A program made the position numbers and the translations under genes. The notes below the pieces were generated by a model. It was not told the DNA's origin and made no database searches. It was given only the letters and a program-made list of their open reading frames with translations. Below are positions 1-64,000 of a stretch of 64,000 bases of DNA, one piece after another (within the stretch, counting starts at the first letter, position 1; every line of letters begins with the position of its first letter). The DNA is from Chitinophaga pendula (GTDB taxonomy: Bacteria > Bacteroidota > Bacteroidia > Chitinophagales > Chitinophagaceae): positions 1,240,001 to 1,304,000 of the forward strand of contig NZ_CP077769.1 in NCBI RefSeq assembly GCF_020386615.1. Reading direction: 5' to 3'.

Positions 1-389
1 GTGCGGTATCGCTGGCGGGCTGCTGCGATCTCACACAACTCACGATGCTGATCCGGCTAAGCCCCTTACTGTTGTCTGTCAATACCGGAATGGTACATAT
101 TGCAGCTGCTACCGGTACGCCTGTTGTCGTACTCTATGCCATGACCAACCCACAGCATACCCCTTGGATGGTACCCAATGAAGTCCTCTATTTTCCGGTT
201 AAAAAAGGGCAGGAAAGTAATAATGAAGTGGTACGCTACGGCATGCGGATCATGGAAGATACCTCCGGTACCCCTGTTAGCATGAGTAATATTGCCAGCG
301 CAATAGCACGTTTACTGGGCATCACCCTGCCTGTGGAAAAGGATGGTAATATACGTTCCTCATCCGATGAGATGTTCTGCAGCCATTAA
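1..389 (+). CDS. Glycosyltransferase family 9 (heptosyltransferase-like), C-terminal part
   Basis: The reading frame is already open at the left edge (first full codon at base 3), so only the C-terminal part of about 128 residues is visible. It carries the family's nucleotide-sugar-binding signature, seen as SVNTGMVHIAAATGTPVVVLY, which in GT9 enzymes lies in the second Rossmann-like domain. GT9 enzymes transfer heptose or related sugars onto lipopolysaccharide core or other surface glycans at the inner membrane. Its 3' end overlaps the end of a convergent GT9 gene by 30 bp. The family call is firm; the acceptor and sugar cannot be told. Confidence 0.85.
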   Translation, partial: AVSLAGCCDLTQLTMLIRLSPLLLSVNTGMVHIAAATGTPVVVLYAMTNPQHTPWMVPNEVLYFPVKKGQESNNEVVRYGMRIMEDTSGTPVSMSNIASAIARLLGITLPVEKDGNIRSSSDEMFCSH

Positions 390-1355
390 AACAGTGTCCA
401 GTTCCGGATGCTGCAACCAGTCAATTGTCGTATGACGTGTCTGATCCAGCGGACCCCAGCGCTCAGGTTCCCCATCCATACTGATGATTAGACTAGGCGT
501 ACGTAAGGCCGCTGCCATATGAGACACGCCGGTACAATTCGACAATAAAGCCCGGGCTTCCGCTATCAGCACAGCCAGGCTGCCTAATGTAGTTCGCCCG
601 GCTACATTGAGCGCAGGATATTGCATCAAACCGGCCACCTTTTCCGTCAATGGCCTTTCCTCCGCAGTCCCTGTCAATACAATTGTCCACCCCTCTCGGG
701 CCATGTAATCAGCCGTAGTGGCAAAAAATGCGGGCGGCCACTGCCGGTAGTTACCTCTCGATCCGGGATGCACACAGATATAACGCCCGCGCACCAGTGG
801 TAATGACAGCTGATGAAAGGCTGCACGTTCTTCCTCACCAATCGGAAACTCAAGGCCCTCCCCATTCGCGGAAATACCCAAATGCGCCATCAGCTGCAGG
901 TGCCGCTGTATCTCGTGTATGCCTTCCGGATATTCAATGAATAACCGCTCATCCGGACAATAATCACCCCGGCAGCGGAACCCGGCCGTATATCTGGCGC
1001 CCCATAAAGCGATCATCGGATTGACAATATTCCCGTTACCTTGTAACTGTAAGGCCAGATCAAATCGACCTTCCTGTATCGTCTCAATAAACTGCACTGC
1101 GCTACCGACATTTACTTCCTGCTCCGGTAACCCCGGATAACCCGGAAAATGCACAAAATCATCCAGGTAAGCACCAAAGCGACGCACAAAGTCCGCAGCC
1201 CATGGTAAACCAGCCAGCGTAATATGCGCATCCGGGTAGGCCAGCCGCAGTGCCCGGAACGCAGGCACCGAACATAGCATGTCTCCCAGCTGCAGCGCAC
1301 GGAATACGATTATTTTACGTATATGGGTAACAGGTAATAACAACATAACAAGCAT
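360..1355 (-). CDS. Glycosyltransferase family 9 protein
   Basis: A 331-residue GT9 (heptosyltransferase-like) protein. The N-terminal motif IIVFRALQLGDMLCSVPAFRAL matches the family's first nucleotide-binding loop (residues about 15-36). The second domain has ICVHPGSRGNYRQWP and SNCTGVSHMAAALRTPSLIISM, corresponding to the donor-binding region. I chose the ATG at 1355 because it overlaps the TGA of the upstream GT2 gene as TGATG, typical of translational coupling; a TTG at 1358 is also in frame. It is last in a minus-strand operon carbamoyltransferase - GT2 - GT9, suggesting assembly of a carbamoylated surface glycan (inference). The donor sugar is unknown. Confidence 0.88.
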   Translation of the reverse strand: MLVMLLLPVTHIRKIIVFRALQLGDMLCSVPAFRALRLAYPDAHITLAGLPWAADFVRRFGAYLDDFVHFPGYPGLPEQEVNVGSAVQFIETIQEGRFDLALQLQGNGNIVNPMIALWGARYTAGFRCRGDYCPDERLFIEYPEGIHEIQRHLQLMAHLGISANGEGLEFPIGEEERAAFHQLSLPLVRGRYICVHPGSRGNYRQWPPAFFATTADYMAREGWTIVLTGTAEERPLTEKVAGLMQYPALNVAGRTTLGSLAVLIAEARALLSNCTGVSHMAAALRTPSLIISMDGEPERWGPLDQTRHTTIDWLQHPELDTVLMAAEHLIG

Positions 1356-2335
1356 CAAATAAAAAGTACTTTATAACGCCAGGCTCCATACCAATTCCAG
1401 TAAACAGAAAGAAAAGGAATAAGAGTCGACGTAATGATCATTTCAAATACATGGGAAGGACGCCTGGAAGTCACAGCCAGGCGGCGGCGAATAAACAATA
1501 CAAGTAGTAACAACCATAACATCATCGCCCCTAATGCTACCCAAAGCTGCCCTGTCACTACCCCCAGTAACAACACCATAAAACTGGCAATCATCAAATA
1601 GTAATCCTTGGGTGGCCACTGCGCGATCTTGGTACGGTAAAGCACCGGAAACTTTTTATACAGGAGTGCATTGAACATGCACTTCCGCTGCTCCCGGAGA
1701 CTGACACCCCAGGTGGCCGCACGTACCGGGTGTACCACAATAGCATCCGATACGTGTATAACACAGATATCATGATCGATCAGTTTGAACTCCAGATCAC
1801 TGTCTTCCCGCCAGGCCATCGCAAAACGCTCGTCAAATCCACCGGTCAATAACAGCGCCTCCCTCGTACAGGCACAATTAGCCGTTACAAAATCTGCTTG
1901 TTCCAACTGAGCTGTATTTAATGCAAAATCTGTCAGCTCCTCCGGCATGGGCACAATGATACGGCCGGTATAAGCCTGTAAAGGTGCCGACTGGTAATGA
2001 ATATGAGTAGACCATAACTGTTGCAACCAGTGTATGTCAGGCTGACAATCGTCATCGGTGAACGCAATCAGTGTGCCTCTCGCACGCTGCCAACCCAGGT
2101 TGCGGGCCGCAGCAGGGCCTCGCTTTGCCGGTAGCGGTAGGTACTCCACCTGCAACACCCCTGAATGTTTCCAGGATAATACCAGCTGCTTAGCCAGTGT
2201 ATCAGGACCATCGCTAACAATAATCACTTCAAAGGCAGACTTGTCAAAATCCTGGGCGGCCAGTGCCTGTAGACATTGCATCAGCAAACGGGGCCGCTTA
2301 TAAGTAGGTACAATAACCGAAATAGAGATAGCCAT
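1355..2335 (-). CDS. Glycosyltransferase family 2 protein with C-terminal membrane segments
   Basis: A 326-residue GT-A fold glycosyltransferase. The N-terminus shows SVIVPTYKRPRLLMQCL followed by VIIVSDGPD; the metal-binding region is seen as AFTDDDCQPD (around residue 92), and an acceptor-side motif WREDSDLEFKL lies near residue 175. About 45 hydrophobic residues near position 245-290 form one or two membrane helices, which would anchor the enzyme at the cytoplasmic membrane. It sits 8 bp after the carbamoyltransferase gene and is coupled (TGATG) to the GT9 gene, so the three are probably co-transcribed. Substrate specificity cannot be read from the sequence. Confidence 0.88.
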   Translation of the reverse strand: MAISISVIVPTYKRPRLLMQCLQALAAQDFDKSAFEVIIVSDGPDTLAKQLVLSWKHSGVLQVEYLPLPAKRGPAAARNLGWQRARGTLIAFTDDDCQPDIHWLQQLWSTHIHYQSAPLQAYTGRIIVPMPEELTDFALNTAQLEQADFVTANCACTREALLLTGGFDERFAMAWREDSDLEFKLIDHDICVIHVSDAIVVHPVRAATWGVSLREQRKCMFNALLYKKFPVLYRTKIAQWPPKDYYLMIASFMVLLLGVVTGQLWVALGAMMLWLLLLVLFIRRRLAVTSRRPSHVFEMIITSTLIPFLSVYWNWYGAWRYKVLFI

Positions 2336-2343
2336 ATGATTTA

Positions 2344-4062
2344 CTATTTCTGTATTAAAAAAGAGCCGATTACCAATGCATCAAAAGGAGAGGACCAAAA
2401 ACACTCCAGCGCATCCCGTGGAGTGCATACAATGGGTTTTCCCAATGTGTTGAAAGACGTATTGATCAGCACCGGCACACCTGTTGTCTCCTTAAAGGCC
2501 TGCAATAAGGAATGATAGGTCGGATGCTGCTGCGCATTGATGGTTTGTATCCGTGCAGTGCCATCCACGTGGCATACCGCCGGTATCAACGCTTTTTTAG
2601 AGGGCTTCACATCATACACGAATAGCATAAAAGGAGAATAAGAAGCTCCTTCAAACCATTCAGCCGCATCCTCTTCCAATACCACAGGAGCTACCGGACG
2701 GAAATCTTCCCGGTCCTTTACCTCGTTCAGCCTTGCCTGCATATCCGCATGGATAGGAGATGCCAGGATCGAACGGCTACCCAGCGCACGGGGCCCGAAT
2801 TCCATCCTGCCCTGATACCACCCGATGATCTTATCTTCCGCCAGCAGGCGTGCCGTCGTACCTGCGATATCTTCCAGTTTAGCATACGGCGTTTTCGTCC
2901 AGCGGAGGAATTGTTCAATGTCTTCGTCATTATACTCCGGACCCCAGTAAGCATGGTCCATGACAAAGGCCCTGTCTTGCCCGTCTCGCACACGGGCATC
3001 CGTCCACAAGGCAGCACCTAAGGCGGTACCGGCATCCCCGGCCGCAGGTTGCACCCAGATATTACGGAAGATGCCCGCATCCCGGATACAGGCATTGAGC
3101 ACACAATTCAGAGCAACGCCTCCGGCAAAACAGAGATTTTCCATGCCAGTCTGTTGTCGCAACCAGCTGGTTAGCTGCAGCACTTTCTCCTGCAATACTG
3201 CCTGTAGCGAGTGCGCGATATCAAAATGATAATCCGTGAATGCAGCTCCCCGCAGACGAGCGGGGCCGAATGCCGCAATGAGCTGATCCTGGTCAATAGT
3301 ATACTGGCCATCATCCATCATATGTATCATGTCGCGAAATACCTGCACATACCTGGGATGGCCATAGGAAGCCAGGGCCATAACTTTGTATTCGTCGGAA
3401 GAATGAAGGAACCCAAGATAACTGGTCACTTCTTCATATAGCAGTCCCAGTGAGTGCGGCATATTAACCTGGCTGATACGCTCCAGCTGACTACCATTCC
3501 CAATATTGAAAGTAGTGGTCGCTTTCTCCCCCCTGCCATCTATCGTCATTACAGCAGCAGATGCAAAGGGAGAAGGCAGAAAAGCACTGGCGGCATGGCA
3601 AAGGTGATGCTCCACAAAATGCCATTGCTCCGGCCGGAAAATAGTGTCTTTGAACCGCTGTTGCAAATGATGAGGATAGCCATCTACCAGCTGTCCGGGT
3701 GCATTGACAATAGATGATAAGAATAACGGATCCCAGGGAGATAACCATTTGCTGTCTGTAGCCTGATAACTGGGCCGTAGTGGCAGACTTATCTGCGATT
3801 CCCTTTCCTCCGCCTCTTCCAGTAAAATGAAAGGGTCAAAAGAATAAGCAATATGATCCACTTCCCGCAAATGTATACCCGCAGCCTTCAGACAATAATC
3901 GATCGCATGAAAGGGTAGCTCGTAAGCAGAAAATGGAATAGGCCGTTTGCCGTGTTTAATATGCGTAAAACGCTCGTCTTCCACGGCTGCAAGCAGCTTC
4001 CCATCTTTTAGGATGCAAGCCGCAGAATCATGAAATGCCGCATTAATACCTAGTGTATACAT
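2344..4062 (-). CDS. Carbamoyltransferase (NodU/CmcH family)
   Basis: A 572-residue protein covering the full family length. It starts with LGINAAFHDSAACILKDG, the ASKHA-type N-terminal fold, then EHHLCHAASAFLPSPF (around 150) and MTIDGRGE, with FAGGVALNCVLN near 310. The C-terminal YrdC-like/transferase part contains GRMEFGPRALGSRSILASP. Family members use carbamoyl phosphate and ATP to make carbamoyl-adenylate and carbamoylate a hydroxyl of a sugar or antibiotic. Here, first in an operon with GT2 and GT9 genes, decoration of a surface polysaccharide or lipopolysaccharide sugar is the simplest role (inference). A role in secondary metabolism is not excluded but no PKS or NRPS is nearby. Confidence 0.92.
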   Translation of the reverse strand: MYTLGINAAFHDSAACILKDGKLLAAVEDERFTHIKHGKRPIPFSAYELPFHAIDYCLKAAGIHLREVDHIAYSFDPFILLEEAEERESQISLPLRPSYQATDSKWLSPWDPLFLSSIVNAPGQLVDGYPHHLQQRFKDTIFRPEQWHFVEHHLCHAASAFLPSPFASAAVMTIDGRGEKATTTFNIGNGSQLERISQVNMPHSLGLLYEEVTSYLGFLHSSDEYKVMALASYGHPRYVQVFRDMIHMMDDGQYTIDQDQLIAAFGPARLRGAAFTDYHFDIAHSLQAVLQEKVLQLTSWLRQQTGMENLCFAGGVALNCVLNACIRDAGIFRNIWVQPAAGDAGTALGAALWTDARVRDGQDRAFVMDHAYWGPEYNDEDIEQFLRWTKTPYAKLEDIAGTTARLLAEDKIIGWYQGRMEFGPRALGSRSILASPIHADMQARLNEVKDREDFRPVAPVVLEEDAAEWFEGASYSPFMLFVYDVKPSKKALIPAVCHVDGTARIQTINAQQHPTYHSLLQAFKETTGVPVLINTSFNTLGKPIVCTPRDALECFWSSPFDALVIGSFLIQK

Positions 4063-4495
4063 AGAAAAAGTTTAATTGGTCTGTAGTGAGGACATTGTGC
4101 AGGATCCATAAACCGTTCCACATGTTGTACAAAAGCACATACACTTCTACGTAAAAAGATGATACAGGATTTCATGCCGTATACATGTAGCGGAGCCGCC
4201 CCGTAATGATTTTTATCCACCTCAATGTATGCCCGGAATGCTACGCCAGTCACAGCTATAGCAGTATCATGACCCGGTTTTTCAGTAAGGCAAATCATAG
4301 AGCAGGAAAAAAGTAATACAAAGGCTGGCCTCGATGGCATGCTAATTGCGACAATATACGAGTATACTTATCAGTCATGCCTGCTCGCAGCAAATTGTGG
4401 AATCATCAGTAGAGTACCTTAAAACATCACCCAGGGCAGAGAGAAAAAGCTAAACGTTATTATGGAAACCGTTTAACCAAAAAACTTGAAAGACC
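4063..4495. other. Divergent intergenic region
   Basis: 433 bp between the divergent carbamoyltransferase and KGG-protein genes. It must hold promoters for both, but I find no clean TAnnTTTG element on either strand. A 96-codon minus-strand frame (4050-4340) has no family resemblance and overlaps the carbamoyltransferase start, so I do not call it a gene. Confidence 0.5.
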
Positions 4496-4933
4496 ATGTC
4501 AGAAAACAACAACAACTTTACAGACCAACATGCAAACCAGCAGCATGAATCTGCGAACGGCAATGCAAACGAACAGAGAGCACATGATGCTAAAGAATCC
4601 ACGCAACAGGGAGAAAAGAAAAAATCAAATACTTCCAACCGTGGATTTGCGTCCATGAGCCGGGAAAAACAAAGACGTATTGCCAGTAAAGGTGGCCAAA
4701 TCGCTCACGAAAGAGGAGTGGCGCACCAGTTTACTTCCGCAGAAGCCCGCGAAGCGGGAAAAAAAGGCGGCGCCATCATCAGTCGTAACCGCGAACATAT
4801 GGCCGCTATTGGTAAAAAAGGGGGGGAAGTATCCCGCAGCAGCAGAAGAAATGCCCAGTTGCAAAAACAGCAACAACAGCAAACAACTCCGCCTGCACCG
4901 GATACCGACAATAAATCCACCAGCGAAGAATAA
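4496..4933 (+). CDS. KGG-repeat stress-induced protein
   Basis: A 145-residue, very hydrophilic, probably disordered cytoplasmic protein. The first 50 residues are rich in N, Q, E and H. Three KGG modules follow, seen as IASKGGQIAHERG, AGKKGGAIISRNREHM and IGKKGGEVSRSS, the repeat known from general-stress protein GsiB and similar KGG proteins. The C-terminus is a Q/T/P/D-rich tail with a run of five glutamines. Family members are associated with desiccation, starvation or general stress, but a molecular mechanism is not established. It stands alone, with its own terminator at 4967-5003. Confidence 0.88.
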   Translation: MSENNNNFTDQHANQQHESANGNANEQRAHDAKESTQQGEKKKSNTSNRGFASMSREKQRRIASKGGQIAHERGVAHQFTSAEAREAGKKGGAIISRNREHMAAIGKKGGEVSRSSRRNAQLQKQQQQQTTPPAPDTDNKSTSEE

Positions 4934-4966
4934 CACTAAGCGAACAAAAATTATTACAAGGCATAT

Positions 4967-5003
4967 ATAGCCGGCGTGGTCCAACCGCCGGCTATTTTGT
5001 TTT
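4967..5003 (+). terminator. Rho-independent terminator after the KGG gene
   Basis: A perfect 10-bp stem (ATAGCCGGCG at 4967-4976 pairing with 4986-4995) with a 9-nt loop is followed by TTTGTTTT. It lies 34 bp after the stop codon of the KGG gene. Confidence 0.9.
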
Positions 5004-5342
5004 CCTGCGAACTCTGCTATAGCACTGATTATGAACATGTAAATGATGCGTTAATGTTATATTTTTTAATTAAAAAACATATTAACTTTGCATCAGTTAA
5101 TCGCAGGGACGTATTACAGACAATGGCATCACACTCAGCTAGGCTTTTCTCTCCACTTTAGATATTATATATATTTATTTACTTATCAGTAATGAGGCTG
5201 CCAGGTAGACCAGTTTTTTCCAAGCCGGGTTGATCACCACAACATCCACCGGGTATGATCCCTTTACCAGCTACCCCGCTACTGCATAACAATGTGCTAA
5301 ATCCGGCTATCACTGCCCGTACAGCAGTGTGTAGCAGGTGGT
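5004..5342 (+). promoter_or_regulatory. MFS upstream region with candidate -7 element
   Basis: 339 bp without a convincing gene. TAACTTTG at 5083-5090 fits the Bacteroidetes -7 consensus TAnnTTTG, but no clear TTG -33 element is placed correctly upstream. If used, it gives a leader of roughly 240 nt before the MFS start, including a 12-codon frame beginning at 5124 (MASHSARLFSPL). Whether that mini-frame is translated is unknown. Confidence 0.35.
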
Positions 5343-6830
5343 ATGTGTATGAAACTCACTCCTTCTTCCGAATTATCCCCGGACCAGGTCCAGTCAGGAC
5401 TGCGGCTGGTTGTAAAAGATGGGCTTGCTACTGAGGCCATGGTTGTACTGACTGCAGGCGCTTTCCTCACTGCCATCGCACTACAGATGGGCGCCAGTAA
5501 TTTCCAAATCGGCGTACTGGCGGCAATGCCTACCTTTACTAATATATTCCAGTTATTTTCTATATGGTTGGTGCACCGCTACCGCAACCGCAGAGCCATC
5601 ACCGTCATTTGCTCTACCATGGCACGGTTACCTTTGGTATGCATCGGCTTGCTGCCTTGGATATTGCCGGCAGGTGCAACGCTTCCTTTGCTTATGAGTC
5701 TGCTGTCATTTCACTATTTCTTCGGCTCTATTGCAGGTGCCAGCTGGAACTCCTGGATGAAAGACCTGATACCTGGCCAGATACTGGGAAGCTATTTTTC
5801 CCGGCGTACCCGCCTCGCGCAATCACTGAATGTTACCCTTAGTATCTCCATCGCCCTCCTAGTGGATTATCTGAAAGAGCGCTTCCCAGGCAATGAGATT
5901 TCCATTTATACCAGCATGTTTCTGCTGGCAGGTATAGCTGGCCTTTTAGGCGTTTACGCACTTTCCAGGGTACAAGAACCCCGTATGGCTAGCGGTGAGA
6001 CCGAATCACTGCTACGGCAGATCAGACAACCACTGAAGGATACCAATTATCGCCGCATGTTGCTCTTTAATGCTAGCTGGGTATTCGCTCTCAACCTGGC
6101 TACTCCCTTCTTCATGGTATACATGATGAAAACACTGCGCCTGCCGATCTCAACCATCATCTTGCTGGGGATACTCGCCCAGTTGAGCAGTATCTGCTTT
6201 GTAAGTGTCTGGGGCAAATACATTGATAAATACAGCAACAAAAACGTAATCCGCATCTGCGCACCTGTATATATCGCCTGCCTCCTGGCCTGGGCCTTTA
6301 CCGCCTTATATCCGGCGCCTTCTTTCGCCATCACCTTACTTGCACTGATCAATATTGCCACCGGTATGGCGACGTCCGGCATCACCCTCGCTTTGAATAA
6401 TATAGGCATCAAACTGGCACCCCAGGGGCAGGCAATGGTATATCTCTCCGCCAAGAATATGCTTAATGCCTTTACCGCTGCATTGGCACCCTTATTTGGT
6501 GGACTGATGGCGGATTATTTTGTCGGCCGTCAGGTCCTGTGGAACGTACAATGGCATAGCGCCAGCCGTGTGATACAAGTGCCGTTATTACACCTGCAAC
6601 AGTGGAACTTCTTCTTCGTAATCAGCGCTATACTCGCCATGATAGCCATACGCCTGCTACGCCGCGTGGCCGAACCGGGTGAAGTGGAGAGTGCCGTAAT
6701 GACCAGCGATATGAATAGCCAACTGAAACGTATCCTCAAAGAAAAACCCGCCCGCCAGGTAGTACAACGCATTATCTACCGTCCTTCAAAATGGAAACAT
6801 CCTTCACAAAAAAAAGATCTCATTAGCTGA
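5343..6830 (+). CDS. Major facilitator superfamily transporter
   Basis: A 495-residue polytopic inner-membrane protein with about 12 hydrophobic segments and the MFS-type cytoplasmic loop after helix 2 (LVHRYRNRRAITVI). A charged central loop (around 205-230, VQEPRMASGETESLLRQIRQPLKD) separates the two six-helix halves. The C-terminal 50 residues after the last helix are basic (KRILKEKPARQVVQ and following) and unusually long. The ATG at 5343 is used; an ATG at 5349 is equally possible. It is monocistronic as far as can be seen, so the substrate cannot be inferred. Confidence 0.85.
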   Translation: MCMKLTPSSELSPDQVQSGLRLVVKDGLATEAMVVLTAGAFLTAIALQMGASNFQIGVLAAMPTFTNIFQLFSIWLVHRYRNRRAITVICSTMARLPLVCIGLLPWILPAGATLPLLMSLLSFHYFFGSIAGASWNSWMKDLIPGQILGSYFSRRTRLAQSLNVTLSISIALLVDYLKERFPGNEISIYTSMFLLAGIAGLLGVYALSRVQEPRMASGETESLLRQIRQPLKDTNYRRMLLFNASWVFALNLATPFFMVYMMKTLRLPISTIILLGILAQLSSICFVSVWGKYIDKYSNKNVIRICAPVYIACLLAWAFTALYPAPSFAITLLALINIATGMATSGITLALNNIGIKLAPQGQAMVYLSAKNMLNAFTAALAPLFGGLMADYFVGRQVLWNVQWHSASRVIQVPLLHLQQWNFFFVISAILAMIAIRLLRRVAEPGEVESAVMTSDMNSQLKRILKEKPARQVVQRIIYRPSKWKHPSQKKDLIS

Positions 6831-6959
6831 TATCGTTTGCCCGCTACTGAAGTAATCTCTGTAAACCCGCTTCCACAGCAGGCTGGGCCTTACAGGCATA
6901 TGCGTCATGGTATAGTGTTTGTTTAACACTCATTATCTCTCACTTAAAATCTTACGCAT

Positions 6960-8117
6960 ATGAAGGCAGCAGTGTTTCACAAAGTTGGCGATATCAGCGT
7001 AGATACCGTTGAAGATCCTGTGATCGAAAAGCCAGATGATATCATTGTGCAGGTCACCTCCACCGCTATCTGCGGCTCTGATCTGCATATATATGGCGGA
7101 TTCTTTCCACAACTGAAAGACCTCGTAATGGGGCACGAGTTTATGGGTATTGTAGCCGAGACCGGCCCTTCCGTTACACATTTGAAAAAAGGAGACAGAA
7201 TAGTAGTACCATTCCCCGTCGCCTGCGGAGGTTGCTATTTTTGTGAGCATGGACTTCCCATACATTGCGAAAACAGCAACACCGAACATTACGGTCCGGA
7301 TGGTAACCTGATGGATAGTAAAGGTGGTGGACTGTTTGGTTATACTGACCTGTATGGTGCATACGCAGGAGGACAGGCGGAATTCGTAAGGGTGCCATTC
7401 GCAGATTATAGCCCGCGTAAGGTGCCGGACGAACTCACCGACGAACAAGTGTTGTTCCTGACCGACATTTTTCCTACCGGCTGGAGCGCCATAGACTGGG
7501 CACAACTGAAGGGAGGAGAAACAGTAGCAATTTTCGGAGCAGGGCCCGTAGGACTCATGGCCCAGAAAGCGGCCTGGCTGAATGGCGCAGGAAGGGTCAT
7601 CGCCATAGATCCGGTTCCCTATCGCCTGGAAATGGCAGCCAAAGTAAATAAAACCGATACCATCAACCCCCACCATACAGACGTGATAGAAGCTATCCGC
7701 GACATGACACATGGACGGGGAGCGGATGTTTGCGTAGACGCAGTGGGGCTGGAAGCAGAACGCAGCTTTATAGACCGGCTGAAGGCAGTTATTAACGTAG
7801 AAAAAGGAACCGATAAAGTCCTGGAACTGTGCATCAAAGCAGTACGCAGAGGAGGCACAGTGTCCGTAGTCGGCGTCTATGGAACTCCCTTCGACAACTT
7901 TCCCCTTCATCGCATATTTGACAAAGGACTTACGCTGAAATTCGGCCAGGCACCCGTACAACGATATATAGATCACCTCCTGCAATTGGTGCAACAGGGC
8001 AAAGTAGTACTCGATGATATCATTACACACCAGCTTCCGCTGCAAGACGCAGCTCATGCATATGATATCTTCAGGGAAAAAAAGGACGATTGCGTTAAAG
8101 TGATACTGAAACCCTAA
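6960..8117 (+). CDS. Zinc-dependent alcohol dehydrogenase (medium-chain, MDR)
   Basis: A 385-residue MDR-family dehydrogenase. Catalytic zinc ligands are seen as C38 (ICGSDLH) and H59/E60 (MGHEF). A structural zinc site is intact with C89, C92, C95 and C103 (ACGGCYFC and IHC). The Rossmann motif FGAGPVGLMAQKAAW lies near residue 185, followed by VIAIDPVPYRLEMA. The length and the inserted segment around 110-130 resemble the formaldehyde-dehydrogenase-like MDR subgroup that acts without glutathione, using NAD(P) to oxidise an alcohol or aldehyde. The substrate is not certain. The stop overlaps a start codon (TAATG) of the next frame, so it is probably co-transcribed with the DUF4142 lipoprotein. 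Confidence 0.92.
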   Translation: MKAAVFHKVGDISVDTVEDPVIEKPDDIIVQVTSTAICGSDLHIYGGFFPQLKDLVMGHEFMGIVAETGPSVTHLKKGDRIVVPFPVACGGCYFCEHGLPIHCENSNTEHYGPDGNLMDSKGGGLFGYTDLYGAYAGGQAEFVRVPFADYSPRKVPDELTDEQVLFLTDIFPTGWSAIDWAQLKGGETVAIFGAGPVGLMAQKAAWLNGAGRVIAIDPVPYRLEMAAKVNKTDTINPHHTDVIEAIRDMTHGRGADVCVDAVGLEAERSFIDRLKAVINVEKGTDKVLELCIKAVRRGGTVSVVGVYGTPFDNFPLHRIFDKGLTLKFGQAPVQRYIDHLLQLVQQGKVVLDDIITHQLPLQDAAHAYDIFREKKDDCVKVILKP

Positions 8118-8140
8118 TGATTATTCATAAATCTTGTTTT

Positions 8141-8662
8141 ATGAAAACCTCTCCATACTATTTGCTGCTGATCGGTATCTTAGGGGCGGCTGCCTGTAGT
8201 AAGAACAATGACAGCAGCCCTGTACTTGACAGGCGCGACGCTACCTTCATGGTTGTCGCCGCACAGGGAAATGTCAACGAAATAACCTTCGGTAAATTAG
8301 CCGACTCGATCTCTGCAACAGCAAGTATTAAAACGTTTGCCCGGCAGATGGTCACAGACCACCAGGGAGCATTGGATGAATTGTTAGGTATCGCCCGTGA
8401 CAAAACACTGGGCCTGGATCAGGTAATGGATTCCGCACATAAGATAATATACCCCAAACTGGGAGCATTACGGGGCTACGAGTTCGATACCGCTTACATC
8501 AAAGGACAGGTACGGGACCATCAGCAGACGATCGATGTATTCCAGTTTCAGGCTGATAGCGGCTACGATGGTCGCTTGAAAGCGTACGCAGCCAAATATC
8601 TGCCCGTCATCCGCATGCATGCTAAACACGCAGATAGCCTGGCAGCTTTATATCCTCAATAG
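8141..8662 (+). CDS. DUF4142 domain lipoprotein
   Basis: I start at the ATG at 8141 because it gives a proper lipoprotein signal, MKTSPYYLLLIGILGAAACSKN, with the lipobox Cys at residue 19; an upstream in-frame ATG at 8117 overlaps the dehydrogenase stop but adds only 8 residues. The mature 155 residues form a predominantly helical DUF4142 domain (ferritin-like bundle; seen as DRRDATFMVVAAQGNVNEI and FARQMVTDHQGALDEL). The HxxH-like residues in the helices recall metal-binding bundles, but a function is not established. It probably sits in the periplasm or outer membrane. A strong terminator follows. Confidence 0.85.
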   Translation: MKTSPYYLLLIGILGAAACSKNNDSSPVLDRRDATFMVVAAQGNVNEITFGKLADSISATASIKTFARQMVTDHQGALDELLGIARDKTLGLDQVMDSAHKIIYPKLGALRGYEFDTAYIKGQVRDHQQTIDVFQFQADSGYDGRLKAYAAKYLPVIRMHAKHADSLAALYPQ

Positions 8663-8685
8663 AAGCAGGAAAACACAATGTTCAA

Positions 8686-8724
8686 AGGGTAGTGTTACTT
8701 AACCGTAATGCTACCCTCTTTTTT
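8686..8724 (+). terminator. Rho-independent terminator
   Basis: An 11-bp stem including two G-U pairs (8686-8696 with 8707-8717; core AGGGTAG/CTACCCT) is followed by C and six T. It ends the dehydrogenase-DUF4142 unit. Confidence 0.85.
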
Positions 8725-8862
8725 GCTATATGTTAATGGAATAGGATATTCGGAAAAAAGGTCTACCTTCAACCACTGAGATCGTGTGCTACAATCATCC
8801 TCTCTCTTTACTCCTTTTCGCTCGTTTGACATCCTATTTTTCATTTTCATAAATCCTTACAC

Positions 8863-9114
8863 ATGCAATCCAGAATAGAAATACATTCAGCTACCGCATT
8901 GCTGTGTTACGCGGATTTCTTTACCACAGCAGATTCCCTCGTCACTTATCAGCAGCTCACAGATTGCGGACTAGCCCCGCTGCCTGACCGGTATTCATTT
9001 CACCTCCTCATGCTCAATCATCATCGGCAATGGGTAACGCATACAATCAGATATGCACATCGCCTCATAGCGGCACATATGGATGTCCTGTTTGAGAGCA
9101 ATTATATGTCCTGA
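8863..9114 (+). CDS. Small hypothetical protein
   Basis: An 83-codon frame starting MQSRIEIHSATALLCY. I recognise no domain. It is rich in His, Tyr, Leu and Cys, with no signal peptide or membrane helix. In favour: it fills a gap between a terminator and a convergent gene, and its third-codon positions resemble neighbouring genes. Against: no clear ribosome-binding site or homologue known to me. It could be lineage-specific or non-coding. Confidence 0.45.
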   Translation: MQSRIEIHSATALLCYADFFTTADSLVTYQQLTDCGLAPLPDRYSFHLLMLNHHRQWVTHTIRYAHRLIAAHMDVLFESNYMS

Positions 9115-9128
9115 TCAGTACGATGTAA

Positions 9129-9452
9129 TTATCCCGCTTGCCAGGGAGTGGCAATACGTTTGGATATCCAGGAAACAAAAAACGATTCCCACTTGAACAT
9201 AGGATCCTGCAAAAAAGATGGATGATTATTAACGGGCTCAGGCATCCCCTCCACCACCTTCTTCACCATAGACACAATCCGCAGATTATTATTGTACGGA
9301 CCTATAATACGTGATAACTTAAACAGGGCTTTATCATGGGCGTGGTCTACCGACAATACCTTGACCACAAAGTCAAAGGTATTGCTACAATGGCTGAGCG
9401 CAGCTACCGACCTGGAGCTTACCTTGAAGCATTGCCCATTCCGTAGTTCCAT
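9129..9452 (-). CDS. Hypothetical protein
   Basis: A 107-residue protein, MELRNGQCFKVSSRSVAALSH and onward; an ATG three bases earlier (9455) is also possible. No known domain is recognised. It is cytoplasmic by composition (no signal peptide) and ends with a Trp-rich segment (FKWESFFVSWISKRIATPW). It is convergent with the small hypothetical gene at 8863 and follows no operon partner. AT-rich DNA upstream (9456-9540) could carry its promoter. Confidence 0.6.
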   Translation of the reverse strand: MELRNGQCFKVSSRSVAALSHCSNTFDFVVKVLSVDHAHDKALFKLSRIIGPYNNNLRIVSMVKKVVEGMPEPVNNHPSFLQDPMFKWESFFVSWISKRIATPWQAG

Positions 9453-9612
9453 CATAACCTTATTTTTTTAGGGAAAGTTCAAACAAAATACATGCCCTTA
9501 AGCCAGGCGCAGTTTGCTTACTACACCAAATTTCCGGAAGTTTTTTGGTCCTGCAGCAGAATGATAGGGGTTTAATTTTGTTATCTGACAGAACTATGAC
9601 GCACAGCACTCG

Positions 9613-11961
9613 TTATCGCAGGGGGAGATCCAATCTCCGTTCCTGCTGATCCCGAATAAGGAGGAGGTCGGTGCTCAGTTGCCAGGAAAGGCTTTTTATA
9701 AGCTCCTGCAGCCCCAGTAAATCACGTATTGACTGCCCATTTACTTTTCGGATCACATCGCCTGCTTTTAGTCCGCTTTTAGCTGCCAGGCTACCGGGAG
9801 ACACCTGCAATACCAAAGCGCCTTCCTGGTCGTACAACCCCGCAGCAGACCTTTCCCCTAGGGTAGTAATATTTTTCAGGCGTGCACCCAGCCATTGCAG
9901 GGTATCACCAGATGTCGCTGCTACTATAGCCCGTATGGGCGGCAATGAAGGAGACTGCGCCAGCGCTTTTAGCCGCGCACTCCTGACACCCAAATCCCGC
10001 ATAGCAAAATTGACAAATCCTATCCTGAATGCCGGCGATCCTGCTTTCACCTGGTAATCCCCCCCGGAAGGATCAGAAAAATCGGGATCACCTGCCAGAC
10101 TATGCTTGTCAGTCCCGTTCTTTTGTGCTGCTGCCACTGCCACCGCCGTGGGCAGCAGGTTACTATCGACCGTTGTCCCCCAACTGCGGAGACGGATAGG
10201 GGCATAACTACCTCCCACGATATTATGACGGAATACATCACCACTATGCAGATACCACACATGCGGATGGAAAGTGCTGTTTACCAGTATATTATTCCAT
10301 ACAGTACGCCCGTAACCCTCGCGTAACTTCAAGCCTCCCTGCAGACAGACATTGTTGTAAATGCGGTAGTTGGAAGAACCGTCATCCAGGTCAATGTCCC
10401 AGCCGTGTGCACATTGAAAACGGTTGTCATGCAACAGCACAGGATCAACCGCATCCAGCAGTGGTAGATCGGGATTGCGGGCTACCCGCTCATCCGTTGC
10501 ATGGATATCCGGTACCCAGTAACGATCCCGCCCCCAGGAGTTGAACGCACCGTGATCACTGGTCTCCAATACCGTATTAAAGACATCGTTGAAGCCAATA
10601 TCATGACCTCCCCAGCAGCCGTCGCCAATATTAATACCCGCCCTGGGTACCTGGTAAATACTATTGTGCTGCACACGGATACGACGGGCCATACTGATCT
10701 GCACACCCGCTACCTGTTTTTCAATAGTGCCGATATGATGGATCAGATTGTCCGTCGCGGCACAACTATCCGGATACCGGTCGTTCACCGGCCCCGGAAC
10801 AATATCCAGACGAGATAGCGCCAGCGTATCGGCATACCGGTACAAGGGAGAGCGGACAGCACTGCTGTCGCCGACAAAGGCAATGGCAGTACCACCAATA
10901 TATTGAATATGGTTGCCGCTAAGCTGTACATCCCGGTTATAACCACTGACGAACAACGCATTGCCCCCAAGGTAACCAAAGTCACAGTCACTGATCCGGA
11001 TATGCCGGCCACCACTGATCAGAATTGCTCCCCCGCGGTAAATAGTCCAGTCACTGCGCAATAGTGGCTCACGGGTATGCATAAACGTACGATTGGTGCC
11101 GGTAAATCGGATACCCCTGACCGTCACACTGCTGACCGGCGATGTCGTCGTACCGGTAATATGTACCAGGTCGTCTATCACACTACGGGCGAATACCGCC
11201 TGCTGCATATTCACCCCTTGCGGTGGGTATATATAGAGGATGCCCCTCACCGTATCATAATACCACTCTCCGGGAGCATCCAGCTCTTCAAGTATATTTT
11301 CAACAAAACGATATTGTGCATGCATAGGAGCGGGACGATTGTTCTGCCAGCCGCCTTCCAGTTGCAGCTGTCCCTGTGGATCCTTCCCCGTAATGAGATA
11401 ATGAAAACCTCCCCACATCCCCTGATGCAGGGCATGTACATAACCGCCTGCCGGTGATTGCCATCGCTGCACCCGCTCCGGCGAAATAGCATCGGCCGCC
11501 GTACCGTAGAAGATGTGTTGCGTACTGTCTGCATTAGGATAACGTGCCATCGGTAATGGAACTCCATTGCAGTATAATTGATCCAGCATCAAACCTTTAC
11601 CAATATGAGCTTTCAGCACTCCCTGTTGCCAGGGTTGCCACTTCGCACGAATAGGAGAAAGACCATGAATCGTTACCTGCGCCCCCATATAAGCCTGGAT
11701 AGTAAGTGTATGACCGTTTAACACCTCCGGGTTGATCAGCAAGGTTTTCTCCAGCGGATAACTGCCGGCACTAAGCTGTATCCGCACTTCGGTAACAGGC
11801 GCATTACGCACCTGCCGCAGCGCAGCGGATAACGTCTGTAATGGAGCAGACAGGCTGCCGTTATTGCTATCCTGCCCATGGGGTGACACGTGGATATCAT
11901 GCTGGGCACATAGGGAAGTCGCCAATAGCAGCGCACATAAGAAAAGAAAACATTGTTTCAT
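9613..11961 (-). CDS. Secreted right-handed beta-helix protein with C-terminal PDZ domain
   Basis: A 782-residue protein with a signal peptide (MKQCFLFLCALLLATSLCAQ). The N-terminus has the motif IHVSPHGQDSNNGSLSAPLQTL that typically opens bacterial parallel beta-helix carbohydrate-active proteins. Residues about 270-650 contain repeated short strands with asparagine turns (IYNNVCLQGG, NILVNSTFH). The segment SDHGAFNSWGRDRYW resembles a motif I associate with GH141-like glycosidases, but I hold that loosely. Residues about 690-782 form a PDZ-like domain (SLAAKSGLKAGDVIRKVNGQS). Likely periplasmic or exported and acting on plant or microbial polysaccharide (inference). No SusC/SusD pair is adjacent. 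Confidence 0.85.
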   Translation of the reverse strand: MKQCFLFLCALLLATSLCAQHDIHVSPHGQDSNNGSLSAPLQTLSAALRQVRNAPVTEVRIQLSAGSYPLEKTLLINPEVLNGHTLTIQAYMGAQVTIHGLSPIRAKWQPWQQGVLKAHIGKGLMLDQLYCNGVPLPMARYPNADSTQHIFYGTAADAISPERVQRWQSPAGGYVHALHQGMWGGFHYLITGKDPQGQLQLEGGWQNNRPAPMHAQYRFVENILEELDAPGEWYYDTVRGILYIYPPQGVNMQQAVFARSVIDDLVHITGTTTSPVSSVTVRGIRFTGTNRTFMHTREPLLRSDWTIYRGGAILISGGRHIRISDCDFGYLGGNALFVSGYNRDVQLSGNHIQYIGGTAIAFVGDSSAVRSPLYRYADTLALSRLDIVPGPVNDRYPDSCAATDNLIHHIGTIEKQVAGVQISMARRIRVQHNSIYQVPRAGINIGDGCWGGHDIGFNDVFNTVLETSDHGAFNSWGRDRYWVPDIHATDERVARNPDLPLLDAVDPVLLHDNRFQCAHGWDIDLDDGSSNYRIYNNVCLQGGLKLREGYGRTVWNNILVNSTFHPHVWYLHSGDVFRHNIVGGSYAPIRLRSWGTTVDSNLLPTAVAVAAAQKNGTDKHSLAGDPDFSDPSGGDYQVKAGSPAFRIGFVNFAMRDLGVRSARLKALAQSPSLPPIRAIVAATSGDTLQWLGARLKNITTLGERSAAGLYDQEGALVLQVSPGSLAAKSGLKAGDVIRKVNGQSIRDLLGLQELIKSLSWQLSTDLLLIRDQQERRLDLPLR

Positions 11962-12020
11962 CTGTTCGGTGGATAAGAAAAGAAAAATAAAGCTATTGTA
12001 TAGTATTAACTAGTGAAAGA

Positions 12021-12051
12021 TAATATAATGGGTAGATCAGTTAATATAATG
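12021..12051. promoter_or_regulatory. Direct repeat with 21-bp spacing (AraC-type operator candidate)
   Basis: TAATATAATG occurs at 12021-12030 and again at 12042-12051, exactly 21 bp apart, both preceded by AG with one base between. AraC-family dimers bind direct half-sites with about this spacing. It lies between the divergent beta-helix and SDR genes and could serve either. Confidence 0.5.
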
Positions 12052-12135
12052 TCATTGAAACAGGCCGCTAAACCAATGTTTGATTTATGCAAAAAGCCGT
12101 TTGAAAAGCATAATAAGGGTTGGCAATAGCCACAC

Positions 12136-12143
12136 TAGTTTTG
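12136..12143 (+). promoter_or_regulatory. Candidate Bacteroidetes -7 element for the SDR gene
   Basis: TAGTTTTG matches TAnnTTTG and ends 21 bp before the ATG at 12165, giving a very short leader. It lies downstream of the in-frame TTG at 12120 and therefore supports the later start. A weaker element, AATGTTTG at 12075-12082, is an alternative. Confidence 0.55.
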
Positions 12144-12164
12144 TGTTATCAAAAACAACACACA

Positions 12165-13007
12165 ATGAGCAACAAGAAAGTATGGTATGTAACAGGTGCT
12201 AGTAAAGGGCTGGGATTGATTCTGGTGAAGAAACTCCTGGCAACCGGCGCGGCAGTAGCTGCCACCTCCCGCCACCTCAATCAATTGATCAACGCCATAG
12301 GTACTGCAAGCGATCAGTTCCTGCCACTGGCTGTAGATATTACAAATGAAGAAAGTGTACGTGCTTCCCTTGAGCAGACAGTCGCACATTTTGGTCGCGT
12401 AGACGTGATCGTCAATAACGCAGGATATGGATTGCTGGGTGGTTTGGAAGAATTGAGCGACAAAGAAGTGCGTGGTAATTTTGAAGTGAATGTATTCGGG
12501 TTACTGCATGTAATACGCCACGCAACGCGTTATCTGCGTGCACAAGGTGCAGGACATGTATTCAACATATCTTCCATCGGTGGCTTCTTCGGTGCATTCC
12601 CCGGCTGGGGTATCTACTGCGCAACCAAGTTTGCCGTAGATGGACTGACGGAAGCATTTTTTCAGGAAATGAAAGCGTTCGGTGTACATGTAACGACCGT
12701 AAAACCGGGCTATTTCAGGACAGAATTCCTGTCCGCCGGTTCCCTCGTCACACCTGCCAATCCGATAGATACTTATGTAAGCGTTCGTGAGTCACAGGTA
12801 ATGCACCAGCAACAGCTGGATGGCAACCAATTGGGTGATCCGGAAAAGGCAGTGGAAGTGATCATCGCCGCTGCAGAAGCTCCGCAACCGCCTTTACACC
12901 TCTTCCTCGGACAAGATGCGTACGACATGGCTGCCCGTAAGATAGCCGATGTACAAGACGACCTGAAAGCCTGGGAAGCACAGGCAGTAGCGACTGCTTT
13001 TGCCTGA
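12165..13007 (+). CDS. Short-chain dehydrogenase/reductase (SDR), classical type
   Basis: A 280-residue NAD(P)-dependent oxidoreductase. Seen: cofactor motif VTGASKGLGLILVKKL at the N-terminus, NNAGYG near residue 85, catalytic Ser in FNISSIGG and the YxxxK pair in GIYCATKFAVDG, then VKPGYFRTEF. The length and C-terminal extension (FLGQDAYDMAARKIADVQDD) match a subgroup commonly labelled simply SDR family oxidoreductase in Bacteroidetes. The start at 12165 is chosen over the TTG at 12120 because of the promoter at 12136. The substrate is unknown. A strong bidirectional terminator separates it from the convergent protease gene. Confidence 0.9.
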   Translation: MSNKKVWYVTGASKGLGLILVKKLLATGAAVAATSRHLNQLINAIGTASDQFLPLAVDITNEESVRASLEQTVAHFGRVDVIVNNAGYGLLGGLEELSDKEVRGNFEVNVFGLLHVIRHATRYLRAQGAGHVFNISSIGGFFGAFPGWGIYCATKFAVDGLTEAFFQEMKAFGVHVTTVKPGYFRTEFLSAGSLVTPANPIDTYVSVRESQVMHQQQLDGNQLGDPEKAVEVIIAAAEAPQPPLHLFLGQDAYDMAARKIADVQDDLKAWEAQAVATAFA

Positions 13008-13020
13008 TGATGCTTTAAAA

Positions 13021-13058
13021 GAAGCGGCCTGTGATCGTAACAGATCACAGGCCGCTTC
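13021..13058. terminator. Bidirectional terminator between convergent genes
   Basis: A perfect 16-bp inverted repeat (13021-13036 with 13043-13058) with a 6-nt loop is flanked by AAAA on the left and TTCATTATT on the right. It serves the SDR and the M43 protease genes. Confidence 0.9.
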
Positions 13059-13091
13059 TTCATTATTCAAATGCCTGACATAGGCAAACCA

Positions 13092-16000
13092 TCACTTGAC
13101 CAGTTTCAGTTGAGTATGTTGATCGCCTTCTTTTACATCCAGTAAATAGATGCCTGGTAAGAAGGGCGATAGTCCCTCTATTCTTAATATGTTATCCCCC
13201 TTAATCACCGCAGCAGGCTGTTGACGAAGCGTTCTGCCTTGCAGATCAGTAATACGCAGTATCACTTGCCCGTTCCGGTTGGCAGTATACCACAACTGTA
13301 CTGCGTCAGTGAACGGATTCGTGGCACGCAGCATACCTCCGGGAATAGCAGTGGGCAACAATTTGGCTTCGCGGCCACCAGCATTACCAATAAGCACGGT
13401 ATAATCTTCCACTTCTCCCTGGTAGGTATCTGTACCACAGGCGTTGATATTCTGACCGTAACCGGTACGAACACGCATCAGCAGCGCACCACTTACCGCA
13501 TTGGTAGGCACTGTAATGTTGGTGCTGAACGGACCGCTGCCGCGTTTGTTATATACCCGCTCTGCCGGGTCCTGGAACACTTTATCGCCGTTCCAGTCTA
13601 TCCATACGGCAACAGCAATATCCGGCCATGATTCAATATTCAGCAACACCTGTAGAGGATAAGACTGCCCGCGGGATACCCTGGCTACCTTCGTCGTATA
13701 ATCAGAATAGCTGGTCCACGCAGAAGAATGATTGATGCTGCCGAACTTCACTTGCTTGATATGATTATAGTTCAACGCTGTGGCGGCAGCACAGTAAGCA
13801 CTGGCCTGGGCAGTCGTATCATTGTTGCCGGGCGTTACAGGTGGCCCGGTTTTGATACTACCTCCTGGCTGCGTATTATACGCATAGTCCATCAGCGTAT
13901 AAGAAGTGCCGTCAGCAGCTACCCGGAACCGGAACCAACCATAGTACGTTTCTCCCTGGTCGCTGAAACTGAAGCCGGCATAACCGGTCTGTCCTTTCCA
14001 GGTAGTATAACTGCTGGTATACAGATCATGCTCATCGGGATAATCTCCGCCGGGCACAAAGTTCGAAGCAGCAGATAACAGCGTATTCGCAGGTAACAAG
14101 GTAAGCTGGCGGGTAGTACCATTACTGACCATCGGCTTTTTGTACGTCTCCAATCGCAACGCCCCATTATCAGACCATAGACCATATTCCGCACTAGGTG
14201 CGCCTTCCAGTGTAAAGTAACGCCAGTTACTGCCGGCATTAACAGTATAGGTAGCATCGTCTGTGTCTACATACTTGATCTGGTATGGATCGCGGAAAGA
14301 TATACTGAGTGTTTGTGACGGGTTGCTGACAGTGCCATTGCTGAATGCGGCCGCTAACCATTGCAACGTGATATTGTTGGCATTATCCGCAGCGCTGTGC
14401 CTCGAGGCCGTACCGCTGAAAGACAGTCTTGCCGTGTTGTTATTAAGTACTTTGATCTGTACACTTAGCCCCGCAGGTAGATTACTCACCGTATAGTGTA
14501 CATTGGCACTCATATTACCGCTACCAATGGCAAATGTGTTACCTAGCAGGGAGATCTCTGCAGTATCATTGACCTGCCCGTTGTTGGCCGCACTTTCTCG
14601 AAATGCAGTGCCTGACCAGGATAGCAGCGGCGCTGCCACCTCTCCAGCCCGAATACCGGCATCGGGAGCCTCATTGTACGCGTAATCCTTTATCAGCAGT
14701 CGTTTGCCGTCAGCGGATACCGACATACGTATCCAACCATAACGCGCCTTGCCATTCATCGTAAACCGGATCCCAGCATATGCGGTCTGACCAGCCCAGC
14801 GGGTATAACTACTCGAGTACACATCATGCTCATTAGGATAAGCGCCTCCCGCCACGAAACCGGCGCTCGCATTGATCAGCGTATTGGCCGCCAGTGGTGT
14901 GATATTGCGGGTGCCGTTCTCACACACGATCGACTTCTGATAAGCCTCCAGCCTTAATTTACCGTTATCCAGCCAGCCTCCGTAGGCAGCGTCACCAACG
15001 CCAAACTCAAAATAGGTCCAGGTATTACCGGTATTGATGTCAATGTCCGGCATGTCCTTATAGACGATACGGTAGGGGGCCAGATAGGTGATACTCAGAG
15101 TAGAAGAAGGGTTGAATAGTCCGGTGATACCACCTTGCAGAGCTGGTGCCAGAAAGGTGAGCCGGAGATTGCTGATACTTTGTGCACTGTCATGCAGCGT
15201 AGCCTTACCCGTAAAAGACAGGGTGGCTGTACTGTCATTCAGCACCTGCAACTGTAGGGTCAGGCCAGCCGGTACATTTTGTACACTATAATGGGTACCG
15301 TTGACAAGCGTCGTGCCGGCGCCGTTAAAGCGCGCGCCGTCAATAGCTTTCAAAGTCGCCGTTCCGGCGATACTGCCGTCATTGGTATCCTGCTCAGAAA
15401 AATTCAGCGTAGAAAATATGATCCTCTTGGTAGGTTGCAGGATCAACGTAGCTGCCAGGTTAGCCGGAGACCAGAGATTATTACGTTTGGCCACCGTACT
15501 GTTCATCGCCGCCAGCATACGATTCTTTTGACCCAGGGTGAACATCTTGGCGCAAGAGGAATAGTCCATATAGTTTTCCACATTGGCGATGACACCACAG
15601 GAATTTGCCTGCAGGTCGCAGCCGCCAAAGTTGGACTTCGTAGGTGGGGTATCATCCACATTGTCGCCGGGCGCCGCACACTCATTGTTAAAAGTATGAT
15701 CCAAATTGAGGAAGTGTCCTACTTCATGACTGAGCACCCGTTTCATATGAAGCTGCCCGACCTCTGAAGAGCCTACCCCGCTACGACCCAGGTAACGCCA
15801 GTTGTATACAATACCATCCAGCTTTTGATTGGCCACCCAGTCATCCGGCAGATAAGACCAGCCCGAGTTATTGAAGACACCTTTCGTCTCTACCTCGCTG
15901 ACGATCCAGATGTTCAGGTATTTGTCGCCGGGCCAGTAAGAGAGGCTTTTGACAGCCCTGCCCGTACCATCAGGTGCACGCCCATCCAGGTCATTCTGAT

Positions 16001-16475
16001 GATAGGTAATGCCGTTGGTAGGATTACCGCCGGGATCAATATCAGCCAGTCTGAACTGGATACCAATGTTAGCCGCAATGGGCTTAAAACGTGGGTCTAT
16101 ACCGGCGAAATCTGTATTTAATGCATTATAATCTTCGTTCAATATGTCTATGGCTGATCGGATCTGCTCCGCAGTGACCTTATACGGATTCACCGGGTCG
16201 TTAACGTGAAACACAACCGGTATAATGTAAGGGCCAGGAGCGGCTTCGCGATTGTTGATACCTTGTTGTACAAAAGAGCGGGTGAATGCTTCCAGTTTAC
16301 CGGCCGCTTGACGTGACGCCGGATGTTGGCGATAGAGAGCCTGCATGGCCTTATCTGTACCGCAGTGTGCAGGTAATGCCGCCGGCGCCTGCTGCGCCAT
16401 CGCGGTATTGGGTAAGTAGCCGGCAAAGCATAGCGCCAGCAGCCACTTACAGCTATTGTGTAATGGTCGTTTCAT
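13092..16475 (-). CDS. Secreted M43-family metalloprotease with GEVED and type IX secretion domains
   Basis: A 1127-residue exported protein. The start at 16475 is chosen because it gives a signal peptide (MKRPLHNSCKWLLALCFAGY, cleavage after AMA); a frame start 13 codons earlier does not. The zinc site HEVGHFLNLDH near residue 250 and the later NYMDYSSC (Met-turn) define a pappalysin-like (M43) peptidase. Two tandem repeats of about 260 residues follow (about 352-612 and 619-877), each ending in a KDYAYN- or MDYAYN-type motif. Next come a GEVED-like domain (VAVWIDWNGDKVF, GEVEDYTV) and an 80-residue C-terminal domain typical of type IX cargo (NPFTDAVQLWY, GIYLLDVK). Predicted to be exported to the cell surface or medium to digest proteins. 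Confidence 0.93.
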   Translation of the reverse strand: MKRPLHNSCKWLLALCFAGYLPNTAMAQQAPAALPAHCGTDKAMQALYRQHPASRQAAGKLEAFTRSFVQQGINNREAAPGPYIIPVVFHVNDPVNPYKVTAEQIRSAIDILNEDYNALNTDFAGIDPRFKPIAANIGIQFRLADIDPGGNPTNGITYHQNDLDGRAPDGTGRAVKSLSYWPGDKYLNIWIVSEVETKGVFNNSGWSYLPDDWVANQKLDGIVYNWRYLGRSGVGSSEVGQLHMKRVLSHEVGHFLNLDHTFNNECAAPGDNVDDTPPTKSNFGGCDLQANSCGVIANVENYMDYSSCAKMFTLGQKNRMLAAMNSTVAKRNNLWSPANLAATLILQPTKRIIFSTLNFSEQDTNDGSIAGTATLKAIDGARFNGAGTTLVNGTHYSVQNVPAGLTLQLQVLNDSTATLSFTGKATLHDSAQSISNLRLTFLAPALQGGITGLFNPSSTLSITYLAPYRIVYKDMPDIDINTGNTWTYFEFGVGDAAYGGWLDNGKLRLEAYQKSIVCENGTRNITPLAANTLINASAGFVAGGAYPNEHDVYSSSYTRWAGQTAYAGIRFTMNGKARYGWIRMSVSADGKRLLIKDYAYNEAPDAGIRAGEVAAPLLSWSGTAFRESAANNGQVNDTAEISLLGNTFAIGSGNMSANVHYTVSNLPAGLSVQIKVLNNNTARLSFSGTASRHSAADNANNITLQWLAAAFSNGTVSNPSQTLSISFRDPYQIKYVDTDDATYTVNAGSNWRYFTLEGAPSAEYGLWSDNGALRLETYKKPMVSNGTTRQLTLLPANTLLSAASNFVPGGDYPDEHDLYTSSYTTWKGQTGYAGFSFSDQGETYYGWFRFRVAADGTSYTLMDYAYNTQPGGSIKTGPPVTPGNNDTTAQASAYCAAATALNYNHIKQVKFGSINHSSAWTSYSDYTTKVARVSRGQSYPLQVLLNIESWPDIAVAVWIDWNGDKVFQDPAERVYNKRGSGPFSTNITVPTNAVSGALLMRVRTGYGQNINACGTDTYQGEVEDYTVLIGNAGGREAKLLPTAIPGGMLRATNPFTDAVQLWYTANRNGQVILRITDLQGRTLRQQPAAVIKGDNILRIEGLSPFLPGIYLLDVKEGDQHTQLKLVK

Positions 16476-16925
16476 AACATAGATAGATTTGAATATACGG
16501 GGTGAAAGAGGCACAAGCGCTTGTGCACTCAGCTGTTGGTAGCTATAGCAATGAGTATGTGACTTTAAACGTAAAATAAAAGATAACGGGCCTCCGGGAC
16601 GGAGATCAGTGTTGTATCTGCTGCTGGTTGTTGGTTCGTCGTGTCGATGTTCTTATCTGCAATTATTTTGATGGATCGTCGTGCCCGGAAACCCGGATTA
16701 AATAGACATTGGTTGAAACAGGTATTTTCGGTTTATTATTTCATAACGGAATGGCTGTACGCTGGTACGGCGCCGGTGCGCAGCGTAAAACACGGGTTAT
16801 GGGACCGGCTTTATCTGTCATACATTAAAGTTACATTGCTTATGTCCCGGTCAATGATCGTTAATTAATCATTTCTTTACCAAAATTAACTGTCAACATA
16901 AATGATGATACCCCCAAATAATTAG
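16476..16925. other. Intergenic region between divergent genes
   Basis: 450 bp upstream of the protease and SDR genes. A 75-codon plus frame at 16641-16868 has no recognisable family and is not called. CATACATTAAAGTTACATTG around 16820 is promoter-like AT-rich DNA, but no exact TAnnTTTG element was found. The region is otherwise blank to me. Confidence 0.4.
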
Positions 16926-16966
16926 ATACTGAACTGTCTACCATTTATACTGAAATTAGTACCATT
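16926..16966 (+). promoter_or_regulatory. 21-bp tandem direct repeat (AraC-type operator) before SDR gene
   Basis: ATACTGAA, five bases, TACCATT occurs at 16926-16945 and again at 16947-16966: fifteen fixed positions repeat exactly 21 bp apart. A -7-like GATATTTG lies at 16987-16994, exactly 20 bp after the second copy, so the site would touch the -33 region as class II activators do. The AraC regulator at 17993 is the obvious candidate ligand. Confidence 0.65.
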
Positions 16967-17015
16967 CCCCAAGGCCCATGCAGCTGGATATTTGCAGTAA
17001 CAAAAATATATCGCA

Positions 17016-17780
17016 ATGAACCTGCAAAACAAGATTGCTCTTATTACCGGCGCCAGCCGGGGACTGGGAAAAGATATGGCCCTCACTATGGCCGCACATG
17101 GTGCAGATATCATCATCACTTATCAGCATAAAGCTACCGAAGCAGAAGCAGTAGCCGCGGCCATCATCGCTACCGGCAGACAAGCGCTCGCCTTACAACT
17201 GGATGTCGCAGACACCACTGCTTTTCCACATTTTACGACTCAGATAAAGACCGCTTTACAGCAATACTGGAAAAGAGATCACTTCGACATACTCGTGAAT
17301 AACGCCGGTATAGATGCAGCTGCACCTTTTGTAAGTACTACCGAAGAAAACTTCGACCGCCTTTTCCAGGTGCACTTTAAGGGTGCTTTTTTCCTCACAC
17401 AACAACTACTGCCGCTGATCGCTGAACACGGCCGCATCATAAATGTATCCTCCGGCCTGACCCGCTTTTCCACTCCGGGCTATATCGCCTACGCATCCAT
17501 GAAGGGGGCCATAGAAGTATTTACCCGCTACCTCGCCAAAGAGCTGGGACACAGAGGGATCACCGTAAATGCCATCGCACCGGGCGCTATCGATACCGAC
17601 TTCCTGAATGCCGCAACAGCCGCCCACCCCGAACTGAAAAACTACCTGGCCACACAAACGGCCCTGGGCAGACTGGGCGTACCGGAAGATATCGGCGGCG
17701 TAGTCGCCATGCTATGTAGTGAAGAAGGACGCTGGATCACCGCGCAGCGATTAGAAGCCTCGGGTGGTATGTTCCTGTAA
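17016..17780 (+). CDS. Short-chain dehydrogenase/reductase
   Basis: A 254-residue classical SDR of the 3-oxoacyl-ACP reductase / glucose dehydrogenase type by length. Seen: LITGASRGLGKDMAL, NNAGID, NVSSGLTR and the catalytic YASMK, followed by VNAIAPGAIDTDF. The C-terminus ITAQRLEASGGMFL ends as is usual for tetrameric SDRs. It reduces or oxidises an unidentified carbonyl/hydroxyl substrate with NAD(P)(H). It lies about 210 bp before an AraC regulator on the same strand and has a 21-bp tandem repeat in its promoter, so regulated expression by that AraC is likely. Confidence 0.92.
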   Translation: MNLQNKIALITGASRGLGKDMALTMAAHGADIIITYQHKATEAEAVAAAIIATGRQALALQLDVADTTAFPHFTTQIKTALQQYWKRDHFDILVNNAGIDAAAPFVSTTEENFDRLFQVHFKGAFFLTQQLLPLIAEHGRIINVSSGLTRFSTPGYIAYASMKGAIEVFTRYLAKELGHRGITVNAIAPGAIDTDFLNAATAAHPELKNYLATQTALGRLGVPEDIGGVVAMLCSEEGRWITAQRLEASGGMFL

Positions 17781-17798
17781 GCTTAATATTACGCTCGT

Positions 17799-17832
17799 TT
17801 CCCGGTAGCGGCAGCATAGCAGCTACCGGGAA
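17799..17832 (+). terminator. Hairpin after SDR gene
   Basis: TTCCCGGTAGC (17799-17809) is complementary to 17822-17832, an 11-bp stem with a 12-nt loop, 18 bp after the SDR stop. No T-run follows, so termination may be weak or the hairpin may protect the 3' end. Confidence 0.6.
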
Positions 17833-17992
17833 CATGATCCTGCCAAGACCGCGAGGCATGCCTCCGCCCGCCAAAAAGGACACTTTTTCCGGCATAATGG
17901 CTGTTTGCACAAAAGGAAAGCCCGTAGCTTCGCAGCGGTAAAAGTGAACCCTTGCGGGAAAAACCTTTATTTTGCAATTAACAGGATCTACC

Positions 17993-18892
17993 ATGCAACA
18001 GTCTGCTCTCAAGATACAAGATGCAATGGCCTTGTATAAAACGGCCCCCACAGAATACGTATATGAAGATACCTCTTCCAACGAATTCCTGGTCGCAGAC
18101 AACAGTGACAGCAAACGGCAAGGAGAACCTATCCGCGCAGATCACTATGGTATTATCCTATGTCTCAAAGGTAACTGCAGGAAGACCGTAGATCATCATA
18201 CCTTCGACGTTGCCCCACAGACTATACACTTGGTAGCACCCCGCCAGCTGGCAGCCTATGATCACGGCAGTACCAACCTGCAGCTGAAAATGATATTTTT
18301 CAAACGTTCCTTCCTCGACAGCCTCAAAATACCCGATGCCCTGATAGATCAACTGCTCCATATGCCGGCAGAATACCCGCCAATCTATAAACTGGAAAAG
18401 GCAGACTACACAGATATCTTGCAACTCGTACAGGACATCGAAAAAGAAAGCAAAGGCCAGCGGCAATGGAACATGCAGATCGTACGCCTGCGGATGGTAG
18501 AACTCCTGTTCCGTATGCACCGCAGCTGCGAAGACTGCGCACAGGGCCGCGTCCGGTCATCTAACCGCAGTATTCAGCTGGTACAGGACTTCCGGAAAAT
18601 GATAGACCTGCATTACCGCGAACTGAAGCAGGTAGAAGATTATGCACGACTACTACACGTCAGTGCCAAACATCTCAGTGAAACCATCAAACAGGAAACC
18701 GGAGACACCGCATTGACACACATCCATCAGCGTATTCTCCTCGAAGCCCAGTTCCTCCTTAATTACTCTGCTTTCAGCATCAAAGAGATCACCGACTATC
18801 TCGGCTACGATTCCCTCTCACACTTTGGCCGCTTCTTCAAACAGAAAAAAGGCCTTGGACCCAAAGAATACCGCGCATCCGGTAATATTTGA
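17993..18892 (+). CDS. AraC family transcriptional regulator
   Basis: A 299-residue regulator. The N-terminal 190 residues form a cupin-like sensing half (GIILCLKGNCRKTVDHHTFDV). The C-terminal 100 residues hold the paired helix-turn-helix: VEDYARLLHVSAKHLSETIKQ and IKEITDYLGYDSLSHFGRFFK, with the conserved LGPKEYR ending. I start at the ATG at 17993 rather than the TTG at 17972. It probably activates the adjacent SDR gene through the 21-bp repeats at 16926-16966 (inference), and perhaps other carbonyl-metabolism genes. The ligand is unknown. Confidence 0.9.
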   Translation: MQQSALKIQDAMALYKTAPTEYVYEDTSSNEFLVADNSDSKRQGEPIRADHYGIILCLKGNCRKTVDHHTFDVAPQTIHLVAPRQLAAYDHGSTNLQLKMIFFKRSFLDSLKIPDALIDQLLHMPAEYPPIYKLEKADYTDILQLVQDIEKESKGQRQWNMQIVRLRMVELLFRMHRSCEDCAQGRVRSSNRSIQLVQDFRKMIDLHYRELKQVEDYARLLHVSAKHLSETIKQETGDTALTHIHQRILLEAQFLLNYSAFSIKEITDYLGYDSLSHFGRFFKQKKGLGPKEYRASGNI

Positions 18893-18913
18893 CATTTCTT
18901 CCGGTATTTTGGA

Positions 18914-18944
18914 TTGATCAGGCTTTACAGGGAGGATAACTTTG
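18914..18944 (+). promoter_or_regulatory. Bacteroidetes-type promoter of the superoxide dismutase operon
   Basis: TTG at 18914-18916, a 20-nt spacer and TAACTTTG at 18937-18944 match the Bacteroidetes housekeeping consensus. The -7 element ends 21 bp before the sod start codon. Confidence 0.75.
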
Positions 18945-18965
18945 TAACATCAAAAACAAAACAAG

Positions 18966-19595
18966 ATGATACATAGCGAATACCCTTTCGAAGTACCCGC
19001 GCTGACATACGCATTTGATGCGCTGGAACCTGCCATAGACAAAACAACCATGGAAATACATCATGATAAACATCATGGAGCTTATGTTACTAACCTGAAT
19101 AACGCAGTGAAAGGTTCAGCGCTGGAAAAAGTGAACCTGGGCGCCCTGCTGACCAATGTCTCCAAACATAGCGCCGCCGTACGTAACAACGCCGGCGGAC
19201 ACTACAATCACTCCCTCTTCTGGACCTTACTCTCTCCAAAACCTGCTGCATTGACAGATGGACCGCTCAAAGATGCCATACAACAACGCTGGGGAACGGT
19301 GGATACCTTTATCGAAACATTCAATAAAGAAGCCCTGCAACGCTTTGGGTCCGGTTGGGTATGGCTCATTGTAAAATTCAATGGCGAACTGGAGATCGTA
19401 TCCACTCCCAACCAGGACAACCCGCTGATGGATGTATTACAGGCTGGCCGTGGTACACCCGTAATAGGACTGGATGTATGGGAACATGCCTATTACCTGC
19501 ATTATCAGAACAAACGCGCCGATTATGTAAGCGCCTTCTGGAAAGTACTGGACTGGAAGGTAGTCAACGATCTCTACACCAAAACCAAACAATAA
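18966..19595 (+). CDS. sodB: Superoxide dismutase, Fe/Mn family
   Basis: A 209-residue Fe/Mn superoxide dismutase, converting superoxide into oxygen and hydrogen peroxide in the cytoplasm (no signal peptide). The four metal ligands can be placed by alignment with the family: H32 (MEIHHDKHH), H82 (HYNHSLFW), D170 and H174 (LDVWEHAYYLHY). The GSGWVWL segment is also conserved. Whether iron, manganese or both are used cannot be decided by eye, so the symbol is a working label. First gene of a tight cluster with DUF2480 (6-bp gap) and an FMN-reductase-like gene, with its own TAnnTTTG promoter. Confidence 0.95.
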   Translation: MIHSEYPFEVPALTYAFDALEPAIDKTTMEIHHDKHHGAYVTNLNNAVKGSALEKVNLGALLTNVSKHSAAVRNNAGGHYNHSLFWTLLSPKPAALTDGPLKDAIQQRWGTVDTFIETFNKEALQRFGSGWVWLIVKFNGELEIVSTPNQDNPLMDVLQAGRGTPVIGLDVWEHAYYLHYQNKRADYVSAFWKVLDWKVVNDLYTKTKQ

Positions 19596-19601
19596 TTACA
19601 T

Positions 19602-20108
19602 ATGGATAACATACGGAACAGGATAGCTGAATCTGGTATTATTGTTGTTGATCTGCTGCAATACAGACCGGACGAAAGAGAGATGGATGTCGTCGACATA
19701 GCCCCCTGGCTACAGCAAGGATTATTATTCAAAGAAAAGGATTTCAGGGCAGCCGTAGCAACAGTAGACTGGTCAGCCTATTCAGATCGCTATGTGACCA
19801 TATGTTGCTCTACGGATGCAATCGTTCCTTATTGGGCTTTTGCATTCGTAGCCGTTCACCTGCAACCCTATGCTGCCGCCATCGGTATGGGCAGCCTGGA
19901 CCAATGGATACGTCACCTCTGGCTGCAACAATTGGATAAGGCGGCTTTTTCGGCATTCGGCCAACAAAAGATAGTATTAAAAGCAAGGAATGAAGTTCCC
20001 CCGGAAATATATGTGAAAGCGGCTACGTTGCTGAATGAGCATGTGGCATCACTGATGTATGGAGAGGCCGGTTCCCCGATTATATTACATAAGCGAACGA
20101 CTAAGTGA
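19602..20108 (+). CDS. DUF2480 family protein
   Basis: A 168-residue cytoplasmic protein matching my memory of the Bacteroidetes-specific DUF2480 family: GIIVVDLLQYRP, DIAPWLQQGLLFKEKDFR, and the block DWSAYSDRYVTICCSTDAIV followed by YWAF. No biochemical function is established. It follows the superoxide dismutase gene by 6 bp and precedes the FMN-reductase-like gene by one base, so all three are probably one transcript. Two adjacent cysteines (ICCS) sit in the most conserved region and could be functional (inference). Confidence 0.85.
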   Translation: MDNIRNRIAESGIIVVDLLQYRPDEREMDVVDIAPWLQQGLLFKEKDFRAAVATVDWSAYSDRYVTICCSTDAIVPYWAFAFVAVHLQPYAAAIGMGSLDQWIRHLWLQQLDKAAFSAFGQQKIVLKARNEVPPEIYVKAATLLNEHVASLMYGEAGSPIILHKRTTK

Positions 20109-20109
20109 A

Positions 20110-20676
20110 ATGAAAGTATTGATATTTAACGGCGCCAATGACAGACATCCCAATTCCAGCGGAACTGCACTGGCAAAATTGCTGGAAGAAAAGATAGACG
20201 CTACCGGTGCGGCAGTAAGTACCTACCACTTACATGAAGGACATATTCCCTTTTTCGATATGCACCTGTCACAGGTCCCTTTCTCCGTAGAGGTAATGGC
20301 AGCAGCATTTCAACAGGCAGATGTACACATATGGCTCACACCGCTATACCATGGCGGCATGGCAGGGGCTATGAAGAATTGCCTGGACTGGCTGGAAGTA
20401 ACCAGTAAAGGCATACTGCCTTATCTCACCGGCAAGACAATAGGGCTGGTTTGCTGGGCAGATGGCCTCCATGCCTTGCAGGGGATCAATGCTATGGACG
20501 CTGTAGCCAAGTCCCTGCGCGCCTGGGTATTACCCTATACGCTACCCCTGGCAAAACAACAGCTGTTTATAGACCCCGCCAAGAGTAGCCTGCAGGATAT
20601 CACCAGTCAACGGTTTGATAAAATGATCAGCTTACTCCTGCAGACCGACAGAGCTACGGTAACGGATATATTATAA
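20110..20676 (+). CDS. NADPH-dependent FMN reductase-like flavoprotein
   Basis: A 188-residue flavodoxin-fold protein. The start at 20110 (MKVLIFNGANDRHPNSSG) is chosen over an in-frame ATG at 20059 that would overlap the previous gene by 50 bp; it gives the correct beta-strand and phosphate-binding loop. The segment LTPLYHGGMAGAMKNCLDWL corresponds to the flavin-contacting loop of the NADPH-dependent FMN reductase family. It probably reduces a quinone, azo or metal substrate in the cytoplasm. Its place after sod suggests a redox-stress role (inference). Its last six bases overlap the end of the convergent PepSY gene. Confidence 0.85.
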   Translation: MKVLIFNGANDRHPNSSGTALAKLLEEKIDATGAAVSTYHLHEGHIPFFDMHLSQVPFSVEVMAAAFQQADVHIWLTPLYHGGMAGAMKNCLDWLEVTSKGILPYLTGKTIGLVCWADGLHALQGINAMDAVAKSLRAWVLPYTLPLAKQQLFIDPAKSSLQDITSQRFDKMISLLLQTDRATVTDIL

Positions 20677-21795
20677 TGCGACCACCTGCTTGTGCCCTCT
20701 CTTCGACCGGCTATGCAGCTTACGATACCAGAGTAATCCGCCTGTTATAGACAACAGACCAGGTAATAATCCAAAAAATACATACAATAGTTTGATAAGC
20801 GTGTCGCCATAGTTACCGGTATGCAAAGGATGCACCATGCCCTCCAATAGTTGCCCCCAGCTGCGCTCCTCCAGCCTGGAAATATTTTTGATCCGGCCGG
20901 TCATAACATCCGTAGTGACCGTGTTACCAGCTTTTGCAAATATCCGTGGTTGCCCCGGTAGCGAACCGCTTACCCGGAATGGTTTGCCAGGCTGTACCGG
21001 CAGGTATACTGACACCGGATGCAGACCGGGGATAGCCTGCAGCGAGCGGGCATATAACACATCCAGCGACTGATGCAACACTTGGGGAGCAGGGGCAGCC
21101 ACCTGTTTACGTTGCCAGGTAGCTGCGTCGAACCCGAACAGGTTCATCCAGAAGCCTGTAAAAAACAGGATCATATTGGGCAGCAGGCTCCAAACCCCTA
21201 CGATACGATGCAAACCTGAACTAAAGGTCCGCCAGTTCTTACGCGATAGCTTCACCCGGAAAGTGAATACCTGCCAGCAATGTTTCCGGTAAATAATGAT
21301 ACCGGTCATACACGACACCAACATAGCGATACCCATCAGTGCAGTAAGCAGGATACCTGGCATGCCCCACTGAAAACAGAAGTGGAACTGGTAGATCCAG
21401 TACACCAGGCCGGTAGCCAGCTCCCGGTAGCTGCCTTCCCGGATCACCCGGCCTGTATAAGGGTTTATACTGGTTAATCCGAGGTCGTACGTATGCACAT
21501 TACCGTCATTGCCATATAAGCGGAATTCTGCTGCAAGGTCCTTTTCACCGGGATTAGTCCAGGCGATACCTTCCAGCTGCGTATGCCGGGAGGTGATGAT
21601 CCTGTACAGACTGTCCAGCGGTAGCCGCTGCTGATGTGGGGCGGCTGTTATCGCCAGCCGTTCCCGGTTGGCGTAATGATCGATCTCGGGCATAAATACC
21701 AGGATTGACCCGCTGATGCCCAGCAGCAGCAGCAGCAACCCCGTTGCCAATCCGGTAATGCTATGTATGGTGAAAAACCATCGGTTGAGTTTCAT
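20671..21795 (-). CDS. PepSY-associated membrane protein (iron-regulated type)
   Basis: A 374-residue inner-membrane protein starting MKLNRWFFTIHSITGLATG. It has about four transmembrane helices (around 10-35, 135-160, 190-215 and 330-355) separated by periplasmic PepSY-type regions (LDSLYRIITSRHTQLEGIAW; LARSLQAIPGL-like). Family members are often encoded beside TonB siderophore receptors and are thought to help release or reduce iron from siderophores. Here the gene starts 11 bp after the TonB receptor stop, supporting that role (inference). Conserved His residues in the helices (TIHSITG, YQFHFCFQWG, GLHRIVG) could bind haem. Confidence 0.88.
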   Translation of the reverse strand: MKLNRWFFTIHSITGLATGLLLLLLGISGSILVFMPEIDHYANRERLAITAAPHQQRLPLDSLYRIITSRHTQLEGIAWTNPGEKDLAAEFRLYGNDGNVHTYDLGLTSINPYTGRVIREGSYRELATGLVYWIYQFHFCFQWGMPGILLTALMGIAMLVSCMTGIIIYRKHCWQVFTFRVKLSRKNWRTFSSGLHRIVGVWSLLPNMILFFTGFWMNLFGFDAATWQRKQVAAPAPQVLHQSLDVLYARSLQAIPGLHPVSVYLPVQPGKPFRVSGSLPGQPRIFAKAGNTVTTDVMTGRIKNISRLEERSWGQLLEGMVHPLHTGNYGDTLIKLLYVFFGLLPGLLSITGGLLWYRKLHSRSKRGHKQVVAL

Positions 21796-21806
21796 AATGG
21801 TCGTTG

Positions 21807-23933
21807 CTAAAGAGATACGTTAATGCCGGCACGCACCTGGAAAGGCTGGCCGATTGCTGCTGTCGCCGTATTGGAAAAACCTCCGGTAAAGTAGCGGCGA
21901 TTGGTGATGTTATCGGCGTTCACCTGTATGCCTATTTTCCTGATCGTATAACCCAGTGCCATATCCCAGATCATATAGGCCGGCAATACAAACTGCGGTT
22001 TGCTGATAATACCTACCTGCTCACTCACATAACGGGTGCCCCCGCTGATATGCCATCCTTTTAACTTTCCCTCCGGCAGGCGATACGTGAGCCAGCAATT
22101 GGCCATGTGCTGTGGGGCATTGTTGAAACGCGCCCCTTTTTTACCCAGCTCACTGTCAGATATCAGCGTATGGTCATTGAAGGCATAACCAGCCACAATG
22201 TCCCATTGCCGGTATTGCCCTTGTAGTGTAAGCTCTGCTCCCCGGCTACGGCTGCCTTCCAGGGCTATCTGCCGGTTGGGATTGTCTGCCGCAGGTGCCG
22301 GCGCCAGTATGTTACGATAGTTGATCTGGTACAACGCAGCAGTCAAGGAGAGCTGCGGCAACAGATCGGTCTTATATCCCAGCTCATATTGTACCGCTTT
22401 CCTGGGCGGGAAAGGCCCTCCGTTGCGGGTATTGTTGGAGTTCTGTGGGGTAAAGGACTGGGAATAACTACCGTATACAGACATATTTTCCTGTAACCGG
22501 TATACCAACCCGGCGCGGGGAATAAATGCATCCGCATCAGAGCGGTTACCCTGCGTAGCATCTTTAGCAGATAACGGTGTCTGCCGCAGACGATAGTTAT
22601 CATAACGAAGCCCCAGGTTAACGATCAGCTTTTTAGTGATCGAGATCTCATCCGATACATAGAACCCCAGCAGCTGTATCGCCTGTTTGTTATCATCGAA
22701 ATAATCATAGTTATAGGTAGCTGGCTGATCCTTGCTATAGTCCGGATGATAGATATTGATGGTCGGCGCCTTGGCATACCGGTAGTCGTTTTTTAACCAG
22801 CCGTAGTTATTGTAGTCTATACCGAAGAGTATACTATGTTGCATACGAGCCAGGCGTGTCTTGTAATGCAGGAATGCCGTCGTCTGCCAGCTGTATTGCT
22901 CATATAGCCAGTCCTGGAATCCTCGCTCTACAGAATCTTTGGTTACTGCCTTCAGGGGGATATGATCCGTATAGTCAAAAGAGTTCCGTACATACCTTTC
23001 CATAATGGTCAGCTGTAAACGTGGATGAAAGGTATGTGTAAAGGTGAGCGTGGCAGAACGGTTATGCAACTTGCCATAGTCGGTAGGACTTTGCGGCGTC
23101 AGGTGTGCGGGTACTGATTGGAAATCGAAGCTGCCGTCAGGTAATGACAATACATATGCGCCACGATCGTATTGTTGTACGGCTCTCGCATAATTGTAAT
23201 TAATAGCAGCTTTAATAGTAGTACGTGCAGTGGGCTGCCAGCTGATAGTAGGGGCCAGCAGGATATTTTGCTGGAACTGGTAATCACGAAAACTATGACT
23301 TTGGTCATACCCGGCAACAAACCGGTATAACAGGTTCTTACGTTTGTTCAGCGGACCGGTGGCATCTGCCATCAGCCTCACCTGATCATATCGCCCGTAG
23401 GTAGCAGACAATTGCGTCTGTTGTGTAGATAAAGGCTGTTTGGTCACCATATTGATCACTCCTCCGGGCATTGCCTCGCTATATAGTACGGAAGCGGGAC
23501 CTTTTAGTACCTCTACCCGTTCTATATTGTATAATAGCGGTTGCTGGCTCCAGAGGAACAGGTTACCGCGGATACCGTCGAACAGCAGGTAGCTGCTGCC
23601 AAAAGGATAATAACCGGTAAACCCCCGCATGGAAAACGCCCCCATGCCATTATTGGCTTTCACGCCGGTCATTACGTTGGATAGATCATTCAATGTAATA
23701 GATTGCCTGTCTTGTAAGAGCTGCTGTGGAATAGGCTGTATACTCTGCGGTGTGGCAATTTGTAAAGTCTGGACACGACTCCCTGTATTGGAGTAGCGGG
23801 TATGGTAGTGATTCCCTTTGTCTCCCGCCACCACGACTTCCGATAGCTCTTTTACCGTAAGACTGTCTGGGGCTTGCGCGTGCAGTAAGGTCATAGGCAA
23901 AAGACTGCCTATGATCATATATATGAACTTCAT
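21807..23933 (-). CDS. TonB-dependent siderophore receptor
   Basis: A 708-residue outer-membrane receptor. The start at 23933 gives the signal peptide MKFIYMIIGSLLPMTLLHAQ; a longer frame adds 25 poorly coding residues. The plug domain is seen as QSITLNDLSNVMTGVKANNG, FSMRGFTGYYPFG and VEVLKGPASVLYSEAMPGGV. The barrel ends with the family's FQVRAGINVSL, closing in an aromatic-poor strand. There is no N-terminal STN signalling extension. It is of the FhuA / ferrichrome-iron receptor type and imports an Fe-siderophore powered by TonB. It lies between a small Cys protein and a PepSY gene in an apparent iron-uptake operon. Confidence 0.93.
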   Translation of the reverse strand: MKFIYMIIGSLLPMTLLHAQAPDSLTVKELSEVVVAGDKGNHYHTRYSNTGSRVQTLQIATPQSIQPIPQQLLQDRQSITLNDLSNVMTGVKANNGMGAFSMRGFTGYYPFGSSYLLFDGIRGNLFLWSQQPLLYNIERVEVLKGPASVLYSEAMPGGVINMVTKQPLSTQQTQLSATYGRYDQVRLMADATGPLNKRKNLLYRFVAGYDQSHSFRDYQFQQNILLAPTISWQPTARTTIKAAINYNYARAVQQYDRGAYVLSLPDGSFDFQSVPAHLTPQSPTDYGKLHNRSATLTFTHTFHPRLQLTIMERYVRNSFDYTDHIPLKAVTKDSVERGFQDWLYEQYSWQTTAFLHYKTRLARMQHSILFGIDYNNYGWLKNDYRYAKAPTINIYHPDYSKDQPATYNYDYFDDNKQAIQLLGFYVSDEISITKKLIVNLGLRYDNYRLRQTPLSAKDATQGNRSDADAFIPRAGLVYRLQENMSVYGSYSQSFTPQNSNNTRNGGPFPPRKAVQYELGYKTDLLPQLSLTAALYQINYRNILAPAPAADNPNRQIALEGSRSRGAELTLQGQYRQWDIVAGYAFNDHTLISDSELGKKGARFNNAPQHMANCWLTYRLPEGKLKGWHISGGTRYVSEQVGIISKPQFVLPAYMIWDMALGYTIRKIGIQVNADNITNRRYFTGGFSNTATAAIGQPFQVRAGINVSL

Positions 23934-24043
23934 GTACGAAATACAGTTTGGATAATAAGGAGGATAAAACAGCAGTATGGCGAACAGCAGTAATGCTGCT
24001 GCAGGCAAATACCGGACATACTGATAACAATAAAAAGGCAGGA

Positions 24044-24415
24044 TCAGCAGCAGGGGGGCTGGAAGGGAGCGCGCAGATGCCCTCCGGGCAGCGCGGTAAG
24101 ATACCAGGATGACTGTCTATAAGAGGGCTGACCCGGCGACGCAGGCAATGCTATGATAGCAGTATCTCCCATCAGGTCAGGTGTTTGCTTTTCTTTGACG
24201 CCACCGGAATTGGTGCGTTCTTTCTGGTCGTCCTGCTGTAACTGTTTCCGGAGATGACATTTACCATTACAATGCATAGCCGGCTTATCACGGTTTTCGC
24301 AGAGTACCCGCGCAATGAAGGGCTGGTTCAACTCATATTCCCATAGGGAAAACACACTACGAAATGGCTGTAGCAGTACCCCGGCGATAATAATGAATAT
24401 GACAATCCCCCTCAT
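24044..24415 (-). CDS. Small Cys-motif membrane protein near TonB receptor
   Basis: A 123-residue protein; the ATG at 24415 is preferred to a GTG at 24439 because it gives a clean N-terminal hydrophobic segment (MRGIVIFIIIAGVLLQPF). The recognisable core is NQPFIARVLCENRDKPAMHC followed by NGKCHLRKQL, with C39, C49 and C53. I recall similar small proteins beside TonB iron receptors in Bacteroidetes, but no function is established. The three cysteines on the exported side could bind a metal (inference). The C-terminal half is low-complexity and rich in P, S and Q. It is first in the putative iron operon, 110 bp before the receptor. Confidence 0.7.
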   Translation of the reverse strand: MRGIVIFIIIAGVLLQPFRSVFSLWEYELNQPFIARVLCENRDKPAMHCNGKCHLRKQLQQDDQKERTNSGGVKEKQTPDLMGDTAIIALPASPGQPSYRQSSWYLTALPGGHLRAPFQPPCC

Positions 24416-25054
24416 AAAGGCGTAAAGGTAAGATAACACCTGGATAAGTTCATGATCGGAGCCGAAAAATGAAACAGCAGCCCTGAAAAGTGAAACTGCT
24501 GATCAATTCCAATTTTCTCACACATCCGGCACTGAATGAGCGAACATGTACTTATCAAGCAAAAAAATATTTGCTGTAGCAAGGGTAAAAGCAATTTTGC
24601 CAGGTATCTATGTTAATTATAGGCAGTAACCAAAATCATGCATCATTTTACCGCTATCATTACTTGTAGACTGACGGGTATGAAATAAAGGCGATAGGCT
24701 GTGCCCTTATAATATACTTATAAGACAAGATATGTTAGCCAGGCAGGCCGCTATAGAACCGGCTGTATGGGACCAGAATACAAAGTAACGTATATAACCA
24801 AAATTTGAATTGCTTCACCAATTTTTCACCACTACAACTATTGTAGTTAAAAAAGTTACAATCAAAATTATGTATGAGAACAATCAAGAAAGAATTATTG
24901 TCATGAAATCCGCATGCCTAAGAGCGATATCCCTGTATATTAAATAAAACAGCATTACCGCTATCATGTTTTAACCGATTTTTTGCGCTTGGACAGGCGC
25001 AAGGGGGACTCTTTGTCCGTAATGTCTATATCCTGCACTATTAAAATTCATCAA
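24416..25054 (+). promoter_or_regulatory. Long upstream region of the first susC gene
   Basis: 639 bp with no gene that I can support. It holds a 13-bp direct repeat TTACCGCTATCAT at 24648-24660 and 24955-24967, and an inverted repeat ACTACAA-CTA-TTGTAGT at 24831-24847. A hairpin TTGCGC/GCGCAA at 24983-25002 lies in the probable leader. No exact TAnnTTTG element was identified near the susC start. Confidence 0.45.
24831..24847. promoter_or_regulatory. Inverted repeat, operator candidate
   Basis: ACTACAA at 24831-24837 and TTGTAGT at 24841-24847 form a perfect 7-bp inverted repeat around CTA, about 210 bp upstream of the first susC. It is a plausible dimeric regulator site; no regulator gene is adjacent. 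Confidence 0.4.
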
Positions 25055-28000
25055 ATGAATGAATCAGTTTGCTACAGAAAGAAGTATGTATTGAAATGGC
25101 TGCCATTACTATTGGCAATTATCAGCTGCTGTATACAACCGGCTATTGCGCAGCAACAGGAGACCATCACCGTTGCGGGTAAAGTACGCATACGTACACG
25201 TGATGCAAAGGAAGAAACCGTACCAGGCATCAGCGTTGTCGAAAAGGGTACAAAGAACGGAACTGTCACTGGTGTTACAGGTGAATTCAGTATCCGGGTA
25301 AAGAACAATGCGACCCTGGTCATTACCATGGTAGGATATAAAACCAGGGAAGTACCGGTCACTGGCGCAACTTCGTCGTTCAGCCTCTTGTTGGACGAGG
25401 ATATTAGCGGATTGAAAGAAGTGGTAGTAACCGGCTTCCAGCAGATAGACAAGACCAAGTTTGCCGGTGCAGCTGTGAAGCTGAAAGCAGATGATATCAA
25501 AATGGACGGTATTGCCGATGTAAGCCGTATGCTGGAAGGGCGTGCGGCCGGCGTATCTGTACAGAACGTATCCGGTACTTTCGGTTCGGCACCTAAACTG
25601 CGTATCCGTGGTGCCACTTCCCTCACCGGTACTAACCGCCCGCTGTGGGTAGTAGATGGGATCGTACTCGAAGATGTGATCGATGTCACCAACGAACAGC
25701 TGTCCAGCGGTGATGCCGCCACTTTGCTGGCTTCCTCTGTAGCCGGCCTCAATACCAATGATATTGCCGATATCTATGTATTGAAAGATGCAGCTGCTAC
25801 CTCCCTCTATGGCGCCCGTGCCATGAACGGAGTAGTGGTGATCAATACCAAAAAAGGCCGTAGCGGTAAACTGCAGATCAACTATGCCGGTACTTTCAGC
25901 TCGCAGTTACGTCCCTCTTACAACAACTTTAACATCATGAACTCTGACGAACAGATGTCAGTGTTCTCCGAGATATATCGTAAAGGCTATTTTAACCTGG
26001 GCCGCATCGGCAACGAATCCGATAAAGGTGTATTTGGGAAAATGTATGATATGATGCAGCAGGTAGATCCCGCTACCGGCAAATTTACATTGGAAAATAC
26101 ACCGGAAGCGAGACGCGCCTACCTGGAACGTTATGCCAGGGCCAATACGGACTGGTTCCGCTTGTTGTTTAACAACTCGTTTATCCAGGAACATACTATC
26201 AGCTTATCCGGTGGTACGGATAAAATGCAGTCTTACTTTTCTGCCAGCTTCCTGAACGACAACGGGTGGACCATCGCGGACAAAGTAAGTCGCTACACCT
26301 TTAATGCCCAGACCAACTATAATATCTCCAGCAAACTATCCGCCGGCTTCATTGCCAGCGGTTCGGTGCGTAAACAGCAGGCTCCAGGTAGCCTTAACCG
26401 CACTGCCGACGCCGTATACGGTCGTATGAGCCGCGATTTCGATATTAACCCGTATAACTTTTCCCTCAGCACCAGCAGGGCCATGACGGCGTATGACCAG
26501 AATGGCAACCTGGAATATTTCACCCGCAACTTTGCACCGTTCAATATCATCAACGAGCTGCAGAATAACCGGGTAGACTTATCCGTAGTGGATGTGAAAC
26601 TGCAGGGTAACCTGGGATACAGCATCACCAAACACCTGCGTTACGACTTCCTGGGCGCTATCCGCTATGCGAAGACCACGCAGGAAGATATCGTCAATGA
26701 AAACTCCAACCGTGCTAATGCATACCGTGCCAACTACAATGCAACCATCGCCAGGGCCAACAGGTTCCTCTATGAGAACCCTGACTTCCCGAACGATCTG
26801 CCACGTGTAGTGATGCCTTCCGGTGGTTTCTACAATCGTAACGAAAACTCACTGACCAACTACGACTTCCGTAACAACATTACCTATACCCAGAGTTTTG
26901 GTAAACATGACCTGAACGTACTGGTAGGACAGCAGGTACGTTACGCCGACAGGCAAAATGCTTTCAATACCGGTTATGGATACCAGTATGACTATGGTGG
27001 TATTCCGATCGTTGACTACCGTATTGTTAAACAAAATGTGGAAAAAGGACTGCAATACTACGGTATGAATCGCCTGTATGACCGCTTCGTAGGCTTTTAT
27101 ACTACGGTGGACTATACCTTCAACAAGAAGTACAACTTCAAGGGAGCTGTACGTTATGATGGTTCCAATCAGCTGGGTAAATCACCTACCGCAAGATGGC
27201 TGCCCACCTGGAGTGTGAGTGGTGCGTGGAATGTTGACCAGGAGCCGTTCATGAAGGATATAAAAAGTATCAGCTTCCTGAAACTGAGAGGTAGCTATGG
27301 CCTCACTGCGGCTATGGGACGTGCTTCCAACTCCTCCATCGAATTACGGACTGTAAATACCGTTCGCCGTTTCAGTGATGAGATCGAATCCGGTATCGTG
27401 ATCCGTAACCTGGAAAACGCCGACCTTACCTGGGAAAAGAACTATGCCGCCAACCTCGGCGTGGATGCGTCCTTCTTCGACAGTCGTCTGAATGTGACTT
27501 TGGATGTGTACAACAAAAAAGGCTTCGATCTGATCGCGGATATCCGGCTGGCGGGTATAGGTGGGGAAACACAGAAGACCGCCAACTATGCCGATCTTAA
27601 GTCATCCGGTTTTGAAGTAACTGTAGGTGGAGAGATCGTACGCAAGAAAATATGGGGATGGTCTTCCAATGTCACCATGGGATACAATAAGAACAGGATC
27701 ACCAACGCCAAGAACACCCCTATCATCTTCAATCAGGTTAGGGCAGAAGGAGGCAACCAGGAAGGATACCCGGTTAATTCCCTGTTCTCGCTCGACTTCA
27801 AAGGACTGGAGCCTAATACCGGCGTTCCTTTGTTCGTAAATGAAGGCGGAGAAGTAGGCCGCGACGTCAACCTGCAGGACCGCGAGACCAAATATCTGAA
27901 ATATGAAGGTCCGGTAGATCCTACCGTAACCGGTGGCTGGGCTAACAACTTCCGTTATAAGGCATTTACGCTGAATGTGTTGTTTACCTTCCAGGCAGGT

Positions 28001-28432
28001 AATAAGATCCGCTTGAACCCGGTGTTCAAACCTACTTATTCCGACCTGGATGCATTACCGAAAGAATTCATTGACAGATGGACCCTGCCTGGGGATGAGC
28101 AGAAAACCAATGTACCGTCTATTATCGATGCACTGAACTATAACCGTATCGGTAGTGCTTATCCTTATAATAACTACAACTATTCTTCTGCCCGTGTCGC
28201 AGATGGTGGTTTTGTGCGACTGAAAAATATCGCGCTTACCTACGCACTGCCTGCAGCTATTATTGCCCGTACAGGATTGAATAATCTTTCGCTGACGGCT
28301 TCCGCCAGCAATATCTGGTTGTTGTACGCAGATAAAAAATTGAAAGGACAGGACCCTGAATTCTATAATGCGGGTGGCGTGGCGCAGCCATTACAACGCC
28401 AGGTGGCAGTAGCGCTGAAAATCGGATTATAA
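25055..28432 (+). CDS. SusC/RagA family TonB-linked outer membrane protein (no STN domain)
   Basis: An 1125-residue outer-membrane transporter. The start at 25055 (MNESVCYRKKYVLKWLPLLL, then AIISCCIQPAIAQQ) gives a signal peptide; frames opening at 24983 or 25022 add non-conserved residues. A carboxypeptidase-like beta-sandwich covers about residues 40-115 (GKVRIRTRDAKEETVPGISV). The plug follows, with SGLKEVVVTGFQ and IRGATSLTGTNRPLWVVDG, and the SusC signature DIADIYVLKDAAATSLYGAR. Unlike the susC at 48458 there is no N-terminal STN domain, which fits the absence of sigma/FecR genes here. With SusD it imports a substrate, probably a peptide or glycan. Confidence 0.95.
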   Translation: MNESVCYRKKYVLKWLPLLLAIISCCIQPAIAQQQETITVAGKVRIRTRDAKEETVPGISVVEKGTKNGTVTGVTGEFSIRVKNNATLVITMVGYKTREVPVTGATSSFSLLLDEDISGLKEVVVTGFQQIDKTKFAGAAVKLKADDIKMDGIADVSRMLEGRAAGVSVQNVSGTFGSAPKLRIRGATSLTGTNRPLWVVDGIVLEDVIDVTNEQLSSGDAATLLASSVAGLNTNDIADIYVLKDAAATSLYGARAMNGVVVINTKKGRSGKLQINYAGTFSSQLRPSYNNFNIMNSDEQMSVFSEIYRKGYFNLGRIGNESDKGVFGKMYDMMQQVDPATGKFTLENTPEARRAYLERYARANTDWFRLLFNNSFIQEHTISLSGGTDKMQSYFSASFLNDNGWTIADKVSRYTFNAQTNYNISSKLSAGFIASGSVRKQQAPGSLNRTADAVYGRMSRDFDINPYNFSLSTSRAMTAYDQNGNLEYFTRNFAPFNIINELQNNRVDLSVVDVKLQGNLGYSITKHLRYDFLGAIRYAKTTQEDIVNENSNRANAYRANYNATIARANRFLYENPDFPNDLPRVVMPSGGFYNRNENSLTNYDFRNNITYTQSFGKHDLNVLVGQQVRYADRQNAFNTGYGYQYDYGGIPIVDYRIVKQNVEKGLQYYGMNRLYDRFVGFYTTVDYTFNKKYNFKGAVRYDGSNQLGKSPTARWLPTWSVSGAWNVDQEPFMKDIKSISFLKLRGSYGLTAAMGRASNSSIELRTVNTVRRFSDEIESGIVIRNLENADLTWEKNYAANLGVDASFFDSRLNVTLDVYNKKGFDLIADIRLAGIGGETQKTANYADLKSSGFEVTVGGEIVRKKIWGWSSNVTMGYNKNRITNAKNTPIIFNQVRAEGGNQEGYPVNSLFSLDFKGLEPNTGVPLFVNEGGEVGRDVNLQDRETKYLKYEGPVDPTVTGGWANNFRYKAFTLNVLFTFQAGNKIRLNPVFKPTYSDLDALPKEFIDRWTLPGDEQKTNVPSIIDALNYNRIGSAYPYNNYNYSSARVADGGFVRLKNIALTYALPAAIIARTGLNNLSLTASASNIWLLYADKKLKGQDPEFYNAGGVAQPLQRQVAVALKIGL

Positions 28433-28452
28433 CATTAAAAGAGAATACGACT

Positions 28453-29940
28453 ATGCTATATAAATCAAAGAAATACCGGGTAGGTGAAAGACTGGGCATC
28501 CTATTGCTGCTGGTAGGCAGTACGCTGACAATGCCTGGTTGTAAGAAGTACCTGGAACAGGTACCTGATAACAGAACAGAGCTTAACAGCCCCGATAAGG
28601 TGTCGCAGTTGCTGACATCTGCCTATGTGAAAAATGATTATATTACTTTTTGCGAAGCATTGTCCGACAACTCCCTGGATAGGGGAATCCCCGCGGGCCA
28701 ATACGTAGGAGATGTTCGCGTCAACGAGAATCCCTACCAGTTCCTGGATTATGCGTCTACATCGGCTGGTTCCAGTGAAGTATACTGGGGTGCTTGTTAC
28801 GAAGCGATCGCCGCTGCCAACCAGGCACTGGAAGCGTGTAACAATGCTGCTAATCCTGCTGCCTATGCACCTTACAAAGGAGAGGCCTTACTGGCCCGTG
28901 CCTATGCACACTTCATGCTGGTAACTTTCTTTTCCAAGCCTTATGATCCTGCTACTGCAGCAAATGATCCCGGTATCCCTTATGTGAATGAGCCGGAAAA
29001 GACTTTGTATAAACAGTATAGCCGTGGAACTGTCGCACAGGTATATGACATGATCGATAAGGATATCCAGACCGGATTGCCACTGATCGATGACAAAGCG
29101 TATAAACTGCCTGCCTACCGGTTTAACAAGGCTGCCGCTAATGCCTTTGCTGCCCGTTTCTATCTTTTCAAAAAGGACTATGATAAGGTCATCACTTATG
29201 CAGGTAACCTCGGTGATCTGAAAAGTTATCTGCGCCCCTGGAATACCGTATATGCGCGATACACATCGGCAGAGTTATCGAACGTATATACCCGGGCTAC
29301 AGAAAAAAGTAACCTGTTACTTGCAGAGTCGAATTCATTGTGGAACAGGGGGCTGAATTCTTATCGTTTCGGGATGACCTCCAATATCGCAGATACCTTG
29401 TTCTTTAGGCCGAACGTAACCGGTGGCAGATGGTCCAATAAGTACTTCTATTCTATTGCAAATCCCGAGCGGGTTTATACCATCAAGTACGCCGAACAGT
29501 TTGTAGAAACAGGCCCCGGTATCGGATTCGCCTATGTGCACATCCCGCTGCTGGAAGCGGAAGAAGTATTATTCAACCGGGCGGAAGCCTATGTGATGAA
29601 AGCCGATTATAGCAGTGCCCTCACTGATCTGAATAATTATATCGCTACCCGTATTACCAACTACAATCCCGCAACCCATGATCTGACGCTGGATAAGGTA
29701 AAAGCCTTCTATGGTGGGTTAGACGAAAAACAGGCGATGTTGAAAGCAATACTGGATATTAAACGGATGGAGTTCGTACAGGAGGGAATAAGGTGGATGG
29801 ACATCCTGCGCCATCGCCTGCCGGTGACCCACATAGCGCCTGGTGGCAAAAAGCTGGAACTATCGGCCAATGATAACAGGAAGGTGATCCAGATACCGCA
29901 GACTGCCCAGGCAGAGAATATCGCTCCTAATCCTCGTTAG
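28453..29940 (+). CDS. SusD/RagB family nutrient-binding lipoprotein
   Basis: A 495-residue surface lipoprotein. The lipobox ends TMPGCKKYLEQVPDNR with Cys at about residue 30. TPR-like helices follow (CYEAIAAANQALEACNNA; KGEALLARAYAHFMLV), then the SusD C-terminal block IKRMEFVQEGIRWMDILRHRLP-like (seen as ILDIKRMEFVQEGIRWMDIL). SusD caps the SusC barrel and binds the substrate. The gene starts 20 bp after susC. It is shorter than the second SusD in this window (555 residues). The ligand cannot be read from the sequence. Confidence 0.94.
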   Translation: MLYKSKKYRVGERLGILLLLVGSTLTMPGCKKYLEQVPDNRTELNSPDKVSQLLTSAYVKNDYITFCEALSDNSLDRGIPAGQYVGDVRVNENPYQFLDYASTSAGSSEVYWGACYEAIAAANQALEACNNAANPAAYAPYKGEALLARAYAHFMLVTFFSKPYDPATAANDPGIPYVNEPEKTLYKQYSRGTVAQVYDMIDKDIQTGLPLIDDKAYKLPAYRFNKAAANAFAARFYLFKKDYDKVITYAGNLGDLKSYLRPWNTVYARYTSAELSNVYTRATEKSNLLLAESNSLWNRGLNSYRFGMTSNIADTLFFRPNVTGGRWSNKYFYSIANPERVYTIKYAEQFVETGPGIGFAYVHIPLLEAEEVLFNRAEAYVMKADYSSALTDLNNYIATRITNYNPATHDLTLDKVKAFYGGLDEKQAMLKAILDIKRMEFVQEGIRWMDILRHRLPVTHIAPGGKKLELSANDNRKVIQIPQTAQAENIAPNPR

Positions 29941-29961
29941 TACCAACAAAAAAAAACAGTA

Positions 29962-30903
29962 ATGAAAAGAGCAATCATAGGTTTACTGGGGATGCTGACC
30001 ATCGGCCTGATCTCCTGCAAGAAAAAAGATATACCCGAAAATGTTTCTATTAATGGGCTGGGGGGAGATGTATGGCAAAAGACAGCTCTGGACAAATGGC
30101 TATACGACTCTATCACATCTCCCTATAACATTGAGATGAAATATAAATGGGACATCACGGAATTCGACTTTGTATTTACGTTGGTGCCGCCAAAAGAAGG
30201 AGTGGTGATCCCGGTAACGCAGTCAGTATTACGGCTATGGATAGACACTTATAATAAGGCTGCGGGTACGAATATGTTCATGAAACAGTATGCACCCAAG
30301 CAGATAGTATTATCCGGCAGCCCGGCGTTGAATAAAGACGGCAGCGGTGTTGCAGGACTGGCAGAAGGTGGCCTGCGTATATTGCTGTTTTCGATGAACA
30401 CGTTCAACCAGAAGGACAGAGCCCGTGTAGAGGAGATGGCGCAGCTGATCCATCACGAGTTTACCCATATCCTCAACCAGAAAAAAGCTTATCCGCCTTC
30501 TTTCGAAAAAATAACCGCGGATGCTTATCTGCCAGGTAGCTGGAACCAGATTAATGCCACTACTGATCCCCCATTCCGTTATGGATTCGTATCTAATTAC
30601 GGCCGTAGCCAACCCGGAGAAGACATCGCAGAGATCGTAGCCTGGATGCTTGTATGGGGTAAAGACGGATATGAGAAACGTATCGCAGACTTCCTGGCAT
30701 CCAAGCCGGCCAAAAACAACGGGGAAAGCGATGTGGATTATAACATCCGTATAGGACCCATCCTGGCGAAAAATAAGGATGGTATTGCCAAGCTGCGTCA
30801 GAAAGAAGCATTGATAGTACAGTACTTCAAAGATTCTTACAAACTGGACTTGTACTATCTGCAAACGTTGGTACAGGAATCTATCAAGGAATTAACCAAA
30901 TAA
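29962..30903 (+). CDS. Substrate import-associated zinc metallohydrolase lipoprotein (HExxH)
   Basis: A 313-residue lipoprotein (MKRAIIGLLGMLTIGLISCK, lipobox Cys 19). The zinc motif HEFTH is at residues 165-169 within MAQLIHHEFTHILNQKK, and a second block GEDIAEIVAWMLVWG probably supplies a further ligand or acid residue. It matches the group of putative zinc metallopeptidase lipoproteins that travel with SusC/SusD pairs and DUF4302 proteins. The hydrolysed bond is unknown; a surface peptidase feeding the SusCD pore is the usual suggestion. Spacing to susD is 21 bp. Confidence 0.9.
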   Translation: MKRAIIGLLGMLTIGLISCKKKDIPENVSINGLGGDVWQKTALDKWLYDSITSPYNIEMKYKWDITEFDFVFTLVPPKEGVVIPVTQSVLRLWIDTYNKAAGTNMFMKQYAPKQIVLSGSPALNKDGSGVAGLAEGGLRILLFSMNTFNQKDRARVEEMAQLIHHEFTHILNQKKAYPPSFEKITADAYLPGSWNQINATTDPPFRYGFVSNYGRSQPGEDIAEIVAWMLVWGKDGYEKRIADFLASKPAKNNGESDVDYNIRIGPILAKNKDGIAKLRQKEALIVQYFKDSYKLDLYYLQTLVQESIKELTK

Positions 30904-30942
30904 GGGCCGGTGTGGCTACTGCTAATTAAAAAACTGTTCTGA

Positions 30943-31854
30943 ATGAAAAAAACGCTCATATATACGTTGCTGGCATTGGCAGGCCTCAGCGCCTGTAACA
31001 AAGGCCTGGACGATACCGTATTTGATAAGACATCTGATGCGAGGCTGGACGCCGTATTGCAGGATTACCAGGCCAAACTTTCGGGTGCGCCCAATGGATG
31101 GAAGCTGGCAATAGCACCTGCTGATACCAACTATCGCTACGTGTATTTCTTCTGGAACCGCTTTGGGAATAACAACAGGGTGATATCCAGGTATCAGGCA
31201 CAACCTGCCCTGGAAAGCAGCTTTCGCCTGAAGGCGATGCAGCGGCCGGAGCTGATATTTGATACTTACACGTACCTGCATGATCTCTCCAACCCGGTAC
31301 CACAGGTGCCCGGTGCGTTGACTGGTAAAGGACTTTCTGCAGACTTCGAATTTGAGATATTGTCTGGTACCGCAGATTCTTTTGTATTGAAAGGAAAATA
31401 CAATGGCAGTGATGCCAAGCTGTATAAAGCCAGCCCTACAGATTCTGCCAATTCAGCTACTTTAGCCACTTCACTGTATCCGCTAGCGGGTACCTATGCA
31501 GTAAAAGGAAGGGCATTGTTTTATCCGGGTGGTACACCCACCGGTACGCCCACTACCGTGGCGATCCCGGCAGAAAAGAGAGCAGTGCCGCTGACCATTC
31601 CTAATACCGTTGGCGTAGAGTTTTCCAACCAGAGCGGTAATGGCTGGCTGTATCGTATCACCTTTGATCCGGCTACCAGCAAGATCACCAGCGTGGTGCC
31701 CAGCCCTACCTTGACTAATAGCATTACTGCTGGCAGCTTTAAAGTACTGGATTACTCCTATGATGCCAGCCTGAAGCAGATATTCCTCAAGACGTCTTAT
31801 ATCAACACCGCTGGTGCTTACCGCGATGTGGAGGAGACACTTACCTTGAAGTAG
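30943..31854 (+). CDS. DUF4302 domain lipoprotein
   Basis: A 303-residue lipoprotein (MKKTLIYTLLALAGLSACNK, Cys 18). The body is beta-rich with the DUF4302 features DARLDAVLQDYQAKLSGAPNGWKLAI and VYFFWNRFGNNNRV, and a central ADFEFEILSGTADSFVLKGK. The function is unknown. Its regular presence after SusC, SusD and HExxH-lipoprotein genes suggests a surface binding or accessory protein in the same uptake complex (inference). It is the last gene; a strong terminator follows 27 bp later. Confidence 0.88.
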   Translation: MKKTLIYTLLALAGLSACNKGLDDTVFDKTSDARLDAVLQDYQAKLSGAPNGWKLAIAPADTNYRYVYFFWNRFGNNNRVISRYQAQPALESSFRLKAMQRPELIFDTYTYLHDLSNPVPQVPGALTGKGLSADFEFEILSGTADSFVLKGKYNGSDAKLYKASPTDSANSATLATSLYPLAGTYAVKGRALFYPGGTPTGTPTTVAIPAEKRAVPLTIPNTVGVEFSNQSGNGWLYRITFDPATSKITSVVPSPTLTNSITAGSFKVLDYSYDASLKQIFLKTSYINTAGAYRDVEETLTLK

Positions 31855-31881
31855 GATGTGACCTATGCCATCATCATGAAA

Positions 31882-31920
31882 AAAGCCGTATAACCTGTGT
31901 GGTTGTACGGCTTTATCTTT
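31882..31920 (+). terminator. Terminator of the SusCD/HExxH/DUF4302 operon
   Basis: AAAGCCGTA (31882-31890) pairs with TACGGCTTT (31906-31914), and the stem continues inward through a T-G pair and AACC/GGTT to a 5-nt loop. The trailing TTTATCTTTT is T-rich. Confidence 0.85.
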
Positions 31921-31938
31921 TAGTAGGATTATCGGAGA

Positions 31939-32523
31939 TTATACGGCTACGTCCAGGTGTAGGGTGCAATTGTACAACTCGCAGTTCCAGGAACTTTCCA
32001 GGCGTACCAGCCGCGTCAGCGAGGTGTTTTTCAGTGGCTCCGTGATGGCAATATCGGGCAGCAGTGCCGGCAGCAGGTACCGGATAAAGGCACCATGACT
32101 GACGATCAGTATCTTTTCGCCAGGGTAGTGGGCGGTGATATCCTGCAGGAAAGATAGTCCTCGGGCAACCACTTCTTCTTTGCTTTCTCCACCCAGGTCC
32201 AGCGTCTTCCAGGTTGCGCCCCATTTCACGACCCTTTCGGCTTCCGTGGTGCCTTCCAGCTGCCCGGCGCCGGCTTCACGAAGGCGGATATCAGTCAGGA
32301 CAGCGTCAATACCAACGTAACCGGCGATGATCTCGGCGGTCTCTCTCGCCCGCTTAAGGTCGCTGGCAAAGATGCGATCCCAGGGTTCCTGCGCCAGCTT
32401 CTTACCTAAAAGATGGGCTTGCAGGATACCTTCCTCATCGAGTGGTATGTCCGTACTTCCCTGTGCTCTCCCTTCCTTATTCCATTGTGTGATCCCGTGA
32501 CGGATGATACCAATTTGCGTCAT
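31939..32523 (-). CDS. Histidine phosphatase family protein (phosphoglycerate mutase-like)
   Basis: A 194-residue enzyme. The start at 32523 puts the catalytic RHG motif at residues 8-10 (MTQIGIIRHGITQWNKEGR), as is normal; an upstream in-frame start would add 13 unrelated residues. Other family features seen: ASDLKRARETAEII, the acidic region LREAGAGQLEG and the second catalytic His in ILIVSHGAFIRYLL. It forms a phosphohistidine intermediate and removes phosphate from a small molecule or sugar phosphate. It is 62 bp downstream of a hybrid kinase gene on the same strand, which may be chance. The substrate is unknown. Confidence 0.9.
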   Translation of the reverse strand: MTQIGIIRHGITQWNKEGRAQGSTDIPLDEEGILQAHLLGKKLAQEPWDRIFASDLKRARETAEIIAGYVGIDAVLTDIRLREAGAGQLEGTTEAERVVKWGATWKTLDLGGESKEEVVARGLSFLQDITAHYPGEKILIVSHGAFIRYLLPALLPDIAITEPLKNTSLTRLVRLESSWNCELYNCTLHLDVAV

Positions 32524-32585
32524 ATCTGTTCCCTGTGATTTAGTCCGGCAGACAAAATACAAATTTACTGCCAGGTCTCACAGCA

Positions 32586-34781
32586 CTAGCTTTTTAGGGT
32601 CTTTAAAACGTTGAATTGCACGATCTTTTCGGTCACCTCTTCCAGGCGGTAAGGCTTGAAAATGAAGCCATCCACACCGGCTTTGGTATATTGTACCAGG
32701 TCTTCATCCAGTACATTACCGGTGATTGCCAGGATAGGTACTACCGATTTAGCTGTGTCAGGCATCCGCCTGATCTCACTGGTCAGCGTAATGCCGTCCA
32801 TCGTGGGCATGTCGATATCGGTCAGGACCATATCAAACTTATGCTGCCGGAAGAGATCCAGCGCTTCCCGGCCATCAGCGGCCAGCGTAAAAGGATAGCC
32901 CGCCTGATCCAGGATCATGGCCAGCATTTTTCGGTTGAGGACATTGTCCTCTGCGACCAGTAATACAGGCTTTTCGCCTGGCTGGCCGGAAGTTGGTGTA
33001 GGGTGCTGAGGTGTTGTCATGTCGGTGTTGGAATTAGGAATAGTAGGCTTTACGGCATTGTTGGCACCGGAAGGGGTGTCTGCTGCAGGATAAGGGATCT
33101 CAAAGCGGAATTCTGAACCTTTGCCCGGTGTACTTTGCACAGTGATTTTTCCTTTATGTAGATCAATAATCTTTTTGATGATATAAAGTCCCAGCCCGCT
33201 GCCTTCCTGGCGTTCGGCCCGGTTTTTATGTTTGCCGGCCTGCGTGAACTCTTCGAATATAATAGGCAGGTCGTCCGGCGCAATACCTATGCCGGTATCT
33301 GCTACAGACACTTTCAGCAGGCGTTTGTCGCCATCCTGTTGCATCGTGGCGCTAATAGTGATGCTGCCTTTGCTGGTGAATTTGATCGCATTACCGACGA
33401 GGTTCACAACGATCTGCTTCAGCCGGAAACTATCCCCTTTCAACTTGATAGCGCCAGAGAAATACACATGTGTGATCAGTGTCAATCCTTTTTTCTGCGC
33501 CTGTATCATCAGTCCTTTGGCTACGCCTTCAATCACCTCACGGGGAGAAAAAGCCGCATTACTCAGCTGCAAACGGTTGGTCTCCATACGGGAGAAGTCC
33601 AGTATATTATTCACGACAGACAACAGCATGTCTGAAGAGAGTTTGATCGCATCCACCGTTTCCAGCTGCTCCTGTGCAAGACTGGATTTAGCCAGATACT
33701 CAGAATAGCCGGCCAGGGAATTAAGCGGCGTACGGATCTCATGACTGAGCGTGGCAATAAATTCACTTTTCAGTTTGGCAAATCGCTCCGCCTCTTTCTT
33801 CGCCTGTAACAGTCGTTTATCATTGCGGTACAAACGGATGATAGAGTAAAAAATGAATGCCAGTAACACCAGCATCAGCAAGGCCATCCAGAGGGCATTG
33901 CGATCCAGTTTGTAGATAGTCTGGTCAATATTTTCTCCCAAAATGACCCGCCGTTTATCCGCTGCCGCCAGCTCCTCACTTTTCAACGCGGAAAGCTGGT
34001 GTTGCAGTTCCTTGAACAGGTTCTCGTTGGCCATCACCATCTCGTATTCCCGCTGGTTCAGGTTGCGGTGATTACGTACGGCATTTTTATACTGCTGGTC
34101 ATAGTATTGCTGCAGTTTGCGTAGTTGTTGGGTCTCTGTTGTCGTCGAGCTGGTAGAAGAATCTACTCCACTACGTATGATCTTCTGGGAGGTCTGTTTG
34201 GTGGGTTTGTTGGCAAACGCATCTTTGAGCCTGCCGAACAGCTTTTTCCTGCCGGCTTGAGACGCCGATGTAATGATCGTGTCGGTACGGGTAGGGGTAC
34301 GGGGAAGCAGGTTCCTGGCACCTGCCAATGATATTTCTGCCGGCCGCAGGCTATCTATCTTGTGAGAGAACAACAGCAGGGAATCGGTCATTTGCTTTAC
34401 CTTGACAAAGATGGAAGCCCTCTTTTCTTTGTTGATCAGCAATGCCTGTAATCTTTCGCTGCTCTCCTTATCGGCATTGCTCAGCGAATCCAGCTGATTG
34501 GCGATACTGTTTAGCTCTACGTTATACTTATTGTAGTAGTTCTTTTCGTAAGTCAGTGTATAAAACCTGAAATAGTTCTCCGCTGCGTACATGGATTGTA
34601 TCACCCCGTCTATCCTGGCGATATCCGCGTGGGCGCCCACCAGTTCTTTCACAGACGAACTGAGTTGCCTGGAACTTTTCTGCCGGAAAAAACCGATAAA
34701 AAAAATAGCAGTTAGCGCAATAACGAGGAACGCGATGAGAGCAAAGTGATAAAAAGTCTTTTTCTCTGATAAGATAGGCAT
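32586..34781 (-). CDS. Hybrid sensor histidine kinase/response regulator
   Basis: A 731-residue membrane kinase, starting MPILSEKKTFYHFALIAFLV (ATG at 34781). Two transmembrane helices (about 10-33 and 297-318) flank a largely helical periplasmic sensor of about 260 residues without a recognisable ligand domain. A HisKA domain follows with the phospho-accepting His at about 347 (FIATLSHEIRTPLNSLAGY). The ATP-binding domain shows LVGNAIKFT, VADTGIGIAPDD and GSGLGLYIIKKI. A Ser/Thr/Pro linker leads to a C-terminal receiver (LLVAEDNVLNRKML; VLTDIDMPTMDG). No output-domain partner is adjacent, so phosphotransfer must reach a distant protein. Confidence 0.93.
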   Translation of the reverse strand: MPILSEKKTFYHFALIAFLVIALTAIFFIGFFRQKSSRQLSSSVKELVGAHADIARIDGVIQSMYAAENYFRFYTLTYEKNYYNKYNVELNSIANQLDSLSNADKESSERLQALLINKEKRASIFVKVKQMTDSLLLFSHKIDSLRPAEISLAGARNLLPRTPTRTDTIITSASQAGRKKLFGRLKDAFANKPTKQTSQKIIRSGVDSSTSSTTTETQQLRKLQQYYDQQYKNAVRNHRNLNQREYEMVMANENLFKELQHQLSALKSEELAAADKRRVILGENIDQTIYKLDRNALWMALLMLVLLAFIFYSIIRLYRNDKRLLQAKKEAERFAKLKSEFIATLSHEIRTPLNSLAGYSEYLAKSSLAQEQLETVDAIKLSSDMLLSVVNNILDFSRMETNRLQLSNAAFSPREVIEGVAKGLMIQAQKKGLTLITHVYFSGAIKLKGDSFRLKQIVVNLVGNAIKFTSKGSITISATMQQDGDKRLLKVSVADTGIGIAPDDLPIIFEEFTQAGKHKNRAERQEGSGLGLYIIKKIIDLHKGKITVQSTPGKGSEFRFEIPYPAADTPSGANNAVKPTIPNSNTDMTTPQHPTPTSGQPGEKPVLLVAEDNVLNRKMLAMILDQAGYPFTLAADGREALDLFRQHKFDMVLTDIDMPTMDGITLTSEIRRMPDTAKSVVPILAITGNVLDEDLVQYTKAGVDGFIFKPYRLEEVTEKIVQFNVLKTLKS

Positions 34782-35221
34782 GAATGACGGTGGCTTGTTG
34801 CAGTCCACTGGCAAAATTAGCCAATTCCCTTTGCTTCTTGCAAGTTTGCATGAAGGTAACTTATAGATTATGAGCTACTTATATTTGACTTCTATATAAT
34901 GATTGAAAAAGCTATATTTAATAACTGCTCATAATTAGATTATTAAGCAGGGAACAAAAACATACAAGCAGCATAGCAGGTAGAGGGCCTTATTATAAAC
35001 GCATAAATCCGAATTTTTATCATCCCGTATTTATACGAACCGATAAAGGTGTATCCCGCAACTACGGGGGATTACCACGGTGTCATTTGTCATGAAATAG
35101 ATAGTCAGCTGTCGTAGAGGAGGCCTTTTTTTTGGCACGACAAAAATGCCCGTTTCGTCGCGGGATATTAACGGATGATCGACGTGGGCACAGTCGGCTG
35201 GATTTAATCCTATTTTTACGA
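34782..35221. other. Intergenic region between divergent kinase genes
   Basis: 440 bp of AT-rich DNA that must carry promoters for both divergent genes. TATTTTTA near 35208 resembles a -7 element for the plus-strand kinase but lacks the final G. No repeat, RNA or small gene is supported; an in-frame plus-strand extension from 35132 looks like leader, not protein. Confidence 0.35.
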
Positions 35222-36259
35222 ATGGATATGCAGGCAATAAAGACCTTGATAAAGCGTAACTGGCTGGCGATTATGGGGCACGTCGTCTTCTGGAGCGCCT
35301 TGTTGTTACTTCCCCAGCTGCTGAACATGCCTGAATGGCGGGAACAGGGCAGGCGCTACGGGCTGCCCTATACTTTTTTCCTGATAGCCGGATTACTGAA
35401 CATCTTACTCTTTTATTGCAATGTCTTCTTTTTATATCCCCGTTTATTCCATCGCCGCACGTGGTGGCTGTATTTCCTTTGCCTGTTGCTATTAGTAATG
35501 ATCACCAACGCTGCGAAGGTAGGATTGTTGAAGGGCTGGTTCGGGGAAGTAGCGATCGACAGTTATACCGGACGGTATATCTTTTTCCCTTCTGTACTGC
35601 TGGCGGCAGCTGGGTTTATTTATCGGTTAATACGTGATAAGATGCGGCATGACCGGTTATTACAGGAACAGCGGGCGATGCAGCTGGCAACGGAACTAAA
35701 ACTGTTGCGTTCCCAGGTGAGTCCGCATTTTCTGTTCAACGTATTGAACGGGATGGTGGCCTTATCGCGGCAGGGAGCGTCACAGCTGGAGCCGGCGCTG
35801 ATCCGGTTGTCCGGATTGATGCGTTATATGCTGTACCAGCCGGAAGTACAGCGGGTACCCTTGCGGCAGGAGGTAGCGTATGTGCAGGACTATATTGCGC
35901 TGCAGCGCATGCGGTTTGATACGGAAGTGGAGATAACAGAAGACTGGCCGGATATCGGAGAGCAATTGATAGCGCCGATGCTGCTCATCCCTTTTGTAGA
36001 AAATGCATTCAAACATGGGATCGGAATGGTAACCGGTCCGTATATACATATCCATATGTATACAGCGGCGGCAGCATTACACTTCGTCGTGGAAAATAAT
36101 TTCCTGGAAGTACCAGGCCAGTCGAAAGACCAGGTATCTGGTATTGGTTTAACTAATGTGCGGTCCCGGTTGGAGCTGCTCTACCCCGGGCGGTACCGGC
36201 TGCATATCCGGCAGGAAGGGAATATCTTTATTGTCCATTTACAACTACCACTGGAATGA
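35222..36259 (+). CDS. LytS-type sensor histidine kinase (His_kinase family)
   Basis: A 345-residue kinase of the LytS/YehU type. The start at 35222 (MDMQAIKTLIKRNWLAIMGH) is chosen; the upstream extension has no hydrophobic character. Four transmembrane helices cover about residues 15-140. The phospho-accepting His lies in LRSQVSPHFLFNVLNGMVAL (about residue 167). The ATP-binding domain has PMLLIPFVENAFKHGIG and a C-terminal GIGLTNVRSRLELLYP. Its last four bases overlap the start of the LytTR regulator, so the two form a coupled two-component pair. Confidence 0.93.
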   Translation: MDMQAIKTLIKRNWLAIMGHVVFWSALLLLPQLLNMPEWREQGRRYGLPYTFFLIAGLLNILLFYCNVFFLYPRLFHRRTWWLYFLCLLLLVMITNAAKVGLLKGWFGEVAIDSYTGRYIFFPSVLLAAAGFIYRLIRDKMRHDRLLQEQRAMQLATELKLLRSQVSPHFLFNVLNGMVALSRQGASQLEPALIRLSGLMRYMLYQPEVQRVPLRQEVAYVQDYIALQRMRFDTEVEITEDWPDIGEQLIAPMLLIPFVENAFKHGIGMVTGPYIHIHMYTAAAALHFVVENNFLEVPGQSKDQVSGIGLTNVRSRLELLYPGRYRLHIRQEGNIFIVHLQLPLE

Positions 36260-36966
36260 TCAGATGTATTGCGATCGATGATGAAAAACTGGCGCTTGAC
36301 CTGCTGGAAGATAACATACGGCAGATACCTTTCCTGCAGTTAGCCGGGCGTTGCTGGAATGCGATGGAAGCGGCAGCGTTGTTACAGCAGCAGGAGGTAG
36401 ACCTGCTTTTCCTGGATATACAAATGCCCGGCATCAGTGGATTACAGTTCTTGCAGACATTGTTACATCCGCCGATGGTGATATTGGTCACTGCCTATGA
36501 GCAATACGCGTTGGAGAGCTATCAGCTGAATGTGATCGACTATTTACTGAAACCGGTAGCGATGGAGCGGTTCCTGAAGGCATGTAATAAAGCGCAGGCA
36601 TTACAACAGTTCTACCGGCCTGCACCGGATATGCCGGTATATCCGCCTTATTTTTTCGTAAATGTGGAGTATAGTCTTGTCAAGGTAACGTTGTCGGATA
36701 TACTATATATAGAAGGGTTGAAAGATTATATCAAGATACATGTCGCCAGTACCCATGTGCCGGTGGTGACGCGTATGAGCCTTAAAGCTATGGAAGAGCG
36801 GCTGCCGTCTGCTGATTTTGCCCGGGTACATAAATCTTATATCGTAGCCTTACACCGGGTGACGGCGTTAAAAAGAGATATCCTGCTGATCGGCAACCGG
36901 GAAGTGCCGGTAGGGGATGCGTATAAAGATGTTATTTACCAGCAATTGCAACATCCCGGTAGCTGA
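36256..36966 (+). CDS. LytTR family DNA-binding response regulator
   Basis: A 236-residue regulator. The receiver domain (residues 1-120) has the acidic pair IDDEK, phospho-acceptor Asp in LLFLDIQMPGISG and the switch Lys in DYLLKPVAMERF. A LytTR DNA-binding domain occupies about 130-232 (DILYIEGLKDYIKIHV; FARVHKSYIVALHRV). LytTR proteins bind short direct repeats rather than helix-turn-helix sites. It is translated by overlap with the kinase at 35222. Targets are not evident; the nearest downstream gene is the secreted protein at 37091. Confidence 0.93.
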   Translation: MIRCIAIDDEKLALDLLEDNIRQIPFLQLAGRCWNAMEAAALLQQQEVDLLFLDIQMPGISGLQFLQTLLHPPMVILVTAYEQYALESYQLNVIDYLLKPVAMERFLKACNKAQALQQFYRPAPDMPVYPPYFFVNVEYSLVKVTLSDILYIEGLKDYIKIHVASTHVPVVTRMSLKAMEERLPSADFARVHKSYIVALHRVTALKRDILLIGNREVPVGDAYKDVIYQQLQHPGS

Positions 36967-37075
36967 GGGATAATATTGCCGGCAGCGCAGTCGGCAGAAT
37001 GCGGTCTTTCTTCTCCTTTGCAGTACTGTTGGTCGCATTTACCCGAGGGTAGTAGTACAGGCGACTAGTTTTGCC

Positions 37076-37083
37076 TGAAAATA
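37076..37083 (+). promoter_or_regulatory. Candidate -7 element
   Basis: TAGTTTTG fits TAnnTTTG and ends 7 bp before the start codon at 37091. That is tight for a leader, so either the start codon is later or the mRNA is nearly leaderless. No clear -33 element was placed. Confidence 0.4.
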
Positions 37084-37090
37084 TATTACC

Positions 37091-37744
37091 ATGAAAGCCA
37101 TTCTTTTTTTCCTGTTGTTATGTGGTGTCCGTTGTATGCTGGCTCACGGTCAGCAGAGCGGGCCGGTAAGTCTGGAGGCAGCCGTACAGCAGCTGGACAA
37201 GGCATCAGCCGTTAAGGATTATGAGGTGCTGGCTGGCGTATTCGGGCAGCTTACGCAGGCACATCCTGCGGATTGGCTCCCCTGGTATTATGCGGCCTAT
37301 TGTAATACCCGCATTGCTTATTTGTATAGGGAGACGCCGGAGCGGATTACGTCCTATGCAGAGCGGGCGATGGTGCTGGTGGATAAAGCGAAGGCTTTGT
37401 TGACGGCTGGTACGTCGTCCAGGGCGCTGTCGGAGGTATTATGTATCAGCAGCTGGGCGCAGCGGGCAATGATACTTGTGAGCCCTATTAAGAATGGCCG
37501 CAGGTACAGCGGTTTGTCAGCGGAAGATGCGGCAAAGGCCAAACAGCTGGCGCCGGATAATCCGCGTGCCTGGTATATGGAGGCTTTGGGTAAGTACTAC
37601 ACGCCGGTGCTGTTTGGCGGCGATAAGGACAAGGCCCGGCAGCTGTGCCGGGAAGCGTTGCGGTTATTGGAAGCGTCATCAGGCAACCGGCGAGCCCCTC
37701 ATTGGGGCCGGGCAGATGTGATGCGGTTATTGCAGGCTTCCTGA
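37091..37744 (+). CDS. Exported helical-repeat protein of unknown function
   Basis: A 217-residue protein with a signal peptide (MKAILFFLLLCGVRCMLAHG). The mature part is alpha-helical with TPR-like helix pairs (YYAAYCNTRIAYLYRET; AKAKQLAPDNPRAWYMEAL; DKARQLCREALRLLEASSG). No enzyme motif is seen. It is likely periplasmic, and TPR-like folds usually bind proteins. It lies between the LytTR regulator (same strand) and a convergent NarL-type regulator; operon membership with the former is possible but there is a 124-bp gap with its own promoter-like element. Confidence 0.7.
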   Translation: MKAILFFLLLCGVRCMLAHGQQSGPVSLEAAVQQLDKASAVKDYEVLAGVFGQLTQAHPADWLPWYYAAYCNTRIAYLYRETPERITSYAERAMVLVDKAKALLTAGTSSRALSEVLCISSWAQRAMILVSPIKNGRRYSGLSAEDAAKAKQLAPDNPRAWYMEALGKYYTPVLFGGDKDKARQLCREALRLLEASSGNRRAPHWGRADVMRLLQAS

Positions 37745-37754
37745 GGGATGCCGG

Positions 37755-38423
37755 CTATAACAATTCCTCTTCTTTGATGAGATTGTGTTTGAGGGCAAAG
37801 ACGACTACACCGGCAGTATTGCGAACATTCATTTTTTCCAGTATCCTGGTACGATGGCCTTCTACAGTACGTTTGCTGAGGTATATCATCTGTCCGATCT
37901 GTTGTGCTGTATACTGCAGGCAGATCAGGCGGATGATTTCCTTTTCCCGCTCGGTAAAGGTGATGGGTTCTTTTTCGCGGACGGGGCTGAATTTACTTTT
38001 TACGATCATGGAGGCCAGTTTGGCAGAGGTATGTTTACAGTAGAAGATATTGTCTTCATTCACCTGCATGATGGCATCGATGATCTCCTGTTTGTCTGCG
38101 TTTTTGAGCAGATAACCTTTGGCGCCGGCTTCTAGCATTTCGACGATCAGATCCTCTTCGTCGAACATGGAAAGAGCGATGATCTTCAGATCAGGATGTT
38201 GTTGCAGTAGGTGCCGGGTAGCGGCGATGCCATCCAGTTGAGGCATGCGGATGTCTGTCAGCACGATGTCGGCGTCGACTTCCTGGAGTAGGTTGATGAG
38301 TTCATGTCCGTCGCCGGCCTGTCCTACCAGGGTGATATCTTTTTGTTTGGATAACATCAGTACCAGGCCATCCCTGAAAATTTCGTGATCGTCTGCTATC
38401 ACTAGGCGGATATCCTGATTCAT
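37755..38423 (-). CDS. NarL/LuxR family response regulator
   Basis: A 222-residue regulator. Receiver: VIADDHEIFRDGL, phospho-acceptor in IVLTDIRMPQLDG and Lys in GYLLKNADKQE. The C-terminal LuxR-type helix-turn-helix (about 150-215) has ITFTEREKEIIRLICLQYTA and LSKRTVEGHRTRILEKM, the DNA-recognition helix. It is downstream of the cognate-looking HisKA_3 kinase gene (38605-39345) on the same strand, 181 bp apart. Such pairs respond to an unknown envelope or cytoplasmic signal. The ending KEEELL is common in Bacteroidetes members. Confidence 0.93.
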   Translation of the reverse strand: MNQDIRLVIADDHEIFRDGLVLMLSKQKDITLVGQAGDGHELINLLQEVDADIVLTDIRMPQLDGIAATRHLLQQHPDLKIIALSMFDEEDLIVEMLEAGAKGYLLKNADKQEIIDAIMQVNEDNIFYCKHTSAKLASMIVKSKFSPVREKEPITFTEREKEIIRLICLQYTAQQIGQMIYLSKRTVEGHRTRILEKMNVRNTAGVVVFALKHNLIKEEELL

Positions 38424-38604
38424 TGGTATAAATTAAATAGCGGGTCCTAACATCCTTCTTTGCTTATGTGGTCTCGGAGATAGCCCTGTTCCCTTTCAAA
38501 TTTAGTCGGAAAATTAATGCTGACCGTTGCCGGTCATGGGTCTGTTACGGTTTACTAAAGCCTATACACCAGCTCACTTAGGTGCGTTGCGGCTAATATA
38601 CGAT

Positions 38605-39345
38605 TTATCCTACAGGTATTTTTATAAAATACTGGGTGCCTTGTCCGGGGTGGGAGTGAATAGAAAAGGTGCCATGCATAATATCGGCGCGTATCTCCAG
38701 GCTTTTTATGCCGAGCCCGGTGGTGGTATTTTTGGTCTTTTTTACATCGAATCCGCGGCCATTTTCTTTTGCCAGCAGCAGCAGGGAAGACTGTTCGCGG
38801 GTGAGTACGATCTGTAGTTCCCGGGCCTGGGCGTGTTTGATGGTATTATGTACGATCTCCTGGATGATCCGGAAGATATGAATGGCTTTTTCGGGGGGGA
38901 CGTCCAGCTGAGGAAAGGCCTGGAAATCGATAAGGGGTCCCTGCGTACGGCTGACATTGCGGATGAATTCCCGTACTGCTTCCGGCAGTCCTTTCCGCTC
39001 GAGGGTATTGGGAAGTAGGTTGTAAGATATCTGGCGCAGGCTCTGGATGATCTCGTCGATATACCTGCCTGACTTCTGGATGATCTCCTGGTCGCCGGCG
39101 TCTTCCACTTCTATGCTGTTGATGTTGAGCTTTACGGTGGACAATAGGGGCCCGAGTGCGTCATGGAGATCGGCGGCAATGCGTTTGCGTTCATTTTCCA
39201 GGATGGTAATTTTCGCTGAAATACGGGCTCTTTGCAGTTTGATATAACGCCGGTGATAGAGAATGATAGATACGACGAAAAACACGATAATGATCGCGAT
39301 CAGCAAAGAAATAAAAATGGTAGTGTAGAATATTTTATCGCCCAT
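38605..39345 (-). CDS. Sensor histidine kinase, HisKA_3 (NarX/DegS-like)
   Basis: A 246-residue kinase with one N-terminal transmembrane helix (MGDKIFYTTIFISLLIAIIIV and following) and almost no extracytoplasmic part. The dimerisation/phosphorylation helix has ENERKRIAADLHDALGPLLS with the phospho-accepting His in DLHD. The ATP-binding domain is seen as IIQEIVHNTIKHAQA and TTGLGIKSLEIRADIMHG. With no large sensor, it may read a membrane or cytoplasmic cue or work with the neighbouring membrane protein at 39457. It partners the NarL-type regulator at 37755. Confidence 0.92.
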   Translation of the reverse strand: MGDKIFYTTIFISLLIAIIIVFFVVSIILYHRRYIKLQRARISAKITILENERKRIAADLHDALGPLLSTVKLNINSIEVEDAGDQEIIQKSGRYIDEIIQSLRQISYNLLPNTLERKGLPEAVREFIRNVSRTQGPLIDFQAFPQLDVPPEKAIHIFRIIQEIVHNTIKHAQARELQIVLTREQSSLLLLAKENGRGFDVKKTKNTTTGLGIKSLEIRADIMHGTFSIHSHPGQGTQYFIKIPVG

Positions 39346-39456
39346 GCTTCCGGGGTAAATGATCTGATAGGGAAAGATACGATATTATAGATTGCAGCTT
39401 ACAGGTAGAAGCGATTTTTCCGGTCTGTAAGCTGCAGGGAGATAATGAATGCCTGT

Positions 39457-40119
39457 TTATTTAAAATGTTTATTGAAATAATATTCGTTTTTCAACGGAA
39501 TATGGTACACGGCGATTGCATATACCATATTAATGAATGCGTTCATGAACGCGAATAAATAGATGATCCTGTTGGCAATATCGCTGTTATCCTGTCCTAC
39601 AAAATAGGCCGCCTCATATATGATCTGGTAGATGAAGAAGATGATAAATCCAATACAGATCAGGAAGGTGGCGCTTTTTAGCAGATTACTGCTGTCTTGT
39701 GCAATCATATAGTTGATCTGGTTGATACTGAGTAATATGACGGCGAAAGAATAAAATACGCGAAAGAAAGGGCTGAAGCTCATGATCTGTTGAAGCAGTA
39801 TATTCTCCACCAACCAAACCACTATAAAGGTAGCTCCGAGTACGCCGAATAGCAGCCGTTTTTCCTTGAGCATACTCCACCGGTAGAACAGGTATGCAAT
39901 GAGCAGGCTTTCGACCAGCCCATGCATATTCAGTACCAATGCATTGCTGGTATGCAGGACACGGATAAAGAGAAAGCTGAGACATTCCGTGATAAACGAT
40001 ACCAACAATAGGAGTATGAAAGGCAGAAAGGAGCGGATCACCCTATCATAACGTATTAATGCGATGGATAAGGGGATCAGAACAGTCTGGCTGCTTAAAA
40101 AGTTAAATAAGGCACTCAT
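39457..40119 (-). CDS. Polytopic membrane protein of unknown function
   Basis: A 220-residue inner-membrane protein with about seven hydrophobic helices (for example SFLPFILLLLVSFITECLSF, LLFGVLGATFIVVWLVENIL). Few charged residues lie inside the helices, and the C-terminus is short and polar (NEYYFNKHFK). I recognise no transporter signature. It precedes the HisKA_3 kinase gene on the same strand by 111 bp and could act as a membrane sensing partner of that nearly sensorless kinase (inference). Confidence 0.75.
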   Translation of the reverse strand: MSALFNFLSSQTVLIPLSIALIRYDRVIRSFLPFILLLLVSFITECLSFLFIRVLHTSNALVLNMHGLVESLLIAYLFYRWSMLKEKRLLFGVLGATFIVVWLVENILLQQIMSFSPFFRVFYSFAVILLSINQINYMIAQDSSNLLKSATFLICIGFIIFFIYQIIYEAAYFVGQDNSDIANRIIYLFAFMNAFINMVYAIAVYHIPLKNEYYFNKHFK

Positions 40120-40140
40120 TAGAATATGGATTAAATGTGC

Positions 40141-40761
40141 TTAAAGTGGTCCGCTGAAGGAGCAGGTGCTTGGACAGCGTTGGCCGGATTCTACGGCTTC
40201 TCCTTCTATCTCCCCTCTGGCAGCAGCACCTGCACTATCGGCATCGTTCATGGCTACTGTTTTAATGGTTTTGGGCAGCAGGGTAGTAATGATGTCATTG
40301 CCATTAGCATCTACAGGGACCAGTACAAAACGGATAAGGCCGCTGTTGTCTTTACCATGGTAGATACGGATACCTGCCGCATTGGGCACATTCAGCAGCA
40401 ATGCGATCGCGTCTCTGTTGAACATTTCTGCATTAGCCAGGTTAAAACTACTGGTAAGATAAGCAGTATCCAACAATTTGGAGACAAGTGTTTTGCGTGC
40501 TGTCCGGAAGTTGGCGGTCATGGTGCTTGCCAGGGAGATCGGGATTACATGCAGGCGGGCTTTAGCAGTGTCGAATGCGATAGGTACTGCGCCAATCCTG
40601 GCATTGTCGCCTCCACCGTAGCCCGCTACATAAGGCGAATCAGGTGTGAGGTCCCGCTTGTCTTTGGGCTTGTTCTGACACGATAGCAGCAGGGTTCCAC
40701 AGGCTAACAGTATGCCGGTCGTCGTGGTCAGGAGGGAATGATTGCTTGTTAAGCGTTTCAT
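40141..40761 (-). CDS. Lipoprotein of unknown function
   Basis: A 206-residue probable lipoprotein: MKRLTSNHSLLTTTTGILLA then CGTLLLSCQNKPKDK, with the lipobox Cys near 28. The mature domain (YVAGYGGGDNARIG; ISLASTMTANFRTARK; GIRIYHGKDNSG) has no family known to me. A small Cys-containing end (GQRCPSTCSFSGPL) could form a disulphide. It is followed 21 bp later by the membrane-protein gene, so both may be one transcript. Confidence 0.7.
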   Translation of the reverse strand: MKRLTSNHSLLTTTTGILLACGTLLLSCQNKPKDKRDLTPDSPYVAGYGGGDNARIGAVPIAFDTAKARLHVIPISLASTMTANFRTARKTLVSKLLDTAYLTSSFNLANAEMFNRDAIALLLNVPNAAGIRIYHGKDNSGLIRFVLVPVDANGNDIITTLLPKTIKTVAMNDADSAGAAARGEIEGEAVESGQRCPSTCSFSGPL

Positions 40762-41118
40762 AATCGGGGGTTTAAATGGTTTGTTAATGTAAAATAGCCG
40801 ATGAATAAAAAAGGTAATAAGGTATTGTTGCTTAAAAAGGACAGGTATAAATACCTGAAGTAGGTGAAGGGTGACGGTTAACAGATAGGCAATGCCTGAG
40901 TATGCTGCAGTATTTTTGTTGTTATCAGATGCGCCAAATTAGACAATTTAGCCGGTAGATAAAAGCAGTTTGCGTAAAAGAATTGTTACGGCAGATATAA
41001 GCCTGCAGCCGTTTTTCAGTAGAAAGGCACAGCGTTTTGGTAGCTAGAAGACGGTGAGCTATTGGGAGAGCATACGGAGAGAGTATAGCCGGTAACGATA
41101 GGACAGAAAATAGTAGGC
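40762..41118. other. Intergenic region
   Basis: 357 bp upstream of the lipoprotein gene and downstream of the small Cys-rich peptide gene. It must contain the lipoprotein promoter, but I find no exact TAnnTTTG on the minus strand. No repeat or RNA gene is supported. Confidence 0.35.
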
Positions 41119-41143
41119 CTTCCTGTCTTTTGCGGACAGGAAG
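41119..41143 (-). terminator. Hairpin closing the small peptide gene
   Basis: CTTCCTGTC (41119-41127) pairs with GACAGGAAG (41135-41143), a perfect 9-bp stem with a 7-nt loop, 24 bp after the peptide stop on the minus strand. The downstream sequence CCTACTATTTT is moderately T-rich. It makes the peptide gene a single-gene unit. Confidence 0.65.
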
Positions 41144-41167
41144 ATGTGTTACCTATGTGTGGCGGTG

Positions 41168-41356
41168 TTACAGATTTGTGCATTCAAGCGAGTCGACATT
41201 GCAAACGCAATGCAACTGCTGGCATTTCCTGGTACCTACCGGATTGTCGCAGGTATAGCTTTCGCAGGCAGGAATGCGGTAGTGGCTGCCGCCACCTTTG
41301 ATGGTTTTGAGTGCAGCGCGCTCGAGCGGGTGAACACTGCATAATAGTGCTTTCAT
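41168..41356 (-). CDS. Double-glycine leader, Cys-rich secreted peptide precursor
   Basis: A 62-codon gene. The N-terminal 22 residues end LERAALKTIKGG, which fits the double-glycine leader rule (L at -12, L at -7, I at -4, GG at -2/-1) read by C39-peptidase ABC exporters. The predicted 40-residue core starts GSHYRIPACESY and has six cysteines at 31, 36, 45, 50, 52 and 59 of the precursor, enough for three disulphides or other crosslinks. Similar natural-product precursor families are known in Bacteroidetes. No modification enzyme or C39 transporter gene lies in this window, so maturation would use distant genes. A bacteriocin, signal or modified peptide is possible. A hairpin follows the stop. 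Confidence 0.72.
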   Translation of the reverse strand: MKALLCSVHPLERAALKTIKGGGSHYRIPACESYTCDNPVGTRKCQQLHCVCNVDSLECTNL

Positions 41357-41523
41357 GATGATTGATATTTAGCGGTCAAAAAAAAATGCTCATAGACATA
41401 CGGGGGATCGCTTATACAAGCGGTAACATTACAGGTCAATCAATATTAGTGCTTGTTACTGCTATGTTCAGGCAGTGTGTACGGGAGGTATGAGGAGGAT
41501 ACAGGCTTGGGGATGCAGATAAA

Positions 41524-42984
41524 TTACAGGGCGCCCGCCAATACACGCAGGCCTTTTTCAAATGCTTTTTCGTTGAGGGAAGCGTATCCCAGCCGGATGC
41601 CGGTAGGGCCTTGATATGCCGGGCTGAAATATTTCTCCGGTGAGACGATACTGACGCCGGCCTGCTGTGTGTGGGCGATCAGGTGGCTGGGAGTGATATG
41701 GGGTGGCAGTGGCAGCCAGAGACCCATGCCACCTTCGGGGAGTGCATAGTCTGCGAACCCTGGCAGGAGGGAGCGGATGCTCTCCCCGGCGGCTGTGCGG
41801 CGCTGTCGATATACGTTGACTGCTTTGCGGGTGTGTTTGCGGATCTCGCCGGAGAGCAGCAGGTTGGCAAGTGCTTGCTCCATCACCGGGTCGCCCTGGC
41901 GGTCGATGACACCTCTGTAAGCCAGCACAGACTGCATAAAGGAGGCCGGCCCACTGAGGAAGCCGATCCTGACAGCCGGTGCGACCAGCTTACTGAGTGT
42001 GCCGATATAGATGACATGCCCCGACTGGTCCATGCTGGCCAGTGGTAACATGCTCTGCGCTCCGAAGTGGTATTCATGATCATAGTCATCCTCTATGATC
42101 ATAAAATTATATTGTTCGCTGAGGGCCAGCAGTTGCATGCGGCGGTCCATCTTCATGGTGGCCGTGGTGGGGTATTGATGGTGCGGGGTGACGTACAGTG
42201 CTTTTAATTTCTTCTTCTTACACAAGCGGGCGATGGCTGCTACATCGATACCGCCTTCGTCTACCGGTATGGTTTGCAGGCGGGCGCCGGCCAGCGAAAA
42301 TGCATGCCAGGCCGGTTTATATCCGGGGTGCTCTACTGCTACTTCGTCACCCGGATGAAGCAATACCCGGGCTGCCAGGTAGAGCGCCATCTGGCTGCCT
42401 CGCGTGATACAAATATTATCGGCTGCTACAGCCAGACCACGATCCTGGCTTAGCAGGTGAAGGATGGCCTGTACCAGTTTTTCATCTCCTCTTTCGTCAT
42501 GATATCCCAGTAACTGCCAGCGGGTCTTCTGCTGGAAGATGCGTTTGTACTCCCGGCTTAACGCCAGCAAAGGCGCTAGTTTGACATCGGGAAGGCCGTC
42601 GTCGAAGATGACCTGGAAGCCTTTTTTTTTCGGTTCATTAGGTTTGGGGAATTCAAAATGGTTGAAGCCGACGGCGGTATGGTGATGCCGCACGGGCGGT
42701 TGTATCCTGCTGGCCAGGCTGGGGGGCAGCGTTTCACTGACACAGGTGCTGCTCTTATAACGGGCATTAATCCACCCATGTGCATGTAGCTCTTCGTAAG
42801 CCAGCACGATCGTGTTACGGTTCACAGACAACTGGGTGGCCAGTGCGCGGGTGCTGGGCAGCACATCACCGCGATGCAAACGTCCCCGCCTGATCTCATC
42901 AATGATATGTTCTGCAATCTGCAGATAGATTGCTTTGCCAGTAGTGAAAGTCAACTGTAAACGCGCATCCCAGGAAGATTTCAT
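41524..42984 (-). CDS. MocR-family PLP-dependent transcriptional regulator
   Basis: A 486-residue regulator. I start at 42984 (MKSSWDARLQLTFTTGKAIY), the normal MocR beginning; an in-frame extension to 43167 crosses the divergent promoter and is not conserved. A GntR-type winged helix covers about residues 15-85 (RRGRLHRGDVLPSTRALATQ; LSVNRNTIVLAYEELHAHGW). The aminotransferase-like domain follows, with ITRGSQMALYLAARVL, EDDYDHEYHF and the PLP lysine in YIGTLSKLVAPAVRIGF. MocR proteins sense an amino-compound or pyridoxal phosphate and regulate divergent genes; here the cupin and DHDPS-like genes are the natural targets. Confidence 0.92.
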   Translation of the reverse strand: MKSSWDARLQLTFTTGKAIYLQIAEHIIDEIRRGRLHRGDVLPSTRALATQLSVNRNTIVLAYEELHAHGWINARYKSSTCVSETLPPSLASRIQPPVRHHHTAVGFNHFEFPKPNEPKKKGFQVIFDDGLPDVKLAPLLALSREYKRIFQQKTRWQLLGYHDERGDEKLVQAILHLLSQDRGLAVAADNICITRGSQMALYLAARVLLHPGDEVAVEHPGYKPAWHAFSLAGARLQTIPVDEGGIDVAAIARLCKKKKLKALYVTPHHQYPTTATMKMDRRMQLLALSEQYNFMIIEDDYDHEYHFGAQSMLPLASMDQSGHVIYIGTLSKLVAPAVRIGFLSGPASFMQSVLAYRGVIDRQGDPVMEQALANLLLSGEIRKHTRKAVNVYRQRRTAAGESIRSLLPGFADYALPEGGMGLWLPLPPHITPSHLIAHTQQAGVSIVSPEKYFSPAYQGPTGIRLGYASLNEKAFEKGLRVLAGAL

Positions 42985-43087
42985 ATGTAAGACGATCTGG
43001 CCTGCCACAGGCAGCCGGTAAAAAAAGGTATATAACTGGACTATCAGTAATATAAAAAACTGGCTCATCCAGATGGTCCAAAGATAC

Positions 43088-43108
43088 CACAATTTTGTTG
43101 TGTCAACA
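43088..43108. promoter_or_regulatory. Overlapping inverted repeats in the MocR/cupin promoter
   Basis: CACAA-n5-TTGTG (43088-43102) overlaps TGTTG-TGT-CAACA (43096-43108) in the 155-bp divergent gap. They are candidate MocR binding sequences; the arms are short, so chance cannot be excluded. Confidence 0.4.
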
Positions 43109-43139
43109 CCATCCACTTTCAACATAAAACCAAAATGAT

Positions 43140-43622
43140 ATGGAAAAGACACTTGAAAAAAAAGCAACCGCAGCAGACAATTTCACTTCCGGGGACTTTC
43201 ACAAGACCTACGCTACCTTGAAAACGCATATTCCTGCCAAGCTGGTACATCGCGATGTAGAGCAGGCTGGTGAGCACGATACGTTTTCGAAAGAGCGTAA
43301 GCACCCCGTATTTTTTGTAGACCTGCCCACTAAAAATGTGAGTATGACTATAGGAGGATTGTTGCCATCGCAGCTGACCAACAAGCACCGGCATACTTAC
43401 GAAACGGTATTGTATGTATTGGAAGGTACTGGCTGGACGGAGATAGAGGGGGAGCGTATTACCTGGAAGGCGGGCGATGCGGTGTATATACCCAGCTGGG
43501 CATGGCATCGTCATCAGAACCTGGACGACCAGGCGCCGGCCCGGTATATCGCCTGCGAGAATGCGCCACAGCTGCAGAACCTGGGATTGGCATTGCGGGA
43601 AGAAGAAGGGCGTGACTTCTAA
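43140..43622 (+). CDS. Cupin domain protein
   Basis: A 160-residue protein with a single cupin barrel. The metal-binding motif 1 is seen as NKHRHTYETVLYVLEGTGW (His-x-His and Glu), and motif 2 as AGDAVYIPSWAWHRHQN with a further His. Many such proteins are metal-dependent dioxygenases, isomerases or small-molecule binders; the reaction here is not known. It is divergent from the MocR regulator and 77 bp before the DHDPS-like gene on the same strand, suggesting a small catabolic operon. Confidence 0.87.
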   Translation: MEKTLEKKATAADNFTSGDFHKTYATLKTHIPAKLVHRDVEQAGEHDTFSKERKHPVFFVDLPTKNVSMTIGGLLPSQLTNKHRHTYETVLYVLEGTGWTEIEGERITWKAGDAVYIPSWAWHRHQNLDDQAPARYIACENAPQLQNLGLALREEEGRDF

Positions 43623-43699
43623 GCGGCAGCAGGGATCACCAGGAGTATATATAGGCTGGCGACCGGCCGGCATCGTTATAACGCTATTAAATATTTTTC

Positions 43700-44584
43700 A
43701 TGAACCAAGTACCATTTGAAGGTGTGATCGCTTATCCGATCACACCCTTTGACGAACAGGAAAAAATTGATTTCCCCTTATTCCGGACGCTGGTAGAACG
43801 GCTGGTGGTTACCGGCGCGCAAGGTATTGCACCATTGGGCAGCACTGGTGTATTCTCTTATCTGAATGATGAAGAGAAAGAGCAGGTAGTGGCAGCAACG
43901 ATCTCGCAGGTAGCCGGGCGGGTGCCGGTGCTGGCGGGGGTATCCAACCTGACAACGGAGCGTACCATTCACCATGCGCAGTTCGCCGAACGTGCGGGTG
44001 CGGCGGCGGTGATGATCATACCCGTTTCTTACTGGAAGCTGTCGGATGACGAGATATTCTGCCACTATGAACGGGTGGCATCGGCCATTAACATCCCGAT
44101 CATGGCGTACAACAACCCGGGTACCAGTGGGGTAGATATGTCGCCGGCGCTGTTGAAACGTTTGTTGCAGATACCGAATGTGACGATGATCAAGGAGAGC
44201 TCCGGTGATGTGCAGCGAATGCATTACCTGCGTAAAGAGCTGGGAGAAGAGGTGGCATTCTACAACGGGTCCAACCCGTTGGCGCTGGCGGCCTTTACGG
44301 CTGGCGCCAGGGGCTGGTGTACCGCGGCGTCTAACCTGATCCCGGAGCTGAACCAGGGTTTATACCAGGCGATGCAGCAACGCGATCTGGCAAAAGCGCA
44401 TGACCTGTTCTATAAGCAGTTCCAGTTGTTACAGTTTATCAGTGCTAAAGGGTTACCGCGTACGATCAAGGCAGGTTTGCAGCTACAGGGTATTGCCGCC
44501 GGCAAACTGCGTAGCCCGCTGCAGCCATTGGAAACGGTGGATATGGATTACCTGGGATCTTTGCTGAAGGCTTGTGCTGCCTAA
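43700..44584 (+). CDS. Dihydrodipicolinate synthase family aldolase
   Basis: A 294-residue class I aldolase of the DapA/NanA superfamily. Seen: GVIAYPITPFDEQEKID, substrate-binding APLGSTGVFSYLNDEE (GSTGV in place of the usual GTTGE), YNNPGTSGVDM with the catalytic Tyr and the Schiff-base Lys in VTMIKESSGD (about residue 160). Members cleave or form 2-keto acids from pyruvate plus an aldehyde. The loop change and the neighbouring cupin and MocR genes argue for a catabolic aldolase or dehydratase of a sugar acid or hydroxy-amino acid rather than lysine synthesis (inference). Confidence 0.9.
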   Translation: MNQVPFEGVIAYPITPFDEQEKIDFPLFRTLVERLVVTGAQGIAPLGSTGVFSYLNDEEKEQVVAATISQVAGRVPVLAGVSNLTTERTIHHAQFAERAGAAAVMIIPVSYWKLSDDEIFCHYERVASAINIPIMAYNNPGTSGVDMSPALLKRLLQIPNVTMIKESSGDVQRMHYLRKELGEEVAFYNGSNPLALAAFTAGARGWCTAASNLIPELNQGLYQAMQQRDLAKAHDLFYKQFQLLQFISAKGLPRTIKAGLQLQGIAAGKLRSPLQPLETVDMDYLGSLLKACAA

Positions 44585-44606
44585 AGGCGTTTGCCGGTGT
44601 ATGGAG

Positions 44607-44641
44607 GGAAAGGATCGTTCCGGGATGGGGCGATCTTTTCC
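44607..44641 (+). terminator. Hairpin after the DHDPS-like gene
   Basis: GGAAAGGATCG (44607-44617) pairs with CGATCTTTTCC (44631-44641): an 11-bp stem with one G-T pair and a 13-nt loop, 22 bp past the stop. No T-run follows directly. Confidence 0.65.
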
Positions 44642-44719
44642 TGATGCAGGGATGGTCCATATTGTAATATTTTAGTATGCATGCAAGTGCTTATCGGACA
44701 GTGGGTTGTAAAATGTTTC

Positions 44720-44878
44720 TATAAGCGTTGTATAGCCGTTGTATAAGCAATGTATATCCGTTCTATAGTCGTTCTATATCCATTGTATACTCATTGTATA
44801 AGTGTGTATAGGCTTAGCTTATACAAAGGATATACGAATGTTATAGGAATGATACAGGAATGTTATAGGCAGGATATA
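44720..44878. repeat. Phased inverted TATA array, long copy
   Basis: TATA cores begin at 44720, 44731, 44742, 44753, 44764, 44775, 44786 and 44797 (every 11 bp). They then fall at 44807 (10 bp), 44820 (13 bp), 44831, 44842, 44853 (as TACA), 44864 and 44875 (every 11 bp). Left units read about CGTTGTATA or CATTGTATA; right units read TATACGAATG or TATAGGAATG, the opposite orientation. Each TATA from 44742 outwards mirrors one on the other side about 44810. It lies between the DHDPS-like and sigma-factor genes. The sequence GCATGCAAGT at 44679-44688 precedes it, as it does the copy at 60952. Confidence 0.9.
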
Positions 44879-44926
44879 AGAAAGTGGCGGACAGGAAAAG
44901 TTTATATATTTATACCTCATTACCAA

Positions 44927-45484
44927 ATGGGGGAGTATTTGAAGCATTTATCTGATCCGGCGTTACTCGTACTGTTACAGGAAGGGGATCCGTCAGCTTT
45001 CAGGGAGATCTATGACCGATACTGGGAAGTACTGTACCGGCAGGCATCGAAGAAGCTGGGCGACCGGGAAGACATCCGGGATATCGTCCAGGAGATATTC
45101 CTGTCTTTATGGAGGGGGCGGCAGGTGTTGCAGGTACAGGAGAGCTTACTACAATATCTCTATACAGCATTACGCTATAAGATCATCGATCATTACCGGC
45201 AGCGGGAGGTCAGGGTCCGTTATTACGAGGCGGTCTTTGTGACGGCAGACGATAGTATTGTGCCGGAAGCGCTTGGTTACCAGGAACTGAATAACCTGGT
45301 AGAAGCGGAGATCAGTGCCATGCCCCCCAAAATGAAAGAAGTATTCCTGTTAAGCCGTGATGAAGAACTGAATGCGGTGCAGATTGCCGCACGACTTTCT
45401 CTTTCCCACCAGACGGTACGTAACCAGATCAGTACCGCCCTGAAGCGCCTGCGTGCGCGACTGTCTGCCTACACTGCGCGTTAA
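44927..45484 (+). CDS. ECF RNA polymerase sigma-70 factor
   Basis: A 185-residue ECF sigma factor. The start at 44927 (MGEYLKHLSDPALLVLLQEG) is chosen; an in-frame extension back to 44750 runs through the repeat array. Region 2 shows AFREIYDRYWEVLYRQASKK and DIVQEIFLSLWRGR; region 4 shows MPPKMKEVFLLSRDEELN and AARLSLSHQTVRNQISTALK. Such factors in Bacteroidetes usually work with a FecR anti-sigma factor to switch on a SusC/SusD operon. Here the matching FecR-SusC-SusD set begins 1.7 kb downstream, separated by two other genes. Confidence 0.92.
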   Translation: MGEYLKHLSDPALLVLLQEGDPSAFREIYDRYWEVLYRQASKKLGDREDIRDIVQEIFLSLWRGRQVLQVQESLLQYLYTALRYKIIDHYRQREVRVRYYEAVFVTADDSIVPEALGYQELNNLVEAEISAMPPKMKEVFLLSRDEELNAVQIAARLSLSHQTVRNQISTALKRLRARLSAYTAR

Positions 45485-45511
45485 CGTCATCTGAATATTG
45501 ATCCAGTTCTG

Positions 45512-45571
45512 TTTGTCCATGTACTGACTCCATTTGTCCATGTTTGCAGAAGGGATAGTTGCTGACCTTTG
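45512..45571 (+). promoter_or_regulatory. 21-bp-spaced direct repeats plus promoter before the AhpD-like gene
   Basis: TTTGTCCATGT occurs at 45512-45522 and 45533-45543, exactly 21 bp apart. A promoter follows: TTG 45544-45546, 17 nt, GACCTTTG 45564-45571. The second repeat ends exactly 20 bp before the -7 element, the same geometry as at 16926-16994. The AraC regulator at 46252 is the likely ligand. Confidence 0.65.
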
Positions 45572-45602
45572 ACCTGTCAATAACCACAAAAAAATTAAGA
45601 TT

Positions 45603-46157
45603 ATGCAACGAATTACAGCACTCGATCCTGCCAGTACTACTGGAAAAACCAAAACATTATTCGACACTATCCAGGGCAAATTGGGTATGGTACCTAATAT
45701 GATGCGCACGATGGGCAACTCACCTGCGGTGTTGAGCAGTTATCTTTCTTTCAGCAATGCCTTGGGAGAAGGGCAGCTCGGACCTGAACTGGGAGAACTG
45801 ATCGCTTTGACGGTAGCGAATGCGAACCGCTGTGAATATTGTAATGCCGCGCATAGCGTGATCGGAGAGAAATTGGCACATATTCAGGCAGCGGCCATTG
45901 CCAATGCGAGAGCCGGCCGGTCTGATGAGCCTAAAATACAGGCGGCACTGGACTTCGCCCTGGCGCTGGTAGAGAAGAGAGGGTTCGTAAGCGAAGCGGA
46001 TGTGCAGGCACTGAAAGCGGCGGGCTATGATGATGCGGGTATAGCGGAGATCATAGGACATGTATCATTGAATATATTCACCAATTATTTTAACAATGCG
46101 CTGAAGGTATCGCTTGATTTCCCGGCAGTGGAATTGAATGCTGCGATTGCAGTGTAA
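45603..46157 (+). CDS. Carboxymuconolactone decarboxylase / AhpD-like protein
   Basis: A 184-residue helical protein of the CMD/AhpD superfamily. The redox motif is seen as ANANRCEYCNAAHSVIGEKL (CxxC with a following His), the proton-relay and peroxidase signature of AhpD-type enzymes. KLGMVPNMMRTMGNSPAVLS at the N-terminus is also typical. It probably reduces peroxides or a reactive carbonyl/quinone using the Cys pair. It has its own promoter with 21-bp repeats and its own terminator, and is followed by an AraC gene that presumably regulates it. Confidence 0.9.
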   Translation: MQRITALDPASTTGKTKTLFDTIQGKLGMVPNMMRTMGNSPAVLSSYLSFSNALGEGQLGPELGELIALTVANANRCEYCNAAHSVIGEKLAHIQAAAIANARAGRSDEPKIQAALDFALALVEKRGFVSEADVQALKAAGYDDAGIAEIIGHVSLNIFTNYFNNALKVSLDFPAVELNAAIAV

Positions 46158-46171
46158 AAAAGTTTAGCGGT

Positions 46172-46209
46172 GGGGGAGGGGCGGTGGTTCTTTCCTCCCC
46201 TATTTTATT
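46172..46209 (+). terminator. Terminator after the AhpD-like gene
   Basis: GGGGAGG (46173-46179) pairs with CCTCCCC (46194-46200), 14-nt loop, followed by TATTTTATT. It makes the AhpD-like gene monocistronic. Confidence 0.75.
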
Positions 46210-46251
46210 CACTAAAAATTATCTTACTTGACAGCACAGTGCGACAATACT

Positions 46252-47103
46252 ATGATCAATCCGGCGACCGGTATACTGGCATTCAGGGTGATGGATGTGG
46301 AGGACGGGTATTATTTCCGGGAATTACAGCAACAACATTGTTATACTATGTTGCTGGTGACAGCGGGGAGTGGGCAGTTGAATGTTGATTTTTCGGAGTA
46401 TATGTTTGAGGCAAATACCCTGTTATGTTTTTCGGTATATCAGCCTTTTCTGATCCGGGAGCGGGAGTGTATTAAGGGCGTGCTGATACAGTTCCATCCT
46501 GATTTTTTCTGTATACATAAGCATCAGGAGGAGGTGTCTTGTAATGGTATACTTTTTAACGATGTTTATGGGTCGCCGATGGTCAATATAGACACGGCAG
46601 GCTTGCAGGCATTGCTGGGGTTGGTCGCGCAGTTTAAGACGGAGATGCAGCGGCCGGCGTTAGGGCAATATGAGCTGTTGGTATCTTATCTGAAGGTCTT
46701 TCTGATCATGGCGTCGCGGATGAAACTGGCTGTTTGTCCGGATATAGTGTCTGACGGCGGGCCGGCGCCCTTCCTGTTGAAGCATCTGAAAGAGGCCATT
46801 GAGGAGCATTATCGTACCAGGCATAGTCCGGCGGACTATGGTGCTTTACTGAATATATCTCCCAAGGCGTTGAACAAGCTGGCTAAAAGTCATTTTAACC
46901 GTACGTTGCGGGATCTGATTGCAGAACGGATCATTATTGAAGCGAAACGGGAGCTTTACTTGACATCGAAGCCGGTGAAGGCTATAGCCTATGAGCTGGG
47001 TTTTACGGATGAGTTTTATTTCAGCCGGTTCTTTAAGAGTAATGCCTCGGTGTCGCCACAGCTTTACCGTACGACGGTGGGCATGGCCAAAGGGGAGGTA
47101 TAA
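46252..47103 (+). CDS. AraC family transcriptional regulator
   Basis: A 283-residue regulator; the ATG at 46252 is preferred to a TTG at 46228. The N-terminal half is a cupin-like sensor (HCYTMLLVTAGSGQLNVDFS; KGVLIQFHPDFFC). The C-terminal helix-turn-helix pair is seen as ADYGALLNISPKALNKLAKS and VKAIAYELGFTDEFYFSRFF, ending VSPQLYR. It lies between the sigma-factor and FecR genes but its most probable target is the AhpD-like gene just upstream, through the direct repeats at 45512-45543. The stop is only 7 bp before a short TATA array. Confidence 0.9.
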   Translation: MINPATGILAFRVMDVEDGYYFRELQQQHCYTMLLVTAGSGQLNVDFSEYMFEANTLLCFSVYQPFLIRERECIKGVLIQFHPDFFCIHKHQEEVSCNGILFNDVYGSPMVNIDTAGLQALLGLVAQFKTEMQRPALGQYELLVSYLKVFLIMASRMKLAVCPDIVSDGGPAPFLLKHLKEAIEEHYRTRHSPADYGALLNISPKALNKLAKSHFNRTLRDLIAERIIIEAKRELYLTSKPVKAIAYELGFTDEFYFSRFFKSNASVSPQLYRTTVGMAKGEV

Positions 47104-47110
47104 TACCTGG

Positions 47111-47136
47111 TATAATAAGAGTATATTGGTTGTATA
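47111..47136. repeat. Short 11-bp-phased TATA run
   Basis: TATA begins at 47111, 47122 and 47133, exactly 11 bp apart, and the last unit reads GGTTGTATAGC like the left-arm units of the two large arrays. Three units could be a remnant or seed of that element; chance is possible at this size. Confidence 0.45.
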
Positions 47137-47221
47137 GCGGCATCACCTGGTGTCGCTAATTTTTTTTAATTATATCTAGTACACTTATTATTGTTGTACG
47201 ACAATCTATTTATCAGCACAT

Positions 47222-48262
47222 ATGAAAGCATTTAACCAGCCGGATATTCCGCCAGCGATACGTGAGTTGTTGGGAAGGAATATCAAATCGGCACCATATA
47301 CGGCAGGAGAGCGGCAGCTGTTGCACGACTGGTATGAAAGTCTGGCAATAGACGGAGACGCCCCGTTAAGCGGGGAGGGAGTGGTATTATGGGCCGGCAT
47401 CCGGGAAGCGATGGATGCTGGTGAGGCTGTCAGGCCGTTGGTAGTGCGTATGCCTTTGTGGCGTCGTATCTGGCGGCCGGTAGCGGCGGCGGTGGTAGTG
47501 CTGGCAGGGGGATGGTGGGGTTGGCAGTATTATGCCGGCAAGCCGGTATATAACGGGCAGCTGGCCACCTCAGCGGGTAACACCCGGCAGCTGACATTAC
47601 CGGATGGCACAAAAGTATGGCTGAATGCAGGCAGTGAGCTGCATTACCGTAAAGACTGGCAGCCGGGTACGACCAGGGAGATCGCATTGAACGGGGAAGC
47701 GTTTTTTGAAGTAGCGCAACTGTCACAATCCCCTTTTATCATACATACAAAAGTAGTGGACATACAGGTACTGGGCACCAGCTTCAACCTGAAAGCTTAT
47801 GCTGACGATGCAACCGTAGAGACCACCTTGCTGAGCGGAAAGGTAGCGGTCGTTATGAAGGAGCAGCAGGATCGCCGGATGGAGCTGCATCCACATGAAA
47901 AACTGGTCGTCGTGAACCGGGCGGCCGGGCATCAGCTGGATGTATTGCCGGAACAGGCTGAGCTGGCCACGACCGGGTATATGCTGGCAACACCGTCACA
48001 GCATCCCGGAGACAGTACCTATGCCGAGTTGTCCTGGAAGGATGGCAAGCTGGTATTTTCCAATGAAACCTTTGAGCAGATCGCCTTACAACTGGAACGC
48101 TGGTATGGCATAACGATCATCTTCGATGATGCCACGTTAAAAACATTCAGATTTACCGGTAGTTTCCGGGGAGAGTCTTTGCCACGAATAATGGAAGCAT
48201 TACAATATTCCAATCCGTTCCGCTACGAAATACAGGAAGGAACAATGCGCATTTACAAATAA
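47222..48262 (+). CDS. FecR family anti-sigma factor
   Basis: A 346-residue anti-sigma / signal-transfer protein. The N-terminal cytoplasmic part (1-80) is followed by one transmembrane helix (about 86-103, VAAAVVVLAGGWWGWQY). The periplasmic FecR domain has the conserved TRQLTLPDGTKVWLNAGSEL, GEAFFEVAQ and VLGTSFNLKAY. A C-terminal DUF4974-type domain (LSWKDGKLVFSNETFEQIAL) ends near IQEGTMRIYK. It receives the signal from the SusC STN domain and controls an ECF sigma factor, presumably the one at 44927. It lies 195 bp before susC. Confidence 0.93.
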   Translation: MKAFNQPDIPPAIRELLGRNIKSAPYTAGERQLLHDWYESLAIDGDAPLSGEGVVLWAGIREAMDAGEAVRPLVVRMPLWRRIWRPVAAAVVVLAGGWWGWQYYAGKPVYNGQLATSAGNTRQLTLPDGTKVWLNAGSELHYRKDWQPGTTREIALNGEAFFEVAQLSQSPFIIHTKVVDIQVLGTSFNLKAYADDATVETTLLSGKVAVVMKEQQDRRMELHPHEKLVVVNRAAGHQLDVLPEQAELATTGYMLATPSQHPGDSTYAELSWKDGKLVFSNETFEQIALQLERWYGITIIFDDATLKTFRFTGSFRGESLPRIMEALQYSNPFRYEIQEGTMRIYK

Positions 48263-48339
48263 CAACAGTGAACAATTTCCAACAAAAAACATCAAACATT
48301 CCATGACATTACAGTAAACCACGAGCAACCAAAATGAAA

Positions 48340-48363
48340 AGGGAAATGCGGACACATTTCCCT
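48340..48363 (+). promoter_or_regulatory. Hairpin between fecR and susC
   Basis: AGGGAAATG (48340-48348) pairs with CATTTCCCT (48355-48363) around a 6-nt loop, 77 bp after fecR. There is no following T-run, so it may stabilise or uncouple the fecR transcript rather than end it. Confidence 0.5.
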
Positions 48364-48457
48364 CTTGCCAAAGTTCAATTTTTTGATCATGCAGTACCCG
48401 ACCGTCGAAAGTAAGGGTGACTGCCGCTATTTTATTGACCTTTAACGCCACTAAAGT

Positions 48458-51400
48458 ATGAAAAAAAACAAACTTTCCGGGGGCCGGCCCAGTGCGCCCG
48501 GGATGCGTGTACTTGTATTCCTCCGATTTATGAAGCTAACCACGATACTATTGCTGGGAGCTTGTCTACAGGTGTCAGCCAACGCTTATTCCCAGCAGGG
48601 GAAGATCACGATCAACACAAAACGGATGCAACTTGCCCAAGTGTTATCGCTGATCGAAAAACAAGGTAATGTACGGTTCGTGTACAGCAACGATGTATTG
48701 CCTAATCAGCAGTTTGTTGCCGTGACTGTAAAAGACGAAACTGTCGAAAGGGTGCTGAGTGAGATATTGCGTAATACTTCGCTCACCTTCCGGCAGCTGG
48801 ACAAAGAGCTGATCGTGATCGCTCCCGGCGCTACCGTGATACAGAACATCCCGGTAAAAGGAAAGGTGACCGATAGTAAAGGCGATGCGCTGATAGGTGT
48901 GAGCGTGCAGATAGCGGGTACCTCCCGTGGTACTATTACCGGAGCAGACGGTAGTTACCAGATAGAGGCGCCTGGCAGCGCTACGCTGGTATTCAGCTAT
49001 ATCGGTTACCTGCAGCAGCAGATCGCGGTGAACGATCGTACCCGTATCGACCTGGTATTGCAGGAAGATACCAAAGGGCTGAGTGAAGTGGTGGTAGTAG
49101 GATATGGTGCTCAGAAGAAAGTGAACCTGACGGGTTCTGTTGCTACAGTAAGTGCGCAGCAACTGACCGCCCGTCCGGTGACGAACGTACAGAATGCATT
49201 GCAGGGGCTGGTACCCGGCCTGACGGTATTGAGCCGCCCCGGTGATGTAGGCCGGGATGCGGGTACCATCACCGTGCGTGGACGTACCAACCTGTCCAGC
49301 CCTGGCCCTATGGTGATCATTGATGGGATACCATCTTCGAACAGGGACCTGGCCGCGCTGAACCCCAACGATATCGAGAACATGTCTGTGCTGAAAGATG
49401 CGGCCTCCTCTGCTATCTACGGTTCGCGTGCCGCAAACGGGGTGATACTTATCACCACCAAAAAAGGGACAGCAGGCAAGATGAGTGTAGACCTTAATGC
49501 CAGCTATGGTATTCAGTCGCCTACCCGTATCCCTAAATACCTTGGTTCCGGAGACTATGCCAGGTTGTATAATGAAGCGTTGACCAACGCTGGTAAGTCG
49601 CCGATCTATAAGCCGGAGCAGATCGCCAGATTTGAGAATGGCAGCGACCCGGACCTGTATCCCAATACCGACTGGTACGGACAGACCCTGAAGAAAAATC
49701 CCACCTATAAAGACGTACAATTAGGCGTAAGCGGTAGTTCGAAGAACAGCATGTACTACCTGAGCTTCGGCTATATGAACCAGGAGTCGCTGGTGCCCTA
49801 CAAAGGTTCCAACCGGTATACCGTACGTTTAAATACTTCTTCGCAGGTATTACCGATCCTGAACATCGGTGCTAACGTATCTATGGTAAAACAGGATATC
49901 GACAATAATGGCGGCGACCTAAGCTGGACAGAGCTGAACCGTTCGCTGCCGACAGCAGTAGCGCGGCATAGCGATGGCAGCTGGGGTACGGTGAATGGCG
50001 GTGTGACCGATGGGACTACGGCCAAGAACAATGTGCTGCGTATACTCGATGAAGCTGGTCGCCGTAAAGACCGGGACTTTACTTTCATGGGCGGACTGAA
50101 TGGAACGCTGACACCGCTGAAAGGATTAACCATCAAAGGGCTGGCATCGCTGAAGATGGACTACCGCACAGCCAACCGTTTCTGGAGTACGATGCCGCCG
50201 CTGACAGACTTTATCACCAAACAACCGCTGGCATCCACACAGAATAAGATCAACGAGATGCAGGAGAAGTGGATACGTCAGCAGGAGGTATTGTTGCAAG
50301 CCTATGCAGAATATGAGAAGAGTCTCAACCGGCATCATACGCGTGTGATGGTGGGTGCTTCGCAGGAAAGCAATATATACCGTGACCAACTGACCGGCAG
50401 GAGGAATTTCCCGGTGAACAACCTGGGTACGGTAGGTGCGGGCAGTTCCAATCCCGCAGACTTCAGTACCGAAGATAAACTGACCGATCTTACAGCAGCC
50501 AGGAAGCCTAACGGTACTTACAGTGAGTCCTGGGCGATGCGTTCTTTCTTCGGCAGGATCAACTATAACTATGATGAAAAATATTTGTTAGAAGCCAACT
50601 TACGCCTGGACCTTTCTTCCCGTTTTGACCCTGATTACCGCAAAGCCTGGTTCCCTTCCGTATCTGCCGGATGGCGCTTGTCTGAAGAACAGTTCATGAA
50701 AGATATCAAATGGATTGACAATCTGAAGCTGCGTACTTCCTGGGGGGTACTGGGGAACCAGAACGAAGTGGTACCCGGTAACTACTACACCTTCCTGACC
50801 ACTAACCTGGGGTATGGATTTGACGGTGTTGCCGCTGATGGTATCTGGCAGGTAAGAGGGGTGAACCGCCAGACCTCCTGGGAGAAGGTATATATGACCA
50901 ATGTAGGGGTGGATGCGACCCTTTGGGAGGGTAAGCTCTCTGTGACAGCGGATTATTTCATAAAGAGGACAGAAGGTATCCTGCTGGCTAAAAACTTCCC
51001 TGCTACTTACGGCATAGAGAAGGTGGCTTTTGTGAATGCCGGTTCTACGCGCAACCGGGGCGTAGAGATCATGTTGTCGCATAGCAACAGGATCGGAAAG
51101 GATTTCACTTATGACATTTCGGTGAACGTATCCAAGATCAAAAATACCATCCTCAGCCTGGGCGACGACCGGCAGCGTATCAACAGCTACTGGATAGAGA
51201 AGGTAGGCGAGTCGGTAGGTTCCTTTTTCGGATATGAAGCGATCGGACTGTTCCGCGATGAGAATGACGTGAAGCAGCACGCTACACAAAGTGTGGCTAC
51301 CCGTGCCGGCGATATCAAATATAAAGACCAGAATGGCGACGGCAAGATCGACGCCAACGACCGGGTTGTGATGGGTAATGATGTGCCGTGGCTAAACTAT

Positions 51401-51874
51401 GGTATCAACCTGGGTATGGTTTATAAGGGGATAGACTTGAATGTGATCACCTACGGCGTATCTGATGTGAAGGTATACCTGGTGAATGAGGCCTCCTTTT
51501 CGTTTTTCAACGGCGCTGGTGTAAAACCTTATCACCTGAACCGCTGGACCAAAGATAATCCGGACCCCAATGCCCAGTATCCCCGTTTGCTGACCAGCGC
51601 TGATGGTTCACATAACTACCAGAACATCTCTTCCTTCTGGTTGTATAACGGTGCTTATTTCCGTATACGATCCATTACGGCCGGTTATACTTTGCCTGCC
51701 AATTGGACTAAACGGGTGGGGATGAAATCGGCACGTATCTATATCGCTGCCAACAACCCTTTTACGTTCATGGCGGACAAGCGGCTGACCGATTATGATC
51801 CGGAGATGGCATCCGGCCGGGGTGGTTATCCTGGTGTGAAGACATGGGCAGCAGGTGTGAATATTAAATTCTAA
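48458..51874 (+). CDS. SusC/RagA family TonB-linked outer membrane protein with STN domain
   Basis: An 1138-residue transporter. Signal sequence: FMKLTTILLLGACLQVSANA. An STN (secretin/TonB N-terminal) domain covers about 50-122 (MQLAQVLSLIEKQGNVRFVY; TVERVLSEILRNTSLTF), the part that signals to FecR. A carboxypeptidase-like domain is at about 131-203, then the plug (GLSEVVVVGYGAQKKVNLTG; NIENMSVLKDAASSAIYGSR) and the barrel ending GVKTWAAGVNIKF. The STN domain and the FecR/sigma genes upstream point to substrate-induced expression. The substrate is unknown; no glycosidase lies next to it. Confidence 0.95.
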   Translation: MKKNKLSGGRPSAPGMRVLVFLRFMKLTTILLLGACLQVSANAYSQQGKITINTKRMQLAQVLSLIEKQGNVRFVYSNDVLPNQQFVAVTVKDETVERVLSEILRNTSLTFRQLDKELIVIAPGATVIQNIPVKGKVTDSKGDALIGVSVQIAGTSRGTITGADGSYQIEAPGSATLVFSYIGYLQQQIAVNDRTRIDLVLQEDTKGLSEVVVVGYGAQKKVNLTGSVATVSAQQLTARPVTNVQNALQGLVPGLTVLSRPGDVGRDAGTITVRGRTNLSSPGPMVIIDGIPSSNRDLAALNPNDIENMSVLKDAASSAIYGSRAANGVILITTKKGTAGKMSVDLNASYGIQSPTRIPKYLGSGDYARLYNEALTNAGKSPIYKPEQIARFENGSDPDLYPNTDWYGQTLKKNPTYKDVQLGVSGSSKNSMYYLSFGYMNQESLVPYKGSNRYTVRLNTSSQVLPILNIGANVSMVKQDIDNNGGDLSWTELNRSLPTAVARHSDGSWGTVNGGVTDGTTAKNNVLRILDEAGRRKDRDFTFMGGLNGTLTPLKGLTIKGLASLKMDYRTANRFWSTMPPLTDFITKQPLASTQNKINEMQEKWIRQQEVLLQAYAEYEKSLNRHHTRVMVGASQESNIYRDQLTGRRNFPVNNLGTVGAGSSNPADFSTEDKLTDLTAARKPNGTYSESWAMRSFFGRINYNYDEKYLLEANLRLDLSSRFDPDYRKAWFPSVSAGWRLSEEQFMKDIKWIDNLKLRTSWGVLGNQNEVVPGNYYTFLTTNLGYGFDGVAADGIWQVRGVNRQTSWEKVYMTNVGVDATLWEGKLSVTADYFIKRTEGILLAKNFPATYGIEKVAFVNAGSTRNRGVEIMLSHSNRIGKDFTYDISVNVSKIKNTILSLGDDRQRINSYWIEKVGESVGSFFGYEAIGLFRDENDVKQHATQSVATRAGDIKYKDQNGDGKIDANDRVVMGNDVPWLNYGINLGMVYKGIDLNVITYGVSDVKVYLVNEASFSFFNGAGVKPYHLNRWTKDNPDPNAQYPRLLTSADGSHNYQNISSFWLYNGAYFRIRSITAGYTLPANWTKRVGMKSARIYIAANNPFTFMADKRLTDYDPEMASGRGGYPGVKTWAAGVNIKF

Positions 51875-51894
51875 ACAAGGCAAAACAGACGAGT

Positions 51895-53562
51895 ATGAAA
51901 AAAGTGACTTTTATAATAGGTACGATCATCGTTTTGTCCGGACTGTGGAGTAGTTGTGGGAAGGATTTCCTGGAGCGGGTGCCGGAGAATGAAATACCGG
52001 AAGTGAATTTCTGGAAAAATGACAACGATGCCTACCTGGCATTGAACGGTATATATAATTCGCTGGGGAAAGAAGTGATCTACGATGATGGGGCGACGGA
52101 CAATGCCCATGCGCAATATCAGTGGGAGAGCAATGCGACCTTTATTTCGCAGGGCACCGTTACTACGGATGTGAATGAAGGGTGGGATTATAACGCGATC
52201 CGCCGGGCCAACTATTTCCTGGAGAATGTAGATAAGGTGAACATGAATGATGCGTTGAAGGCACGTTATAAAGCGGAAGCGCGTTTCCTCCGGGCTTACT
52301 ATTACTGCAACCTGGTCAACAAGATCGGAGATGTTCCGTTGGTGACCAAAGTGTTGACGGCGGAGGGCTCCTATGTGCCTCGTGATCCACGTGCGACGGT
52401 GCTGAATTTCATCCTGACGGAATTGGACGAATGTGCGAAGGTGTTACCCGAGCGTTATGCCGGTGGCGGTACTGACAACGGGACGCATACAGAACGGGGC
52501 AGGGCGACCAAAGGCGCGGCACTGGCCCTCAAAGCACGCATGCACCTGTATAACGGGCAGTGGCAACAGGCGGTGGATGCCGCGAGTGCAGTAATGGCGA
52601 TACCTGGGTATGACCTGTTTACCGTTAGCAGCGAGAGTGGCCGTGACACGCAGGATAATTATGCTGCCTGGGTCAACTTTACAGATGCCGCAGAGCAACG
52701 CCGTTTCCGTTTGGGATTACGCAGCTATGAGAAACTATTTATTGCAGCTAACAATAACAACAAGGAAGTGATCTTTGACCGGCAACTGATCAAACAGCGG
52801 GACGACAAGAGTACCACGACCTTCCTGTTGTCTGCCGATATGGGAGGCTGGAGCTCTGTGACACCTACGCAGGAGCTGGTCAATGCCTATGAAAGTTTTA
52901 AGACAGGACTGCCGGTAGTACCGCCGTCACCTGCTGAACGAGCCAAACGATATGCTGCGCGGGAGACGGATCCTTTATTCTATGAAGAATACAAGAACAG
53001 GGACCCCCGGTTTTATGCCAGCATATTATTTGACAAAAGTCCCTGGAGCAACCTGGAAGCCAACTATGTATTTAAATGGATCAAAGGTGGTAGTAACCGC
53101 TCCCGGACAGGTTACAATTTCCGTAAGCTGGTAGATCCGGATGCCTGGAATGAGCGTATTAATAGTTACGCCAATACGATGCTGCTCCGGTTTGCAGAAG
53201 TGTTGTTGACTTATGCGGAAGCTAAGAATGAACTGAGCGGACCGGATGCTACGGTGTATGATGCGATCGATCGTATCCGGGTGCGCGCCGGCATGCCGGT
53301 ATTGGACCGTGCGCAATACGGTACACAGGACCGCCTTCGTACTGCGATCCGCCGGGAGCGCAGGATAGAACTGGCCGTAGAAGGCCAGCGCTATATGGAT
53401 ATACGTCGCTGGAAGATCGCTCCCGACGTGATGAAGACCATCATGGACTTGGAGAATACACCCGCGCAGGACCGCGTATGGAATGATAAGCTCTATCTTA
53501 TGCCGGTGCCTCAAAAGGAAAGGGACCTGAATCCACAGTTGACACAGAACTCCGGTTACTAA
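51895..53562 (+). CDS. SusD/RagB family nutrient-binding lipoprotein
   Basis: A 555-residue surface lipoprotein, 20 bp after susC. Lipobox around GLWSSCGKDFLERVPENEIP (Cys near 22). SusD features seen: FWKNDNDAYLALNGIYNSLG, ARFLRAYYYCNLVNKIGDVP, TERGRATKGAALALKARMHL and the C-terminal IRRERRIELAVEGQRYMDIR with ending LYLMPVPQKERDLNPQL. It binds the substrate and caps the SusC barrel. This is the last gene of the sigma/FecR-controlled unit; a terminator follows 32 bp downstream. Confidence 0.95.
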   Translation: MKKVTFIIGTIIVLSGLWSSCGKDFLERVPENEIPEVNFWKNDNDAYLALNGIYNSLGKEVIYDDGATDNAHAQYQWESNATFISQGTVTTDVNEGWDYNAIRRANYFLENVDKVNMNDALKARYKAEARFLRAYYYCNLVNKIGDVPLVTKVLTAEGSYVPRDPRATVLNFILTELDECAKVLPERYAGGGTDNGTHTERGRATKGAALALKARMHLYNGQWQQAVDAASAVMAIPGYDLFTVSSESGRDTQDNYAAWVNFTDAAEQRRFRLGLRSYEKLFIAANNNNKEVIFDRQLIKQRDDKSTTTFLLSADMGGWSSVTPTQELVNAYESFKTGLPVVPPSPAERAKRYAARETDPLFYEEYKNRDPRFYASILFDKSPWSNLEANYVFKWIKGGSNRSRTGYNFRKLVDPDAWNERINSYANTMLLRFAEVLLTYAEAKNELSGPDATVYDAIDRIRVRAGMPVLDRAQYGTQDRLRTAIRRERRIELAVEGQRYMDIRRWKIAPDVMKTIMDLENTPAQDRVWNDKLYLMPVPQKERDLNPQLTQNSGY

Positions 53563-53594
53563 CCATTATTATAGAGAACAGGAACAATGAAAAC

Positions 53595-53620
53595 AAGGGC
53601 GTCCGGAAAGGGCGCCCTTT
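53595..53620 (+). terminator. Terminator of the second susCD unit
   Basis: AAGGGCG (53595-53601) pairs with CGCCCTT (53613-53619); loop 11 nt, then TTGTG. The stem is strong and the T-run weak. Confidence 0.7.
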
Positions 53621-53689
53621 GTGTGAATAGGTAGGAGGTTTTTGACCAGCGCTTCCCGGAATGTCAGGTTAAATTGTATATTGGGAAAT

Positions 53690-54883
53690 ATGGTCCATCA
53701 GTTTGAGTATATTTTGTTGTTTGTAGCCGGGCTGCTGATCATCAGCATTATGTCCGGACGGTTCTTTTCCCGCTTTGGTTTTTCTTCTTTATTGATCACC
53801 CTTTGTATCGGCCTGCTGTTTGGTAACGGCGGCAAATATGATTTCGACTATAATAATCCCGGCGTGACCCTGCGTATCAGTGAGATCGCGCTTTGTTTTA
53901 TCCTTTTTTCCGGTGGGCTGGGTACGCACTGGTCCAGGAGCCGTCGTATACTGCTGCCCGGATTGCTGATGTCTGTGGGAGGCACCTTGTTGACAGCCCT
54001 CACTTTAGGTACCGGCATACATTTCCTGCTGGGATGGCCCTGGTTATTGTCGGTGCTGATGGGGGCGATCGTATCTTCTACAGATGCGGCAGCGGTATTT
54101 TCTATCCTGGAGAGTACCGGCCTGAAGCTGAAGAATGGATTGAGTGACACGTTGGAATTTGAATCCGGTACGAATGATCCCATGGCTTATTTCCTGACCT
54201 TCTCGCTGACGACGATGCTGACGATGCCTGAACAATCCTGGAAGGAAATGTTATGGAACTTCCTGGTGAATATGAGTATCGGTGCTTTTACGGGTTACCT
54301 GGCAGGAAGGGGCGCCACCTGGATGATGTTGCGGGCACAGCTGAAGAGAGGGGAGAGTGCGGTGGTATATATTGGATTGGTGCTGCTGTTGTATGCCCTG
54401 AATGTGATAGCCGGTGGCAGTGCGCTGCTGGCCATGTATATAGCCGGTATCGTGATCGGTAACACGCCTGATCTGAACCGGGAGGAAAGTGAGAATTTTT
54501 TCACCAGCTTTAACTGGCTGATGGAAACGATCCTGTTCCTGGTGCTGGGGTTCCAGCTTTATCTGCAGGACCTGAAGTTTGCCATATGGGATGGCCTGAT
54601 CATTTCCGGCATGCTGATGTTCGTGGCGCGTCCGTTGGGGGTCATGATCGGGTTGCTGCCGGCGGCGCAATATAAACTACGGGAGAAAGTATTTCTTTCC
54701 TGGGTGGGATTGCGGGGAGCGACGCCTATTGTGTTTGCCCTGATACCGGTAGTGCACCAGGTGCAGCAGTCGGTACAGCTGTTCAATATCTCCTTTGTGA
54801 TCGTGCTGACCTCTATATTATTACAAGGTAATACGGTAGGGCAGGTGGCTGGTTGGTTGAAGGTAAAGGAAGCTGAAGGATAA
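53690..54883 (+). CDS. CPA1-type cation/proton antiporter (NhaP-like)
   Basis: A 397-residue inner-membrane antiporter with about twelve helices. The ATG at 53690 (MVHQFEYILLFVAGLLIISI) is preferred to a TTG at 53642. Family motifs seen: LCFILFSGGLGTHWSR, MGAIVSSTDAAAVFSIL and the ion-binding FESGTNDPMAYFLT with the essential Asp. It exchanges K+ or Na+ for protons. Larger NhaP2/CvrA-type proteins continue into a cytoplasmic TrkA-C domain; here the protein stops right after the last helix (VGQVAGWLKVKEAEG), so that regulatory part is absent. Confidence 0.9.
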   Translation: MVHQFEYILLFVAGLLIISIMSGRFFSRFGFSSLLITLCIGLLFGNGGKYDFDYNNPGVTLRISEIALCFILFSGGLGTHWSRSRRILLPGLLMSVGGTLLTALTLGTGIHFLLGWPWLLSVLMGAIVSSTDAAAVFSILESTGLKLKNGLSDTLEFESGTNDPMAYFLTFSLTTMLTMPEQSWKEMLWNFLVNMSIGAFTGYLAGRGATWMMLRAQLKRGESAVVYIGLVLLLYALNVIAGGSALLAMYIAGIVIGNTPDLNREESENFFTSFNWLMETILFLVLGFQLYLQDLKFAIWDGLIISGMLMFVARPLGVMIGLLPAAQYKLREKVFLSWVGLRGATPIVFALIPVVHQVQQSVQLFNISFVIVLTSILLQGNTVGQVAGWLKVKEAEG

Positions 54884-54917
54884 CGGGATAATGGCAGTGC
54901 CTCAAAAAAATACATTG

Positions 54918-54953
54918 AAATATTTGGATGTATTGATTTAAGATGTACCTTTG
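54918..54953 (+). promoter_or_regulatory. Promoter and operator copy 1 of the ArsR-like gene
   Basis: A promoter TTG (54924-54926), 19 nt, TACCTTTG (54946-54953) is overlapped by AAATATTTGGATGTATT (54918-54934). That 17-mer recurs, with few changes and on the opposite strand, twice before the SDR gene, so it looks like an autoregulatory operator blocking the -33 element. Confidence 0.75.
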
Positions 54954-54957
54954 TGTC

Positions 54958-55227
54958 ATGGATGCATTAACAGTAGCAAAAGCCACTAATGCGATAGCAG
55001 ATAAACACCGCCTGGCTATCGTCATGCACATCGCCTGTAAGGGGATGATGCAATGTGGAGATGTCTGCACGTTAACGAAGCTCTCTCAGCCGGCCAATTC
55101 GCACCATGTTAAGATATTGGTGGATAGCGGCGTGTTAATATCAAACAAATCTGGTCGTAATGTAGAGCTTTCTATCAATAAGGAAATGATGAAGCAGCTG
55201 TCTATGTTCTTCCTGGAGCTGAGTTGA
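54958..55227 (+). CDS. ArsR/winged-helix-type transcriptional regulator
   Basis: An 89-residue protein consisting of one winged-helix domain: VAKATNAIADKHRLAIVMHI then DVCTLTKLSQPANSHHVKIL (recognition helix) and a wing VDSGVLISNKSGRNVELSIN. This fits the ArsR-like fold, though no metal-binding Cys pair is evident; two cysteines occur in GMMQCGDVCT. The ATG at 54958 is chosen; the -7 element at 54946-54953 lies only 4 bp upstream, so the mRNA would be leaderless or start with a later codon. It probably represses itself and the downstream SDR gene through the three operator copies. Confidence 0.85.
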   Translation: MDALTVAKATNAIADKHRLAIVMHIACKGMMQCGDVCTLTKLSQPANSHHVKILVDSGVLISNKSGRNVELSINKEMMKQLSMFFLELS

Positions 55228-55240
55228 TTTTTTTTGCCCT

Positions 55241-55257
55241 AATATATCGAATTATTT
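55241..55257 (+). promoter_or_regulatory. Operator copy 2 for the ArsR-like regulator
   Basis: AATATATCGAATTATTT, whose complement reads AAATAATTCGATATATT, matches the consensus AAATAnTTsGATrTATT shared with the sites at 54918 and 55316. It begins 14 bp after the regulator's stop. The match to the third copy continues downstream (TAAATT, base, ATAGAA). Confidence 0.65.
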
Positions 55258-55315
55258 AAATTAATAGAAGTAAAGTAGTTGCTAGATGCATTATGCTGTT
55301 GCTTACCTATACTCA

Positions 55316-55332
55316 AATATATCCAAGTATTT
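55316..55332 (+). promoter_or_regulatory. Operator copy 3, before the SDR start
   Basis: AATATATCCAAGTATTT (complement AAATACTTGGATATATT) is 75 bp downstream of copy 2 and ends 29 bp before the SDR ATG. It differs from copy 1 at only two positions when complemented. Confidence 0.7.
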
Positions 55333-55361
55333 AAATTTATAGAAATAAAAACAACAATAAA

Positions 55362-56129
55362 ATGAGTAAGTTGATTAATAAAATAGCTGTGATCACCGGC
55401 GGTACTACCGGCATTGGATTTGCCACCGCGCAGGAGTTTATCGCACAAGGTGCGAAAGTAGTGATCACCGGCAGGAGCCAGGAAGGCGTAGATAAAGCAT
55501 TGGCTGCATTGGGTGCGGATGCAAAGGGGTTGGTAGCAGACCAGGCTAGCCTGGCTGATGCGGACAAGCTCGCTGCCTTTGTATCGAAGGAGCATGGCAA
55601 GGTGGATAATCTGTTTATCAATGCAGGGGTAGGTTCCTTCATTCCTTTTTCGGAGGCGGATGAAGCGCACTTTGACGGTATCATGGATGTGAACTTCAAG
55701 GGGGCTTATTTTACGACACAGAAGCTGCTGCCGTTGTTGCGGGATGATGGCACGATCATCTTTCTGTCGAGCGTCAATGCGATCAGTTCTATGCCGGGCG
55801 CCAGCGTATATTCTGCGAGTAAGGCAGCGTTGAATTCCCTGTCACGTACATTATCGAGGGAGTTGGCGGGACGTGGTATCCGGGTGAATGCGATCAACCC
55901 TGGACCTATTGTTACACCTATACTGCATAAAGCGGGGCTGACACCTGACGAAGTAGACGCTTTCCAACGTACGCTCAGGGAGCAGGTACCGTTGGGGCGT
56001 ATGGGTGAGTCAGAGGAAGTGGCTAAGCTGGTATCGTTCCTGGCATCGGACGATGCGCGATTTATCACCGGAGGGGATTACAATATTGATGGTGGTATCA
56101 TTACGCATCCGATTTTACATCAGTCATAA
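55362..56129 (+). CDS. Short-chain dehydrogenase/reductase
   Basis: A 255-residue classical SDR. Cofactor motif AVITGGTTGIGFATAQEF, NAGVGS, catalytic Ser in IIFLSSVNA and YSASKAALNSLSRTLS (YxxxK), then VNAINPGPIVTPIL. The C-terminal FITGGDYNIDGGI is family-typical. The substrate is unknown; SDRs paired with small winged-helix repressors in this way often deal with a xenobiotic or quinone (inference). Expression probably depends on the operators at 55241 and 55316. A terminator shared with the convergent cytochrome gene follows. Confidence 0.93.
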   Translation: MSKLINKIAVITGGTTGIGFATAQEFIAQGAKVVITGRSQEGVDKALAALGADAKGLVADQASLADADKLAAFVSKEHGKVDNLFINAGVGSFIPFSEADEAHFDGIMDVNFKGAYFTTQKLLPLLRDDGTIIFLSSVNAISSMPGASVYSASKAALNSLSRTLSRELAGRGIRVNAINPGPIVTPILHKAGLTPDEVDAFQRTLREQVPLGRMGESEEVAKLVSFLASDDARFITGGDYNIDGGIITHPILHQS

Positions 56130-56166
56130 ACCAACATATATCCATCCTGTTGCAGGGTAAGGATCA

Positions 56167-56217
56167 GGGGAGGCTGTCGCACGCAGATCGTGCCGGCAGG
56201 CTCCCCGTTCTTTTTTT
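56167..56217. terminator. Terminator between convergent SDR and cytochrome genes
   Basis: GGGGAG (56167-56172) with CTCCCC, then CTG/CAG and GCACG/CGTGC, form an interrupted long stem centred near 56187, followed by GTTCTTTTTTT. It is strong for the plus strand; on the minus strand it lies just past the cytochrome gene. Confidence 0.85.
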
Positions 56218-57208
56218 ACTCACCAGGAGGGATGGATACGGTACTGAAGCGGGAGATACTTTTTTTGACTGGTTTGAGGCTGCTGAGATAGGTGTAGATG
56301 GCTTTGAGATCTGCGCTATCCATCTGGCTGTAGCTGGACCAGGGCATGATGGTATTGTAGTCTCCCTGCCGGATGTATTCTAATTTGCCGGGCTGGTACA
56401 TTTTAAACCGTTGTACAAATATGGCTTCGCTCCAGCGGCCGATGCCTGTTTCGTCGTCGGGGGTGATATTGGAGGAGCGGAGGGTGCCGGAAGGTACGGA
56501 GAATTGGAAGCCACCTGCCAGTGCTTCGCCGGTGACATATCCTTTTTCCTGGCGGGTATGGCAGAAGGTGCAGCCTGCAGCATTGGTGAGATAGCGGCCA
56601 TAGTTCAGCTGATCGCAGGTGTCTGGTTTTGTTGCCGGCTGGTTTTTTTCGGGGAGGAGGTTGATGAGTACATTGGTAGGAAAATCTGTTCTGGAGCGGG
56701 GGATGTATGTTTTGATAGGTTTCAGTGTGCGGAGGTAGGCGATGATTGCGTAGATATCTTCTTTGTCCATTTTACCATACTCTTTATAAGGCATGAGGGG
56801 GAATAGGGCGGTACCATCGCGGCTGACGCCTGTGGTGATGGCGCGGAATATCTCTCCATCAGTCCAGGTGCCCAGTGCGTAAGGGGTGATATTGCGTGCG
56901 AAGAACTGTCCGGGGAATCCTTCTTCTCTGCCGAATCCTTGTCCGCCGCTGCCTTCGGTGCCCGGTACGGGAGGGGCGGAGAAGCGGCTGAAGTCGCGGG
57001 TGGAGTGGCAGTCCATACAGGCGGTGACGTGATTTGCGAGGTATTGTCCTCTTTTTACTCTTTCTGGTGTGATGTGTATTCGGAGCCTGGGGGCGGGGCC
57101 TACATCGGGGAGCAGCCATTTGATATAAGCCAGTGAGCTTGTGACGAGGAGTAGTAAAACCAGGATGGCGGAGCCTGTGACTTGCAGAACTTTCTTCGTT
57201 GTTGACAT
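56216..57208 (-). CDS. Dihaem cytochrome c
   Basis: A 330-residue c-type cytochrome with an N-terminal anchor (MSTTKKVLQVTGSAILVLLL). Two haem-binding CxxCH motifs are seen: CMDCH (around residue 64) and CTFCH (around residue 211), each in its own cytochrome c domain, with candidate axial Met residues in FPLMPYKEYG and IMPWSSYSQM. It is attached to the outer face of the inner membrane and probably passes electrons from a periplasmic dehydrogenase to an oxidase. Bacteroidetes gene sets often place such proteins near sugar or alcohol dehydrogenases, but no oxidase or dehydrogenase gene is adjacent here. Confidence 0.93.
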   Translation of the reverse strand: MSTTKKVLQVTGSAILVLLLLVTSSLAYIKWLLPDVGPAPRLRIHITPERVKRGQYLANHVTACMDCHSTRDFSRFSAPPVPGTEGSGGQGFGREEGFPGQFFARNITPYALGTWTDGEIFRAITTGVSRDGTALFPLMPYKEYGKMDKEDIYAIIAYLRTLKPIKTYIPRSRTDFPTNVLINLLPEKNQPATKPDTCDQLNYGRYLTNAAGCTFCHTRQEKGYVTGEALAGGFQFSVPSGTLRSSNITPDDETGIGRWSEAIFVQRFKMYQPGKLEYIRQGDYNTIMPWSSYSQMDSADLKAIYTYLSSLKPVKKSISRFSTVSIPPGE

Positions 57209-57552
57209 TTTTGTTGGTTAAAATTTATGGTATGCATATGCTGCATGGATATGGTATCTCCGGGGCAAACGATGCCGCAGGACAGTGATGTCCCGGATGT
57301 GAAAATGGTTCGTAATGAGAGGAGGATGAGGGATTAAACTTATTAATCAGCTAAAGGCATAGGCTATCTCACATGACTATAAATAAGTTGGCTAGCGCAA
57401 GAGGCTGAGAATAAGACGTAGTTCATCTAGTAATGACCGTGATTTGGAAATAACCGGCTAAGTAAGGCATATGGTATAAATGGTGTTAGTGTACTCGTGT
57501 CCGTCGCAAATATACATGGGGAATTGACAAGTAGGGAGTTAAATTACAAGAA
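57209..57552. other. Intergenic region upstream of the cytochrome gene
   Basis: 344 bp between the cytochrome gene and the terminator of the FtsX-type gene, both on the minus strand. It should contain the cytochrome promoter, but no exact minus-strand TAnnTTTG element was found and no small gene is supported. Confidence 0.35.
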
Positions 57553-57600
57553 TGCGTAAAAGTACTGGACCAGCGGGCGGCTGATCCAGTACTTTCACGC
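57553..57600 (-). terminator. Terminator of the FtsX-type permease gene
   Basis: A long hairpin: AAAGTACTGG (57558-57567) with CCAGTACTTT (57586-57595), extended outward by GCGT/ACGC, and inward with one mismatch by CAGC/GCTG. On the minus strand the downstream bases are only weakly T-rich. Confidence 0.75.
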
Positions 57601-57622
57601 ATAGCACTATACGTAGATGTGT

Positions 57623-60007
57623 TTATTCGGAGCGAAGGCTTTTGACCGGGTTGTGGAGGGCGGCGCTGATGGATTGATAGCTGACGGTGAGTAGGGTGAG
57701 CATCAAAGCGCCGAAGGCGGTGGCAGCGAATATCCACCAGCTGATAGCGGTCTGGTAATAGTAATGCTGGAGCCATTCGTGCATGAGATACCAGGAGACG
57801 GGCAGTGCGATGAACAGGGCAATGATGGTCAGCAGTACGAATTCTTTTGACAGCAGTCGCCAGAGGCTGAATACGGAGGCGCCTAATACTTTACGGACGC
57901 CGATCTCCTTGATGCGTTGTTCTGCCATGAAGCTGGCCATACCGAACAATCCCAGGCAGCTGATGAAGATAGCCAGCAGGGAGGAGATAGCGGCTAATTT
58001 GCCTACTTTTTTCTCACCATCGAACTTGCGTGCATACTCCTGGTCTATGAACATGGGGGAGTAAGGCATATCCGGTGCATATCTTTTACAGGCTGTTTTC
58101 AGTTTTTCGAGCGCGGCTTGTTTGTCGACACCCGGTGCCAGGCGTAGGTTGAGGAAGTTGGCGCTTCTGGCACGCATGTAGAAGATGGTTTGTTTTACTG
58201 GTTCGTAGGGCGATTGCATCAGCATATCGTGTATAACACCGATGATATGGTAATTGCGTTCATTCCAGCGAACGATCTCTCCTACGGGGTTGGACAGGTT
58301 CATGTACCTGGCGGCGGTTTCGTTGATGATCATTGCCAGAGAGTCGGTACCATAGGCCCTGGAGAAATCCCTGCCTTCTTTGATCTTCCAGTCCATTGTC
58401 TTGCCGAATTCGTAGGATACGCCTACGTTGGCGAAGTCGTCGTTCATGCCCGGGGGTTTGCCTTTCCATTGCAGGTCGCTGGAATTGCTGTATATCTCCG
58501 TAATGGGGCTGCCGGAGGTAGCGAGTTCTTTGATAACACCCGCCTGTGTGAGCTCGTTGCGTAATGCATCGAAATGATCATTCAGTTCTTCTGTATACAG
58601 TGGGATACTGACAAGTCCGTCGCGGTTGTAATTGGTAGGACGGTTCTGGGCGTATTGTATCTGCCGGAATACGATGATGGTGCCGATGATCAGGATGACA
58701 GAGATAGCAAATTGTGCTACTACCAATGTTTTCCGGGGAATGGCGGCGAAACGTCCGGCACGGAAGGTACCTTTCAGGACTTTAACGGGGCGGAAGGAGG
58801 ACAAATAAAAAGCAGGGTAGCTACCGGCGATCAGGCCAGTCAGCAAGGTGAAGCCCAGGCAGATGCCCCAGTATATGGGATTGCTCCAGGGGACGACCAG
58901 TTTTTTGCCAGCGATCTCGTTAAATGTGGGCAGGGACAGTTGTACCAGTATTTGTGCCAGCAGCAGGGCGATCACGGAGATGAAAACGGATTCGGAGAAG
59001 AACTGCATGATCAGCTGGTTGTGTTGGGAGCCGATTGCTTTGCGGATGCCTACTTCCCGGGCGCGTTTTTCGGAGCGTGCGGTGCTGAGGTTCATGAAGT
59101 TGATGCAAGCCAGCAGTAATACGAAGACGCCGATGATACCAAACAGTCGTACATAGGTGACCCAGCCACCGGTATTAACGGCATTTTTAAATTCTCCATA
59201 GAGATGCCAGCGATCCATGGGGTGCAGCATCAGGAGGGGATGGAAGGCTTTAATACCCGCATCTACTCTTTTCAGTTTAGCTTCTCTTATCAGCGCGGAT
59301 ACTTTGGTCATATCGGCGTTATCGGCCACTTGTACAAAGAGCTGGAAGGAGTTGTTACCCCATTGGGTTTTACTCGCTCTTACATCTTCGGAGATCAGTT
59401 CAACGAGTTTCCAGCTGGCTATCATCTGGGTGGCGGCGAAGGAGCTATTGTCCGGTATCTTTTTATATACGCCACCGATCTTTACGTCGGCTCTGTTTTC
59501 GAAGCGAACGATCTTATCGATGGGATCTTCGTCACCGAAGATGGCTTTGGCAACTGTTTCATCGATCAATATGGTATGCGGATCTTCGAGGGCGGCCCGT
59601 TTCCCTTTCAACATGGGCAGGGAAAGCATATCTGCGCCATCGGGATCCATGTAGAGGCCACCGAAGGTGACTACTTTATCGCCATATTTAACGGCGATAG
59701 GATTATTCCAGGTGGTAAGTACGACATGTTTGAAGTGGTTACCGTAGTTATTCTTCAGCTCATCCCGTAGCGGAACGGGGATAGCCGGGTACGTGTATAC
59801 GTTACCGCTGAATGTCTGGTGTTGCATTACCTGGGCGATGCGGTCGTGATTTTCGAAGCTCTTGTTGAAGGTGATCTCATCCCATACCCAGAGACCGATC
59901 AACAAGGTAACGGCCATGCCGACGGAGAGGCCGGTGATGTTGATCGTGGAAAACACCTTGTATTTGGTGAGGTTCCGGAAGGCGATCTTTAGATAGTTGC
60001 GTATCAT
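57623..60007 (-). CDS. FtsX/MacB-type ABC transporter permease
   Basis: A 794-residue protein made of two MacB-like halves. Each half has a membrane helix, a large extracytoplasmic MacB_PCD region and an FtsX core of three helices (first: NFMNLSTARSEKRAREVGIRKAIGSQ; second: MASFMAEQRIKEIGVRKVLG). These are permeases whose ATPase is encoded elsewhere; no ABC ATPase gene lies next to it. Bacteroidetes genomes have many such orphan copies. Function (lipoprotein release, peptide export or mechanical signalling) cannot be assigned. A 240-bp gap separates it from the divergent tetR. Confidence 0.92.
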   Translation of the reverse strand: MIRNYLKIAFRNLTKYKVFSTINITGLSVGMAVTLLIGLWVWDEITFNKSFENHDRIAQVMQHQTFSGNVYTYPAIPVPLRDELKNNYGNHFKHVVLTTWNNPIAVKYGDKVVTFGGLYMDPDGADMLSLPMLKGKRAALEDPHTILIDETVAKAIFGDEDPIDKIVRFENRADVKIGGVYKKIPDNSSFAATQMIASWKLVELISEDVRASKTQWGNNSFQLFVQVADNADMTKVSALIREAKLKRVDAGIKAFHPLLMLHPMDRWHLYGEFKNAVNTGGWVTYVRLFGIIGVFVLLLACINFMNLSTARSEKRAREVGIRKAIGSQHNQLIMQFFSESVFISVIALLLAQILVQLSLPTFNEIAGKKLVVPWSNPIYWGICLGFTLLTGLIAGSYPAFYLSSFRPVKVLKGTFRAGRFAAIPRKTLVVAQFAISVILIIGTIIVFRQIQYAQNRPTNYNRDGLVSIPLYTEELNDHFDALRNELTQAGVIKELATSGSPITEIYSNSSDLQWKGKPPGMNDDFANVGVSYEFGKTMDWKIKEGRDFSRAYGTDSLAMIINETAARYMNLSNPVGEIVRWNERNYHIIGVIHDMLMQSPYEPVKQTIFYMRARSANFLNLRLAPGVDKQAALEKLKTACKRYAPDMPYSPMFIDQEYARKFDGEKKVGKLAAISSLLAIFISCLGLFGMASFMAEQRIKEIGVRKVLGASVFSLWRLLSKEFVLLTIIALFIALPVSWYLMHEWLQHYYYQTAISWWIFAATAFGALMLTLLTVSYQSISAALHNPVKSLRSE

Positions 60008-60185
60008 AGCTACTTATTGCAAAAGTGGTTGATAATAAACTGTGTTCGCCTGTGTACTAATACGGTGCCATGGAAAATGGTATTGATTGTTAGTTAAATA
60101 TACATATTGTTTTGCTTATAATGTCCGCTTTTGGTATAACCTACGTTCGGTTTCGTACAGGATAAGTACGCTGTGCGGAAAAAAT

Positions 60186-60215
60186 TTGTCCGTTTTGAAA
60201 AGAATAGTACATTTG
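60186..60215 (+). promoter_or_regulatory. Bacteroidetes-type promoter of tetR
   Basis: TTG at 60186-60188, a 19-nt spacer and TACATTTG at 60208-60215 match the consensus. The operator begins 3 bp later. Confidence 0.75.
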
Positions 60216-60217
60216 TA

Positions 60218-60246
60218 TTAACCAGGTGGTTAAATCATATAGTTAA
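60218..60246 (+). promoter_or_regulatory. TetR operator copy at its own gene
   Basis: TTAACCA-GG-TGGTTAA is a 7-bp inverted repeat followed by ATCATATAGTTAA just before the ATG. The same arrangement with few changes precedes the TolC gene at 61136, so the regulator probably controls both. The site covers the transcription start. Confidence 0.8.
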
Positions 60247-60247
60247 A

Positions 60248-60859
60248 ATGAAGACAGCGAAGAACAGTACGGAGGAGCAGATCATTGAGGCGGCCCGGAA
60301 GATATTTACCAGGAAGGGATTAGCGGGAGCGCGTATGCAGGATATAGCGGATGAGGCAGGGATTAACAAGGCGATGCTGCATTATTATTACCGTAGTAAG
60401 GATGCGTTGTTTGAGCTGGTGTTCCGGGAGGCGTTGGACAAGATGATCGGGCGGATGAATGTGATCCTGGAAGGGCCCTTGTCTTTTAGGGAGATGATCA
60501 GTGCATTGGTGGAGAACTACATACAGCAGATCGGTGAGAATCCTTATTTGCCGGTATTTGTGATGAATGAGTTGCATCAGCAGCCGATGGAGTTTCTGCA
60601 ACAATTGCAGCAGCGCCGTAATTTCCCTAATGTGGCGCGTTTCCTGCAGACGGTGCAACGGGCCAGTGAAGCCGGCGAGATCCGTTCTGTCAACCCGATA
60701 CAGCTGATGCTGAGTATTATATCGATGTGTATATTTCCCTTTATGGCAAGGCCGATGGCGCAGTTGGTGGCGGGGTTAAGCGATCAGCAGTTTGACCGGC
60801 TGATGGAGGAGCGGAAGCGGGAAGTGGTGGATTTTATCCTGGCCGGGTTGAGGCCCTGA
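60248..60859 (+). CDS. TetR/AcrR family transcriptional repressor
   Basis: A 203-residue regulator. I start at 60248 (MKTAKNSTEEQIIEAARKIF), immediately after the operator; an in-frame start at 60173 lies upstream of the promoter's -33 element and is therefore rejected. The helix-turn-helix is seen as MQDIADEAGINKAMLHYYYR (about 28-47). The helical ligand-binding half includes NEIGENPYLPVFVMNELHQ-like text (QQIGENPYLPVFVMNELHQ). It should repress itself and the TolC-HlyD-ABC operon 300 bp downstream, responding to an exported toxic compound. The ligand is unknown. Confidence 0.92.
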   Translation: MKTAKNSTEEQIIEAARKIFTRKGLAGARMQDIADEAGINKAMLHYYYRSKDALFELVFREALDKMIGRMNVILEGPLSFREMISALVENYIQQIGENPYLPVFVMNELHQQPMEFLQQLQQRRNFPNVARFLQTVQRASEAGEIRSVNPIQLMLSIISMCIFPFMARPMAQLVAGLSDQQFDRLMEERKREVVDFILAGLRP

Positions 60860-60951
60860 CCGGGTGAAGGCATGCAAGTAGGTTATAAGTAATTGATATA
60901 CAGTTTTTTGTGATGCTAATATGTTTTGGCATATTGATAATCATGTGGTTG

Positions 60952-61066
60952 TATACTTGTTGCATATAGGTTGTATAAGCATTGTATAGTGATTGTATAT
61001 GCAACTATATGCGTTGCCTATACAATGACTATACGAATGGTATAGGATAACTACAGGAGAGCTATA
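60952..61066. repeat. Phased inverted TATA array, short copy
   Basis: Cores begin at 60952, 60963 (as CATA), 60974, 60985 and 60996 (every 11 bp). They continue at 61006 (10 bp), 61019 (13 bp), 61030, 61041, 61052 (as TACA) and 61063 (every 11 bp). The order of spacings, the position of the extra TATA 3 bp left of the centre and the TACA at the third unit of the right arm after the centre are the same as in the copy at 44720. GTGGCGGA follows both arrays. It lies between the tetR stop and a terminator, so it is probably in the tetR 3' untranslated region. Confidence 0.9.
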
Positions 61067-61100
61067 GAAGAGGTGGCGGAAGAGGTGCTAGGAAGGCAGC

Positions 61101-61125
61101 AGGAACGGTTGTGTTCCTTTTTTTT
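61101..61125 (+). terminator. Rho-independent terminator after tetR
   Basis: AGGAAC (61101-61106) pairs with GTTCCT (61113-61118) around 6 nt, then seven T. It separates tetR from the efflux operon. Confidence 0.8.
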
Positions 61126-61135
61126 AGTCCCGGAA

Positions 61136-61164
61136 TTAACCAAATAGTTAAATCATATAGTTAA
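61136..61164 (+). promoter_or_regulatory. TetR operator copy at the efflux operon
   Basis: TTAACCA-AA-TAGTTAA followed by ATCATATAGTTAA: 26 of the 29 positions equal the site before tetR. It ends 1 bp before the TolC start codon, so repression would block transcription or initiation there. Confidence 0.8.
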
Positions 61165-61165
61165 G

Positions 61166-62440
61166 ATGAAAAATTTCATTTGGCTTTACCTGTTATTGCT
61201 GGCCTGGCAGGTGCATGGGCAGGACAGCGCGGTTTTGTCGCTGGCGGAGGTGCAGCAGCGGGCGCGTGAGCATTATCCGTTGTTGCCGCAAAAGCAGGTC
61301 TGGGAGCAGATATTGCGGCTACAGTTACAGCATACTAACAGTGCCTATCGTCCGCAGGCGGAGTTGAACGGGCAGGCTACTTACCAGTCGGAGGTGACAC
61401 AGGTGCCTATCCAGGTACCCGGTATCAACATTCCGGCTATTGCCAAGGACCAGTATAAGGCGACGATCGACATCCGGCAATTGTTGTACGACGGCGGGAT
61501 GGCCCGTGATCAGCGGGCATTGCAGACGGTACAGCAGCAAGCGGAGCAGCAGCAAGTGGAAGTGGAGTTGTACAAGGTAAAGCAGCAGGTAACGCAATCG
61601 TATTTCAATGCATTGCTGGCGGAGGCTTATATCAGTACGGCGTTGTCGGCACAGGAAGATATCCGGCAGCGGATTGAAAAGCTGGAGGCAGGGGTGCAGA
61701 ACGGTACGGTGTTGCCTTCCAATGTAGACCTGTTGAAGGCGGAGCAGCTGAAGGCCCGGCAGCAGGAGATCAGTGCCCGGGCTTCCCGGCAGGCGGCGCT
61801 GGACATTATGGGGTTGCTGACGGACCAAGCGTTGGCGGGAGCGGTGAAACTGGTGATGCCGGCGTCAGTGTCCACACTGGAGAAAAAGGGTATGGAAGTG
61901 ATCCAACGGCCTGAGCTGCAACTGTACCAGCTGCGGGCGGGGATACTGGACCGGCAGCTGCAACTGAGTACGAACAAGCAGCGGCCCCGTATCAGCGCAT
62001 TTGTACAAGGAGGTTATGGACGGCCGGGATTGAATATGCTGGAGAACCAGTTCCGCGGGTATTATATGGGCGGTGTCCGGTTGAACTGGACGTTGTGGAA
62101 CTGGCATTATGACCGGACGGAGCGGCAGATATTACGTTTACAGCAACAGAACATTTGGCACCAGGAAGAGACTTTTACGCTGAACACCCGCCTGCAGCTG
62201 ACGCAGCAGGCGGCTGAGATCGGACAGTTGCAGGAGACGCTGGTGATGGACAAAGACATCATTGCCCTGCGCAGCCGGGTGAAAATGGCGGCAGCGGCGC
62301 AGCTGGACAACGGCGTGATCACCGTACATGACTATCTCACCGACCTGAATGCGGAGATACAGGCGGGCATCACACAGCGTACACACGAGATACAGCTGGC
62401 GCTGGCACATATCAACTATCAACTTACCAAAGGCAATTAA
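61166..62440 (+). CDS. TolC family outer membrane efflux protein
   Basis: A 424-residue outer-membrane factor with a signal peptide (MKNFIWLYLLLLAWQVHGQD). Two long heptad-rich coiled-coil repeats follow: around 130-220 (QTVQQQAEQQQVEVELYKVK; YISTALSAQEDIRQRIEKLE) and around 310-400 (LQLTQQAAEIGQLQETLVMD). Short beta segments lie between. These form the trimeric tunnel across the outer membrane and periplasm. It is the first gene of the operon, directly behind a TetR operator, and 3 bp precede the adaptor gene. Family assignment is firm although TolC proteins are poorly conserved. Confidence 0.9.
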   Translation: MKNFIWLYLLLLAWQVHGQDSAVLSLAEVQQRAREHYPLLPQKQVWEQILRLQLQHTNSAYRPQAELNGQATYQSEVTQVPIQVPGINIPAIAKDQYKATIDIRQLLYDGGMARDQRALQTVQQQAEQQQVEVELYKVKQQVTQSYFNALLAEAYISTALSAQEDIRQRIEKLEAGVQNGTVLPSNVDLLKAEQLKARQQEISARASRQAALDIMGLLTDQALAGAVKLVMPASVSTLEKKGMEVIQRPELQLYQLRAGILDRQLQLSTNKQRPRISAFVQGGYGRPGLNMLENQFRGYYMGGVRLNWTLWNWHYDRTERQILRLQQQNIWHQEETFTLNTRLQLTQQAAEIGQLQETLVMDKDIIALRSRVKMAAAAQLDNGVITVHDYLTDLNAEIQAGITQRTHEIQLALAHINYQLTKGN

Positions 62441-62443
62441 TGT

Positions 62444-63373
62444 ATGACAATGTATACTAACAAGCACAAGCCGGTAATACTAACGGCAACGGGCCTATTG
62501 ATAGGTCTATTATTCAGTGCCTGTAATAATAACGGCGCTCACGCAGACGCCTATGGCAACTTCGAAGCAGTGGAGGTGATCGTAGGAGCGGAGGGCACGG
62601 GCAAGCTGAAGCAGTTTGCTGTAGAGGAAGGCAAGCAGCTGGCTGCCGGCGAAGAGGTAGGTCGGATTGATGCTACACAGCTGTCGCTGAAAAAGGAACA
62701 GTTGCGTGCTAACATACAGGCAGTACTCAGTAAACGTCCGGATGCGGAGCCACAGCTGCAGGTGATCCGGGAGCAGATTGTGACGCAGCGGCGGGAGCAG
62801 CAGCGTATCAGCAACCTGGTGAAGCTGAGTGCGGCGACGACCAAACAGCTGGATGATATCAACGCGCAGATCGTATTGCTGGAGAAACAGTATGCCTCTT
62901 TGCAGTCTCAGCTGCGTACACAGCTGATGGGATTGAGTGCGGAGACACATCCTTTGCAGGCGCAGATCGCCCAGCTGGATGATCAGCTGCAACAGTCGCG
63001 GGTGGTGAATCCGGTGAATGGTACGGTACTGACCCGGTATGCGGAGCAGGGGGAGATCGTGAGTTACGGGAAGGCGCTGTACAAGATTGCCGACTTGTCG
63101 TCGCTATTGCTGCGGGCCTACATAGGAGAAGAGCAGTTGGGCAGTGTGAAGATCGGGCAAACGGTGACGGTACGGACCGATCTGCCGGAAGGTAAATACA
63201 AGGAGTGGCCCGGTACGGTTACCTGGATATCTGCGGAAGCGGAGTTTACCCCGAAGGTGATACAGACGAAAGAGGAGCGTACCAACCTGGTATATGCGAT
63301 GAAGGTAAAAGTAAAAAACGACGGCAGCCTGAAACTAGGTATGCCCGGCGAAGTGATACTGCAAAAAAAGTAG
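62444..63373 (+). CDS. HlyD/MFP-type periplasmic adaptor lipoprotein
   Basis: A 309-residue adaptor. It starts MTMYTNKHKPVILTATGLLI with the lipobox GLLFSACNNN. The barrel-sandwich (biotinyl-lipoyl-like) domain is split around a coiled-coil hairpin: VGAEGTGKLKQFAVEEGKQL before and VNPVNGTVLTRYAEQGEIVS after it. A beta-barrel domain closes the protein (AYIGEEQLGSVKIGQTVTVR; KLGMPGEVILQKK). It links the inner-membrane ABC pump encoded next to the TolC channel. The following ATPase starts 3 bp after its stop. Confidence 0.92.
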   Translation: MTMYTNKHKPVILTATGLLIGLLFSACNNNGAHADAYGNFEAVEVIVGAEGTGKLKQFAVEEGKQLAAGEEVGRIDATQLSLKKEQLRANIQAVLSKRPDAEPQLQVIREQIVTQRREQQRISNLVKLSAATTKQLDDINAQIVLLEKQYASLQSQLRTQLMGLSAETHPLQAQIAQLDDQLQQSRVVNPVNGTVLTRYAEQGEIVSYGKALYKIADLSSLLLRAYIGEEQLGSVKIGQTVTVRTDLPEGKYKEWPGTVTWISAEAEFTPKVIQTKEERTNLVYAMKVKVKNDGSLKLGMPGEVILQKK

Positions 63374-63376
63374 CTT

Positions 63377-64000
63377 ATGGCATCACCGATCATAGTGCAA
63401 GGCATACATAAAACTTTCGGAGCGGTGAAGGCGCTGCATGATATTTCTTTCGAGGTGGGCAGCGGTGAACTGTTCGGATTGATAGGCCCTGACGGGGCTG
63501 GTAAATCTACGCTGTTCCGTATTCTCACCACCCTATTAATAGCCGATGAAGGAAAGGCCCAGGTAGCGGGATATGAGGTGGTGAAGGATTATAAGGCGAT
63601 CCGGCGGCAGGTGGGGTATATGCCCGGTCGTTTCTCGTTGTACCAGGATCTGACGGTAGAAGAAAACCTGCAGTTCTTTGCCGCTATCTTCAACACCTCC
63701 ATAGCGGAGAACTATGCGCTGGTACGTGACATTTATGAGCAGATCGCGCCCTTTAAGGACCGGCCTGCGGGGAAATTGTCCGGTGGTATGAAACAGAAGC
63801 TGGCTTTGTGTTGTGCGCTGATACATAAACCTGCGGTATTATTCCTGGATGAGCCTACGACAGGTGTAGACCCGGTATCGCGTAAAGAGTTCTGGGAAAT
63901 GTTGCAGCGGCTGAAAGAGAAAGGTATCCCCATGCTGGTGTCTACTCCCTATATGGATGAGGCGGTGCTGTGTGACCGGATTGCCTTGATGCAGAAAGGC
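63377..64000 (+). CDS. ABC transporter ATP-binding protein (partial, right edge)
   Basis: The first 208 residues of an ATPase of the multidrug/ABC-2 type, cut by the window end with the frame still open. Walker A is seen as GPDGAGKST (with D instead of the usual N), Q-loop in VGYMPGRFSLYQDLTVEENL, signature LSGGMKQKLALCCAL, Walker B VLFLDEPTTGVDP and switch His replaced in LVSTPYMDEAVLCDRI, where many relatives also have Tyr or Ser. It should pair with ABC-2 permeases encoded to the right, together with the TolC and HlyD proteins. Cytoplasmic; it powers drug or metabolite export. Confidence 0.93.
   Translation, partial: MASPIIVQGIHKTFGAVKALHDISFEVGSGELFGLIGPDGAGKSTLFRILTTLLIADEGKAQVAGYEVVKDYKAIRRQVGYMPGRFSLYQDLTVEENLQFFAAIFNTSIAENYALVRDIYEQIAPFKDRPAGKLSGGMKQKLALCCALIHKPAVLFLDEPTTGVDPVSRKEFWEMLQRLKEKGIPMLVSTPYMDEAVLCDRIALMQKG

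Follow-up and report, generated by a model that had tools for sequence, protein, structure and literature searches.

What kind of element places fifteen TATA-type cores 11 bp apart in front of an ECF sigma factor gene, and does it belong to that gene? The question is raised by positions 44720 to 44878 of the window, i.e. the whole stretch of 64,000 nucleotides of the Chitinophaga pendula chromosome that was analysed. A sequence-only reading had described a large phased and inverted array at this place, and its fifteen cores, one of which is TACA, could be confirmed to the base (44720, 44731, 44742, 44753, 44764, 44775, 44786, 44797, 44807, 44820, 44831, 44842, 44853 [TACA], 44864, and 44875). 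The steps between them all measure 11 bp apart from a single 10-then-13 break, and the mirror pairs about 44810 were recovered as described (44797/44820, 44786/44831, and outward to 44742/44875), with core 44807 remaining unpaired inside the centre. The proposed reversal of the arms holds for the core positions, which are mirrored, but not as a simple inversion, because the spacer 4-mers keep their offset. The left CRTT and the right AATG stand at an equal offset after TATA in most units of the family arrays, and near reverse-complement spacers are found only innermost, in many copies. Runs of at least three exact cores occur within the window only at steps of 11 bp, its double 22 and, once, 18, when all steps from 5 to 24 bp are scanned. 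The comparison with shuffled sequence that the same reading had proposed gave 19 window matches to a three-core pattern at 11 bp (at most one mismatch), compared with a mean of 0.30 and a maximum of 2 in 100 shuffles.

All parts of the element are given on the forward strand. The left arm (44720..44796) consists of seven 11-bp units, each composed of TATA and a 7-bp spacer that mostly reads NNCRTTS (TATAAGCGTTG ... TATACTCATTG). It is followed by a centre of 23 bp (44797..44819; TATAAGTGTGTATAGGCTTAGCT), which holds the unpaired core 44807, and by the right arm (44820..44878) with the units TATACAAAGGA, TATACGAATGT, TATAGGAATGA, TACAGGAATGT, and TATAGGCAGGA and a closing TATA. The initially assigned boundaries were correct for the array itself, but they missed a possible G-rich tail at 44879..44897 (AGAAAGTGGCGGACAGG), which by eye resembles, weakly at the window copy, the terminal unit GGARAGG-TGGACSTGAG of the one-armed R-type copies described below. 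The 29 nt preceding the first unit (44691..44719) represent the leader, which in the window copy is a poor match to the leader motif TTGATNATCARNNNRTTR. A second array of the family, belonging to the short class, is located at 60952..61066 (centre TATATGCAACTATATGCGTTGCC) and has the same orientation as the first one. Three further TATA cores at 11 bp lie at 47099-47136 between the genes for an AraC-type regulator and a FecR-type protein; they show no orientation motif and are possibly a remnant or a chance occurrence.

A dispersed repeat family in the C. pendula chromosome

The search of the host genome that had been suggested as a check revealed many array copies in the 7.66-Mb chromosome. 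Four cores at 11 bp gave 213 overlapping matches, compared with none in the reversed control, and the layout with the 23-bp centre was found without mismatch at 47 places (hand count of the listed places) and with at most one mismatch in 83 matches, some of which are shifted readings of one and the same array. The window array is hence one member of a dispersed intergenic chromosomal repeat family and not a one-off. The 53 arrays that were examined, i.e. 51 fetched regions and the two arrays of the window, are a part of this family, with at least one further array located at 6623815; the array at 47099, having no orientation, was excluded from all counts. The counts of folding, arm pairing, unit composition, and arm length further omit six arrays in which the 23-bp centre is absent.

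The 47 arrays with a 23-bp centre comprise 28 long and 19 short ones. Long arrays have five to ten units in the left arm and three to seven in the right arm, and the short class, as represented among the fetched regions, shows a near-constant sequence at separate loci. Large arrays mostly span 93-181 bp from the first to the last core. Left units mostly read TATA-NN-C[A/G]TT-[G/C] (217 left-arm units of the 28 long arrays) and right units mostly TATA-[C/G]G-AATG-N, with TACA replacing TATA mainly in the third and fourth right units; the constancy of the TATA core is partly circular, since it was built into the search patterns. A leader motif of about the form TTGATNATCARNNNRTTR is phase-locked 29 or 40 nt ahead of the first unit in many of the 47 arrays. 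The long arrays L025 and L060, which are located at distant loci, have the inner units and the right flank in common, a sign of copying between loci.

A profile search uncovered a second form of the element, namely the R-type copies, which are right arms without left arm or centre that end in TACAGGARAGG-TGGACSTGAG. This ending occurs at 81 places with at most three mismatches, compared with one in the control; the places correspond to about 65 loci, and four of the 81 places are no more than 250 bp away from one of the full arrays that were fetched. Tandem repeats of 44 bp (4 x 11) make up several R-type loci, and at 5350469-5350665 the repeat is present five times. Higher-order repeats of 44 bp were also seen at G000:C1:4485436-4485544, 7121947-7122055, and 1054041-1054149, where each repeat is composed of four 11-bp subunits, one of which is TGGACSTGAGG without a TATA core. 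The absence of the left arm and the centre from the R-type copies identifies the phased polar array as the constant part of the family; the hairpin form with its two arms seems to elaborate on this part.

Strand polarity and gene context

The orientation of the arrays agrees with the sign of the local GC skew in 51 of the 53 arrays examined, a proportion whose simple binomial value overstates the certainty, because the copies are related and linked along the chromosome. The two exceptions lie at skews of +0.058 and -0.007. The skew served as a proxy for the leading strand, which is generally the G-rich one. R-type loci behave in the same way (28 of 30; exceptions at -0.027 and 0.000), and 25 of 27 separate loci agree when the three that duplicate a tandem neighbour are set aside. 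The longer arm, a criterion that is blind to the spacers, follows the skew in 26 of the 28 long arrays; arm length is equal in nine of the 19 short arrays and has the reverse direction in the other ten, which are all alike. A mutation bias acting on a symmetric array was considered as the cause of the polarity and rejected, as the spacer-blind longer arm also follows the skew. In a sample of 844 kb, a profile trained on other arrays retrieved 16 elements, 15 of them in agreement with the skew; this sample is not fully blind, because its 400-kb stretch was chosen for holding arrays, and its 19 control regions alone (380 kb) contain four elements.

The skew itself extends well beyond the arrays: up to a distance of 3.5 kb, each bin of 500 bp has an oriented mean of 0.17-0.25. 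At third codon positions it is seen whether the genes run along (0.35) or against (0.51), and gene direction is therefore not its cause. One contiguous stretch of 400 kb (G000:C1:1500001-1900000) allows the polarity to be followed along the chromosome: it flips from one segment to the next, and the arrays do so as well. A small segment of opposite skew, about 20 kb in length (about 1.625-1.645 Mb), is no exception, its array keeping the polarity of the segment. Array 1875510 is located where the skew is near zero. The chromosome (1500001-1900000; window about 20-34 kb) presents itself as a mosaic of opposite-skew segments and a low-skew, low-GC stretch, and looks as if it had been inverted many times.

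The immediate neighbours of the window array, both outside the element and both on the forward strand, are a gene of the dihydrodipicolinate synthase family (43700..44584) and the ECF sigma factor gene (44927..45484), the start codon of which was inferred at 44927. The mechanically predicted open reading frame of the sigma factor starts at 44750, inside the array, and an annotation that places the start codon within 44750-44926 may be too early. The array ends 48 bp ahead of the inferred start codon, a distance that would suit a regulator-binding array specific to the promoter of this sigma factor. The gene context of the whole family speaks against such an operator and against any special tie to the sigma factor, because its arrays adjoin diverse genes in either orientation, so that we rejected this explanation as extremely improbable. 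According to a home-made gene caller, 52 large arrays are flanked by genes on both sides, with 16 (+,+), 13 (+,-), 11 (-,+), and 12 (-,-) neighbours, and one further array lacks a called gene on one side. Ten of the 50 listed downstream neighbour proteins were scanned. Eight were assigned to seven families (DsbA-like protein, acetyltransferase, Na/H exchanger, LysE translocator, DinB [twice], TsaD, and M23 peptidase) and two to none, and no sigma factor was among these ten.

Large arrays accordingly ignore gene direction. The R-type copies show a different picture, with 0, 8, 6, and 13 of the 27 separate loci in the orientations (+,+), (+,-), (-,+), and (-,-), compared with 20, 14, 28, and 31 of 93 control gaps drawn from regions with an absolute skew of at least 0.1. 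The downstream gene is opposed at 21 of the 27 R-type loci but in only 45 of the 93 control gaps, i.e. R-type copies tend to sit past the 3' end of an opposed gene.

Spacer dialects and conservation in relatives

Within the genus, 39 of the 79 genomes contain four cores at 11 bp. Five cores were found in 14 of 244 genomes (nine of 92 genera) of the family sample, and six in three of 296 genomes of the phylum sample, the own genome being included each time; the low count in the phylum sample indicates that arrays are rare outside some genera. A six-core scan of named contigs yielded at least 119 stretches, and 63 of the 80 that are listed with titles were judged by these titles to be Bacteroidota. 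By eye, many of the Bacteroidota stretches have varied spacers, and many of the non-Bacteroidota ones are AT-rich repeats with few kinds of units. The reversed-pattern control of the genus survey is unclean where a unit also reads ATAT every 11 bp (G015: 21 vs 76). Contigs of Prevotella or Prevotellaceae metagenome-assembled genomes (MAGs) contain short six-core arrays with inverted ends (L213, L215, L255, and L264; aatttgg...ccaaatt or ggaaagt...actttcc), which are possibly a REP-like family, and very long arrays with 20-23 TATA cores and varied spacers are found in the Bacteroidaceae MAG RGIG8161 (L260, L274, and L281).

Every genome examined has its own spacer dialect. Some arrays of G015, G035, and G056 are near-perfect inverted repeats by eye, and some of G002, G052, and G053 are direct repeats (four loci fetched in G052, three in G053). 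The central 10/13 break that the sequence-only reading had included in its search pattern is a recurrent feature of the own genome but is wanting in the relatives, apart from a single match to the 23-bp layout in one of nine genomes searched (G032), which has a different type of unit. The innermost cores of other dialects are 13, 27, or 28 bp apart by eye, and the break thus appears, on the sequences compared, to be specific to the C. pendula dialect. An exact pattern of two own right-arm units was absent from the genome-contig collection, from which the own genome was possibly excluded, and weaker matches to the window array were obtained in G022, G026, G028, G044, G048, and G056. A test of mirror symmetry, low-powered by design, gave p<=0.05 for one of 94 arrays of other genomes and was set aside as evidence. 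Polarity could be followed in one relative: two arrays of G053 lie in skewed flanks and carry their G-rich units on the strand that is rich in G, whereas the flank of the third is skewless. Mutation bias could equally give this pattern; the skew of G035 and G015 is too low for this comparison.

Conserved copies in syntenic positions, which the same reading had named as support for a real element, exist in relatives but were not found for the window array itself, to which BLAST aligned no array at the equivalent locus of the nearest relative compared (only about 70% identical). The best example is array L174 of G015, which occupies the same place in G016, G017, G021, G069, G070, and G054, i.e. 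in seven species altogether; the flanks, but not the array, also match in G032 and G066. Mean pairwise identity at this one locus is 0.93 for the array, compared with 0.56 and 0.67 for its flanks (seven genomes). Eight aligned copies of G015 (L174-L181) exhibit a conserved tail past the hairpin (TTATCTCACCGAAT...CTATGGTA...CTTTACAAGGACT). Another example are the near-identical strains G052 and G053, which have three array loci in common (96.7-99.5% identity over three aligned stretches). At one of these loci seven cores in one strain correspond to 11 in the other, all of them TATA, with few spacer changes and otherwise identical aligned flanks.

Comparison with known elements and possible functions

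The sequence-only reading knew of no described element with this layout, and the arrays indeed constitute a real dispersed repeat family, strictly phased and strand-polar, of which searches of the open-licence PMC literature found no description. KOPS are a strand-polar chromosome motif, REP palindromes are linked to RAYT, and the TATA-tetrad nucleosome-binding sequences are eukaryotic with a phase of about 10 bp. With the latter the arrays share a TATA that is phased with the helix, and they have the single orientation of KOPS when local GC skew is taken as a proxy for the leading strand; they differ from RAYT-linked REPs in that the own genome has no match to the Y1 transposase (PF01797). 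KOPS and the Architecture IMparting Sequences (PMC5993296) likewise occur in many copies with a single orientation relative to the leading strand, but they are words of 8 bp, whereas the arrays are about 65-180 bp long and keep the polarity of their segment where the skew locally reverses. REP and BIME repeats are comparable as dispersed intergenic palindromic repeats with many copies, yet REPs are palindromes of 20-40 bp sorted by GTAG/CGTC ends in the part of PMC3733652 at hand and not long 11-bp arrays. The BrickBuilt MITE of Porphyromonas gingivalis resembles the family as an intergenic tandem minisatellite of Bacteroidota with leader and tail, whose unit number varies between strains at conserved loci, but its unit is a 23-nt direct repeat (array unit, 11 bp) with a consensus lacking TATA every 11 bp, it has IS5-type terminal inverted repeats, and polarity is unmentioned in the consulted part of its description (PMC4596501). 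REP/RAYT and BrickBuilt hence each fail on one defining feature.

The strong gyrase site of Escherichia coli and phage Mu (Mu SGS) shares with the large arrays two arms around a centre, an alternation of AT and GC with every helical turn, and a length of about 130-160 bp, and gyrase sites are over-represented in BIME-2 repeats, which provide intergenic examples. The E. coli motif, in the accessible part of the same source (PMC6379681), has two flanks of 47 bp around a centre that runs from -16 to 19; in the flanks GC changes every 10.75 bp and AT faces the protein; a periodic GC preference of 10-11 bp is also described, in the portion available, for the gyrases studied in PMC12324340. Degeneracy, a period of 10.75 bp, and a centre of 36 bp characterize this motif, whereas the arrays have a fixed TATA, a spacing of exactly 11 bp and a 23-bp centre, and many of their copies are one-armed and strand-polar. 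The differences in period, centre length, fixed core, and polarity are the reason why the array was not filed as a gyrase site.

Three explanations stand behind the DNA-level function that we prefer below. One A-form turn measures 11 bp, and a transcribed array could fold into a long helix in which each turn holds one UAUA; it would then serve as a structured RNA or as an RNA-processing site. This idea agrees with the folding of the motif-oriented strand, which is better than that of the complement in 47 of the 47 own arrays (window array: -46.4 kcal/mol, z -3.2; other strand: -30.9, z -2.7) and in seven of seven G015-group orthologs with 150-200 nt of flanks; the covariation score of these orthologs was reached by two of 500 shuffles, with three of 28 pairs altered on both sides, although ortholog folds and covariation refer to one locus of another species group and not to the window array, and template switching between the arms could explain the paired changes equally well. 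When the letters were shuffled inside the spacers, the mean fold z was -1.5 over the 28 long arrays, with three of them at or above zero or -0.1. The strand asymmetry is no longer decisive, since the G/T-rich bias of the own array regions creates G-U pairs on the oriented strand without selection and the oriented strand of the array alone folds better in only four of eight cases each in the low-skew genomes G015 and G035. The own arms, moreover, barely beat swapped ones (at best 32 of 5000 permutations for two units and 415 of 5000 for five), with the effect reversed at the fourth unit and nothing to be seen in the short class, and an Rfam search gave a best E of 0.57, with nothing close to a gathering score. 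Copies without a left arm, i.e. R-type and direct arrays, and the indifference of large arrays to gene orientation are ill suited to a shared transcript structure. We therefore rejected an RNA hairpin as the main function on the grounds of the regional G/T skew and the missing preference of low-skew array segments, and regard this explanation as decidedly improbable.

A mobile or formerly mobile non-autonomous repeat of the REP/MITE type, whose arrays are a recognition structure without host function, is a better candidate but still somewhat unlikely. Its spread through single-stranded DNA at replication forks would account for the strict strand bias, and it fits the 19 near-identical short-class copies at separate loci among those fetched, the conserved ends at fixed phase, the gene-independent polarity of large arrays, the conserved tail of the eight G015 copies, and the preference of R-type copies for the 3' end of an opposed gene. 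A TTGAT motif upstream of the arrays, which would suit an IS200/IS605-type target, had suggested IS200/RAYT mobility, but this candidate was dismissed given that the own genome has no PF01797 match. Y1 genes are present in 19 of the 79 genomes of the genus, and arrays occur in ten of these compared with 29 of the 60 others, hence there is no link between the two. Stable positions, namely one array fixed at one locus in seven species and three loci common to near-identical strains, also argue against mobility. BLAST with the low-complexity filter on found no match of the window array in plasmid or phage records, and an inspection by eye did not establish terminal inverted repeats or target duplications, the end motifs being too few (GATAAG[C] at -68 in five and TTATC at +21 in about seven to eight of the 47 arrays). 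A neutral minisatellite with a unit of 11 bp, lengthened by slippage, carried to other loci by recombination and kept palindromic through template switching, would explain the different unit numbers of near-identical strains, the 44-bp higher-order repeats, spacers that are alike within but unlike between genomes, and the many non-Bacteroidota matches that are, by eye, AT-rich repeats with few kinds of units. It is at odds with an orthologous array that is far more conserved than its flanks, with cores that persist while the spacers diverge, and with the near-complete strand polarity in the own genome, which makes a mere by-product quite unlikely.

The sequence-only reading had left a protein-binding array, a transcript hairpin, and a nucleoid element side by side as possibilities. 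The evidence leans toward a DNA-level polar element, because the 11-bp phasing persists in copies that have no left arm and because it is GC skew, not the neighbouring genes, with which the orientation agrees. Our best guess at its function is a platform for wrapping or bending DNA: a chromosomal strand-polar repeat acting through helical phasing, an explanation that we prefer tentatively and that falls short of being probable. The array would work on double-stranded DNA, where a TATA step on approximately the same face of the helix at each turn could make each arm bendable in one direction. The arms would form the platform on which a DNA-wrapping protein settles, perhaps a nucleoid-associated protein or DNA gyrase, and the spacers, being richer in GC, would point outward. 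The inverted left arm, where present, would make this platform two-sided around a short centre, and the two-armed form might also give a hairpin or cruciform; orientation would have been set relative to replication before local inversions of the chromosome. Such a platform is suggested by R-type copies and the direct arrays of G052 and G053, which show phasing without a hairpin, by the TATA core that is kept in these strains while spacers drift, by the array identity that exceeds that of the flanks at the one locus L174, by a near-complete polarity combined with the gene neutrality of large arrays, and by the resemblance of the layout to the E. coli gyrase motif.

Several observations speak against this platform. 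The distance between the innermost cores is 23, 27-28, or 13 bp depending on the species and has no fixed helical phase, so that the two arms need not show the same face. Spacing is exactly 11 bp, where the phasing of B-DNA would by itself favour steps of 10 mixed with steps of 11, and copying of whole units could be the cause. If the opposite-skew segment of about 20 kb is an inversion, the orientation of the array may be irrelevant today. The paired changes of the arms point to pairing or template switching, neither of which is needed for wrapping, and the gene bias of the R-type copies is unexplained by this model. A further-reaching version, which we consider unlikely, is that directional phased TATA arrays are a chromosome-wide system of Chitinophagaceae and scattered other Bacteroidota; a dedicated protein that wraps DNA or forms filaments would read them, touching one core at each turn and co-evolving with the spacer dialect, and the arrays would mark strand polarity and organise supercoiling or segregation.

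The usual dispersed repeats of bacteria are short palindromes or remnants of mobile elements, and the array family differs from them by its exact helical phasing, a spacer that differs by species, and a near-perfect orientation with GC skew in the own genome, where its large form is indifferent to genes. Three questions become testable with it: whether some protein recognizes TATA phased at 11 bp, and which one; by what route a repeat acquires a single orientation with respect to replication; and whether supercoiling domains in Bacteroidota are set by phased arrays. Past inversions of the scrambled chromosome may moreover be recorded, fossil-like, in the polarity of the arrays and, if the chromosome-wide system were true, the TATA arrays would be a bacterial counterpart of helically phased nucleosome sequences.
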